45,498 bases of DNA, taken from the NCBI GenBank assembly GCA_031270325.1, contig JAISXW010000008.1, positions 1 through 45,498 of the forward strand, in the 5' to 3' direction. Under the pieces are notes generated by a model. The model ran no database searches. It saw nothing but the letters and a program-made list of their open reading frames with translations, and was not told the origin of the DNA. The translations under genes and the position numbers were made by a program. Every line of letters starts with the position of its first letter. Position 1 is the stretch's first letter. The DNA comes from Streptococcaceae bacterium. GTDB taxonomy: Bacteria > Bacillota > Bacilli > Lactobacillales > Streptococcaceae. Below are positions 1 to 45,498 of this stretch, in pieces.

Positions 1-15
1 GTGCGGTGTTTTCAT
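1..15 (-). CDS. start of an unidentified gene running off the left edge
   Basis: Only five codons are inside the window, reading M-K-T-P-H on the minus strand. The start is supported by a strong ribosome binding site (AAAGGAGG on the minus strand, positions 29-22) six bases before the ATG. The product cannot be identified. The leader to its right (about 30-110) can fold into small hairpins (GACC/GGTC with an A-rich loop, and CATCG/CGATG). Confidence 0.5.
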
Positions 16-265
16 GTGAATCCTCCTTTGGATTTAACACTATGCGTCATCGAGCTTATGCTACGATGAGACCTTTTTTTCTGGTCACTCTTATATACGA
101 GTAAAAAATGGTTTTGTTACCAAAAAATTGAAAAAAAATATCTTTTTTTATAAAAATAACAACTTTATGCTGTTCTGACAGCTGATGATAGCAGGATAAT
201 GCTGAATATAAGGGGTAAATCGTTTAAAAAAAACACGATGAGGGTATATTCTCCTGTGCAAGTAT

Positions 266-594
266 GTGACAAAGGCATGAAACAATTTGAATACTTTGAC
301 TTACCGTCAGAATGATAGGCGATGTTTGATAAATTGGAGATGCGACGTTTAATGGACAAACTTTTGACCTAACTGAATTTGTTGTGCAGTGGAGCGGGTT
401 GGCTCAAAACAGCTGTGGTAAAAAGACAAGATGCGAGACCTTAGGCTCGCATCTTAGATTGGAAATCGCAGATTGGAGAGCGTGTCACCACACCGTTTTG
501 AGACAAAGATCGGAAGGTAACCTATGCTGTCAGGATAGGTTACCTCTTTAAAAGTTACTGCTATCTCGTGAAGACTTCGTGCCTTTGTCGTGAC
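266..594 (+). mobile_element. MITE-like palindromic element, copy 1
   Basis: Copy of a dispersed family. The left end GTGACAAAGGCATGAA (266-281) and the right end TTCGTGCCTTTGTCGTGAC (576-594) are near-perfect terminal inverted repeats. Inside, GGCTCAAAACAGCTGTGG (about 401-418) and a reverse complement near 484-505 form a long imperfect palindrome. It carries no coding capacity. The right end lies 38 bp before the extended -10 of the oxidoreductase gene at 692. The left half aligns closely with the copy at 4981-5297. The remaining sequence between 16 and 690 holds only A/T-rich DNA and promoter signals. Confidence 0.75.
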
Positions 595-628
595 AGCTTG
601 CATATTTTCGGTAATTTCTCAATCTTTT

Positions 629-637
629 TGGTATAAT
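629..637 (+). promoter_or_regulatory. extended -10 promoter of the oxidoreductase gene
   Basis: TGG-TATAAT at 629-637 with no recognisable -35. It lies 55 bp upstream of the ATG and 38 bp downstream of MITE-like copy 1. Confidence 0.5.
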
Positions 638-691
638 TAAACTATCATATCTTCATATAAAGTTAATTTATCGGAAATAAGAGGTGACGTT

Positions 692-2125
692 ATGAAAATT
701 ATCATTATTGGTGGGTCACATGCCGGTATATCTTGTGCCTTGAGAGCGCGAGAAGAATACCCTGAGAGTGAAATTATCATTTTTGAGACACAAAAAGAAG
801 TCGGGTTTATCTCACAAAGCATTCCCCTTTACCTATCGGGTGCGACTGATTTCCTTAAGATGTCGAGTTACACCACAGCTTTAGAGCTGGAGAAGAGAGG
901 GATTGACGTTCATACGCAAATGTCAGTCACGGCTGTGTCGCTTGCAAAAAAAGAAATCACCTACGTGGATCTGTTGAGTCAGGACGAACACCTTGTGGGC
1001 TTTGATAAGCTGATTCTTGCCACCGGGTCTTACCCTGTCTTGCCGATGGTCAAAGGCGACTTTCAAGATAAGCTGTTTGTCATCAAAAAATTCGAGGATG
1101 CCATCAAGATTAAGAAATTCATGAATGAATCACGCAGTGTGATTATCATTGGTGGCGGTGCGATCGGTGTTGAGCTTGCGGAATTAATGAATCAAGCACG
1201 CTTTCGGACGACTTTGCTGCATTCGTCAGACTACATTTTAAATCGTTATTTAGATGAATATGTGGCGATTGACACGCAAAAATCGTTAGAGGAGAGGGGA
1301 GTTGCACTCTATACGCACTCGATTGTCACGGATATTTTTGAAGAAGAAATCCAGACGGGTAAGAAAACCAAAAAAATCAGTCGAGTCGTGACGCAAGATG
1401 GTCGTGAATTTACCGCAGAGGGTATCATCTATGCGACAGGCTTTAGGCCTAATACTGCTTTGGTCGCCAATCAGGTGCTCAGAGGAGATAAGGGCGCGAT
1501 TCTAGTCGATGAGTATATGCAAACGAGTCATCCGGATGTTTTTGCCGTCGGGGATTGTTCGACAACCATTATGACCCACGTGGCAACACCACGTTATGTC
1601 CCACATGCCAGTGATGCGATTCGTCAGGGAGAAGTTGCGGCGGTTAATTTGTTGGCGCCTAAGGTCAAATTGAACAAATCGCAAGGGACTTATAAACTTA
1701 ATTTTGACCAAGATATTGCGCTCTGTATGACGGGATTGAGTTTTCGCAAAGCCAAGCAAGAAGGCTTTGACTGTGAGGTCGTTTATGTCGAGGATCGGTA
1801 TGCCAATAGCGATCAATATTATCAACTGTGGCTCGTTTATGAAAAAGGCACGCATAAGATTTTAGGTTTGCAAAGCAAAGGAACCGCACCTGAAATTCCT
1901 GCCCATGCCGATATCATCTCGCTCGCCATCCAAAATGACATGACCATAGAAGAAGTTGAATTTACTGACTTCTATTATAAACATGGCTTCAAAAATCCTA
2001 AAAGTTTTACCAACATCATTGCGGACAAGATTCGTCGCCAAGAAAAAAGCGTGACCTGCTCCAATCCGCTAGATAACAATCAGCCATTAAACAATGCGCC
2101 TGATAGTTCAAAAACGCAAAAGTAA
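692..2125 (+). CDS. NADH oxidase/peroxidase-like FAD-dependent pyridine nucleotide-disulfide oxidoreductase, cysteine-less
   Basis: A 477-aa flavoprotein of the NADH oxidase / NADH peroxidase / CoA-disulfide reductase family, presumably cytoplasmic. Visible motifs are the N-terminal FAD dinucleotide fold (IIIGGSHAG), the conserved His10, a second Rossmann motif (GGGAIGVELAEL, near residue 153), ATGFRPNT, and the FAD-binding VFAVGDC. The position of the redox-active Cys42 (family motif SFLSCG) reads FISQS, so Cys is replaced by Gln42. That should abolish cysteine-sulfenate chemistry, so the substrate is uncertain; a flavin-only oxidase or diaphorase is possible. A polar tail of about 25 residues extends beyond the usual length. 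Start: ATG with AGAGGTG just upstream. The gene is monocistronic. Confidence 0.8.
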   Translation: MKIIIIGGSHAGISCALRAREEYPESEIIIFETQKEVGFISQSIPLYLSGATDFLKMSSYTTALELEKRGIDVHTQMSVTAVSLAKKEITYVDLLSQDEHLVGFDKLILATGSYPVLPMVKGDFQDKLFVIKKFEDAIKIKKFMNESRSVIIIGGGAIGVELAELMNQARFRTTLLHSSDYILNRYLDEYVAIDTQKSLEERGVALYTHSIVTDIFEEEIQTGKKTKKISRVVTQDGREFTAEGIIYATGFRPNTALVANQVLRGDKGAILVDEYMQTSHPDVFAVGDCSTTIMTHVATPRYVPHASDAIRQGEVAAVNLLAPKVKLNKSQGTYKLNFDQDIALCMTGLSFRKAKQEGFDCEVVYVEDRYANSDQYYQLWLVYEKGTHKILGLQSKGTAPEIPAHADIISLAIQNDMTIEEVEFTDFYYKHGFKNPKSFTNIIADKIRRQEKSVTCSNPLDNNQPLNNAPDSSKTQK

Positions 2126-2230
2126 ACATGTCTGCCTTTGCCCCTAAGACCTAAGAATACGAAGCGTTTGGTGGGGTTTGAGGAGATACGGGTCAAGGTC
2201 AGTTGACAGACGGCTTAGACAGCGTTTTAT

Positions 2231-2259
2231 TTCACTTTAAAGGAAGATTGAGGTATAAT
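2231..2259 (+). promoter_or_regulatory. probable promoter of the 2329 gene
   Basis: TTCACT (2231-2236), a 17-bp spacer, and TATAAT (2254-2259), about 70 bp before the ATG. A second TTGACA at 2274 has no good -10 partner. Confidence 0.5.
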
Positions 2260-2328
2260 GAGGTAAGAAAACGTTGACATTAGTTTTCTTTAATGCGATG
2301 TAATGGTAGTCTAACTGGAGGTAATTTC

Positions 2329-3204
2329 ATGGATAGAGAATATATTAATCATCCTGATGCTGTGCTAATCAATGAAAATCATGTGCAAACGACCCAACAA
2401 CAAACGCAAAATGCGGAAAGTGTGGCAGGGTCACGGTATGTTAGATTGTGTGATGAAATTGACCACATTCTTGCTGACGAATCGTTTTATGAACATGAAG
2501 AGATTATTGGCGAAGCCAAAGACTTGTTATATCTGGTCAGAAATCAGGAAGAAGTATCGTTGAAACGTTTGACAGAAGCTGTGGCTGCTTATTATTGTAA
2601 TCTGATGCAGGTTGAGCATGAACGCAAGGCGATGCTTGACTTGATACCCGAAGACAATGTCAGCAACAATCAAGAGGTCAACGCTGCCTATGCTGAGTTG
2701 GCTGCAGTGAAGGCCAATGCTTATAGCTGTGACGCTAGCAATGCTGAGATTTTCATGCAGCTATTAAGCTATTATGAAGCCCTCTACCATTCGCTTGATC
2801 GGGATAGCCTGCGCATCTATTTGTCTATTGACCTTTTAAAAGATCATCCTCAAGCGATTGATGGGATGTTAGACGCAAGTGTTGATGACCTCCTCGCTGT
2901 CAAAGCGCAGCAAATTGGTGGGCAAATCGACCGACTAACAGCTAATAAAGTCACACGGACAGTGCTCAATGGGATTACCAACTATTACGATAAGTCGCCC
3001 TTTGTTTCCTTTGAATTATCCGATTCGATCAATACCCTAAAGGAACTGATTGATAATCCTTATGCCAATCACGAAGAAATCGAAAATCATCTGGACCAAA
3101 TCAACCGCAAACTGATTGATTTAAAAACGATACCAACGATTATCTGTGATGAAACTTGTTCACAAATGTTTTACTACCTATCGTCTATCCATGCCACGAG
3201 CTGA
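2329..3204 (+). CDS. hypothetical protein, helical, cytoplasmic
   Basis: A 291-aa acidic, predicted helix-rich protein with no signal peptide, membrane segment or motif I recognise. The ATG at 2329 is chosen because GGAGG (2317-2321) lies seven bases upstream; an in-frame ATG at 2293 lacks a ribosome binding site. It has its own promoter and is followed by a clear terminator, so it is a single-gene unit. Sequence texture matches the core genes around it. Function unknown. Confidence 0.7.
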   Translation: MDREYINHPDAVLINENHVQTTQQQTQNAESVAGSRYVRLCDEIDHILADESFYEHEEIIGEAKDLLYLVRNQEEVSLKRLTEAVAAYYCNLMQVEHERKAMLDLIPEDNVSNNQEVNAAYAELAAVKANAYSCDASNAEIFMQLLSYYEALYHSLDRDSLRIYLSIDLLKDHPQAIDGMLDASVDDLLAVKAQQIGGQIDRLTANKVTRTVLNGITNYYDKSPFVSFELSDSINTLKELIDNPYANHEEIENHLDQINRKLIDLKTIPTIICDETCSQMFYYLSSIHATS

Positions 3205-3233
3205 TCGTTTAGCTTTTGGTTCAACATAATAAG

Positions 3234-3260
3234 CAGAGGGAACGAGTCCTCTGTTTTTTT
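3234..3260 (+). terminator. rho-independent terminator
   Basis: CAGAGG / CCTCTG stem with an 8-nt loop followed by seven T, 30 bp after the 2329 gene. Confidence 0.85.
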
Positions 3261-3283
3261 GTATGGAGAAAACAGGCAAATAG

Positions 3284-3312
3284 TTGACAGCGTTTTCAAG
3301 TTAGCGTATAAT
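3284..3312 (+). promoter_or_regulatory. sigma-A promoter with an overlapping cre-like site (locus 1)
   Basis: TTGACA (3284-3289), 17-bp spacer, TATAAT (3307-3312). The 16-mer at 3284-3299 matches the CcpA cre consensus WTGNAARCGNWWWCAW at every constrained position but one and covers the -35 box, which implies catabolite repression. The second tetranucleotide locus has the same arrangement at 17344-17372. Confidence 0.75.
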
Positions 3313-3363
3313 AAAATTATAATAATTTTAAACAAGTCAAACACTTGACAAAGGAGAATGCGT

Positions 3364-4852
3364 ATGATTCACTTAAACGAACGAACGAACGAACGAACGA
3401 ACGAACGAACGAACGAACGAACGAACGAACGAACGAACGAACGAACGAACGAACGAACGAACGGCTAACTTATTTTTTTATAAGCTGCGGCTGCGTGTTT
3501 CGGCAGTAGTCCATGCAGTCGCACAAAATTTAGGAGAGACACGAAAGTACCTCATCGGTTTGGCTTTATTGGGCTTGTTTTTGCCACCGACACTATTTGT
3601 TGTCTTGGCAGATGATACTGAGGTGAACTCGCCGGCGACAGCAGGCGAGTCAAAACTCAGCTACACCGTCGGTGAAAAATATACAGTTGTCATTCCAACG
3701 ACGATTAGTCTAACCGATCAGGCCGGCGCCGATGGCAAGTGGGGGACAGGGACAGCTAACGTGACGCTCAAGGCAAGCGATAACGCTTTGAAGATTCCGT
3801 CTGTCTACACTTTGGCGGTCGCCATAACCAAAGATCAAACGCTGAAACTGACGACAACTGGAGATATTGATGAGGGTTTGGCTTACACAATCAAGAAAGA
3901 CGATTCGAATGGTGCTGCCGTCTCGCCTGATGGCAACAGCTTTGTCTCAGCACCTGCAAGGACGACCGCTGATGTGACGCAAACCCTGTCTATTGAAAGT
4001 GGCGCACCAAAGCTTGCCGGCAACTACACAGGGATACTGAATTTCACGGTTAAAGTCGTCCCACAAGACATTACTATCGCCGGCGAACCTTGGCGGATTT
4101 TATCAATGGACATCGACCCCAACACAGAAGGCAATCAAGCCTTGGTCATCAGGGTAAATTCCTTGACCGATACCGAGATGGGACTCAGCACTTCTACTGG
4201 TGCAAGAACGAAGATTAATTTCTTATCCGCAACTGCGACATCTGGTGGCTTGCCAGCGGGTACTGGGGAAGGCAAGCGTAGTTATTACTACTTTGATAGT
4301 GATGGCTCTAATGCTTATGAGGATAGTGGCTTGGCAGCAGGTTACGGCTTAAAAGCTGCCATTGACTATTACTACACCAACTATATCGCTACCAACGAGT
4401 CTGCTGTTGCCAAAGTCAACCAAGTCTCACTCCACAATCCGACCTTAGGTGAGTGGAATGCGGCTCATAATCTATCTTGGGTCTACAATGATGGCTGGTA
4501 TGATGACTACTATAAGGATACCAACTTTAAAACAACGCTAGATGCGGATAGTGGCAGCAAACAAGCCTTTGCCCTCAGCTATGGCGATCTTAACTCGATC
4601 GGGCTAAGTAGTCCTGAAGGAAACTTTTTATTCCCGTTTTCTTTTTGGACTCGGTCGCCCGGCTTATATCATAATACTGCCGGTCGTTGTTCCGGTAACG
4701 ACTGGGAAGGTGGTAAATTCAATCACTACTTTTATCTTCTTGACGAATTAAATGGTTTAGATGAACCCAACCCCCCTGCCTTTGTTCGACCTGCTCTGGT
4801 CTACACGATTGACAATGATGCGATCATCAACCCGATTTCACCAATTTCCTAA
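3364..4852 (+). CDS. phase-variable secreted DUF6273-type protein, out of frame here (locus 1)
   Basis: Translation should start at ATG 3364 (AAGGAG at 3351-3356, 7-nt spacing), read M-I-H-L, then enter an AACG tract whose every frame encodes N-E-R-T. With the 22 units present, the frame ends at TAA 3466 after about 34 codons. The long downstream frame (3464-4852) runs open through the tract but has a stop (3374-3376) just before it, so it has no start of its own except weak TTG 3560. With 21 or 24 units it would join ATG 3364 and give about 494 aa: NERT leader, basic segment, hydrophobic signal peptide ending near VLADD, a beta-rich domain (VGEKYTVVIPTTI), and a C-terminal DUF6273-like domain (FWTRSPG ... 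VRPALVY). No LPXTG anchor is seen. A paralogue lies at 17452-18818. Confidence 0.75.
3376..3463 (+). repeat. tetranucleotide tract, 22 x AACG
   Basis: Perfect 4-bp tandem repeat placed directly after the fourth codon. One unit more or less shifts the reading frame by one base. It is followed by a T7 run (3473-3479), a second possible slippage site. Confidence 0.97.
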
Positions 4853-4890
4853 ATAGCCGACTCAGCTCGCTCGGCTCAGATCACAGACCA

Positions 4891-4935
4891 AAGCGCCTCG
4901 GCGCTTTTCTGTTGGACAAAAGTCAGCTTTTGTCC
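4891..4935 (+). terminator. two consecutive hairpins after locus 1
   Basis: AAGCGCC-TC-GGCGCTT followed by TTCT (4891-4911) is a good terminator. Immediately after it, GGACAAAA / TTTTGTCC with a six-base loop (4914-4935) forms a second perfect stem. Confidence 0.75.
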
Positions 4936-4980
4936 GTCTGAGTTCAGATACTGTTAGGTCTCTTGTTCTCTTGATTGTGT

Positions 4981-5297
4981 CATGCCTTTGAACACTTTGA
5001 TTTGGTGTCAGAATGACAGACGACGTTTGATAAATCGGAGATGCTATGTTTAAGGGACAAACTTTTAACCTAACTGAATTTGTTGTGCAGTGTAGCGGGT
5101 TGGCTCAAAACAGCTGTGGTATATAGACAAGATGCGAGCTCGCATCTTAGCTGAAAAAGCGAAGCTTTGTTTCCTCGGCAAGACCAGCCTCGTCACAGTT
5201 TTCAACTTATTTTTGGAGGCGTGTCGCCATGGTGTTTTGAGCCAAAGATCGGAACGGAACCTCCGCTATCTCGTGACTGCTCCATGCCTTTGTCGTG
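4981..5297 (+). mobile_element. MITE-like palindromic element, copy 2
   Basis: Aligns over its whole length with copy 1 (shared CTAACTGAATTTGTTGTGCA, GGCTCAAAACAGCTGTGG, TTTTGAGCCAAAGATCGGAA, TATCTCGTGA). The right end is CATGCCTTTGTCGTG (5283-5297). The left terminal repeat is not recognisable. It contains a segment (about 5172-5216) shared with copies 6 and 7 but absent from copy 1. The element ends 41 bp before the -10 box of ylxM. Confidence 0.75.
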
Positions 5298-5334
5298 TTG
5301 TCTCCAAGCTAGCTGAGTGGAAGTTAATTTTTTT

Positions 5335-5343
5335 TGCTATAAT
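5335..5343 (+). promoter_or_regulatory. extended -10 of ylxM, implying a leaderless start
   Basis: TGC-TATAAT ends at 5343, and the ATG begins at 5350 after only six bases, so the transcript would start at or next to the ATG. No Shine-Dalgarno is present. Confidence 0.6.
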
Positions 5344-5349
5344 AGAATC

Positions 5350-5679
5350 ATGGAAATCGAAAAGACCAATCGGATGAATGCATTGTTCGAGTTTTATGCA
5401 ACCTTGCTGACGGAAAAGCAAATGCATTATATCGAGCTTTATTATGCAGAGGATTATTCACTTGCTGAGATTGCTGAGACTTATGATGTGACGCGTCAGG
5501 CTGTCTATGACAATATCAAACGAACAGAAAAAGTGTTGGAAAGCTACGAAACCAAGCTTCATATGTATTCAGACTACATTGTGCGAGATCAGATTTTCTC
5601 TGACTTGTTGACAAAATACTCTGAGGATACCTACCTGATTGGGCAGATCACGATGCTACAAAGTTTGGAAAATGATTAA
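5350..5679 (+). CDS. ylxM: YlxM-family helix-turn-helix protein
   Basis: A 109-aa protein of the YlxM/p13 family, encoded next to ffh and thought to act with the signal recognition particle. The sigma-70-region-4-like helix-turn-helix is visible at about residues 24-58 ([20 protein letters not shown]). The ATG at 5350 is chosen over upstream codons because the -10 box lies inside any longer frame. There is no ribosome binding site, so it is probably leaderless. It precedes ffh by about 50 bp. Confidence 0.9.
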
Positions 5680-5730
5680 CTTGCGACAGTTGAGACAGTC
5701 GCCTTAAGAGATTAAAGGAGGAAAGGTAAT

Positions 5731-7281
5731 TTGGCGTGGTCGTCAAATTACATCAAGATTATGGCATTTGAAAATTTAACGGAACGTCTACAAGGGATCT
5801 TCAAAAATTTACGAGGTAAGAAAAAGATTACCGAAAACGATGTCCTTGAGATTACAAAAGAGATTCGTGTGGCGCTGTTAGAAGCCGATGTTGCGCTACC
5901 TGTTGTAAAGAAATTCATCAGGAATATTCGGACACGTGCGATTGGCGTTGAGGTTTCTGAAGCCTTGCAACCTGCCCAACAAGTGATTAAAATCGTGGAT
6001 GAAGAATTGACGACAATCCTCGGTGGCGGCGAGGCTGAACTGGGCAAATCGCCTAAGATTCCGACGATTATCATGATGGTTGGTCTGCAAGGGGCTGGTA
6101 AAACGACCTTTGCCGGTAAACTTGCCAAGCGCTTGAAGGAGACTGAAAATGCTCGCCCTTTGATGATTGCTGCCGATGTCTATCGGCCAGCTGCGATTGA
6201 ACAATTAAAAACTGTCGGTGCACAGGTTGACGTGCCAGTTTATGACGAAGGGACAACAGCTCATCCCGTTGAGATTGTCCGTCATGGCTTGGCTTTGGCT
6301 GCTGAAAAGCGGAACGATTACGTCTTGATTGATACGGCAGGTCGGCTTGAAATTGATGACAAGCTGATGGACGAGTTGGTTCAACTTAAAGCTTTAGCGC
6401 AGCCGACTGAGATTCTTTTAGTTGTTGATGCGATGACAGGTCAAGTCGCTGCGGATGTTGCTCAAAAATTCAATGAAACACTTGAAATTACTGGGGTCAT
6501 CATTACCAAATTAGATGGGGATACCCGTGGTGGTGCGGCCTTGTCTATCCGTGAAATCACAGGTAAACCGATTAAGTTTGTCGGGACGGGTGAAAAACTG
6601 ACGGATTTAGAAGTCTTTTATCCAGACCGTATGAGCTCACGGATTCTCGGCATGGGCGATATGTTGACCTTGATCGAAAAAGCCCAAAGTCAATTTGACG
6701 AAGCTCAGTCTGCTAAAATGGCAGAGAAGATGCGGGAAAATACCTTTGATTTCAACGACTTTATCGAACAGCTTGATCAGGTACAGTCGATGGGACCTTT
6801 GGATGAACTGATGAAGATGATTCCCGGTCTTTCAGAACTACCCGGTGCAGCGAATATTAAAGTAGACGAAAAGGATATTGCCCGCAAACGTGCCATGGTT
6901 TATTCGATGACACCAGAAGAACGTGAGAATCCTGACATCTTGTCGCCATCACGGCGCAGACGGATCGCTGCCGGCTCAGGCAATAGCTTTATTGAAGTCA
7001 ATAAGCTCATCAAGCAATTTAATGAGTCCAAGAAAATGATGAGCGGCCTGATGAAAGGTGATATGGGTGCCATGATGGGTGGTGCTGGTGGGCAAATGCC
7101 TCAACTGCCGGGCGGTATGCCGGATATGAGCGCCTTAGGTGATCTAGGTGGGGCTGGCATGCCAGATATGAGTGCCATGTTTGGCGGCGGTCTCAAAGGT
7201 AAAGTAGGCAAGATGGCAATGACCGCAGCAATGAAACGGGCGCAGAAGAAGATGAAAAAAGGCAAGAAAAAGAGAAAATAA
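5731..7281 (+). CDS. ffh: signal recognition particle GTPase Ffh
   Basis: SRP54-type GTPase that binds signal peptides and 4.5S RNA and delivers ribosomes to the membrane via FtsY. Domains: N-terminal four-helix bundle, G domain with P-loop GLQGAGKTT (near residue 118), DTAGR, TKLDGDTRGG, and the methionine-rich M domain with a Gly/Met tail ending in Lys/Arg. The canonical start MAFENL is at ATG 5761 but has no ribosome binding site. A strong AAAGGAGG (5714-5721) instead sits correctly before TTG 5731, adding ten residues (MAWSSNYIKI). It follows ylxM, as usual in Firmicutes. Confidence 0.95.
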   Translation: MAWSSNYIKIMAFENLTERLQGIFKNLRGKKKITENDVLEITKEIRVALLEADVALPVVKKFIRNIRTRAIGVEVSEALQPAQQVIKIVDEELTTILGGGEAELGKSPKIPTIIMMVGLQGAGKTTFAGKLAKRLKETENARPLMIAADVYRPAAIEQLKTVGAQVDVPVYDEGTTAHPVEIVRHGLALAAEKRNDYVLIDTAGRLEIDDKLMDELVQLKALAQPTEILLVVDAMTGQVAADVAQKFNETLEITGVIITKLDGDTRGGAALSIREITGKPIKFVGTGEKLTDLEVFYPDRMSSRILGMGDMLTLIEKAQSQFDEAQSAKMAEKMRENTFDFNDFIEQLDQVQSMGPLDELMKMIPGLSELPGAANIKVDEKDIARKRAMVYSMTPEERENPDILSPSRRRRIAAGSGNSFIEVNKLIKQFNESKKMMSGLMKGDMGAMMGGAGGQMPQLPGGMPDMSALGDLGGAGMPDMSAMFGGGLKGKVGKMAMTAAMKRAQKKMKKGKKKRK

Positions 7282-7338
7282 TCGCTGATTCATCTGGGCT
7301 TTTGCCACAAGCAACAGGATTTAGAATCGAGATGAGAA

Positions 7339-7821
7339 ATGACGACGTTTTTGATAGGCTTTATGGGCTCGGGTAAGTCAACAATTGCCAAGTTACTGGC
7401 TGATGACTTTATTGATATGGATGCGGAGATTGTGTCACGAATTGGTATGCCGATTGCTGACTACTTTGCCAAGTTCGGAGAGGCAAGCTTTCGACAAATC
7501 GAATCACAAGTCCTGCGAGAATTAGTCGCAACAGGTGGCGTGATTGCCACTGGCGGCGGTGTCGTAATCTCCGAGGACAATCGTCAGATTTTACGAGAAT
7601 CAGCAGCCAACATTGTCTATCTCGAGGCGGCATTTGACCAACTCTATGCACGACTGATGGCTGATCAGGTCAATCTTAGACCTGTCTTTATCAACAAGTC
7701 ACGCCATGATTTAGAGCAGATATTTGAAGGGCGCAAGCCTTTTTATGAAGAAGTTGCCACACAAACAGTCACAGTGACGGATCGGTCACCCGAAGCAATC
7801 GCAAAGGAAATTCGACTATGA
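7339..7821 (+). CDS. aroK: shikimate kinase
   Basis: 160 aa, phosphorylates shikimate with ATP in the chorismate pathway. The Walker A motif GFMGSGKST is at residues 7-15, DMDAEI binds shikimate/Mg, and GGGVV is the conserved Gly-rich loop. The ribosome binding site is weak (GAGATGAG). The stop overlaps the start of pheA by four bases, so the two are translationally coupled within the aromatic amino acid pathway. Confidence 0.93.
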   Translation: MTTFLIGFMGSGKSTIAKLLADDFIDMDAEIVSRIGMPIADYFAKFGEASFRQIESQVLRELVATGGVIATGGGVVISEDNRQILRESAANIVYLEAAFDQLYARLMADQVNLRPVFINKSRHDLEQIFEGRKPFYEEVATQTVTVTDRSPEAIAKEIRL

Positions 7822-8645
7822 AAATTGGTTATCTAGGGCCGAAAGCGTCCTTTACCTATGCCACAGCTAAAGCTGCTTTTCCTAATCCAGACCAAGACCT
7901 AATCGCCTTTGACTCGATTACTGAGGTCATCCGCCGTTATGAGCAAGGGGAGGTTGACTTTGCCATTGTCCCTGTAGAGAATTCAATCGAAGGGAGTGTG
8001 CACCAAACGGTTGATTATCTCTTTTTGCAAGCTGAGCAGATTCGTGCTCAGGCTGAGATTGTTCAGCCGATTAAGCAACAGCTAATGGCGACAAGTGCCA
8101 AAGGCAGGATTGACAAGATTTTGTCACACCCCCAAGCGATTGCTCAGTCGTTCAAGTATTTGCAGCAGCATTATCCTGAAGCAAAACTCGAAACGACAGA
8201 TAGCACGGCTTATGCGGCACGTTTTGTTGCGGCGCATCCAGACAAGCCCTTTGCAGCGATTGCGCCAGTTGCTAGTAGTGTTGAGTATGGCTTGACGATT
8301 GTCGCTCGTGATATTCAGGAAATAGATGAGAACTTCACACGTTTTTGGATCCTAGGTCAGACGACACCGCAAATTCAGCTGCCTGTGACGGATAAAAAGA
8401 TGACCCTAGCCCTCACGCTACCAGATAATCTACCTGGGGCGCTGTACAAAGCCTTGCAAATCTTCGCAGACTTCGGGGTCAATTTGACTAAGATCGAGTC
8501 TCGACCGCTCAAAACGGTGCTGGGAGAATATTTTTTCTTAATTGACGCCCAGTATTCTGATCATCATCACTATTTGATTAACGCCCTTGAAAAGTTAGGG
8601 ATTGCAGTCAAGAAGTTGGGGAGTTATCAGGTTTATCGGATGTGA
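7818..8645 (+). CDS. pheA: prephenate dehydratase
   Basis: 275 aa, converts prephenate to phenylpyruvate in phenylalanine synthesis. The N-terminal periplasmic-binding-like catalytic lobes include VPVENSIEGSV and the family motif ENFTRFWILG. A C-terminal ACT domain with the phenylalanine-binding ESRPLK...GEYFFLID (about residues 226-245) implies feedback inhibition. It is monofunctional, with no chorismate mutase domain. Coupled to aroK through an ATGA overlap. Confidence 0.94.
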   Translation: MKIGYLGPKASFTYATAKAAFPNPDQDLIAFDSITEVIRRYEQGEVDFAIVPVENSIEGSVHQTVDYLFLQAEQIRAQAEIVQPIKQQLMATSAKGRIDKILSHPQAIAQSFKYLQQHYPEAKLETTDSTAYAARFVAAHPDKPFAAIAPVASSVEYGLTIVARDIQEIDENFTRFWILGQTTPQIQLPVTDKKMTLALTLPDNLPGALYKALQIFADFGVNLTKIESRPLKTVLGEYFFLIDAQYSDHHHYLINALEKLGIAVKKLGSYQVYRM

Positions 8646-8691
8646 CCGACGCATGCGCAGCAGCATTTCTCAACTCAAAAGCCTATCAGAC

Positions 8692-8736
8692 AACACGACT
8701 TGTATCAGCTCATAGATTGGGCGCAGGTCGTGTTTT
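8692..8736 (+). terminator. probable terminator after pheA
   Basis: AACACGAC / GTCGTGTT stem with a long (about 27-nt) loop followed by TTG. It may act as a weak terminator. Confidence 0.5.
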
Positions 8737-8840
8737 GCCTTGTTCGGTTAGTGTTGGAGATAGAGAGACAAGCCGTTTGAGCTAAACTCTCAAACTTTCA
8801 GCGCTAACTTCTAAAGATTTTAGCGCTAGCGCTTCGATTT

Positions 8841-8916
8841 TTGACTGTTCAACTTACAGTTTTGTAATTAAAAAGAGTCGACTTGTAAGACACAGCCTGA
8901 TTTTTTATGCGATAAT
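8841..8916 (+). promoter_or_regulatory. promoter/operator region of the BceAB-like transporter
   Basis: The extended -10 TGC-GATAAT ends at 8916. Upstream are TTGACTGTTCAA (8841-8852) and the perfect dyad TTACA-GTTT-TGTAA (8854-8867), then a further TTGTAA at 8884. The dyads are candidates for binding by the response regulator encoded at 12017. The rest of the gap 8646-9005 holds only a short inverted repeat around AGCGCT (8813-8832). Confidence 0.45.
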
Positions 8917-9005
8917 AAGACTATCGAGGTACTAATCAAGGACAATCCGCCTTAGCTTCAGCTTAAAGTGCCTCGAAAAATTCAAAACCTATAAGGAGTC
9001 CATTC

Positions 9006-9758
9006 ATGTTTTTACAAGTTAATCGTTTAGAAAAGACATTTCAAAGCCGTTTTTCAAAAGAAAAGACACAGGCCTTGCGCGATGTAAATTTTACAGCAGA
9101 AGAAGGGGAGTTCATTGCCATCATGGGCGAAAGCGGGAGCGGTAAAACGACCTTGCTCAATATTTTAGCGACACTCGAAAAACCAAGTAGTGGCGACGTC
9201 ATGCTAGAAGGCAAGCAAATCAGCACGATTAAAGAGCAGCAATTAGCGGAGTTTCGCAGGGATCATCTGGGCTTTGTCTTTCAAGATTTCAATCTACTAG
9301 ATACGCTGAGTGTGCGGGATAATATTTTCTTACCGCTGGTCCTCGCCAGACAGCACCATAAGGAAATGGCCAATCGTTTAGCTGTTTTAGCACCCAAGCT
9401 GAATATTGCTGACCTACTAGATAAACAACCTTTTGAGCTTTCTGGTGGTCAAAAACAACGGGTGGCGATTGCCAGAGCTTTGATTACGCAGCCTAAGTTA
9501 ATCTTGGCGGACGAGCCGACAGCAGCCTTGGATTCTAAAAACTCTGATAGCTTATTGGCCTTGTTTGAGCAGATCAATGCTGAGGGGCAAACAATTCTGA
9601 TGGTTACGCATTCGAGTTTGGCTGCTAGTCATGCCAGCCGTGTCCTCTTTATCAAGGATGGTAAGATCTTCCACCAACTCTATCGTGGCAGTCAAACAAG
9701 TCGCGCTTTCAACCGTGACATTAGCACAGCCATGACCAATCTACTAGGAGGTGAATAA
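9006..9758 (+). CDS. BceA-type ABC transporter ATPase
   Basis: 250-aa ATPase of the MacB/BceA family, which powers peptide-antibiotic sensing and resistance transporters. Walker A GESGSGKTT (residues 40-48), Q-loop VFQDFN, signature LSGGQKQR, Walker B LILADEPTAALD, and H-loop THS are all intact. RBS AAGGAG is placed before ATG 9006. Its stop overlaps the ATG of the permease by one base, so the pair is one operon. Confidence 0.93.
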   Translation: MFLQVNRLEKTFQSRFSKEKTQALRDVNFTAEEGEFIAIMGESGSGKTTLLNILATLEKPSSGDVMLEGKQISTIKEQQLAEFRRDHLGFVFQDFNLLDTLSVRDNIFLPLVLARQHHKEMANRLAVLAPKLNIADLLDKQPFELSGGQKQRVAIARALITQPKLILADEPTAALDSKNSDSLLALFEQINAEGQTILMVTHSSLAASHASRVLFIKDGKIFHQLYRGSQTSRAFNRDISTAMTNLLGGE

Positions 9759-11731
9759 TGTTTTATCTCAAACTTGCGAGTCAAAATATTAGAAAGTCAC
9801 TACAAAACTTTTCACCTTTTTTACTGGCCACGATTGTCATGTTTGCTATGACCTTTATCTTGTCCAATATCGCTTTTTCAAAGAGCTTGAATCAGTTGCG
9901 TGGTGCGGCATCCGTCAAGATGATGATGCTTGCAGGATTGGTCATTATCATCTTCTTTTCGGTCATCATTGTCAGTTACAGTTATCGCTTCTTACTCAAA
10001 CAACGGACTAAGGAGTTTGGGCTTTACAATATTTTAGGGCTAAACAAAAGTCAGATTGCGATGATTGCTTTCTGGGAACTTGTGATCACTTTTATCGTCA
10101 CACTCCTAGTTGGGCTGCTGTCTGGTTTAATCTTATCTCAGTTTTTATATCTCAGCTTTGTGAATCTAATTGGCGGAAACTATTTCGTACTTAAAGTGTC
10201 AACGTCAGCGATTTGGCTCACAATGGTGGCTTTCGCCTTGATTTTTAGCTTGCTGATGATCTTTGCCCTTGTGACAGTCCGTCGTAATTCAGCGATTAGT
10301 CTTTTAAAAGATAGCGGTCGAAGCGAACGCGAACCACGTGGGAGATTGATTATCTCATTGATCAGTCTTGCCATGATTGGTACTGCCTATTACTTGGCTT
10401 TCAGCGTCAAAGGACCTTTAGAGGCCTTGATGAAATTTGCCTTTGCCGTTGTGCTCGTCATTATCGGGACTTACTTACTCTATATCGGCGTGACGATCTT
10501 TGTCTTGAAACGGCAAAAGGCCAATAAAAACTATTACTATCAGCCTAATCATTTCATTACGACAAGCAGTATGCTTTATCGGATGAAGACCAATGCCGTA
10601 GGGCTTGCTAATATTACGATTCTCGTGACCATGACTTTTGTGACACTGGCGACTTCGGTTGCCCTCTATGTCGGTTCACAAAAAATCATCCAAGAGCAAT
10701 TTCCTCAAAATACATCAATCAGCCTGTTCGGTACGGACATTGAAAAGAACAAGCAAACCCTGATGACAGTGGCGCATGAGAATCGGTTAGACTTGTCGCA
10801 GTTCAAACCTTTTACAACTTTTACGGCAATGAATGTCTTTAGTGTTGATCAACAGCATCATGCTAAGTTCCCATCGCCTGTCGTAACGGTCAATGATTTT
10901 GCGACAATTACCTTTGTGACACGTGAGGATATGCTGAAGCTGGGCACTCAGTTACCAGAATTAAAAGACAATCAGGTCTTGATCTTTAACCAGCTTGGTC
11001 AACGAGATGTGCAAACAATTGATTGGTATGGCGAAAAGTTAACCGTCAAAAAAGCGTCAGTAGAGCTCAAGAATTTCCCTTATTCCGCAGCCATCTTTGA
11101 TACCTTTGTGATGATTGTCAAAGATGATCAAACACTTGATAAGCTCTCTACACTTTATGCTAAAAGTGGTGACCGTTCAGGAGGTGGTCAAGGGGTCACT
11201 TATGAGGGAGAAATCAGCTATAACTATATCACGAGAGTCATGCTAGACTTGCCGGAAGACAAACAAGCAGCATTAGCTAAAAAGGCGAATGGCACTTTGA
11301 CACTTTCGACCGAGAAAGAGACGAGACAAGAGATGCTGGCTTTCACAGGTGGCTTTCTATTTATCGGTTTTATCTTGGGCTTGACCTTTATTTTAGGAGC
11401 TGCTTTGATCATTTACTATAAACAAATTTCCGAAGGTGCTGAGGACAAACGCAGTTATCGGATTTTACAAGAGATCGGGTTGACCAAGAAAGAAGTCAAA
11501 CAATCCATTGATTCTCAAGTATTGATCGTCTTTTTCATGCCAATTGTTGTCAGTGTCATTCACTTTGCAGTCGCCTTTCTGATGATTTCCAAATTGATTA
11601 AACTTTTTGGAATTACAGATATCAATATGATTGCCATCGTCAGTGTCTTGACCATTGCTGCAATCTCGATCATCTATTATCTCATTTATCGCAAAACCTC
11701 TAAAATTTATTACCGCATTGTTGAGCGATAA
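9758..11731 (+). CDS. BceB-type ABC transporter permease (FtsX family)
   Basis: 657-aa membrane protein with the layout of BceB permeases: one N-terminal transmembrane segment (about residues 17-38), several further helices to about residue 315, a large extracellular domain (about 315-525) and C-terminal helices. The extracellular domain recognises cell-wall-targeting peptides in this family and signals to the partner kinase. It ends with a terminator at 11749. The cognate two-component system follows 285 bp later rather than upstream, where it more often lies. Confidence 0.9.
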   Translation: MFYLKLASQNIRKSLQNFSPFLLATIVMFAMTFILSNIAFSKSLNQLRGAASVKMMMLAGLVIIIFFSVIIVSYSYRFLLKQRTKEFGLYNILGLNKSQIAMIAFWELVITFIVTLLVGLLSGLILSQFLYLSFVNLIGGNYFVLKVSTSAIWLTMVAFALIFSLLMIFALVTVRRNSAISLLKDSGRSEREPRGRLIISLISLAMIGTAYYLAFSVKGPLEALMKFAFAVVLVIIGTYLLYIGVTIFVLKRQKANKNYYYQPNHFITTSSMLYRMKTNAVGLANITILVTMTFVTLATSVALYVGSQKIIQEQFPQNTSISLFGTDIEKNKQTLMTVAHENRLDLSQFKPFTTFTAMNVFSVDQQHHAKFPSPVVTVNDFATITFVTREDMLKLGTQLPELKDNQVLIFNQLGQRDVQTIDWYGEKLTVKKASVELKNFPYSAAIFDTFVMIVKDDQTLDKLSTLYAKSGDRSGGGQGVTYEGEISYNYITRVMLDLPEDKQAALAKKANGTLTLSTEKETRQEMLAFTGGFLFIGFILGLTFILGAALIIYYKQISEGAEDKRSYRILQEIGLTKKEVKQSIDSQVLIVFFMPIVVSVIHFAVAFLMISKLIKLFGITDINMIAIVSVLTIAAISIIYYLIYRKTSKIYYRIVER

Positions 11732-11748
11732 GTTGAGTACAACAGATC

Positions 11749-11769
11749 AAGCGCCGAGGCGCTTTTTTT
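11749..11769 (+). terminator. rho-independent terminator
   Basis: AAGCGCC-GA-GGCGCTT followed by T residues, after the permease gene. Confidence 0.88.
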
Positions 11770-11853
11770 GGTGCATAACATTTTTTGCTGTGAAGTCACG
11801 AGGAAAGAAGTGGCTTTTAAAAGCATCAGCCTATCATGAGCTCTAGGTTGCTG

Positions 11854-11914
11854 ACACTGAGTGTCAAAAAATTTGAGACTCAGTGCGAAAAAATTTTAGA
11901 CTGAGGCTAAAACA
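11854..11914 (+). repeat. isolated patch of the 22-bp repeat
   Basis: About three units of the motif GACTGAGTG-(A/T-rich), the same unit that forms the long array at 27408-27767. CTGAGTGTC and GAGACTCAG also form a small hairpin. It lies between the transporter terminator and the response-regulator promoter; nothing else is seen in 11770-12000. Confidence 0.7.
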
Positions 11915-12000
11915 GATTGCTGCGAAGTCGCAATTTTTGTCGGACTAAGTCTGGTCTTTTGCCTTCTTGGTGTCAATCCGAAACCTTTTGCCTTATTTTC

Positions 12001-12009
12001 TGGTAAAAT
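12001..12009 (+). promoter_or_regulatory. extended -10 of the response-regulator gene, implying a leaderless start
   Basis: TGG-TAAAAT ends at 12009, and the ATG follows after seven bases with no Shine-Dalgarno. Confidence 0.55.
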
Positions 12010-12016
12010 AGAGACT

Positions 12017-12676
12017 ATGAAAGATAAAGTTTTTATTGTAGAAGATGATGAGCTGATTGTCAAACTACTGCGGGATAAATTACAAGAGGAGTTTCGGGTG
12101 ATGGCAACGAATAATTTTCGTGATGTGACGACTGAAATCCAAACCTACCAACCTAATCTGATCTTGATGGACATTACCTTGCCCTATTTTAACGGCTTTT
12201 ATTGGACAACTGAGATCCGAAAAACCAGTGATGTCCCAATCATCTTTATCTCTAGTGCGACAGATGAGATGAATGCGGTCATGGCCATGAATATGGGTGC
12301 CGATGATTTTATCAGCAAACCTTTTTCGATTGACATCTTGATTGCTAAAATGAACGCACTGTTACGGCGGACAAAATTACAGGTCAAGCACCTTAACTTT
12401 GACAACTATACGCTAGATTTGGAAGGGCGTTTTTCAGATGGCGAGGAGGCGATGGTTGCCTTGACCAAGACTGAGACGATTATTCTAAAGATTTTACTTG
12501 AGCAGGCGGGGACGATTGTCGCCAAGCAAGACATCTTAAAGAAACTTTGGGAAAGTGATGACTTCATTGATGACAATACTTTGAATGTCAATATGAGTCG
12601 CTTGCGTAAAAAATTGTTACAAGTTGGTTTTGAGGCGATACATACGGTACGGGGTGTGGGGTATGTCGTGAAATGA
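12017..12676 (+). CDS. OmpR-family response regulator (BceR-like)
   Basis: 219 aa. Receiver domain with acidic pocket EDD (residues 9-11), phosphoacceptor Asp52 (LILMD) and the conserved Lys in SKPFS. A C-terminal winged helix ends in RGVGYVVK. Coupled to the kinase by a four-base overlap. By analogy with BceRS it should control the ABC transporter at 9006-11731. The start at 12017 is at the -10 downstream edge, so it is probably leaderless. Confidence 0.92.
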   Translation: MKDKVFIVEDDELIVKLLRDKLQEEFRVMATNNFRDVTTEIQTYQPNLILMDITLPYFNGFYWTTEIRKTSDVPIIFISSATDEMNAVMAMNMGADDFISKPFSIDILIAKMNALLRRTKLQVKHLNFDNYTLDLEGRFSDGEEAMVALTKTETIILKILLEQAGTIVAKQDILKKLWESDDFIDDNTLNVNMSRLRKKLLQVGFEAIHTVRGVGYVVK

Positions 12677-13656
12677 GAGCGATTGGGAGACTATTGCGCA
12701 TCTTTTGCCGTGAAAGAGTCGGGGAATACGTCATGTTGTGTCTGTCGGAGGGGTTGATTGCGCTCGTTTTGCTGCTCCATCATTTAGACTTGGCGATTTT
12801 TAATGTTGCCTTTGGCATGCCCTTGCTCGTGTTTTTAGTCTTTCAGGTCATTGCTTTTATCAAATTTGTGCGTTTACATCATTGCTTGAGCCATGTCTCG
12901 CTAGATAATTTGTCTTATTTTCCTGATCATAGTCAGATTGGTCAAGATTATCAAGCCATTATCCATGACTTAGATAAGACCAGACAAGAGAAATTTGAGG
13001 CGTTGGCAAATTTTGATAAAGACTTGCTTGATTTGACGAAACTTTGGACGCATCAGATGAAGGTGCCATTGGCAGCCTTAGATTTGATGGTACAGACTGA
13101 CCGACTGACAGTGTCTGATGTCCAGAGTCAGTTGCTAGAGCTGGATAATTACCTCAATATTCTATTGAGTTATTTGCGCTTGCAGCATACAGCGACCGAC
13201 TTTCGATTTGAGACTTTTGATGTGGCGGATATCATGCGCCGGATTGTCAAAAAGTATGCCAATCAATTCATTCTCAAGAATTTATCAGTTAAGATTATTG
13301 GTTCATGGCGCATCACAAGTGACCAAAAATGGCTAACGGTTGCCCTAGAGCAGATTATCAATAATGCGGTTAAATATACTAAAACTGGCAGTGTGACGGT
13401 GACTTTTGACACTAACATTGTGATCACAGATACAGGGATTGGGATTTTACCAGAAGATATCCCACGGCTTTTTGAACATGGCTTTACCGGTTACAATGGG
13501 CGTCGCAATCAAAAATCAACCGGACTTGGTCTTTATCTGACCAAAGATATTTTATCGCAACTTAATTTTGAGATTGCCATCAGCAGTCAGCTGGATCACG
13601 GGACTGCTGTGACAATTAGTCAAAGCAAGACGACTGACTCCGTATTGGTCCGATAA
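12673..13656 (+). CDS. BceS-like intramembrane-sensing histidine kinase
   Basis: 327 aa. Two transmembrane segments (about residues 15-35 and 41-62) are separated by almost no extracellular loop, typical of intramembrane-sensing kinases that take their signal from a BceAB transporter. The phosphoacceptor is in WTHQMKVPLAAL, followed by N box EQIINNAVKYT, G1 DTGIGI and G2 STGLGLYLTK. ATG overlaps the regulator's stop (ATGA). Confidence 0.9.
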   Translation: MRAIGRLLRIFCRERVGEYVMLCLSEGLIALVLLLHHLDLAIFNVAFGMPLLVFLVFQVIAFIKFVRLHHCLSHVSLDNLSYFPDHSQIGQDYQAIIHDLDKTRQEKFEALANFDKDLLDLTKLWTHQMKVPLAALDLMVQTDRLTVSDVQSQLLELDNYLNILLSYLRLQHTATDFRFETFDVADIMRRIVKKYANQFILKNLSVKIIGSWRITSDQKWLTVALEQIINNAVKYTKTGSVTVTFDTNIVITDTGIGILPEDIPRLFEHGFTGYNGRRNQKSTGLGLYLTKDILSQLNFEIAISSQLDHGTAVTISQSKTTDSVLVR

Positions 13657-13706
13657 ATTTTAGCTGACATGTTATAATAGAGAATCTAATGAAAAAGGAG
13701 ATGATG

Positions 13707-15053
13707 ATGTCAACTCATATCAAGGTAATTGGTGCTGGCTTAGCAGGTTCAGAAGCTGCTTACCAAATCGCCAAACGTGGCATTCCCGTCAAGCTTTATG
13801 AAATGCGTGGTGTCAAACCGACGCCTCAACACAAAACGACAAATTTTGCTGAACTTGTCTGTTCCAACTCTTTACGTGGCGACTCGCTGACCAATGCCGT
13901 TGGTCTATTGAAAGAAGAAATGCGACGACTGGATAGTTTGATTATTCACTCAGCTGATGCGACCAGAGTGCCTGCAGGTGGCGCATTAGCCGTTGATCGT
14001 GAAGGCTTTTCAGAACTTGTTACTGAGCGGATAACTGACCACCCCTTGATCGAAGTCATCAGAGAAGAAGTCACTGCACTACCGGATGATACCTTGACCG
14101 TTGTGGCCTCTGGGCCTTTGACATCAGATATCCTAGCTAAACAGATACACGCCTTAAATGATGGCGATGGCTTTTATTTTTATGATGCTGCAGCGCCAAT
14201 TGTTGATGTTAATAGCATCGATATGAGTAAGGTCTACCTCAAATCACGTTATGATAAGGGGGAGGCTGCCTATCTGAATGCGCCGATGACCAAAGCAGAG
14301 TTTCAAGCTTTTCAGGAGGCATTAGTAGCGGCAGAAGTAGCAGAAATCAAGGCGTTTGAAAAAGAAAAATACTTTGAGGGCTGCATGCCGATAGAAGTGA
14401 TGGCAGCTCGGGGCTTTAAGACGATGTTGTTTGGCCCGATGAAACCAGTTGGCCTAGAAAATCCCAATCAGACTTACACGGTGACCAAACGTGATGGGAC
14501 AACTTATGAAACCAATGTTCCCTATGCTGTGATTCAACTGCGGCAAGATGATGCGGCAGCTAGTCTTTATAATATTGTTGGCTTTCAAACACATCTCAAA
14601 TGGGGCGAACAAAAACGCATTTTCCGAATGATTCCGGGTCTTGAACAAGCAGAATTTGTCAGGTATGGCGTGATGCATCGGAATTCTTATATGGATGCGC
14701 CCAATCTTTTGACCCAAACCTTTCAGTCTAAAAAGCAAGCCAATCTCTTTTTTGCCGGTCAGATGACAGGCGTTGAGGGCTATGTCGAATCAGCCGCCTC
14801 AGGTCTGGTGGCAGGCATTAACGCCGCTCGTTTGTTCAAGGGGCAAGCGCCGGTAACTTTCCCAGAAACGACAGCAATCGGTGCCTTGCCTTATTATGTG
14901 ACCCATGCCAACAGTAAAAACTTCCAACCGATGAATGTCAATTTTGGCATCATCAAGGCCTTGGATGGCGACCGAATTCGAGATAAAAAAGAGCGCTATA
15001 CAGCAATCAGCGCACGTGCTTTAGCTGATTTAGCAGCATATTTAGACCTATAA
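13707..15053 (+). CDS. trmFO: TrmFO, folate/FAD-dependent tRNA uridine-54 methyltransferase
   Basis: 448 aa, makes ribothymidine 54 in tRNA using methylenetetrahydrofolate and FADH2. FAD-binding [12 protein letters not shown] at the N terminus; the two catalytic-region cysteines are seen in [11 protein letters not shown] and EGCMPIE; the C-terminal [12 protein letters not shown] segment is intact. ATG 13707 is preferred to the upstream in-frame ATG 13689 because AAGGAG lies between them at the right distance. TATAAT is about 30 bp upstream. Confidence 0.93.
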
Positions 15054-15116
15054 CACGGCATTCAGCGCCTCAGGCAGTTTGCCAATCGTCTGAGACAGCT
15101 TAATATTGGAGAAATC

Positions 15117-16364
15117 ATGAAAATACCTTTTGTCACTCAAGCCCAGCTTGAAACCATCACCGCAACTTACCCGACACCTTTTCATTTGTATGATGAAAAG
15201 GGCATTCGTGAAAAAGCACGGGCGCTCAATCAAGCATTTAGCTGGAACTCGGGCTTTAAGGAATTTTTTGCCGTTAAGGCGACACCGACACCAGCCATTC
15301 TGAAGATCCTACAAGAAGAAGGCTGTGGTGTCGATTGTGCCTCAGAGGTTGAGCTGATGATGGCGCACAAAGTCGGATTTGAAGGGCCAGCGATTATGTT
15401 TTCGTCTAATGATACGCCAGCTCAAGAATTTCAATACGCCAGAGCACTTGGTGCAACGATCAACCTTGATGCTTATGAACACGTTGCCTTTCTCAAGGCT
15501 GTCACGACAATCCCCGAAACGATTTCCTGTCGCTATAATCCGGGTGGTGTCTTTGCGCTTGGGACTGACATCATGGACAATCCCCAAGACTCTAAATTTG
15601 GGATGACTAAGGCTCAGCTCATCCAAGCGTTCAAAGACTTGAAAGCACTCGGTGTCAAAAAGTTTGGGATTCATTCCTTTTTGGCCTCGAATACAGTAAC
15701 CAATGCCTATTATCCAGCGCTTGCCAGAGAATTATTTGAGCTAGCAGTAGAAGTGGTGCAGGCGACTGAGGTTGAGCTAGATTTCATCAACCTATCCGGT
15801 GGGATTGGGGTCAACTATCATCCTGACCAGACCCCTAATGACATTGCCAAAATTGGGCAAGGCGTTCGGGAAGCCTATGAAGCTGTTTTAACACCTAATG
15901 GCTTGGATCAGGTCAAGATATTTACCGAACTCGGTCGCTTCATGCTAGCACCTCATGGACATCTCATCACCAAAGTTCTCCATCACAAGCAAACCTATCG
16001 GGACTATATCGGCGTTGATGCCAGTGCGGTTAATCTCTTGAGACCAGCTATGTATGATGCCTATCATCACATTAGCATTTCGGGCAAAGAAAAGGCTGCG
16101 GCGACTGAGGTATACGATGTGGTTGGGGCGCTCTGCGAGAATAATGATAAGTTCGCGAAACAAAGGCAGCTGCCAGAAATTCAGGTCGGAGATACGCTCA
16201 TCATCCATGACACTGGTGCGCACGGCTTTTCAATGGGCTATCAATATAATGCCAAACTGCGCTCGGCAGAAATTTTATTACAAGAAGATGGCACGACACG
16301 ACTGATTCGCAGAGCCGAAACACCCGAAGATTACTTCGCAACGATTGAGGGCTTTGATTTCTAA
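15117..16364 (+). CDS. lysA: diaminopimelate decarboxylase
   Basis: 415-aa PLP enzyme of the ornithine/DAP/arginine decarboxylase family that turns meso-diaminopimelate into lysine. The PLP lysine is in FFAVKA; also seen are GCGVDCASEVE, the Gly-rich SGGIG, TELGRF, and ALCENNDKF, where the active-site Cys of the family CES motif is conserved (here C-E-N). RBS TTGGAG precedes the ATG. It stands alone behind trmFO with a 63-bp gap. Confidence 0.88.
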   Translation: MKIPFVTQAQLETITATYPTPFHLYDEKGIREKARALNQAFSWNSGFKEFFAVKATPTPAILKILQEEGCGVDCASEVELMMAHKVGFEGPAIMFSSNDTPAQEFQYARALGATINLDAYEHVAFLKAVTTIPETISCRYNPGGVFALGTDIMDNPQDSKFGMTKAQLIQAFKDLKALGVKKFGIHSFLASNTVTNAYYPALARELFELAVEVVQATEVELDFINLSGGIGVNYHPDQTPNDIAKIGQGVREAYEAVLTPNGLDQVKIFTELGRFMLAPHGHLITKVLHHKQTYRDYIGVDASAVNLLRPAMYDAYHHISISGKEKAAATEVYDVVGALCENNDKFAKQRQLPEIQVGDTLIIHDTGAHGFSMGYQYNAKLRSAEILLQEDGTTRLIRRAETPEDYFATIEGFDF

Positions 16365-16496
16365 GTTAGTCACTCTTTAAACGGCGGAACTTATGGGAAT
16401 GCTATCATTGGGAGATAAGTACCTAAAGTGGTAGGGAGACGATCGTTCTGCTGTGAGCTTTGTCTCGAAATGGTATGACAATCTAAATGCTAAGCT

Positions 16497-16533
16497 AACC
16501 AGCGAGCTTGAGACCTCGCTGGTTTTCTTTTTG
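16497..16533 (+). terminator. strong rho-independent terminator
   Basis: AACCAGCGAG / CTCGCTGGTT perfect 10-bp stem, 8-nt loop, then TTCTTTTT, after lysA. Confidence 0.95.
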
Positions 16534-16617
16534 TCAAATTTGGCAGTCTTAGGTTGGTCGATGGTGCCTGCGTTTTTGTGTGTTAGACCACGTTTGCCTG
16601 ATTAAGAGTCACGCTTG

Positions 16618-17080
16618 ACTAAAAAAGATGGGGCGTCGGGAGAAAAAGAGTCGCCGTTGGGCAAAAAAAAGTCGGCGTCGGGTAAAAAAGATGCGCCGTT
16701 GGGCAAAAAAGAGTCTCGGTCGGTTAAAAAAGAGTGGCTGTCTGGTAAAAAAGAGTCTCCGTCGAGTAAAAAAGAGTGGCTGTTAGGTAAAAAAGAGTCT
16801 CCGTCGACTAAAAAAGAGTGGCTGTCTGGTAAAAAAGATGCGATGTCGGGAGAAAAAGAGTGGCTGTCTGGAAAAAAAGAAGCGCCGTCGAGTCCAAAAG
16901 AGTGTCCGTCTGGAAAAAAAGAAGCGCCGTTGGGCGAAAAAGAGTGTCGATCGGTCAAAAAAGAAGCGGCGTTGGGCAAAAAAGAATGTCGATCGGTCAA
17001 AAAAGAAGCGTCGTTGGATACAAAAGAGTCACGCACGGGCGAAAAAGAGTGTCGCACGGGTAAAAAAGACCCACGCTTGC
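16618..17080. repeat. 21-bp minisatellite A (about 22 units)
   Basis: Imperfect tandem repeat of about 21 bp built on (G)(G/T)TAAAAAAGAGT followed by a G/C/T-rich half, with many units alternating between two types. Because 21 is a multiple of 3, the plus strand is open for 173 codons (7-residue units such as GKKEWLS) and the minus strand for 195 (Ser/Phe-rich). Neither frame has a ribosome binding site or recognisable start, so I treat it as non-coding. Degenerate copies of a CACGC-ATGGTCAGTCGGAGA motif follow at 17090-17154. Nothing else is seen between 16540 and 17340. Confidence 0.85.
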
Positions 17081-17343
17081 TTGAATTTAGCCCACGCATG
17101 GTCAGTCGGAGACCACCGTTGGTCAAAATCAGATGACACATGGTCAGTCGGAGATATTCCTTGCTTGCCACCAGATTGCTTTCAGGCACATTTTCTGGTC
17201 ATTTTAGGCAGTTGGTGTGCCTTTTTTTATTTTTTGCGGGCGAAAAGGTTGACCGTCTGAGTCAACTGCTTCTTGCTTGGACTTGAGAGCTTTTCTCAAG
17301 GTTCAAGCTAGTCTGATTTAGCTCAAATTAGTTTTTCAGATCG

Positions 17344-17372
17344 TTGACAGCGCTTTCAAATGGTAGTATAAT
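17344..17372 (+). promoter_or_regulatory. sigma-A promoter with an overlapping cre-like site (locus 2)
   Basis: TTGACA (17344-17349), 17-bp spacer, TATAAT (17367-17372). The 16-mer 17344-17359 fits the cre consensus with one mismatch and overlaps the -35, as in locus 1. Confidence 0.75.
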
Positions 17373-17451
17373 GAACCTATAATAATTTCAAACACAATCT
17401 GTAGATTGTATTTGAATCGGACGAGTAAATACTTGACAAAGGAGAAAGCGA

Positions 17452-18818
17452 ATGATTCAATTTAACGAACGAACGAACGAACGAACGAACGAACGAACGA
17501 ACGAACGAACGAACGAACGAACGAACGGCTAACTTTATTTTTTCTTAAGCTGCGGTTGTCAGCAGTGACAAATGCAGTCGCACAAAACTTAGGCGTAAAA
17601 CGCAAGTGCTTGATGGGTTTGGCTTTATTGAGCTTGCTGCTGCCTACGACCTTACAACCTGTCTTGGCAGACGAGACTAAAAACATCACAGGCACATCAG
17701 GGGATTCAATCGTCAGCTACACCGTCGGTCAAAAGTACAAAGTGACGATTCCGACAACGATTGTTCTAACTGACCAAGCGGGTACTAAAGGGACAGGGAC
17801 TGGTACGGTCACGATCCATGCAGGGAATGACTTGAAGATTGGCAACGGCGAGACGTTGGCGGTTGCCATCAAAGCTGGCGAAAGGCTGAAGCTGGGCACG
17901 GATGGTGATGCAATCTCAGAGACTACTGGCTTGCCTTATGCGGTCAGTAAAGGCAGCACTTTTGGTGGTGCTTCAGTAGCAGCCGATGGTGCCGCCTTTG
18001 TTTCGGCAGATGCAGGCGCGACCACTGATGTGCCGCAAGCCCTCTATATCGAGAGTGCTGCACCGAAACTTGCGGGAACTTACACAGGCACGCTTACTTT
18101 CACGGTTAATGTGTCGTCGCCAGCCTTTGAGGTCAGCAGTACAGTACCGGGCACAGAATTTACCTTTGCGGGATCGGATTGGCGGATTTTGGCGACAGAT
18201 ATTGACGCTTCCGTCCCTGGTAACCAAGCCTTGATTATCAAGAAAGATGCCTTAAGTGAAAAAGAAATGTCAGCCGACGGCGAGACTGGTGCAGACACAG
18301 CCGGCAAAGCAATCAAATTCCATGAAAGTCAGAGCACCTATTTCAATAGCAATGGCGACAACGGCTATGAGCATAGCTTACTCAAAAGCAGTATTGACAA
18401 TTACTACGACCATTTCATCGCCAATCACTCTGATACTCAATACGTCCAAGCGGTCTCACTCAACACTCCGACTTTAGATGAATTTAATACTGCTAACAGT
18501 AAGAATTGGTCTTACGATAACGCTAATGGCTCAGAGGGTATTGTTTGGTATAAAGATACCCACTTTAAAACGACCCTAGGTGGCTCCGATTATGCCTTTG
18601 CGCTCTCTTATGGCGACATCAATACCACCATGGGTCTAAGTGGTCAAATTAGCAGCTCTTTCCTAAACTTTGCTGATACTTATTGGCTTCGGTCGTCCGG
18701 CGGCACTCCTGTTTGTGCGGGCTTTGTCAGCGAAGCTGTCTTCACCCCCTACAATTCTGTGGATGGCACTCGTCTAGCTCGTCCAGCTCTAGTGATAAAT
18801 ATTAAACAAGCCTCATAG
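17452..18818 (+). CDS. phase-variable secreted DUF6273-type protein, out of frame here (locus 2)
   Basis: Paralogue of the locus at 3364. ATG 17452 follows AAAGGAG (17438-17444) at seven bases, reads M-I-Q-F, then 16 AACG units. With 16 units the frame stops at TAA 17530 after 26 codons. The long frame to 18818 is open through the tract but has a stop at 17463-17465, so ATG-driven expression needs 14 or 17 units. The predicted ON product is about 456 aa: NERT repeats, basic segment, signal peptide (GLALLSLLLP ... VLADE), beta-rich domain (VGQKYKVTIPTTI), and a C-terminal DUF6273-like part (YWLRSSG ... RPALVI). A weak in-frame TTG at 17556 could give low expression. No wall anchor is seen. Confidence 0.75.
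17464..17527 (+). repeat. tetranucleotide tract, 16 x AACG
   Basis: Perfect 4-bp tandem repeat directly after codon 4. It is followed by a T6 run (17538-17543). One base more lies between tract and signal peptide than in locus 1, so the ON register differs (n = 2 mod 3 here, n = 0 mod 3 in locus 1). Confidence 0.97.
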
Positions 18819-18891
18819 AACTTAATCAAGAGACACACCGTCCAAACGTCTAAACAGAGCAAGAGGCGTGATTTAAAGATGAAACGAAAGG

Positions 18892-18917
18892 GAAGTGGCA
18901 CTGGCGACTTCTTTTTT
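18892..18917 (+). terminator. rho-independent terminator after locus 2
   Basis: GAAGTGGC / GCGACTTC stem with one mismatch, ACTG loop, then T6. Confidence 0.8.
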
Positions 18918-18940
18918 GTCATCTCAAAAATTGAGTCACA

Positions 18941-19160
18941 CGCCACTCCTAAGTCAGACAAATTTTGTCGTGGCGTGGAGAGCTTTGGCTCAAAACAGCT
19001 GTGGTATAGAGACAACTGGCTCGACAGTTAGCTGGAAAAGCGTAGCTTTGGAGGCGTGTCGCCACGCAGTTTAGAGCCAAAGCTCGGAACAGCACCTACG
19101 TTGTCAGGATAGTCTACCCTTTTGAAAGCTCCCCCTATCTCGTGAGCTTCATGCCTTGTC
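18941..19160 (+). mobile_element. MITE-like palindromic element, copy 3
   Basis: Contains GACAAATTTTGTCGTGGCG, the arm GAGCTTTGGCTCAAAACAGC (about 18970) and the opposing arm near 19060-19085, and ends TATCTCGTGA-GCTTCATGCCTTGTC. The left part is shorter than in copy 5. The right end is about 46 bp before an extended -10 (TGC-TATAAT, 19203-19211). Confidence 0.7.
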
Positions 19161-19202
19161 ATCTGCTAAGCAACTAGCTTAATAGGCTTTACCTCTACTT
19201 TA

Positions 19203-19211
19203 TGCTATAAT
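19203..19211 (+). promoter_or_regulatory. extended -10 promoter
   Basis: TGC-TATAAT upstream of the 19260 gene, with no clear -35. Confidence 0.5.
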
Positions 19212-19259
19212 TGGTACTATAAAAATTTGGTCGGGCGACCGTTTGGAGAAAGAGGTAGT

Positions 19260-19814
19260 ATGTCATTTCAATTTGGGCGTTTTCGTCTAGGACTTAGAAC
19301 TGTGAAAACAGCGCTTGCGATTTTGATTATCTTACTCTTTACTCACTTTTTTAAGCGGGGCGAGACAGCTGCCATGATTGCAGGGATTTCGGCAGTGATT
19401 GCCATTAGAGATTCCTACTCGGCGACGATTCAGGCCTCTAAAGCGCGGTTTATCGGTTCGGCGCTTGGTGGCATGCTAGCGGTTGTTTACTATTTGCTAT
19501 TTCTAGGCAGTCATCAAAATTTTTGGCTAGAACTCGTATTGATTCCGTTGTTTGTCGTTATCAATATTGTCGTCATGGACGGTTTCAATCTCCATCCTGG
19601 TCTTGTCGGGGCTAATGCGACCTTTCTGATTATCGCCTTGACGATTCCAGGGAATGCCTATATCGGTTACGCTCTGAGCCGTGTTTTTGACACGTTCTTT
19701 GGTGTGATTGTCGCCACGATCATGAATAGTGCTTTTATCCATGATGCGCCGATTAAGAAAAAAGCGGAGACGTTAGCCGATAAAACTAATAAGACTGAGG
19801 AAGATCTGATTTGA
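19260..19814 (+). CDS. aromatic acid exporter family (FUSC/ArAE-like) membrane protein
   Basis: 184 aa with an N-terminal basic segment and about five hydrophobic helices, resembling the N-terminal membrane module of the ArAE/FUSC family (KTALAILIILL, GISAVIAI-RDSYSATIQASK-RFIGSALGG). Such proteins are putative exporters of aromatic acids; the substrate here is unknown. ATG 19260 is chosen because GGAG/AGAGG lies directly upstream. Its stop overlaps the TTG start of the GntR regulator (TTGA), suggesting co-transcription. Confidence 0.75.
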   Translation: MSFQFGRFRLGLRTVKTALAILIILLFTHFFKRGETAAMIAGISAVIAIRDSYSATIQASKARFIGSALGGMLAVVYYLLFLGSHQNFWLELVLIPLFVVINIVVMDGFNLHPGLVGANATFLIIALTIPGNAYIGYALSRVFDTFFGVIVATIMNSAFIHDAPIKKKAETLADKTNKTEEDLI

Positions 19815-20512
19815 CAGCAATTTATATTCAAATACATGATGAAATCAAACATCGTGTCGAAACTGGCAGTTATAAAGTCGGTCAGCGGTTACCGAGTGAG
19901 CGGACCATGGCTGAAATGTTTGGCGTGTCACGCATGACTTTGCGGCAAGCGGTGACTAGCTTGGTAGAAGAAGGGATTTTGACCCGTCATATCGGGTCAG
20001 GGACTTTTGTTGCCAGCGACCGTGTCCGTGAAAAGATGCGGGGGACAACCAGTTTCACTGAGATTATTAAAAACCTAGGCAAGATCCCGAGTTCCAAGGT
20101 GTTGACCTATCAAAAAACGAATGCCAACGAGGTCGAGTGTGACAAGCTGGGGCTTAAAAAAGGGGCGCAGATTATCCGCATGGAGCGGATTCGTTATGCG
20201 GACAATCTACCGATTTGTTATGAAGTCGCTAGTATTCCCTATCGTTTGATTGAAGACTTTGCTAAAGACGATATTGCCAATCATTTCTACGATACACTAG
20301 CTAGTGCTGGGAAAAAAATCGGTCGAAGTGAGCAAATCATCTCAGCTCGGGTGGTCAATAAAGAAATTGCGAATTTCTTGTCGATTAAGACAAATTCAGC
20401 GATTCTAGCTTTGACACAGGTTTCCTACTTTGCCAATCCAGAAGAAACCCCTTTTGAGTATGTATTGTCGCAATATGTCGGCGATCGATTTGAGTTTTAC
20501 TTAGAAAGATAA
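19811..20512 (+). CDS. GntR-family transcriptional regulator with UTRA domain
   Basis: 233 aa. N-terminal winged helix (RLPSERTMAEMFGVSRMTLRQA, about residues 25-48) and HIGSGTFVA wing, then a UTRA ligand-binding domain typical of HutC/YvoA-type repressors that bind small sugars or acids. Starts with TTG at 19811, overlapping the upstream gene by four bases. It may control the preceding exporter-like gene. Confidence 0.88.
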   Translation: MTAIYIQIHDEIKHRVETGSYKVGQRLPSERTMAEMFGVSRMTLRQAVTSLVEEGILTRHIGSGTFVASDRVREKMRGTTSFTEIIKNLGKIPSSKVLTYQKTNANEVECDKLGLKKGAQIIRMERIRYADNLPICYEVASIPYRLIEDFAKDDIANHFYDTLASAGKKIGRSEQIISARVVNKEIANFLSIKTNSAILALTQVSYFANPEETPFEYVLSQYVGDRFEFYLER

Positions 20513-20518
20513 GAAAAG

Positions 20519-21772
20519 ATGTCACATTCAGAAAAAGTGATTGCCTTGCTCCATGCAGGGCAATTTGACGACATGGCACTGGAGCTGAACCAAGCGCTTG
20601 AGACCGACTCGGCTGACTTGCTCATGGATTTGGCAGAGTATTTGTCAATGATGGGCTTTAGTGAGGAGAGTCGTCAGGTCTACCAAAACCTAGCAGCAGC
20701 TGATCAAACTCAGACCAATACAGCCATCTGGCTCAATCTTGCAGAAATGGCTTTTGATGATGGCGATTTGGATCAGGCGCTGGCACTCCTTTATCGGATT
20801 GAACCAGCAGATGAGAACTATGTCGCAGCATTAGTCATGATTGCAGATATTTACCAAGCAGATGGGATCTGGGAGGCTGCTCTTGATAAATTAGAGGCAG
20901 CAGCAGAGCTGACAGATTCTCCCCTAGTGACTTTTGCCATTGGCGAGCTTTACTATAATCAGAGCAAATGGCAAGAGGCGATTGCTGCTTTTGTGACACT
21001 CAGTCAACGTCAAATCTTGTCGCTGACCAAGGTCTCTATCTATCAGCGGATAGGCACAGCTTATGCGTCATTGGGCGAGTTTGAAAACGCAGCGAAGTTT
21101 CTAGAAAAATCACTGGAAATCGACCATGATGATACCGTCTTATTTGAGTTAGCGCAGATTAATTTAGCGATTGGCGAAGTCACACGAGCTATTGATTACT
21201 TCAAACAGTTAGATGCACTTGCGCCTGATTTTGAGGGCTATGCCTATCCCTATGCCCAAGCCCTGATCGAAGAAAATGACTTTGACCAAGCCTTTGCGAT
21301 TGCCCAAGAAGGCTTGCGAAAAAATCCAACAGATGTGCCTTTGCTACATTTGATTAGTCGGATTGCTTATGCCTTACATGACTTGCAGGGGGCAGAGCAA
21401 TATTTGACTCAAGCCCTAGATTTACCCGATTTGCATGATGAGACTGTTTTTCTGTTGACCAATCTTTATCTCGAGGCGGAGGATTATGAGGCGGTTATCC
21501 GACTGGAAAGTTTGCTGGATGAGCCGCACCTCTTGGCGCAATGGAACATCGCCAAAGCCTATCGGGAATTGGATCAAGATCTGCCGTCCTTGAAACTTTA
21601 CGATGAAATTAGTCAGGGTGTTTTGGCAGATAATCCTGAGTTTTTGTTGGATTATGCTCAAATGCTGATCCGAAATGGTCGGACTAGCGAGGCGAAAAAG
21701 ACTTTAGGTGAGTATCTAGCGTTTGTGCCAGATGATCTCAATGCCCAAAGTTTATGGCACGACTTGGCCTAA
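20519..21772 (+). CDS. tetratricopeptide repeat protein
   Basis: 417 aa made almost wholly of degenerate 34-residue helix-turn-helix TPR units (for example AYASLGEFENAAKFLEKSLE at about residues 181-200). No signal peptide is seen. It resembles cytoplasmic YpiA-type TPR proteins of Firmicutes, which are scaffolds of unclear role. It follows the GntR gene by six bases and probably shares its transcript. Confidence 0.85.
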   Translation: MSHSEKVIALLHAGQFDDMALELNQALETDSADLLMDLAEYLSMMGFSEESRQVYQNLAAADQTQTNTAIWLNLAEMAFDDGDLDQALALLYRIEPADENYVAALVMIADIYQADGIWEAALDKLEAAAELTDSPLVTFAIGELYYNQSKWQEAIAAFVTLSQRQILSLTKVSIYQRIGTAYASLGEFENAAKFLEKSLEIDHDDTVLFELAQINLAIGEVTRAIDYFKQLDALAPDFEGYAYPYAQALIEENDFDQAFAIAQEGLRKNPTDVPLLHLISRIAYALHDLQGAEQYLTQALDLPDLHDETVFLLTNLYLEAEDYEAVIRLESLLDEPHLLAQWNIAKAYRELDQDLPSLKLYDEISQGVLADNPEFLLDYAQMLIRNGRTSEAKKTLGEYLAFVPDDLNAQSLWHDLA

Positions 21773-21823
21773 TGGGGTGCTAGAGCGAGTCAGTCCAATT
21801 TGTTAAGTAAGGAAAAGAAAAAT

Positions 21824-22534
21824 ATGTCTGAACCAATCAAACTTTTTCAATATAATACGCTATCGGCCCTGATGAGTGGGCTTTTTGAGGGGACGATGAC
21901 AATCGGGGAACTCTTAGCGCAGGGCGACTTAGGTATCGGGACGCTAGATGAAATCGACGGGGAGTTGATTGTGCTAGATGGGAGAGCCTATCAAGCGCGT
22001 GGCGATAAGACGATCACTGAGATTGGTCCAGAGACCAAAGTCCCCTATGCAGCTGTTGTCTTCCATCAAGCTGAAGTGATTTTTAAACAACGTTATCAAG
22101 CAGATGCCCGAGAATTACAGGCACGGATTGAGGCCTACTATGATGGCGCTAATCTTTTTCGTTCGATCAAGATTCATGGCACCTTTTCTAAAATGCACGT
22201 TCGCATGATTACCAAAGCTAAATCAGGTGTGAAGTTTGTGGACGTGGCGACCAATCAACCGGAATATACAGAGGCAAATGTCACAGGTACAATCATTGGG
22301 ATTTGGACGCCAGAGATGTTTCATGGTGTTAGTGTCGCTGGTTATCACTTGCATTTCATTACGGACGAACACACCTTTGGTGGTCACGTTATTGATTATG
22401 TGATTTCAGAAGGGATTGTCGAAGTTGGTGCTGTGGATCAATTAGACCAACGTTTCCCCGTGCAAGATCGTAAATATCTATTTGCCAAGTTAGATTTAGA
22501 TGAATTAAAAGAGGATATTGAAAAAAGTGAGTAA
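21824..22534 (+). CDS. budA: alpha-acetolactate decarboxylase
   Basis: 236 aa, converts alpha-acetolactate to acetoin, diverting pyruvate and relieving pressure on the branched-chain amino acid pathway. The zinc-binding His residues are in GYHLHFITDEHTFGGH, and the C-terminal acidic tail is typical. ATG 21824 is chosen over the upstream TTG 21800 because TAAGGAAAAG lies before it. The 3' end overlaps folC by 17 bases. Also known as aldB in lactococci. Confidence 0.93.
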   Translation: MSEPIKLFQYNTLSALMSGLFEGTMTIGELLAQGDLGIGTLDEIDGELIVLDGRAYQARGDKTITEIGPETKVPYAAVVFHQAEVIFKQRYQADARELQARIEAYYDGANLFRSIKIHGTFSKMHVRMITKAKSGVKFVDVATNQPEYTEANVTGTIIGIWTPEMFHGVSVAGYHLHFITDEHTFGGHVIDYVISEGIVEVGAVDQLDQRFPVQDRKYLFAKLDLDELKEDIEKSE

Positions 22535-23726
22535 TGCAAGTATTGAGTGGATTCATTCGCGCCTAAAGTTCGGTGTCAAGCCTGGTTTATCACGGATTGA
22601 ACATCTGCTTGACCGGCTGGGTAACCCGCAGAATAAACTCAAAACGGTTCATGTCGCAGGGACTAATGGAAAAGGCTCAACGGTCACCTTTGTTGCCGCT
22701 ATTTTGCAGCAATATGGTCTCAAGGTGGGGACATTTACCTCGCCTTTTATTGAGGTTTTTAATGAGCGGATCGCTATCAATGGCGACTTTATTTCTGATG
22801 AGGCGCTGGATCAGGTGGTGGCTGTCATCAAACCGCTTGTCTTAGAGATGGATCAGAATGACCGGCTTGCTAATACGACAGAATTTGAAATTTTAACCGC
22901 CATTGGCTTTTATTATTTCCAGCAACAAGCTGTTGACCTAGCGCTGATAGAAGTTGGCTTAGGTGGTCTTTATGACTCGACCAATGTCATCACGCCTTTG
23001 GTCTCAGCCATTACAACGATTGGTCTGGATCATCAAGATATTTTAGGCGATACGCTGAGCGAGATTGCTAGAGAGAAAGCGGGGATTATCAAAGCCGGTG
23101 TCCCAGTTGTCGTGGGGCGTCCTGTCGGGCTGCCTTCTCAAGCCTATCAAGTGATTGCAGCAGAAGCCAAAAGAAAAGCAGCCCCGATTTTCCGTCCGGC
23201 TGCCCATCAGCAGTATGACCTGAGCCTTCACGGTCAATATCAACAAGAAAATGCAGCTTTAGCCGTCAAAATCGTTGAGCTTTTGGCAGGTCAATTAGAC
23301 TTGGCAGTTGATCAAACGAAAATAGCCAAAGGGCTCAAGCAAGCCTTTTGGCCAGCCAGAATGGAAACACTCAAGGGGTTTATCTTAGATGGGGCGCACA
23401 ATCTGCCGGCAATCAAACGCTTGATTGCCGAGTTTGATGGAACACGACCAGTCAATATTCTCTTTTCTGCTTTACAACGGAAAGATTTTCATGAGATGAT
23501 TGGCCTCTTAAAAACGATTCCCAATGCCAAGCTGACAGTGACGACCTTTGACTATCCCAAAACAATCGGGGCAAGTGATGTGGCTGATATTGCGGACATC
23601 ACTTGGTTGGAGGACTGGCGCACATTTGTGACAGCTCCGCAAAACCCTGATCAAACTTATCTGATTACTGGTTCTTTGTACTTCATGAGTCAGGTTCGGG
23701 CATTTTTGATTGACAGTCAGGCGTGA
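22518..23726 (+). CDS. folC: folylpolyglutamate synthase / dihydrofolate synthase
   Basis: 402-aa Mur-ligase-family enzyme that adds glutamate to folates. P-loop VAGTNGKGST (about residues 46-55), TSPF, the ENAAL segment and ILDGAHN are all present. The start is either TTG 22518 or GTG 22527, both inside the 3' end of budA; AAAAGAGG at 22507-22514 can serve either poorly. Confidence 0.9.
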   Translation: MKKVSNASIEWIHSRLKFGVKPGLSRIEHLLDRLGNPQNKLKTVHVAGTNGKGSTVTFVAAILQQYGLKVGTFTSPFIEVFNERIAINGDFISDEALDQVVAVIKPLVLEMDQNDRLANTTEFEILTAIGFYYFQQQAVDLALIEVGLGGLYDSTNVITPLVSAITTIGLDHQDILGDTLSEIAREKAGIIKAGVPVVVGRPVGLPSQAYQVIAAEAKRKAAPIFRPAAHQQYDLSLHGQYQQENAALAVKIVELLAGQLDLAVDQTKIAKGLKQAFWPARMETLKGFILDGAHNLPAIKRLIAEFDGTRPVNILFSALQRKDFHEMIGLLKTIPNAKLTVTTFDYPKTIGASDVADIADITWLEDWRTFVTAPQNPDQTYLITGSLYFMSQVRAFLIDSQA

Positions 23727-23740
23727 CTTTAGGCTTGATA

Positions 23741-23827
23741 GATAGCTGGAACAGTGTCGCTTTACAAGTGTGTTGCCACGCTGTTTTGAGACAAAGAGCG
23801 GAACGAAACCTCCGCTCTCTCGTGAAA
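23741..23827 (+). mobile_element. MITE-like element, partial copy 4
   Basis: Only the right half of the family is present (TAGCTGG, TGCCACGCTGTTTTGAGACA, GGAAC-AAACCTCCGCT, CTCTCGTGA). The terminal repeat is lost. It lies directly upstream of the zinc-responsive promoter at 23843. Confidence 0.65.
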
Positions 23828-23842
23828 TAATGTCATCATCTG

Positions 23843-23881
23843 TTGACATTATTTTTTATTCTGATATACTTAACTGGTAAA
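23843..23881 (+). promoter_or_regulatory. promoter with AdcR/ZitR-like zinc operator
   Basis: TTGACA (23843-23848), 16-bp spacer, TATACT (23865-23870), then TTAACTGGTAAA (23870-23881), one mismatch from the AdcR palindrome TTAACYRGTTAA. Derepression under zinc shortage is inferred. Confidence 0.75.
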
Positions 23882-23952
23882 CTAAGCTGACTGAACGTTT
23901 AGCATCAGTGGCTTTAGCATTTTTCAATCTTATATATGGAGAGGAAGAGAAG

Positions 23953-24069
23953 ATGAAATCACAAGATTTACCAACGGCTTATCGGCGTTTGAAAAGTCCA
24001 AGCATTAAAATTCGCAAAGCGGCTTTACGCGTCATTCGAGAGGCGAAACGCAATAAGAGACGTGTGTAA
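23953..24069 (+). CDS. 38-aa very basic small protein under zinc control
   Basis: A 38-residue protein with ATG 23953 preceded by GGAGAGGAAGAG. About 40% of residues are Lys/Arg and it has no cysteine; it begins M-K-S-Q-D-L and ends in R-R-V. It sits behind its own AdcR-like operator and ahead of adcA, which has a matching operator. It resembles, from memory only, tiny proteins annotated as putative metal homeostasis proteins in related cocci. RNA or ribosome binding under zinc starvation is possible, but the function is unknown. Confidence 0.7.
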   Translation: MKSQDLPTAYRRLKSPSIKIRKAALRVIREAKRNKRRV

Positions 24070-24132
24070 CCAATCGCACGCAAATTAGATGGAGAAGATG
24101 GCTGAGAGGCCGTCTTAGCAGAAACAGATGAG

Positions 24133-24171
24133 TTGACATTATTTTTTTTGATGGTAAACTTAACTGGTCAA
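24133..24171 (+). promoter_or_regulatory. adcA promoter with AdcR/ZitR-like zinc operator
   Basis: TTGACA (24133-24138), 16-bp spacer, TAAACT (24155-24160), then TTAACTGGTCAA (24160-24171), one mismatch from the AdcR palindrome. Same geometry as the promoter at 23843. A short stem (AGATGGC / GCCGTCT, about 24097-24116) lies between the two units. Confidence 0.8.
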
Positions 24172-24191
24172 TTAAGGATAGAAAGAGACGA

Positions 24192-25709
24192 ATGAAAAAG
24201 AAATTATTTTTAGGACTATTAACTGCAACAGCAGCTTTATCACTATTTGCCTGTGCCAAAGGAAGTGACACGAGTCAAAAATCAGACAAACTGAAAATCG
24301 TGACGACCTTTTATCCCATGCAAGAATTTACCAAACAAATCGTGGGTGATACAGCAGATGTCACAGTCTTGGTAAAACCGGGTGTTGAGCCACATGATTT
24401 TGAACCTTCAGCCAAAGATGTGGCTGCAATTCAAGATTCAGATGCTTTCGTCTACAATAACGAAAACATGGAAACTTGGGTGCCAAAAACAACCAAGGAC
24501 ATGAAAAAAGTTGATGTGATCAAGGCATCAGAAGGCATTTTGTTGTTACCGGGTGTCGAAGAGGAAGAAGAAGCTGACCATGCGAGCCACGAGGCACATG
24601 AGCATGTCTTAGACCCCCATGTTTGGTTAGCACCTAGTCTGGCGATTAAAGAAGTTGAGACCATTCGTGATCAGCTCGTCAAACAATTTCCAAAGCAAAA
24701 GGCAACCTTTACTAAAAATGCTGAGGCTTATTTGACCAAACTCAAGGCTTTGGATCAGGCTTATAAAGATGGGCTTGCCAATGCCAAACAAAAGAATTTC
24801 GTCACACAACACAGGGCTTTCGCTTATCTAGCGATGGAATACGGGCTTAATCAAGTCGCTGTTTCAGGTCTTAGTCCAGAAGCAGAACCATCTGCCGCTC
24901 GTCTCAAAGACTTGAAAGCCTATGTTGAGAAAAACGACATCAAATACATTTATTTTGAAGAAAATGCGTCAGATAAAATCGCCAAGACGCTAGCTGATGA
25001 GACCAAAGTTCAAACCCTAGTCCTTAATCCCCTTGAATCATTGACGCAAGAACAGGAAAAAGCAGGTGAGGACTATATCACTGTCATGACGGAAAACCTC
25101 CAAAACCTCAAGAAAACAACTGATGCTGACTCAAAAGTGACGACAATTGAACCTGAAAAAGCTGAAGAAAAGACAGTTGCCCAAGGCTATTTCAAAGACA
25201 GTCAAGTCAAAGATCGCAAGTTGTCAGACTGGGCTGGGACTTGGCAGTCGGTCTATCCGTTACTGCAAAATGGCGATTTGGATCAAGTGATGCGTTACAA
25301 ATCGTTACTCAATAAAGATAAAACAGAAGCAGACTATAAAGCCTACTATCAAGCTGGCTACAAATCAGATGTTGATAAAATCGTCATCAAAGGCGACACC
25401 GTGACCTTCTACATCAAGGGTCAAGCCCACAAGGCAACCTACAAATATGTTGGCAAGAAAACGCTGGATTATGGCGATGGTGCTCGTGGCGTGCGTTATC
25501 TCTTTGAAGCTGTGGGCGATACCAATGGCGCCTATAAGTACTTCCAATTTAGCGATCATGGGATTGCACCGGCTAAGGCTGAACATTTTCACATTTACTA
25601 TGGCAATGAGAGTCAGGAGGCTTTGCTAACTGAACTTACCAATTGGCCAACTTACTACCCATCAAAACTGAGTCCGTCTGAGGTGGCACAGGAAATGGTG
25701 GCACACTAA
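24192..25709 (+). CDS. adcA: zinc-binding lipoprotein AdcA with fused ZinT domain
   Basis: 505-aa substrate-binding lipoprotein for zinc ABC import. Lipobox LFAC with Cys21 as the lipidated residue; ZnuA-like cluster A-I domain (PGVEPHDFEPS, DPHVWLAP, TQHRAFAYLA); acidic, His-containing loop near residues 120-140; C-terminal ZinT domain from about 328 (GYF-DSQVKDR-LSDW, EHFHIYYG). The fused form is the usual streptococcal/lactococcal AdcA. The membrane and ATPase genes are not in this window. The next gene, rpsN, follows after 18 bp. Confidence 0.95.
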   Translation: MKKKLFLGLLTATAALSLFACAKGSDTSQKSDKLKIVTTFYPMQEFTKQIVGDTADVTVLVKPGVEPHDFEPSAKDVAAIQDSDAFVYNNENMETWVPKTTKDMKKVDVIKASEGILLLPGVEEEEEADHASHEAHEHVLDPHVWLAPSLAIKEVETIRDQLVKQFPKQKATFTKNAEAYLTKLKALDQAYKDGLANAKQKNFVTQHRAFAYLAMEYGLNQVAVSGLSPEAEPSAARLKDLKAYVEKNDIKYIYFEENASDKIAKTLADETKVQTLVLNPLESLTQEQEKAGEDYITVMTENLQNLKKTTDADSKVTTIEPEKAEEKTVAQGYFKDSQVKDRKLSDWAGTWQSVYPLLQNGDLDQVMRYKSLLNKDKTEADYKAYYQAGYKSDVDKIVIKGDTVTFYIKGQAHKATYKYVGKKTLDYGDGARGVRYLFEAVGDTNGAYKYFQFSDHGIAPAKAEHFHIYYGNESQEALLTELTNWPTYYPSKLSPSEVAQEMVAH

Positions 25710-25727
25710 ATCGAATAAGGATACCTA

Positions 25728-25997
25728 ATGGCAAAGAAATCAAAAATTGCAAAGAACAAAAAACAACTGGCGCTCATTGCGCAGTACGCAGATAAACGGC
25801 GTGAACTTAAAGCGGCAGGCGACTATGAAGCCTTACGCAAACTACCACGCGACTCCAATCCGAACCGTTTGAAAAATCGGGATCTGGTTGACGGTCGCCC
25901 TCGTGCTTACATGCGCAAGTTCGGCATGTCACGGATTAAATTCCGAGAATTAGCCCACAAGGGGCAAATTCCAGGTGTTAAAAAAGCAAGCTGGTAA
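25728..25997 (+). CDS. rpsN: zinc-independent ribosomal protein S14 (C-minus paralogue)
   Basis: 89-aa bS14 protein. It lacks the CxxC...CxxC zinc ribbon of the short S14 form; visible family features are [18 protein letters not shown] and the terminal KKASW. Being co-transcribed with adcA behind a zinc operator fits its known role: replacing the zinc-binding S14 to spare zinc during starvation. Confidence 0.95.
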
Positions 25998-26015
25998 GCT
26001 AGAATATCAGAAAAG

Positions 26016-26055
26016 AAAGCAAGGTCGTGACCAAGTACGCCCTTGCTTTTTTTTT
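26016..26055 (+). terminator. rho-independent terminator after rpsN
   Basis: AAAGCAAGG / CCTTGCTTT stem with a 16-nt loop and a run of T. Confidence 0.9.
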
Positions 26056-26120
26056 GAACGTCGAGTCCTGACTCGTGCTATAATGAAAACAAAGAATTGG
26101 ATTAACTAGGAGATGGGCGA

Positions 26121-26732
26121 GTGGCCAAGAACTACGAAAAATTATCAGCGGACTATTACAATCGGCAGGCGGCAAGATTTGAGCGGTCTTTTGATGGCTT
26201 TTTAGCTGGTTTTTTCAAACGCTATATCGTCAAGCAGCTCGACTTAGAGACAGGGGCTGCGGTTTTGGATGTTGGCTCGGCAACAGGTAAGCTGCTCCAG
26301 ATGTTAGCCCAAAAAAGTGCGATTGAAGGAACGGGTTTGGACATTGCCCCCCGAATGACTGAACTCGCACAAGTGACTTATCCAGCCTTTGCCTTTGTGA
26401 CCGGCTCTGCCATGCAACTGCCTTTTGCGGCGCAACAGTTTGATGTCATCATTTGTTCGGCGTCTTTTCATCATTTTCCAGAGCCCGAACGTTTTTTGGC
26501 AGAAGCACTACGCACGCTGAAACCAGGTGGGCGACTCGTGATTGCAGAGATTCGGATTCCTGTGGGTCGCCGACTGTACAATGCCTTGATTGGCCGTTTT
26601 TCCAAAGAGGGCGATGTTAAAGTCTATGACTTTGATGAGTTGCAACAACTTTTGGAGCGGGCGGATTTTATTCGCCTTCGCGGGCGCAAACAGCTGCAAA
26701 TTCAGTATTTCGAGGCTTATAAACGGCAGTGA
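26121..26732 (+). CDS. class I SAM-dependent methyltransferase
   Basis: 203 aa. SAM-binding motif I VLDVGSATGKLL (about residues 48-59), an acidic residue after beta-2 (GLDIAPRM), and motif IIICSASFHHFPEPERF of the Methyltransf_11 type. Starts with GTG at 26121 behind TAGGAGATGG. Its own promoter includes TGC-TATAAT just upstream. The substrate cannot be told from sequence. Confidence 0.85.
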   Translation: MAKNYEKLSADYYNRQAARFERSFDGFLAGFFKRYIVKQLDLETGAAVLDVGSATGKLLQMLAQKSAIEGTGLDIAPRMTELAQVTYPAFAFVTGSAMQLPFAAQQFDVIICSASFHHFPEPERFLAEALRTLKPGGRLVIAEIRIPVGRRLYNALIGRFSKEGDVKVYDFDELQQLLERADFIRLRGRKQLQIQYFEAYKRQ

Positions 26733-26800
26733 GCAGCAAGCTCAACTAAAGGCGATCACAAGCAAGACAGGCAAATGATCAGTCGCAATTTAACCACAAA

Positions 26801-26833
26801 AAAATGACCACCAATGCTTTGGCGGTCATTTTC
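26801..26833. terminator. bidirectional terminator
   Basis: AAAATGACCACCA / GGCGGTCATTTT stem, between the methyltransferase (plus) and the HU-like gene (minus); T runs on both sides. Confidence 0.8.
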
Positions 26834-26877
26834 GGGTTAAGTTAAGGGAAAGCGATTCGGACGATAAATGAGTGGGT

Positions 26878-27267
26878 TTAGTCTACTTTATTGAGATTGA
26901 TGTCTTTGAGGTCAATCACACCCTCTTTTAGAACTCGTAGACGGAGTTTAATGCCCTTGATGTTTTTGTCGCAGAACTTGTCTTCGTAGGCAACAGTCTC
27001 TGCTGAAATGACTGGAATAATTTTTTTATCCTCAGAAATTTTAACAGGATAGCCGTTCTTAAGCATTTTATCGGTGTAAACACTGTATTTTTCCAAGATA
27101 TACTTAATGATTGACACATCTGGTGCCAGTGGATCAGCCGCAATTGCTTTGGCTGCTTCATGAATCCCGACTGTCTTTTCCAGTATGATTCGAGCCCCGA
27201 AGCCAACAGCGTAACCGGTTTTTGGATCCCTCACAGGAATCACTTTGTAATCGATTTCATTTGCCAT
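26878..27267 (-). CDS. HU-like (HU-HIG type) DNA-binding domain protein, tentative
   Basis: 129 aa; the start at 27267 is set by AGAGGAG seven bases upstream, and TGT-TATAAT lies at 27334-27326. The order of features (IPVRDPKTGY, then an Ile/Ala-rich helical middle, NGYPVKI, and a C-terminal KNIKGIKLRLRV) resembles the divergent HU-type domains common in Bacteroidetes. That group is not typical of lactic acid cocci. The assignment rests on pattern only; DNA binding is inferred. Confidence 0.45.
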   Translation of the reverse strand: MANEIDYKVIPVRDPKTGYAVGFGARIILEKTVGIHEAAKAIAADPLAPDVSIIKYILEKYSVYTDKMLKNGYPVKISEDKKIIPVISAETVAYEDKFCDKNIKGIKLRLRVLKEGVIDLKDINLNKVD

Positions 27268-27407
27268 GTTTAGTCTCCTCTTTTGTTTTGTGCGCATTCC
27301 TTTTTCCCTTAAAATGACTGACTTCATTATAACATAAAATTAAAGTGTAAATAAAAGAAAGTTTAAGAAAGTTTTTGAAAATGAATCTGAAATTTTCCGA
27401 TTGACTG

Positions 27408-27767
27408 TCAAAATATTTTGAGACTAAGTCTGAATGTTTTCAACTGAATGTCAAAAAATTTTTAGACTGAGTGTCAAAAAATTTGAGACTGAGTGCAAAA
27501 AAATTTTAGACTGAGTGCAAAAAAATTTTAGACTGAGTGTCAAAATATTTTAGACTGAGTGTCAAAATATTTTAGACTGAGTGCAAAAAAATTTTAGACT
27601 GAGTGTAAAAAAAATTTAGACTCAGTGTAAAAAAATTTTAGACTGAGTGCAAAAAAATTTTAGACTGAGTGTAAAAAAATTTCAGACTCAGTGTCAAAAA
27701 ATTTTAGACTGAGTGTCAAAATATTTGAGACTGACTCTGAAAAAAATTTCAAACTCAGTCTCAAAAA
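27408..27767. repeat. 22-bp minisatellite B (about 16 units)
   Basis: Tandem units close to AGACTGAGTGCAAAAAAATTTT with variants GTGTC, ATATTTT and GACTCAGTG. The period is not a multiple of three, so it is non-coding. The AAAA-TTTT halves and the GACTCAGTG/GACTGAGTG variants can pair between units. It lies upstream of the HU-like gene and downstream of the lactonase gene. A three-unit patch of the same motif is at 11854-11914. Confidence 0.9.
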
Positions 27768-27819
27768 ATCTTCCTAAAGTCCCAAGTCATCCCGCGGCTA
27801 GTCGTCATTAGGCACAAAC

Positions 27820-27853
27820 AAACGCCAAGCACGGTTAGATGTGCTTGGCGTTT
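27820..27853 (-). terminator. terminator of the lactonase gene
   Basis: AAACGCCAAGCAC / GTGCTTGGCGTTT 13-bp perfect stem, 8-nt loop, just past the minus-strand stop. Confidence 0.85.
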
Positions 27854-27876
27854 CTTGGTTGGCTGGCATCTTGGCT

Positions 27877-28887
27877 TTATTTGATAATGACACAATTGGC
27901 TTCGGGGACAATGAAGTCGTGTTGGATCTCATTTAAGAGACCAGTTTGGGTATCTCGTGAGAAGGTCGTCATATTATCAGAGTCTTGGTGGGGAACGATG
28001 ACGAGGCGCTCATCAGACGAGAGGATAAAATCTCTTGGCGTTTTGCCCTGAGTTTTGACTAGTTGGATCAGCTCCAAGGTGCCATCAGCGAGGACGCGAT
28101 AGCAGGCGATCGAATCATGACCACGGTTAGAGCCATAGAGGAAGTTGCCATCTGCTGAGATCCGAATCGCAGCTGTGCCATTAAAGGCTGTCCAATCTTC
28201 TGGTAGGGTCGAGATCGTTTGGTAGTGAGAGAAATAGCCCACACCGTCATAAATCAAGACGTCGATTGTGCTATTCAATTCATTGATGAGGTAGGCGAAT
28301 TTTTGAGTGGGATGAAAGACGAGATGACGTGGACCAGCACCTGCAGCTGTTTTGTAAGTTGTCAGTTTGGTTAATTGCCCCTCGTCCGACACGTCATAGG
28401 TTACGACTTCGTCAGTCCCGAGGTCACAAGCCACCAGATAGTGATCAGGTGTCAAATCGGTATAATGGACATGGGGGCTGCTTTGATTGGCATGAGGGCC
28501 AGAGCCAGTATGGACGTCTTTATCGGCAAGTGTCAAAGAACCGTCAGCCGCACGGCGATAGACCAAGACTTCACCCTTGTGGTAGTTGGCGCCATAGACT
28601 AAGTTCCGCGCTTCATCAACTGCGACATAGCAAAGTGGCGCACCCTCTTCAACCACGTGATTGAGTAAGTTTCCCTCAGCATCAAAGGCAGCAATACCGC
28701 CCGCACCATTGTCAGCACCCACGCTATATAGGTGACCAGCCTGATCAAAAGCTAAGTAAGTCGGATTAGGCTCTTGCGCGACTAGCTGCAGGTCGTGCAA
28801 AAAACCAGTCGTCAACTCAAGCTCAGCCCGATAAATCCCCTGAGACGTCCGCTTAGTATAGCTACCAAAATAAAGTGTTTCTGTCAT
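27877..28887 (-). CDS. pgl: 6-phosphogluconolactonase-like beta-propeller (lactonase family)
   Basis: 336 aa of the YkgB/Pgl lactonase family, which hydrolyses 6-phosphogluconolactone in the oxidative pentose phosphate pathway. The N-terminal YFGSYTKRTSQGIY, repeated blade motifs (PTYLAFDQAGHLYSV, GPRHLVFHP, GNFLYGSNRGHDSI) and C-terminal GKTPRDFILS indicate a seven-bladed propeller. It is a single-gene unit. Its upstream region, shared with the divergent transporter gene, holds MITE-like copy 5. Confidence 0.85.
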   Translation of the reverse strand: MTETLYFGSYTKRTSQGIYRAELELTTGFLHDLQLVAQEPNPTYLAFDQAGHLYSVGADNGAGGIAAFDAEGNLLNHVVEEGAPLCYVAVDEARNLVYGANYHKGEVLVYRRAADGSLTLADKDVHTGSGPHANQSSPHVHYTDLTPDHYLVACDLGTDEVVTYDVSDEGQLTKLTTYKTAAGAGPRHLVFHPTQKFAYLINELNSTIDVLIYDGVGYFSHYQTISTLPEDWTAFNGTAAIRISADGNFLYGSNRGHDSIACYRVLADGTLELIQLVKTQGKTPRDFILSSDERLVIVPHQDSDNMTTFSRDTQTGLLNEIQHDFIVPEANCVIIK

Positions 28888-29080
28888 AGTTGTGATCCCT
28901 TCAAATGTTGCGTGCCCGTTTAGACCGCTAGCAATTTAGCTAAAAGCCGTCAGCAAGCAGCGCTTGTACAGCCTTTTGAGCTAATTGCCTAAGGTCTCGG
29001 CAGCGAAACTCAGTTTATTTATTTAATGGTTCTATTATAGCACATTCTTGAGTTCCTTCTATCTAATAGGGGATGGCAAG

Positions 29081-29420
29081 CACGATAACCGCCTGAAGAT
29101 AATTGAACACTTTGGTCTGTCATTGTATTGGCAGACATGGTCTGATTATGCCGAGGGGGACGTTTAGGGACAAACTTTAGTTCGCCACCCTCAGTCAGAC
29201 GAATTTTGTCGTGGCGTGGCGCGCTTTGACTCAAAACAGCTGTGGCATGAGACAAGATCCGAGAACCTTAGGGGCAACAGTTAGCTCGGAAATCGCAGAT
29301 TGGCGCGCGTGTTGCCACGCTATTTTGAGACAAAGATTGGAACGGTACAGACGCTGTCAGGATAGTTTGTCGCCTTTGAAAGCCACTGCTATCTCGTGAG
29401 TGCTTCATGTGTTTATCGTG
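29081..29420 (+). mobile_element. MITE-like palindromic element, copy 5
   Basis: The ends CACGATAA (29081) and TTATCGTG (ending 29420) are matching inverted repeats. The inside shows GAACACTTTGG, GACGAATTTTGTCGTGGCG, palindrome arms GCTTTGACTCAAAACAGC (29222-29239) and the opposing arm at about 29313-29338, and TATCTCGTGA near the right end. The right end is 78 bp before the extended -10 at 29495-29503. In 28888-29080 I see nothing else apart from a TATTATAGC promoter-like patch at 29031. Confidence 0.75.
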
Positions 29421-29494
29421 GATAGGGCAAGGGTGGGAAAGTTATTTTCGCAAAATCTGATACGGTTTCATCTCAGGCATAAAACCGTCAGATA

Positions 29495-29503
29495 TGTTAT
29501 AAT
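29495..29503 (+). promoter_or_regulatory. extended -10 promoter of the AI-2E-type gene
   Basis: TGT-TATAAT about 35 bp before ATG 29538, with no clear -35. Confidence 0.5.
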
Positions 29504-29537
29504 AAACCCAAAAGTGAATTCAAAGGTGCGTGATGAG

Positions 29538-30707
29538 ATGAGTGAGATGAACGGCAAAAGTAATTTAAAAACCTCTTGGTTCTTCAAGTGGTTAGTCGAT
29601 AATAAAGTGGCGACGGCATTTGTCGTTATTTTACTTTTTTTGTTAAACGTTTGGATTTTGAGTAAGCTGAGTTTTATGTTTCAGCCGATCCTTGCCTTTT
29701 TCGGCATCATCATGTTGCCGATTATCTTGGCAGCCGTCTTTTATTATTTGCTGAATCCGATTGTCGATTATTTTGATGATCGCAAAGTGCCGCGTGTTGT
29801 CACGATTAGCGTCCTTTTCGCACTCATCTTGGCATTGATTGTCTGGGGCTTGGCAGTGGCGATTCCTAACTTGATCGGTCAGGGCGAAAAGTTTGTCAAT
29901 AATTTTCCTGACTATGTCGAAACCGCTCAGAAGCATATCACCAACTTGCTAAGTGATGAACGCTTTGCCCAGTTCAAACCGCAAATTTCAAAAGCAATCA
30001 ACACGTTTTCAGATAATCTGATTGACATTTCTAAAGGTCTCTCAAGCAGTGTCGTCGATAGTACTAGCTCATTCTTGACGACAGCGACCAGTGTCCTGAT
30101 TTCGATTATGATTTTCCCTTTTATTCTCTTCTATTTATTAAGGGACGGGAAAAACCTTAACCGTTATGTCACCAACATGTTACCAACCGCTTGGCGCAAT
30201 GATACCTCGATCGTTCTCACGCAAGTCAATTTGCAACTGTCCAGCTATGTGCGGGGGCAGTTGATTGTGGCAGCAACGGTTGCGATTATGTTTACAATCA
30301 TGTTTTCAATTGTTGGTCTGAAATATGCCGTGATTATCGGGATTACAGCTGGTTTCCTCAATCTAATTCCCTATTTGGGCTCATTTTTGGCAATGATTCC
30401 AGCCTTTGTCATTGCCTTGATTGCCGGACCTTTCATGGTAGTGAAAGTTGCCATTGTCTTTATCATTGAACAAACGATTGAAGGGCGCTTTGTCAGCCCG
30501 CTCGTCTTGGGTAGTAAACTTAACATTCATCCGATTACGATTTTATTCGTCCTCTTGACATCAGGTAAGATCTTTGGGTTCTGGGGCGTCTTAATTGGGA
30601 TTCCAGTCTACGCCTCAATTAAAGTCATTATCGTTTACTTCTATAAATGGTATCGCAAAATCTCAAGTCTCTATGAAGATGATGCGCTAGGACAAGCTGA
30701 TAATTGA
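29538..30707 (+). CDS. AI-2E family transporter
   Basis: 389 aa, predicted polytopic membrane protein of the AI-2E/PerM family. Hydrophobic helices near residues 21-40 and 46-70, a soluble middle section (about 95-165), then about five C-terminal helices with the family's LIPYLGSFLAMIPA and IEGRFVSPLVLG. Family members export autoinducer-2 or act in ion/proton exchange; the substrate here is unknown. ATG 29538 follows AAAGGTG. Confidence 0.88.
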   Translation: MSEMNGKSNLKTSWFFKWLVDNKVATAFVVILLFLLNVWILSKLSFMFQPILAFFGIIMLPIILAAVFYYLLNPIVDYFDDRKVPRVVTISVLFALILALIVWGLAVAIPNLIGQGEKFVNNFPDYVETAQKHITNLLSDERFAQFKPQISKAINTFSDNLIDISKGLSSSVVDSTSSFLTTATSVLISIMIFPFILFYLLRDGKNLNRYVTNMLPTAWRNDTSIVLTQVNLQLSSYVRGQLIVAATVAIMFTIMFSIVGLKYAVIIGITAGFLNLIPYLGSFLAMIPAFVIALIAGPFMVVKVAIVFIIEQTIEGRFVSPLVLGSKLNIHPITILFVLLTSGKIFGFWGVLIGIPVYASIKVIIVYFYKWYRKISSLYEDDALGQADN

Positions 30708-30733
30708 TAAAGAAATGGAAGGAATATAGCGGT

Positions 30734-31717
30734 ATGTCTTTTTACAATCATGATCATGTGCAACAAATTGATAAGTTGATGGCGGATATAATTAAACTAA
30801 AAAGTCCGATAGTTGTCGGATTAGATCCGGTAATTAATCGGATACCTAAAGTGTATTTTGATGCACATGCTAACGAAGTGGATGATTTCAAAAAAATATC
30901 AAAAGTGATCATTGATTTTAATCGAGATATTATTGATTCCGTGGCAGAGATTGTACCAGCGGTTAAGCCACAAATGGCTTTTTATGAAATGTACGGGTCG
31001 CAGGGGATTATTGCATTTGAAGAAACGATTCGCTATGCCAAAAAAAAGGGCTTGCTAGTTATCGAAGATGGAAAAAGAAACGATATAGGTAATACTGCAT
31101 TAGCTTATGCTCAAGGACATCTTGGTAAGGTTCAAATTGATGGGCAGCGGGAAAAGAAAAACTTTGACGTAGACTTTTTAACTGTATCATCTTATTTAGG
31201 AAAAGAAAGTATCGAACCGTTTATTGAAGTTTGTAAACAATATGATAAAGGGATATTTGTTCTAGTTAAAACATCTAACCTAGGAAATGAAGAAATACAA
31301 AATGTCGTTGACAAGAATGGCGATACAGTTTCGGAGATGCTTGCAAAGTATCTTCATGAAAGTGCGGAGGATTTTTATGGCACTTATGGCTATTCATCTA
31401 TAGGTGCAGTAATAGGGGCGACATATCCAAGTGAAGCTGAAAAATTAAGGAAAATCATGAAAAGGAATCTATTCTTGGTTCCTGGCTATGGTACACAAGG
31501 CGGAAGTGCTAAAAGTATTGTTAAATGTTTCAATGAAGATGGATTGGGTGCGCTCATTAATGCTTCGAGAAGTATTAATTATGCTTTTGAGGCTATCTAT
31601 AATGTAGAAAATTGTAGCAAGGAAGCGTATAGAGATACCGTTAGGCAAGCAACATTAACTATGAAAGAAGAAATCTATCACGAACTAAAAAAAGAATATA
31701 AACAGATGAGCTATTGA
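30734..31717 (+). CDS. pyrF: orotidine 5'-phosphate decarboxylase, type 2
   Basis: 327 aa, makes UMP from OMP. It is the long (type 2) form: VGLDPVINRIP at the start, PAVKPQMAFYE, the catalytic EDGKRNDIGNTA, and C-terminal VPGYGTQGG. The usual lactococcal PyrF is the short (~240 aa) type 1. Codons are clearly more A/T-rich than in neighbouring genes and no other pyr gene is adjacent, which suggests transfer. ATG 30734 is preferred (GGAAGGA upstream) over TTG 30704, which would overlap the transporter gene. Confidence 0.9.
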   Translation: MSFYNHDHVQQIDKLMADIIKLKSPIVVGLDPVINRIPKVYFDAHANEVDDFKKISKVIIDFNRDIIDSVAEIVPAVKPQMAFYEMYGSQGIIAFEETIRYAKKKGLLVIEDGKRNDIGNTALAYAQGHLGKVQIDGQREKKNFDVDFLTVSSYLGKESIEPFIEVCKQYDKGIFVLVKTSNLGNEEIQNVVDKNGDTVSEMLAKYLHESAEDFYGTYGYSSIGAVIGATYPSEAEKLRKIMKRNLFLVPGYGTQGGSAKSIVKCFNEDGLGALINASRSINYAFEAIYNVENCSKEAYRDTVRQATLTMKEEIYHELKKEYKQMSY

Positions 31718-31760
31718 TAGTGACAAATAATGTTTAACGTGTGTTGTTGGGTTTGAAATA

Positions 31761-31790
31761 AAAAAATCGTGGCTAGGTCACGATTTTTTT
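31761..31790. terminator. bidirectional terminator
   Basis: AAAAAATCGTG / CACGATTTTTT perfect 11-bp stem with a 7-nt loop, between pyrF and the convergent DUF4395 gene, whose stop codon it overlaps. Confidence 0.92.
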
Positions 31791-32212
31791 GTGTGTCTTC
31801 TGTATTGCCATTGCTTGAGTTGGAAACGGAGCCAGCATCCGACGCAAAAGCCGGTCAGGGCAATGCTGGCAGCGGTAAAGACAAGGGCTGCAAGGACGGT
31901 TGCTAAAATGCCTTGCCCCAATAGCCAAGCCAAGAGACTGGCGAGTAGTAGGCTTGTCGCAATGAGTTGATTGAAGCGCAAATCTGATTTGTCCTCTTGT
32001 AGATACTCAGAGGGTTTTTGCTTTAAAAAGTATTTGGCAATGTTGATCACAAAATTGCTTTGAAAAAGAATGCCTGAGAGATTGGCTGAAATCGGGAGTA
32101 ATAGCAACCAATAGGATTGCAACCAAACGCTGATAGCTACGGATAGGACGATGACGAGTTGATTCACTCTGACCAATGGTCTGGGTAGTGTTGATGGGCT
32201 TGTTTGTGTCAT
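31778..32212 (-). CDS. DUF4395-family membrane protein
   Basis: 144 aa with two pairs of hydrophobic helices and the family signature RFNQLIATSLL followed by GFCVGCWL near the C terminus, whose two cysteines are conserved in DUF4395 proteins. The start at 32212 is set by GGAGG seven bases upstream. Function unknown; the cysteine pair suggests a link to thiol redox. Confidence 0.8.
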   Translation of the reverse strand: MTQTSPSTLPRPLVRVNQLVIVLSVAISVWLQSYWLLLLPISANLSGILFQSNFVINIAKYFLKQKPSEYLQEDKSDLRFNQLIATSLLLASLLAWLLGQGILATVLAALVFTAASIALTGFCVGCWLRFQLKQWQYRRHTKKS

Positions 32213-32356
32213 GAAAAAACCTCCTATTTGTAATGATACTGCAAAAACAAAGAACTTGTGATTGCAAAATCTGATAGGGGGCTTTGTCATTGTTAAAGGT
32301 ACCCTAAAGGTAAGGGCAGAGAGAAAAGGTGTTGCCGTCTTGCTTGCTGCCGGCTG

Positions 32357-33949
32357 TTACAAGGTAACAGTAAAGGTCGTGCCTTTGCCTAAAATGCTGA
32401 CGACATCTATCTTGCCGCCGAGTTCAACTAGATTTTTCTTGACAATGGCTAGGCCAAGTCCTGTGCCTTCGGAGTCACGAGCTTGGTCAGCACGGTAGAA
32501 ACGTTCAAAAATCCGTGTTTCTTCAAGCGCTGTCAGACCGGGGCCATTGTCAGAGATAGAGAAGCTCGCTCTGCCCTGAATGGTCATGACACAGATGAAG
32601 ATTTTACCGCCAGCAGGTGTGTAGTGAATGGCGTTTTCGATTAAGTTTTTAAAGATGGCATAGAGGTGTTTCTCATTTGATTGGACGAGCAGATGCTCGG
32701 TTAATTGTGTCGTGATAGTCAGAGATTTCTTCTGAATGGCCAAGCTAAAGTTAGCGAGGACATCTTCGACAAGTATCGTCAGGTCCAGTTCCGTTTTCTT
32801 GAGATGGATAGGCTGGCGAGTCATCTCAAGTGTATCTTCGACCAGACTCGCCAGACGTTTGGTTTCTTTGACGATATGCTTGGCGAACTTTTGACTGTCC
32901 TGAGGTGTTAATTTGTCCTGATCTGTGGCTAAAACGTCCGCAAAACCGGCGATAGCTGCCAAAGGTGTTTTGAGGTCATGGGAGACATTGGCGATAAAAT
33001 CATTGTGGGCGCGTGTTGTTGCCTTATAGGCTGTCACGTCAATCATCGTCACCATCAGGCGATGATCTAAGGATTGGAGGGGGCGCACACCAATCGTATA
33101 GTAAGCATTGAGGTGTTCAAAATAAAAAGTCCGTTCTTGTTGGGTGGGTTGGAGCATTTTATTGACTAGAAATTGGAGGACGTCACTGTAAGGACTGAAA
33201 ATGTCTAAGTTCTTGGTGTCCGAAAACTCATTTTTAAAGCTGGCATTGCTCCGCCGAATCGTCCCTTTCAGATCATAGATGAAAATCGGAAACTCAAACA
33301 GCTCGATAAACTCATAGAGGTTTTTCTTGGCTGGTTTGGAACTCGTCGCCTGCTCTTGCAGTGTCTCGCCCAAGTGGTTTAAGGCAGTCGTAATCGGGTC
33401 ATCGTTTTCAGAGATGAGGTAGCTCTGTGTCAGCGGACTTCGGCGGATATTTTTGATTTTGGCAATCGTATCTCTCTCAAAGCGGTGCAGTCTTTTGGTG
33501 TTGGTATAGAGTTGGACCACCCAAATGCTATAAATGGTCAGGGCAAAGATCGTAACGACAACGATTTGAAAAGTCGTAGAAGAACGTTCCCGAGTGACTT
33601 GGACATAGTTTTGAATGACCCCTTTTTGATAATTCGGCACTGTGACTGTGATGGTCAGCTTGGTCTTGTCAAAACTGCGGGAAAACTTAGCACCCTGTTT
33701 AATCGTGTTGACGGCTTGGGTGTCCGCATTTGCTGGGAGGATATGGATATATTCGTCAAACTCTGTCTCAGGGTTTTGCTTGAGACGATCAGAAATCGAG
33801 TAGGCACGGAGCAGTAGGCTTTTCGTGTCTAGGTTGGTCATGTGTTGCGTAAGGAGGGCAATAAGCCCAACTGTTGCTAACAGATAGACACTTGAAAAAA
33901 TGATAACATTTAAAAATTTGAATGGTTTATTCTGCTGTTTCTTTTTCAA
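32357..33949 (-). CDS. PhoR/WalK-like sensor histidine kinase
   Basis: 530 aa. Transmembrane helices near residues 13-32 and 128-150 bracket an extracellular sensor of about 95 residues; then a PAS domain (about 208-310, FPIFIYDLKGTIRRSN), HisKA with NVSHDLKTPLAAIAGF, N box LIENAIHYTP, SDNGPGL and GTGLGLAIVKK. The start is TTG 33949, overlapping the 3' end of the response-regulator gene. The pair resembles PhoPR-type envelope or phosphate sensors; the signal is unknown. Confidence 0.9.
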   Translation of the reverse strand: MKKKQQNKPFKFLNVIIFSSVYLLATVGLIALLTQHMTNLDTKSLLLRAYSISDRLKQNPETEFDEYIHILPANADTQAVNTIKQGAKFSRSFDKTKLTITVTVPNYQKGVIQNYVQVTRERSSTTFQIVVVTIFALTIYSIWVVQLYTNTKRLHRFERDTIAKIKNIRRSPLTQSYLISENDDPITTALNHLGETLQEQATSSKPAKKNLYEFIELFEFPIFIYDLKGTIRRSNASFKNEFSDTKNLDIFSPYSDVLQFLVNKMLQPTQQERTFYFEHLNAYYTIGVRPLQSLDHRLMVTMIDVTAYKATTRAHNDFIANVSHDLKTPLAAIAGFADVLATDQDKLTPQDSQKFAKHIVKETKRLASLVEDTLEMTRQPIHLKKTELDLTILVEDVLANFSLAIQKKSLTITTQLTEHLLVQSNEKHLYAIFKNLIENAIHYTPAGGKIFICVMTIQGRASFSISDNGPGLTALEETRIFERFYRADQARDSEGTGLGLAIVKKNLVELGGKIDVVSILGKGTTFTVTL

Positions 33950-34625
33950 TGAATTGGTACCCGAATCCTCTTTTTGTTTTGATAAATCGATTGTGGAGTT
34001 TCTTGCGTAAGTTGCTGACGGTCACATCGACCACACGTGTTTCATAATCCTTTGTTTCGCCCCAAAACTCAGTCAGAATGGCTTCGCGACTAACGATTTG
34101 ATCTCTGTGTTTGGCTAGAAAAACGAGTAGATCAAATTCACGTTTGGATAGCGGGATTTTTTCAGTCAAGATACTAGCCGACTTGGTTTTGAGATCAATC
34201 TTCAGCTCGCCAAAGTCAAAGTTATCCGTTGCTTTGGTTGTAGGGGTTACTTTTTGATAGATTTGATGACGTCGAATTAAGGCATTGGCACGGGCAATGA
34301 TTTCTCGCCGAGGTGTCGTCTTATCTAGGTAATCATCCACACCAGAATTGATACCTGTGATTTTCAAGTCGTCATCTTCACGGGCAGTTAGGATGATAAT
34401 CGGTGTGTAGTTGCCATGTTGGCGCAAAGCCCTAGTCACGTCAAGCCCCGATAAACCGGGCATCATCATATCCAGCAAGATGATATCAAAAGGTCGGGTT
34501 AAGGCGAGGTCTAAAGCCTGATGACCATCTGTCACGAGGGAGACTTTAAACGCATCAGATTCAAAGCTATAAGATAAAAGCGCTAAAATGGCACGATCAT
34601 CATCTGCAATCATAATAGTTTTCAT
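33927..34625 (-). CDS. OmpR/PhoB-family response regulator
   Basis: 232 aa. Acidic DDD at residues 8-10, phosphoacceptor Asp52 in IILLDMMMPG, and a C-terminal winged helix ending KRGFGYQF. The ATG at 34625 comes six bases after TATAAT on the minus strand and has no Shine-Dalgarno, so the mRNA is probably leaderless; the longer frame to 34691 would run through the promoter. Followed by its kinase with a 23-bp overlap. Confidence 0.92.
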   Translation of the reverse strand: MKTIMIADDDRAILALLSYSFESDAFKVSLVTDGHQALDLALTRPFDIILLDMMMPGLSGLDVTRALRQHGNYTPIIILTAREDDDLKITGINSGVDDYLDKTTPRREIIARANALIRRHQIYQKVTPTTKATDNFDFGELKIDLKTKSASILTEKIPLSKREFDLLVFLAKHRDQIVSREAILTEFWGETKDYETRVVDVTVSNLRKKLHNRFIKTKRGFGYQFIEKETAE

Positions 34626-34631
34626 AATTAG

Positions 34632-34640
34632 ATTATAACA
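34632..34640 (-). promoter_or_regulatory. extended -10 of the response-regulator gene, leaderless
   Basis: TGT-TATAAT on the minus strand (34640-34632), six bases before the ATG and 41 bp from the end of MITE-like copy 6. Confidence 0.55.
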
Positions 34641-34677
34641 GAAAACAAGCAGCTTATCGGTCTTTTTACTAAGAAGA

Positions 34678-35092
34678 CACGACAAAGGCACGAAGCAATC
34701 ATGAGATAGTGGAGGTTAGGTTCCAATCTTTGTCTCAAAACAGTGTGGTGACATGCCTCCGAAACTAAGTTTAAAACTGCGATGAGGCTGGATTGTCCGA
34801 GGAAATGACAGAGTTGGACGCATTGGTAGCGAAATAACGATTTTCTTACCGATTTCCCCACCTATGTACTGGTTGAGGCAAAACTCTCCACGCCACGACA
34901 AAATTTGTCTTACCGAGTTGGGTGGCGAACTGTCTTAGTGGGGGCGGCGTGTGGCTAAAATTTTGATACTTGCGTGATGGCTCGTGTCAGGTCAAAAGTT
35001 TAGCCCTGAACGTAGCTCCCCGACATGATTAGACCTTTGTCTGCATATATAATGACAAGCCAAAGTGTTCACCATTTTGTGTGTTTGTCGTG
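34678..35092 (-). mobile_element. MITE-like palindromic element, copy 6 (longest)
   Basis: 415 bp bounded by CACGACAAAGG (34678) and TTTGTCGTG (ending 35092), a clear terminal inverted repeat. Read on the minus strand it contains GAACACTTTGG, TTCGCCACCC, GACAAATTTTGTCGTGGCG, CTCAAAACAG-type palindrome arms and CTATCTCATGA, in the same order as copy 5. It points towards the minus-strand response regulator. The rest of the gap to 35179 holds the promoter of the Mga-like gene. Confidence 0.78.
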
Positions 35093-35164
35093 CTCAGAAG
35101 ATGATAAAGGGATGATGCTGTCGTAAAATTCAAACTTAGGTAGCAACACTCTCGTTCGGTATTT

Positions 35165-35173
35165 TGATATAAT
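35165..35173 (+). promoter_or_regulatory. extended -10 of the Mga-like gene, leaderless
   Basis: TGA-TATAAT ends at 35173, six bases before ATG 35180; no Shine-Dalgarno. Confidence 0.55.
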
Positions 35174-35179
35174 CAAGGT

Positions 35180-36661
35180 ATGGATTATTTTGAAAAACTT
35201 TTATTAGATCAAAATCAACAAAGGAAGATTCAGATTTTCTCTGTCTTTTTGGAGGAACCGGTAGCTTCTAAAAGAACTAAACGGTTGAAGGCTGAGTTAG
35301 ACGTCTCAACCCCGACTAGAATCCAGCTAGAATCTGAAGTCAAAACTCATTTTGAGCAAATCGTCACAGTTGATAAAAGTCCACGAGCTGCTTATTCGGA
35401 ATACATTGCCTTACAGCTCGATCAAGCAGTGGCCTATCAATTTGTCTTGTTTTGCCTTGATCGTCATAATCGTACGGTCAATGATTTTTGTGAGCAATTC
35501 TTTGTCAGTTTATCCACCCTGCAAAGAAGAGTGGAGCCACTGAGGTCAGCACTAAAAGAGTTTGACTTGTCGATTAATGTGGGCAAGGGGCTTTTTCTTG
35601 GCGATGAAAAAAAGATCAGATTGTTTATCTTTGATTTATTTTATCAGCTGGGGCAAAGAGGTGTTGTCTTTCCTAGTCCTCAGTTACCCTTTGAAGAAAA
35701 GCTCTATCAAGAAATCGTCGATCTTTTTCCGTTTGAAAATGAGTTATATCGGGATAAGATTACGAAACTGGGGATTAAAGTCACTTTCACACGGATTAAG
35801 CATGGCTTTTTTGCCCCTTCATCAAGAAAATATGCTGTCTTAGCCCCTATGGTCACTCAGCTCAAAACAGGCATTATGGCAGAGGCCCTCAAGGAGTATC
35901 CTGCTAATATACAGACACAGGAAATTCAATTATTCTGTTTCTTTACAATGCTGGGGCCATTTTTTCATAATGACTCAGAGAAAGTCAGAAAGATTTATCA
36001 GCTCTTTCATAGCCATTCCAACCCATCTGTGTTGATGGCGCGGAAGTTTTATCGCTTTATCAAAAAAACGTCGCCGAGTGTTTATGCTGCTGTTAGTCAA
36101 AACAACATCTTTTTGACCAATCTGTATTGTATATTCTATGCGTTTTATGTGTTTGGTGGAACATTTCCAAATCTGCAGTATTTTCTTCTGACGGAAAAAT
36201 TTGAAATGGGCTCATATTTTAAATATCTGACGCATGAGATTCGCCAGTTTGTTGAAGCAGGTCATGACAGCAAAAGTTTTCTGGATATGAGTTCGGAAGC
36301 CAAAGAATTCCTGATTGGTGCGCTGTCCTATGTCCTTATTCCTTATCTGGAACATCGCCCCAAGAAACTGCGGCTTTATTTTGATACAGAATACGATTAC
36401 TTTTTCTATCAAAGTTTTATCAGCTCGATTATTCAATTAAAATTTGTTGGAATGGTGCGAGATCCTCAGATAGCAGATGTCATCATCACCGATCGAGATA
36501 TGGCACAGGAGACCAAGTCCCTAGACAAGTCGGTCATCCCTTTTAGAATAGAAGAACTAGGGAATGAAGCCAGACGAGTAGTAGATGCCATCTTCGACTT
36601 AGTCGACTTTGGCAAAACGATTTTTATCGGCGGGTCGCTTGATGATCTGTCGGAGGAGTAG
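35180..36661 (+). CDS. Mga-family transcriptional regulator
   Basis: 493 aa. A central-N-terminal Mga helix-turn-helix (about residues 89-125, NDFCEQFFVSLSTLQRRVEPL) follows a first, weaker helix-turn-helix region, with a long C-terminal part whose last ~110 residues resemble the EIIB-like/PRD end of Mga. Mga proteins activate surface and virulence genes in streptococci in response to carbohydrate state. The targets are unknown; the surface-protein loci at 3364 and 17452 are candidates by theme only. Confidence 0.82.
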   Translation: MDYFEKLLLDQNQQRKIQIFSVFLEEPVASKRTKRLKAELDVSTPTRIQLESEVKTHFEQIVTVDKSPRAAYSEYIALQLDQAVAYQFVLFCLDRHNRTVNDFCEQFFVSLSTLQRRVEPLRSALKEFDLSINVGKGLFLGDEKKIRLFIFDLFYQLGQRGVVFPSPQLPFEEKLYQEIVDLFPFENELYRDKITKLGIKVTFTRIKHGFFAPSSRKYAVLAPMVTQLKTGIMAEALKEYPANIQTQEIQLFCFFTMLGPFFHNDSEKVRKIYQLFHSHSNPSVLMARKFYRFIKKTSPSVYAAVSQNNIFLTNLYCIFYAFYVFGGTFPNLQYFLLTEKFEMGSYFKYLTHEIRQFVEAGHDSKSFLDMSSEAKEFLIGALSYVLIPYLEHRPKKLRLYFDTEYDYFFYQSFISSIIQLKFVGMVRDPQIADVIITDRDMAQETKSLDKSVIPFRIEELGNEARRVVDAIFDLVDFGKTIFIGGSLDDLSEE

Positions 36662-36674
36662 GAAGCTTAACCTA

Positions 36675-36708
36675 AAACCCAGCACGCGCCTTGTTGTGCT
36701 GGGTTTTT
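36675..36708 (+). terminator. rho-independent terminator
   Basis: AAACCCAGCAC / GTGCTGGGTTT 11-bp stem, 10-nt loop and T run, after the Mga-like gene. Confidence 0.92.
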
Positions 36709-36748
36709 AGAACTCTCGAAATATCTGCTCTTGTCAATAATAGTTTAA

Positions 36749-36782
36749 AAAAAGTGTTGTTTTTGGTAGAACAGCACTTTTT
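36749..36782. terminator. second hairpin upstream of the zeta-like gene
   Basis: AAAAAGTGTTGTT / AACAGCACTTTTT 13-bp stem with one G-U pair and an 8-nt loop. It insulates the zeta-like module from the Mga-like gene. Confidence 0.7.
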
Positions 36783-36854
36783 ACGCCGAGCAAAATTAGT
36801 CTAAAATTCTGATAAATGGTATAATAAGAAATATCAAAATTGAAAGGGGCGATG

Positions 36855-37532
36855 ATGAAAGATAAAAGTCTAGCTGCATTAGAATATGCAAAAGCTCACA
36901 AGGATGAATTTCTTTCAGAGCTGGTAAAAAATAAGAAAATTGCTAAAAATAAGGTCGCCCTTTTTATGGCAGGAAGTCCCGGGGCAGGTAAGACCGAAGT
37001 CGCCGTTTCGCTTGCGGAGATGTATTCTGATTACGTTGTAATAGATGCAGATGCCTTCAGAGCAGAATTTCCTGAATATGATGGCAGTAATTCAGCATTA
37101 TTTCAAAAAGCATCATCTTGGCTGGTTGAGCAAGCTTTTAAGTTCGTGATTTCGGAAGGCTTTAGCTTTATACTTGATGCGACCTTCGCACTTGAAAGTT
37201 CAAATTCAAATATCAGGCGAGCCGTTAAAAATGCTTATCAACCTACAATTTTCTATGTTTATCAAAATCCGTATGTGGCATGGAAGTTCACAAAAGAACG
37301 TGAAAAGGTTGAGGGCAGAGCCGTACCCCAACCAACCTTTATTAACGCTTATTTAAAATCAAGAGAAAATATCGTCAGAGCAAAAGCAACTTTTTCAGAA
37401 GTTCAGCTCAATGTTGTGATTAAGGATTTTGATAATAATATTTCAAACGTTCAATATGATGCGGATAATATCGAATTGATTATTCCAGAAATGTACAGCA
37501 AACAAGAATTAGAGGAAAAGTTAAATGACTGA
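36855..37532 (+). CDS. zeta-toxin-like P-loop kinase
   Basis: 225 aa. Walker A GSPGAGKTE (about residues 36-44), a following IDADAFRAEFPEY and LDATFA, as in zeta toxins/UDP-N-acetylglucosamine kinases. Zeta toxins phosphorylate UDP-GlcNAc and block peptidoglycan synthesis. No epsilon or PezA-type antitoxin lies upstream; a 53-aa gene overlaps its 3' end instead. ATG 36855 follows AAAGGGG. The module is A/T-richer than its surroundings. Confidence 0.8.
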   Translation: MKDKSLAALEYAKAHKDEFLSELVKNKKIAKNKVALFMAGSPGAGKTEVAVSLAEMYSDYVVIDADAFRAEFPEYDGSNSALFQKASSWLVEQAFKFVISEGFSFILDATFALESSNSNIRRAVKNAYQPTIFYVYQNPYVAWKFTKEREKVEGRAVPQPTFINAYLKSRENIVRAKATFSEVQLNVVIKDFDNNISNVQYDADNIELIIPEMYSKQELEEKLND

Positions 37533-37686
37533 AAAAGAAAAAGTTCAAGAGATTGTGGATAAATATGGGAAAGATTATTCACGGCTGTCAAACGAGGCCA
37601 CGGCTAAAGAAATGAAAACTTTTTTGAAGTATCTGGCTGATGAAGCAAACCGGAAGCAGCGGGTTTTGGTGGGATTAGAACCATAG
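37525..37686 (+). CDS. 53-aa protein coupled to the zeta-like gene
   Basis: Starts at ATG 37525 inside the last codons of the zeta-like gene (8-bp overlap) with AGAGGAAAAG just upstream. It is charged and predicted helical (starts MTEKEKVQEI, ends GLEP). No family is recognised. The overlap implies coupled translation and makes it a candidate antitoxin or accessory, but the usual antitoxin order is the reverse. Confidence 0.65.
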   Translation: MTEKEKVQEIVDKYGKDYSRLSNEATAKEMKTFLKYLADEANRKQRVLVGLEP

Positions 37687-37841
37687 AATTTTTAGATTTG
37701 ACACAAGAAGCACTTAAAAGATTTCTCATATTGAAAGGGTAGATAGTACCAGTTCAAACACTGTACAAATAGCATTATCAAAAAAATCGAACTGTCAGCT
37801 TTTCGGTGGTAATTGTCTAAAAAAAGTTAAACACAAGACTT

Positions 37842-37875
37842 AAAAGTTGCTTTTAGAGCAGCTTTTTATTTTTTT
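37842..37875 (+). terminator. rho-independent terminator
   Basis: AAAAGTTGCT / AGCAGCTTTT stem, TTTAG loop, long T-rich tail. Probably ends the zeta module; the 150 bp before it hold nothing I recognise. Confidence 0.8.
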
Positions 37876-37895
37876 GGGGGTATCATGTGTCGACA

Positions 37896-37949
37896 ACACC
37901 AATAAAAGACGACTGATTCAAATAAGAATCGGTCGTCTTTTATTGGTGT
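37896..37949. repeat. 24-bp near-perfect inverted repeat (hairpin)
   Basis: Arms 37896-37919 and 37926-37949 pair over 24 bp with a single G-U and a six-base AAATAA loop. It is far longer than the terminators in this window and has no T run after it. It stands directly before minisatellite C. Confidence 0.93.
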
Positions 37950-37961
37950 CAGGGGATAACG

Positions 37962-38289
37962 AAGCTCGGAGGCGAGGAATTCGACTTCCGAGCAAAAACA
38001 CTCGAGCACGGAGCAGAAGTATTCGAGCTTAGAGCAGAAATGCTTGAGCTCGGAGCAGAAACACTCGAGCTTAAAGCAGAAATACTCGAGCTTAGAGGAG
38101 AAACACTTGAGCTTAGAGCAGAAGTATTCGAGCACGGAGCAGAAAAACTCGAGCTTAAAGCAGAAATACTCGAGTTCAGAGGAGAAACACTTGAGCTTAG
38201 AGCAGAAGTATTCGAGCTCAGAGCAGGAATGCCCGAGATTAGAGTAGAATAACTTGAGTTCAAAGCAGAAATCTTTGAGCACGGAGGAG
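37962..38289. repeat. 21-bp minisatellite C (about 15.6 units)
   Basis: Units close to GAGCTTAGAGCAGAAGTATTC. A higher-order 84-bp (four-unit) period is visible: units starting 38067, 38088 and 38109 recur at 38151, 38172 and 38193. On the plus strand the frame reads a heptad (E-L-R-A-E-x-L) that would suit a coiled coil, but there is no start signal. The sequence after the array (38290-38560) contains only two related motifs, CAAAATTCACTTATAA, near 38491 and 38531. Confidence 0.9.
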
Positions 38290-38562
38290 CGTTGTCGCTA
38301 GTTTGAGTGGAACATTACCTGTTTAAGAATGGTGTATTCCTATTTTAAGAGAACATTTTGAACAGGACTTCTGTTTTACTCTAGTTATCAGTCCCTAAAA
38401 GCAATCAATTAAATTTAAATGCGGAATGCCTTGCGCGTTTCTGCGCTGTAAAGGGTCTAGTTTTGGAACAAACTGGTGATATTTTCCCGCCAAAATTCAC
38501 TTATAAATGAAATTGACAAGAATTCCCCTTCAAAATTCACTTATAACTGAATTTTGGGCAAA

Positions 38563-38594
38563 ATAAAAAGCGGTTCGTCTGTAACTGCTTTTTA
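38563..38594. terminator. terminator of menA (minus strand)
   Basis: AAAAAGCGGTT / AACTGCTTTTT stem with a 7-nt loop, just past the menA stop. Confidence 0.8.
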
Positions 38595-38614
38595 AAATGC
38601 TAATTGAGTCGGTA

Positions 38615-39553
38615 TTAACAGAGCATTCCCAAGCCAATCGTAATCGTTAGTGCGCCATTATAAAGCATGAGATTATGAACAGATAGGATGAAAGTTTGGC
38701 TTTTATCCTGTTTGTTTAGGAATTGTTTGACATTTCGGCTAATGATTGGTGCAATCAAAAGCATGAGTAGGCAGGTTTTGGGTAAAATACCGACCAAGAT
38801 AGCGAGTAAGATGCTGATGCCTGCTAAACTATACATACCAACAAATAGTTTCAAAGCGTTTGGCACACCGATGTAATGGGGCAGGGTTTGTCGACCGTTT
38901 TTTTCATCTTGGGTCAAGTCACAGATGTTATCTGCTAACATGACGTTGAAATTCATACAAAAGCACATGAGACCGACAAGGGCGATGGGAATCAGTGTTG
39001 CCAAGTCGACTTTAAAAGTTACCAGCCATTGTTTGAGGTCAAGGGTAAAGAAATTGGCATCAAAGGCATTGACATAGATGCCGAAAAAGAAGCCACAAAT
39101 TCCTTCGGCGAAGCCGGCAAGCACCTCTCCTAGTGGAAAACGAGAGAAAGCAAAGGGACCAAAGGTGTAAAAAATGGCAATCAGAAAGCAAAGCGCACCA
39201 ATCGGTAAGATGGCAAGATTGGTCGTCAGGACAACACCAACTCCGACGACAAGGTCAATAGCAAGGAGTATCAGACAAATCTTTAAAGCCAGACTAGGCG
39301 CAATTTGCCGTGTCGATAAGATGTTTTCTCGTGTTTTATAATCAGGGTCAAGCGCCTTTTGATAATCCATGAGATTATTCCAACTGCTGACAAAGAGATT
39401 GATCGCCACAAGACCAATGAAAAAAAGCACCGTTGGCAGAAGATGAAAACTTTTGAAATAGTAAAGGGCGAAACAGACGCCAGCAATCGCTGATAAGAGG
39501 GCAGCTGGTAAGGTCTGAATCCGCGTGAAATTAAGAAATGTTTTGATTGTCAT
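38615..39553 (-). CDS. menA: UbiA-family prenyltransferase, probably 1,4-dihydroxy-2-naphthoate polyprenyltransferase
   Basis: 312 aa with about eight or nine membrane helices. The two Asp-rich prenyl-diphosphate motifs are seen as NNLMDYQKALD (about residues 60-70) and DNICDLTQDEKNGRQTL. MenA attaches the polyprenyl tail in menaquinone synthesis, which lactococci use for respiration with haem. Start 39553 has AAAGGA upstream. The other men genes are not in the window. Confidence 0.8.
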   Translation of the reverse strand: MTIKTFLNFTRIQTLPAALLSAIAGVCFALYYFKSFHLLPTVLFFIGLVAINLFVSSWNNLMDYQKALDPDYKTRENILSTRQIAPSLALKICLILLAIDLVVGVGVVLTTNLAILPIGALCFLIAIFYTFGPFAFSRFPLGEVLAGFAEGICGFFFGIYVNAFDANFFTLDLKQWLVTFKVDLATLIPIALVGLMCFCMNFNVMLADNICDLTQDEKNGRQTLPHYIGVPNALKLFVGMYSLAGISILLAILVGILPKTCLLMLLIAPIISRNVKQFLNKQDKSQTFILSVHNLMLYNGALTITIGLGMLC

Positions 39554-39577
39554 AAGGTTCCTTTGTTTAAAGCTATC

Positions 39578-39788
39578 ACAACAAACGCATGAAAATGATT
39601 TTAGAGACAAGAGCGAGACCTTAGGCTTAGGCTCGACAGTTAGTTGGAAAAGCGGTGCTTTATTTCCTCGGCAACCCCAGCCTCGTCACAGTTTTTAACT
39701 TATTTTTAGAGGCGTGTCACCACGCTGTTCTGAGACAAAGTTCGGAACGGCACTTTCGCTATCTCGTGATTGCTTCATGCGTTGTTGT
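39578..39788 (+). mobile_element. MITE-like palindromic element, copy 7
   Basis: 211 bp with terminal inverted repeats ACAACAAACGCATGAA (39578-39593) and TTCATGCGTTGTTGT (39774-39788). The sequences just outside, TTTAAAGCTATC and TTTAAAGATATC, could be an imperfect target duplication, although the right one partly overlaps the repeat. The left half of the longer copies is missing. The right end is 44 bp before TGC-TATAAT (39829-39837) of the ACT-domain gene. Confidence 0.78.
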
Positions 39789-39874
39789 TTAAAGATATCA
39801 TAATTCTAAAAACGATAGCTTATTTTTGTGCTATAATGTTAGTAACTATTATAACAAAAAATAAGGAGAAACAA

Positions 39875-40141
39875 ATGCGTGCAATTGTAACAGTCATCGG
39901 ACAGGATAGAACAGGTATTGTAGCGGGAGTCTCGACCCGTTTGACTGAATTAGACATCAACATCATTGACATTTCACAGACAATCATGGATGGCTTTTTT
40001 ACCATGAATATGGTGGTTGAAATTGATGAAGCCAAGCGTTTTGGAGAGGTCAAAGACAACCTCGAAAAACTTGGCGAGTTGCTGAAAGTTGATATTAAAA
40101 TCATGAACGAAGCAATCTTTGAGGCGATGCACCAAGTGTGA
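39875..40141 (+). CDS. ACT domain protein (UPF0237 family)
   Basis: 88 aa consisting of one ACT domain (TVIGQDRTGIVAGVST..., NIIDISQTIMDGFFTMNMVVEID). Such single-domain proteins probably sense amino acids. ATG 39875 is preceded by AAGGAG. It lies 83 bp before the UPF0210 gene, a pairing seen in many Firmicutes, and both are likely on one transcript. Confidence 0.9.
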   Translation: MRAIVTVIGQDRTGIVAGVSTRLTELDINIIDISQTIMDGFFTMNMVVEIDEAKRFGEVKDNLEKLGELLKVDIKIMNEAIFEAMHQV

Positions 40142-40224
40142 CCAGTCTAGTTGGTTGTAGCGGTGCATCGGACAGGCATCTTCTAAAGAGGTGCCCTTTA
40201 GTATTGAATCAGAAAGGTTAAGCT

Positions 40225-41562
40225 GTGAAACAAAATCAAATTCTCGAAACAATTCGCATGATTGAAGAGGAAAACTTAGACATTCGTACCATTACCATGG
40301 GTATTTCACTTTTGGATTGTATTGATAGTGATATTGATCGCGCCTGTGAGAAGATTTATCAAAAGATTACCACTAAAGCTAAGCACCTTGTTGAGGTTGG
40401 CGATGCGATTGGCGATGAGCTTGGGATTCCCATTATCAATAAACGGGTTAGTGTCACACCGATCGCCATTATTGGTGCGGCAACGGATGCGACGGACTAC
40501 ACACCATTTGCTTTAGCACTTGATCGGGCAGCAAAAGAAATTGGGATTGATTTCATTGGTGGTTTTACAGCGCTGGCTCAAAAAGGGTATCAAAAAGGCG
40601 ATAAGATTCTGATTGATTCTCTGCCTAAGGCACTTGCGGCGACTGACTTTGTTTGTAGTTCGGTCAATGTTGGGTCGACTAAAACAGGGATTAACATGGA
40701 TGCTGTTCGTGATATTGGAGAAGTCATTGTTGCTGCCGCTCAACTGGATGATATGAGTTGTGCCAAACTGGTCGTGTTTGCCAATGCTGTTGAGGACAAT
40801 CCTTTTATGGCTGGTGCCTTTCACGGTGTAGGTGAAGCGGATGTGGTTATCAATGTCGGTGTCTCTGGCCCCGGTGTCGTCAAGCGTGCGCTGGAAAAAG
40901 TTCGGGGAGAATCCTTTGATGTAGTGGCTGAAGTTGTCAAGAAAACAGCTTTCAAAGTCACACGTATGGGGCAACTGGTCGGAAAATTAGCCTCCGAACG
41001 TCTGGGTGTTGCCTTTGGTATTGTTGATTTATCGCTGGCTCCAACGCCTGCCGTCGGCGATTCTGTCGCTCGCATTCTAGAAGAAATGGGGCTTGAAATG
41101 GTCGGCACGCATGGGACAACTGCAGCGCTTGCCTTACTTAATGACCAAGTCAAAAAAGGTGGCGTCATGGCTTGTAACCAAGTAGGCGGTCTGTCCGGTG
41201 CGTTCATTCCGGTTTCTGAAGATGAGGGAATGATTGCTGCGGTCAATGCTGGCGTGCTTAATCTTGAAAAACTTGAAGCGATGACAGCGATTTGTAGTGT
41301 CGGTCTTGACATGATTGCGGTTCCCGGCGATACACCAGCGGCGACGATTTCTGCTATGATTGCTGATGAAGCAGCGATTGGTGTCATCAACATGAAGACG
41401 ACAGCAGTTCGGGTGATTCCCAAAGGCAAAGTCGGTGAACAGATTGAATTTGGTGGTTTGCTGGGAACAGCACCTGTCATGCCTGTCCATAAAGAATCCT
41501 CAGCAGCCTTTATTGCAAGAGGTGGGCAGATTCCAGCACCGATTCATTCCTTTAAAAACTAA
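40225..41562 (+). CDS. UPF0210/PFL family protein (DUF711)
   Basis: 445 aa, matching the UPF0210 family over its full length ([60 protein letters not shown]). The biochemical function is unknown. Starts with GTG 40225. Probably functions with the ACT protein encoded upstream. Confidence 0.9.
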
Positions 41563-41647
41563 AGCTTGAAAAGTTGCTGTTTGAGTTGGTGGGGGGGCTA
41601 ACAAAGGTCAAGTAAAGAAAGTCTTATACCACGGTGTTTGTGAATTT

Positions 41648-41685
41648 GAGAGAGTTCAGATTTTGGTCTGGGGTCTCTTTTTTTG
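41648..41685 (+). terminator. probable terminator
   Basis: AGAGA...CAGA / TCTG...TCTCT interrupted stem, then T7. The remainder of 41563-41853 shows nothing recognisable. Confidence 0.6.
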
Positions 41686-41853
41686 CGTTTGGGCAATCTA
41701 TTGACGTGAGAATTTTCGGTAGGGATGACACGAAGGGATTACTTTTGGGGTAGGGTGTCACTACAAGATAGATGGCAGATGAAATAAGCTACTGATTTAT
41801 TGCTCATATTCCAGATAAATGAGTAGTCTATTACTTGATAAGTTGTCTTTATT

Positions 41854-42180
41854 ATGGCGATATGTACATACCAGGAAACGGAGGTATATGCTCGTTCCTA
41901 CTTAGCCAAAATGAGTCAAATTGGTTATTGCAAAGAGGTTAAGGGATTGATTGTAAGACACGGTGGGGATAAGCGAAGTGGCGTGCCAGTCGAGAACTAT
42001 GCTGAATTTATTGCTGAAGTTTTAAAATTCTATAAAGAAAAAAAGCTTAAAGTTAATCTTCAGCATAAAGCAAGAAAAAAATTTTTTTGCTTTATTATTT
42101 TAAAAAAGGTACAATTAATTTATGTAATCGGTTGCACAAATTGTTCGTTATTCATAACAATGATTATCTCGTTTAAATAA
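41854..42180 (+). CDS. hypothetical ORF, possibly a remnant
   Basis: A 108-codon frame. The first ~65 residues look protein-like (NYAEFIAEVLKFYKEKKL) but the end becomes low-complexity A/T translation. ATG 41854 has no ribosome binding site. No family is recognised. It marks the left edge of an A/T-rich, decayed region, so a fragment of a once larger gene is likely. Confidence 0.3.
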   Translation: MAICTYQETEVYARSYLAKMSQIGYCKEVKGLIVRHGGDKRSGVPVENYAEFIAEVLKFYKEKKLKVNLQHKARKKFFCFIILKKVQLIYVIGCTNCSLFITMIISFK

Positions 42181-42232
42181 AAGGACGTCATAATAAAAAT
42201 TGGAAGAGGTATACTATATTGAATAATATCAT

Positions 42233-42404
42233 GAAGTATATGTTTCGAATGAATTAAGTCATGCTGAATTTAGGAAAATATTGCAAGAAATAAAAAAATT
42301 TATACTGATCTTGATCTTTTGATTAAGAGAGTATAAAGTAGAGACTTCTAACTAACTACAGACGAAAAATATGAGTTATTAGAGTTATTCTTCAGAAAAT
42401 AAAA
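42233..42404 (+). pseudogene. decayed gene remnant upstream of the ATP-grasp gene
   Basis: Three short pieces in shifting frames read like one degraded protein: EVYVSNELSHAEFRKILQ from 42233, YTDLDLLIKRV near 42300, and LTTDEKYELLELFFRK ending 42404. Stops and frameshifts separate them. Family not recognised. Confidence 0.4.
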
Positions 42405-42414
42405 GGGGGGTTAC

Positions 42415-43668
42415 ATGAAAAAAGTATTATTGCTTGATTGGAGCTATTCGTATAGATTTTATGTCAAAGAGCTGTTAAAAGAAGATTGCCGTGATTTTTA
42501 TGTTGTTGCACCAGAATATATTGCAGATTTTGAGGCAATTACAGATTATTTAATCATTTCTGAGCTGTATGAATCCAATTATATTGAAAAAAATATAAAT
42601 GAAATTATCAGTTTTGTAAATAAAAACAAAATTAATAGTCTATTCAATACTGAAGATGAATTAGTCCTCTTAGAAAATAGGTTGAAGGAAAAATTAGGAT
42701 TAAAAAATTGTCAATCAGTGGTTGAGACTTTGCAAAACAAGCATTTGGTCCGCAAAATTTTGGAAGGAAATTTAAAAATAAAATCTCCGAAATTTTCGTG
42801 TATAGAGGCTAGATCTCGAGATGAGTTAGTGAATAAGTTAAAGGCTAATATATCATTTCCGTCAATTATAAAACCACTCAGTTCTAATTTTTCTAGTGGT
42901 GTCTCACTAGTTGAAAGTTATAAAGATATTGAGAATGCGGTAGAAGCAGTAGTGTTAGAGGTAGAAGATGCTAATTCGTATGATATTTTAGTTGAGGATG
43001 TTATATCTTTAAACGGACAACTCATAAGTGTTGAAACATTCGTTCAGAACGGCAAATTAAAATGTGTATTGTTTACAGATGAAAATCAATATTTACACAT
43101 AAGAAATAATGGTTCTAAAACTTTTTACTATGATAATATTTTTGTACAATCTACATGTTCAAAAGTCGATAGAGAAATAATGTTAGAAATGGTAAAAGAA
43201 ATCATTGGTGTTTTTAAAGTTTCTGATTTAACCTTGCATATAGAATTTAAATTGGATAACAGTGGTATATGGCATCTGGTTGAAATTAATCCGAGGCTTG
43301 GAGGTGGGCCGATAGCTTATTCACATTATTTAAGTACGGGCATAAATCCAGTGTTGTTAAGCTTTAAAATCTCTAACGATATCACTTTGGAATTAAGTGA
43401 TACAACTAAAAAGTTCAATCGAAACGCCAATATAAAATTTTTTAATAAAGGATTAAAAGCAGGTAGAATAAATAAAATATCTATAGACTCTAGTAAAGCA
43501 ATCAATTATTTAGATAAAATTATTTTCTATTTTCAAGAAGGAGAATATTACAACTACTCTCCTACTGGTATAGGTTTTAGTATTGTTAGCGGTGATTATA
43601 ATGAGGTACAACTTTATAAGATATCTAATACCGTAAAAGAAAGTATAGAGGTTACTTTTATTGAATAA
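42415..43668 (+). CDS. ATP-grasp domain carboxylate-amine ligase-like protein
   Basis: 417 aa, intact. N-terminal Rossmann-like part (KKVLLLDWSYSYRF), lid/ATP-binding region (FPSIIKPLSSNFSSGVSLV, about residues 155-174), and metal-binding HIEFKLDNSG...LVEINPRLGGG (about 281-300). Family members join a carboxylate to an amine or thiol (BacD-like dipeptide ligases, cofactor or peptide-modifying enzymes); the substrate is unknown. RBS AAGGGGGG precedes the ATG. Very A/T-rich codons. The downstream broken gene overlaps its stop, which suggests a former operon. Confidence 0.8.
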   Translation: MKKVLLLDWSYSYRFYVKELLKEDCRDFYVVAPEYIADFEAITDYLIISELYESNYIEKNINEIISFVNKNKINSLFNTEDELVLLENRLKEKLGLKNCQSVVETLQNKHLVRKILEGNLKIKSPKFSCIEARSRDELVNKLKANISFPSIIKPLSSNFSSGVSLVESYKDIENAVEAVVLEVEDANSYDILVEDVISLNGQLISVETFVQNGKLKCVLFTDENQYLHIRNNGSKTFYYDNIFVQSTCSKVDREIMLEMVKEIIGVFKVSDLTLHIEFKLDNSGIWHLVEINPRLGGGPIAYSHYLSTGINPVLLSFKISNDITLELSDTTKKFNRNANIKFFNKGLKAGRINKISIDSSKAINYLDKIIFYFQEGEYYNYSPTGIGFSIVSGDYNEVQLYKISNTVKESIEVTFIE

Positions 43669-43977
43669 GATTGATTTGAAAGAAAATAAAATAAGTCCAA
43701 TATTATCGAATTTAAAAGATGAAAAACATAATCAGACAGTCCTTTCAATTTCTAATGGGGTTTGGGGATAAGAAGTTCGATATTTAAAAAAGGAAAACTT
43801 AGCAATCTCGGAATTTTTTTATCAGGTTTATATGATAATAGTATAGGTATAGAGTCGGAATTAGTTAATTTAAACAATGAATCGGAGATAGAATTGTTTA
43901 TTGATAATGAAGAAGTGGACATTGTATCAAGCATCAAGGAAGAAAGTTATAAAAGAACTGATGTTGAGGAATATCAG
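43661..43977 (+). pseudogene. frameshifted, truncated glycoside hydrolase family 65-like N-terminal fragment
   Basis: Begins at TTG 43661 overlapping the ATP-grasp stop. The frame reads to SNGVWG and stops at TAA (43766-43768). Restoring one G in the G4 run at 43764-43767 continues as GIRSSIFKKGKLSNLGIFLSG and LYDN...ELVNLNNESEIELFIDNEE, matching the GH65 N-terminal pattern (NGYLGxRG, GTFxAGxYD, ELVNLPN). Homology ends near 43977, so most of the enzyme is missing. The distal frame to 44100 is unrelated low-complexity sequence. Confidence 0.5.
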
Positions 43978-44171
43978 CTCTTTTTTATTTCCATTATATT
44001 TTATATTCGCTGTGGCTCTATACCCTTACAAACCAGCCCACCTAATTTCGCACAATTACAAATTGCTCTATATAATTTCGCATTGTATCACAGACACTAA
44101 CCAAATAGATATTAGGATAGCGAAATTGATACAACTGTAAAATAGTTTAAAAATTGCATAGATAGAGGACT

Positions 44172-44200
44172 CTTGGGTGTGAGCTCAAGGGCGTTTTTTT
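44172..44200 (+). terminator. possible terminator
   Basis: CTTGGG / CTCAAG short stem with a 6-nt loop, then GGCG and T7. Nothing else is seen from 44200 to 44440. Confidence 0.4.
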
Positions 44201-44442
44201 GTTTATAGGAGTATTTTTGAGTATATAGAGACTGGAATTCTCATTTAACCGTAGTCGTGATTGCTGACAAGCTGGCGAATCGCAAGCAAAACAGCTTCTA
44301 AAGCTTGTTTTTGCCCTCTTTCTTGTCAGGATGACTAAGTGTATTCGATGTGGAAATATCAGTCTTTTTTTTGATGTTTTGATGCAGTGATGTCCTAAGA
44401 ATTTGAAGTTTGAAATTTAAAAAAATAGTTGAAAAAAAGCGC

Positions 44443-44473
44443 TTGACTCTATACTTACCATAGACGATACACT
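44443..44473 (+). promoter_or_regulatory. long-spacer promoter with dyad, MerR-type layout
   Basis: TTGACT (44443-44448), 19-bp spacer, TACACT (44468-44473), with the dyad CTAT...ATAG inside the spacer. A 19-bp spacer with a dyad is the arrangement used by MerR-family activators. An alternative 17-bp reading uses the poorer -10 GATACA. Confidence 0.5.
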
Positions 44474-44571
44474 AAGGGTGTAGATAGGAATACTTCCTTT
44501 CAGGTAAAAAAAAGTTCTAAAAATAATCGCAGCAGCTAACAGAAAATGAAACTTTTAAAAGGAGAAAAATC

Positions 44572-45414
44572 ATGAGCACAAACAAATCAAACACTACAAC
44601 TAAAACAAAAAAAGTGATAAAAATGATTAGCTTACTTTCAGCCTTTGTTTTTGTCAGTGGTTTCGGCTATATCGAAACTGTACGCACCCAACAGAGTCAA
44701 AATCCAGAAGTGCGATTAGCTGATAAAAAAGCTACGACAGCAAAAGTGACCTCTTTAAATGCTGCGAAAGTGTCAAATGATAAAGCGGAAGAAGCTCAAG
44801 CCGCGCAAGCCGCACAGGCAGTTCAAGCTGCACAAGAAGCTCAAGCTGCACAGGCAGCTCAAGCTGCCCAAGAAGCTCAAGCCGCACAGGCAGCACAAGC
44901 CGCACAAGAAGCTCAAGCTGCCCAAGAAGCTCAAGCCGCACAAGCTGCCCAAGAAGCTCAAGCCGCACAAGAAGCTCAAGCAGCGGTCCAAGCTGCACCT
45001 GTAACCGTAAATGCGATTAGTATCTTAGGTGTTACCATCCCCTTTATGAATGGCGGTCAAGGAAGTGGTCAAGCAGTCATCGACAGCAATCCCAGTGGAC
45101 TGGCATCTACATGGGGCGGGGCAGAGACATTCTCTGGAACAGATGGTCTTAATACTCACTTTATCGGTCATAACCCAGGCGCTTTTGCCCCTGTCATGAG
45201 TTTAGGTGTGGGAGGAAGTGTTACGATTTTCGATAGCAATGGCCAAGCTTTCCACTACACGATTTATAAGATTGTGGTTGTTGATATCTATGGTAGAGAC
45301 ATTAACACGGGTGCCTCTCTTTTCGGAGAAATTGCGACAGCCGGAGGAGGCGAACGGATCGTCCTTCAAACTTGTATTGATGACACAACGAGAAGAATCG
45401 TATTTGCTGCTTAA
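44572..45414 (+). CDS. secreted/anchored sortase-fold protein with Ala/Gln repeat stalk
   Basis: 280 aa. A basic N terminus and one hydrophobic segment (about residues 17-36) act as a signal or anchor. A 70-residue Ala/Gln/Glu repeat (AAQEAQAAQ units, about 74-142) forms a helical stalk. The C-terminal ~135 residues resemble a sortase-type beta-barrel: catalytic His in THFIGHNPG, Cys in IVLQTC, Arg in TTRRIVFA. There is no sorting-signal gene beside it. It may be a cysteine transpeptidase or a non-canonical sortase homologue. RBS AAAGGAG precedes the ATG. The repeat DNA is itself unstable-looking. Confidence 0.75.
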   Translation: MSTNKSNTTTKTKKVIKMISLLSAFVFVSGFGYIETVRTQQSQNPEVRLADKKATTAKVTSLNAAKVSNDKAEEAQAAQAAQAVQAAQEAQAAQAAQAAQEAQAAQAAQAAQEAQAAQEAQAAQAAQEAQAAQEAQAAVQAAPVTVNAISILGVTIPFMNGGQGSGQAVIDSNPSGLASTWGGAETFSGTDGLNTHFIGHNPGAFAPVMSLGVGGSVTIFDSNGQAFHYTIYKIVVVDIYGRDINTGASLFGEIATAGGGERIVLQTCIDDTTRRIVFAA

Positions 45415-45462
45415 AAGCTATTTTTAAAAAGCGTCTATAATCCCAAAGCAATCCCAAAGCCG

Positions 45463-45498
45463 ATGCGTACAAAATAAAAAGCCGCTCTTGTTGGGCGG
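45463..45498 (+). terminator. terminator cut by the right edge
   Basis: AAAAAGCCGC followed by TCTTGTTG and GGCGG at the very end looks like the first part of a terminator hairpin for the sortase-fold gene. Confidence 0.5.

Follow-up and report, generated by a model that had tools for sequence, protein, structure and literature searches.

The window, the whole stretch of 45,498 nucleotides that was analyzed, comes from a Streptococcaceae genome and carries two genes with a tract of the tetranucleotide AACG just behind the start codon. Locus 1, on the forward strand, is internal to this 45-kb contig and has nox, ylxM, ffh, and pheA as neighbors. Its distal promoter (TTGACA-17-TATAAT, 3284–3312) agrees with the consensus at 12 of 12 positions and was the only such site in a scan of 3200–5320, in which three sites scored at least 9/12, about the number given by shuffled sequence. 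A proximal TTGACA box (3345–3350), 31 nt before the tract, touches the ribosome binding site AAGGAG (3351–3356), which was read from the sequence, and the start codon ATG follows at 3364–3366, as indicated by the sequence and a frame test. The tract begins 12 nt from this ATG and consists of 22.0 AACG copies at 100% match (3376–3463) by repeat detection and the frame test, so the 22 perfect units behind promoter, ribosome site, and ATG in the original prediction were recovered in full.

Reading frames and products of the two loci

The three frames of the locus 1 tract are all free of stops and encode rotations of NERT, as predicted. With 22 units, reading from ATG 3364 gives 34 amino acids and then meets TAA at 3466–3468, which is the OFF state. 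Changing the unit number in silico gave products of 494 amino acids for n = 21 and 498 for n = 24, matching the early stop and the protein of about 494 residues that had been expected for n = 0 mod 3; over the range n = 15–27, every multiple of three was open (486–502 amino acids) and all other numbers ended after 26–53 amino acids. The long frame (3464–4852, forward strand, 462 codons plus stop), recognized as an open reading frame and by its dN/dS, runs without interruption from the tract into a signal peptide with a charged N region (3464–3610, boundary drawn by eye). At n = 22, this frame is closed by TAA at 3374–3376, which adjoins the tract, and contains no start codon from that TAA to the tract, as had also been foreseen; at n = 23, it has one upstream TTG, at 3345. 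Locus 1 thus has a pure repeat with a unit that is not a multiple of three in the 5′ part of a coding region, one register that gives the full-length product while the others stop early, expression signals, and a selected frame, which are among the features by which in-gene repeat contingency genes are recognized.

The description of locus 1 as "currently OFF" holds for the assembled consensus and does not extend beyond it. Similarly, the gene had been called a surface gene, and the signal peptide is visible by eye in the long frames, but anchoring at the surface did not stand; since no LPXTG anchor was seen in the translations, "secreted" is the safer word. No collagen-like Gly-X-Y region was seen in the locus 1 translation. 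The window protein was assigned to no Pfam family, DUF6273 (PF19789) giving no match up to E = 1, and NCBIfam returned nothing for it and a single chance-level GroES line (E 0.21) for the locus 2 protein. Within the paralogous family described below, DUF6273 matched two of nine proteins (best E 1.2e-5) and reached about the cut-off in the related genomes G032 and G027, and the glycine-rich domain PF12810 was present in two of the nine (best E 5e-42; seen in C14 and, by likeness, in C28). An AlphaFold2 model of the mature protein, built from a two-sequence alignment, had a mean pLDDT of 32.7.

Locus 2 repeats this arrangement on the forward strand, with a distal promoter at 17344–17372 (12/12 consensus), a proximal TTGACA-like box found by the element scan at 17433–17438, ATG at 17452–17454, and an (AACG)16 tract at 17464–17527 that is OFF as assembled and belongs to the ON class n = 2 mod 3. 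Its long frame, an open reading frame of 429 codons plus stop, occupies 17529–18818. Cre-like motifs lie over both distal promoters, in locus 1 as TGACAGCGTTTTCA at 3285–3298, a predicted CcpA site on the forward strand, and in locus 2 at 17345–17358, likewise on the forward strand. The motif matches were made against the cre consensus TGWNANCGNTNWCA. Three such motifs occur in the window, where 0.19 would be expected, and the AACG promoters account for two of them, one each; among the nine paralogue promoters, five carry a full match, three a match with one mismatch, and one no match at that place, with part of the motif being contributed by the −35 hexamer itself. The motifs suggest a possible catabolite control on top of phase variation.

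The neighborhood of locus 1 was compared with that of 11 congeners, in all of which Ffh was 89–94% identical. Around ffh, ylxM was matched in all 11 and the surface gene in none, with about 1 kb at most being visible upstream of ylxM. Only the ffh locus of congener G009 extends to nox, with a nox–ylxM gap of about 0.65 kb (between alignment ends) vs 3.2 kb in the window, and the 303-aa open reading frame neighboring locus 1 was absent from all 11. The window also contains degenerate minisatellites with units of about 18–84 nt (16621–17049, 27390–27769, 37990–38272, and 44789–44981), in which no relation to the AACG switches was seen.

The AACG gene family and repeat leaders in related genomes

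A pattern of at least five AACG units was found at 12 places on nine contigs of the genome, and the reversed control pattern was found at none, which excludes chance as the origin of the tracts. Contig ends overlap by exactly 119 nt in two pairs and by 82 nt in one pair, so the 12 places reduce to nine loci; the count is therefore about nine and may be ten, the 82-nt overlap being mostly tract. An ATG-free pattern (at least four units, then a non-A base) hit 10 places in this genome, all at known AACG loci, and four places in a search of 14 genomes, again all known, although such searches are partial, as a tract is picked up only if its last unit is complete and a changed base comes next. The source assembly comprises 40 contigs and is 70.55% complete, with contig ends often in or near AACG tracts, so that unit numbers may be consensus values or wrong.

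The nine paralogues share a common layout, with ATG 12 nt before the tract wherever the contig shows it, and GCTAAC or GCTAAT and a signal peptide behind it. The distal promoter arrangement scores 11–12 of 12 in eight paralogues and 10 in the ninth, and a C-terminal region is common to seven of the nine. Unit numbers are 22, 16, 26, 11, 17, 21, 11, 7, and 10, the tract of 21 being composed of 20 AACG and an end unit AACA. One paralogue is ON as assembled (n = 11, its locus being split over contigs C8 and C11), where three of nine would be expected (P of at most one = 0.14). Minor differences immediately after the tract place the genes in two ON classes, n = 2 mod 3 for four of them (w2, C8/C11, C29, and C28) and n = 0 mod 3 for the other five, and despite this the long frame is intact in all nine. 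In the 36 pairs of the nine, dN/dS of the long frames was 0.28–0.59 throughout, with dS near saturation in distant pairs; in the six pairs for which all frames were tested, the right frame gave 0.39–0.52 and the wrong frames 0.99–1.43, and wrong frames contained 17–66 stops per gene. Locus 1 and its closest paralogue gave 0.39, a weaker constraint than would be expected of a housekeeping gene. Purifying selection on the long frames, judged against wrong-frame controls, indicates switches rather than dead genes, and the claim of a contingency-locus layout was borne out by nine paralogues of like build, with selected and intact long frames and one of them ON as assembled.

Outside this genome, the AACG pattern was present in four of 335 Streptococcaceae genomes, its own included, and in none of 11 other species of its genus. 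A scan of GTDB genomes for ribosome site, ATG, and (AACG)5 returned 16 stretches. Those in Streptococcaceae were nine from the MAG Nc350_bin205, one from UW_MP_STREP2_1, and one from the isolate Streptococcus sciuri SQ9-PEA; Zoogloeaceae, Oxalobacteraceae, Roseburia, Avibacterium paragallinarum, and Synergistales gave one each. A profile of the nine proteins matched eight of 78 genomes, comprising the own genome, four of the 11 congeners, and three of a sister genus, and matches beyond the own genome were mostly to the C-terminal part. Other genes can follow the tract. In two Streptococcaceae MAGs, AACG tracts stand behind ATGs at L058, L061, and L062, one of them with a protein of no assigned family; the genes after the tract encode, among others, an EpsG polymerase together with a hexapeptide transferase at L061, and a DUF6625 protein at L058. 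In S. sciuri (L065), an N6/N4 DNA methylase gene carries (AACG)19 behind its ATG; it is probably a type III modification gene and makes a candidate phasevarion. An IMG/VR viral contig (L158) also carries (AACG)19, in an unrelated reading frame.

A second design was found within the same family. The tenth paralogue (404 aa; L115:1332–2780, minus strand), on contig C7 of the own genome, has no AACG and is preceded by a leader peptide, MYNLSAQHST.., that carries (CAGCA)15; depending on the frame, its reading ends at +5, +60, or +118. Between about +55 and +125 lies a terminator hairpin (−37 to −38 kcal/mol), followed by the gene's own ribosome site and an ATG at +159. A separate leader, a terminator, and an own start are the parts of a Pil1-type attenuator, and the layout of this gene has all three, while locus 1 has a continuous frame and a weak fold. 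The own genome holds one secreted-protein family of ten members under two putative switch designs, and its candidate repeat-switched loci number 13 (nine AACG, two CAGCA, and two GCAGA).

On contig C30 of the same genome (L220, 9000–12000, minus strand), a (GCAGA)6 leader stands ahead of an AbiH gene (PF14253, E 7e-24), with an inverted repeat and a T-run visible between leader and gene; this abortive-infection gene is possibly a phase-variable phage defence. The same contig has a (CAGCA)4 leader followed by a hairpin of −32.6 kcal/mol (L133, at 45347), and a (GCAGA)12 leader is located at a contig end (L219, G000:C6:1–300). A GCAGA tract of 65 units, with TTGACA 29 nt upstream, was observed in a congener (L217, G008:C5). 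The near-complete genome G027, of another Streptococcaceae genus, has eight CAGCA leaders of 8–31 units on contig C2 (L147–L154), each before a similar protein of 541–557 aa; their folds consist of a GC hairpin and then a T-run, and the proteins end in a DUF6273-like motif, Pfam having been run on one of the eight. In G032, AACG tracts themselves lie in separate leader peptides. Loci in G025, G027, and G032 have the leader layout, in which the repeat precedes a ribosome site and ATG that belong to the gene itself.

A promoter-like element at the tract edge

The proximal box of locus 1 has counterparts across these switches. All 33 distinct Streptococcaceae loci with AACG or CAGCA had a TTGA box at most 35 nt upstream of the ATG, vs 17 of 97 control starts with ribosome site and ATG, and 27 of the 33 had TTGAC in the same interval, vs 2 of 97; TTGAC was found in none of five AACG loci outside Streptococcaceae. 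Of 27 independent GCAGA loci, 21 had TTGA at −28 to −40 relative to the tract and 22 had a TATAAT-like hexamer (at least 5/6) no more than 20 nt away from it, the CAGCA and GCAGA loci having been collected with a pattern that requires an ATG. For the pooled set, 60 of 67 tracts were kept after six duplicates and one short upstream were dropped. Over 50 nt spanning the tract edge, the best match to TTGACA-(16–18)-TATAAT scored at least 10/12 in 44 of these 60 loci vs 0 of 131 control starts, and in 27 of 37 upstreams that are less than 60% alike; 1.1% of mononucleotide shuffles reached a score of 10.

In 53 of 60 loci, the best TTGACA-like hexamer at any position of the 70 nt upstream was separated from the tract by 28–38 nt. 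In a search restricted to 26–40 nt from the tract, which favors such a result, the distance of the TTGA box was 31.6 ± 1.7 nt to the tract and 20.8 ± 4.8 nt to the ATG. With position unrestricted, Levene's test gave no significant difference between the spreads to tract and to ATG (p 0.23 for all loci, 0.32 for non-redundant ones), the interquartile ranges of the non-redundant set being 29–33 nt to the tract and 18–28 nt to the ATG. That the box is spaced from the tract and not from the ATG is therefore a tendency. In the AACG genes of the own genome, the −35 box is present, the −10 is poor (3–4/6), and the good promoter lies further upstream. Fusions of Pil1 to lacZ showed activity from the distal promoter only (PMC3894217).

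We put forward tentatively, and with the odds rather against it, that repeat switches of Streptococcaceae share a second sigma-A-like element over the ribosome site and ATG and that, for any unit and any gene, its predicted transcription start coincides with the first units of the repeat. Such an element might act as a built-in mutability promoter, either because RNA polymerase opening DNA at the tract edge would raise slippage or through a second, untranslated transcript. The recurrent position of the element at the tract edge offers a cheap and direct way to ask whether transcription helps to set the mutation rate of contingency loci.

Probable frame switching, alternative explanations, and known systems

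Considering these results, we regard locus 1 as very probably a phase-variable (contingency) gene switched by its AACG tract. Transcription would start from the distal consensus promoter, which the cre-like site lying over it probably subjects to sugar control, and ribosomes would initiate at ATG 3364 and traverse a tract that is open in all frames. Slipped-strand mispairing is expected to add or remove 4-nt units and so to shift the register behind the tract. One register of three would then lead to the signal peptide and the secreted protein, while the other two would stop at most about 50 nt behind the tract. With about nine paralogues under the same switch, cells of this lineage may show shifting combinations of secreted proteins. 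We infer the slippage in the host, the resulting protein output, and the purpose, which might be variation of the coat towards hosts, phages, or grazers; if tract length decides protein production, a population could keep altering its coat at random.

The tract could instead be a leader peptide that acts by attenuation or re-initiation, as in the Pil1 type, with the secreted protein starting behind it. This layout does occur nearby, in the tenth paralogue and in G025, G027, and G032, where the repeat is followed by an own ribosome site and ATG. In locus 1, however, the frame runs from the tract into the signal peptide, and the first in-frame start given by the ORF tool behind the tract is TTG 3560, which lies within the signal peptide and has no visible ribosome site. 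The best fold behind the tract is interrupted and reaches −13.5 kcal/mol over 68 nt, vs −37 in the tenth paralogue, and no fold was found behind the tract of locus 2; lacking a terminator-like fold, both loci are ill suited to an attenuator, and we consider a leader role of the locus 1 tract unlikely.

A pseudogene in decay, fixed in the wrong frame and with the tract as a neutral microsatellite, is an even less probable reading of locus 1. Eight of nine paralogues being OFF as assembled would fit such decay, but open long frames in all nine and purifying selection in each of the 36 pairs, with wrong frames as the control in six, speak against it, as do the retained promoter and ribosome site and the confinement of the tracts to this one position in the genome. 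An artefact of assembly or binning, by which the tract length or the whole locus would be foreign to the genome, might be suspected from the several contigs that end in or beside AACG tracts and from the two exact 119-nt end overlaps, which are of the kind left by k-mer assemblers. We give this the least credence, as the tract of locus 1 lies inside its contig with nox, ylxM, ffh, and pheA at its side, Ffh is conserved in all congeners, four of them carry the C-terminal part of the family, and AACG tracts are present in three other Streptococcaceae genomes, one of which is the S. sciuri isolate.

Switching of locus 1 by frame, the reading that we prefer, is further supported by Scl2 and ModS, switches of this kind that operate in related bacteria. 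In Streptococcus pyogenes Scl2/SclB, CAAAA repeats behind the start codon decide between in-frame and truncated reading (PMC5005324). Locus 1 resembles it in the position of the repeat, in an exported protein, in the unit number that determines a full or truncated product, and in belonging to the same family, Streptococcaceae. Scl2 differs in being a single gene for a collagen-like adhesin with a pentanucleotide, whereas here the unit is AACG, the paralogues number about nine, and the protein is unrelated; the Gly-X-Y and LPXTG features that mark Scl2 were not found in locus 1. The type III methyltransferase ModS of Streptococcus suis has GAGCA(n), with mixed unit numbers measured within strains (PMC6265453), and, in a Streptococcus, resembles locus 1 as proposed here in its 5′ repeat with ON–OFF frame switching. 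In contrast to locus 1, it is a DNA methyltransferase, with the methylase of S. sciuri as its AACG counterpart; the ModS unit, GAGCA, is a rotation of GCAGA and not of AACG.

In Streptococcus gallolyticus Pil1, an out-of-frame repeat change brings the leader stop into the terminator and thereby increases pilus transcription (PMC3894217). Pil1 and Pil3, with a GCAGA leader and a terminator, are alike in that a translated short leader repeat switches a surface structure, a layout shared by the tenth paralogue; the window genes differ in fusing the tract to the protein and in having no terminator. The original prediction that no such description exists for this kind of organism therefore did not hold, as Scl2, ModS, and Pil1 are repeat switches described in the family of the host.

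Among more distant bacteria, Haemophilus influenzae has many tetranucleotide-repeat loci in one genome that switch exposed structures. The genes named for them are lipopolysaccharide genes (PMC2651432) of a Gram-negative organism, whereas here one paralogous family of secreted proteins is concerned, in Streptococcaceae. Literature searches in a mainly open-access collection yielded no description of AACG as a phase-variable unit, of this protein family, or of some nine such paralogues accompanied by a tenth that is controlled by a repeat-leader attenuator, and the Streptococcus cases in the passages covered of a review of phase variation (PMC11868660) include none like the AACG family. Should the switching prove real, large switch repertoires exist in Streptococcaceae other than the well-studied pathogens. 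Repeat switching itself is known in Streptococcaceae, and what is new here is the AACG unit, the scale, and the two designs in one family.
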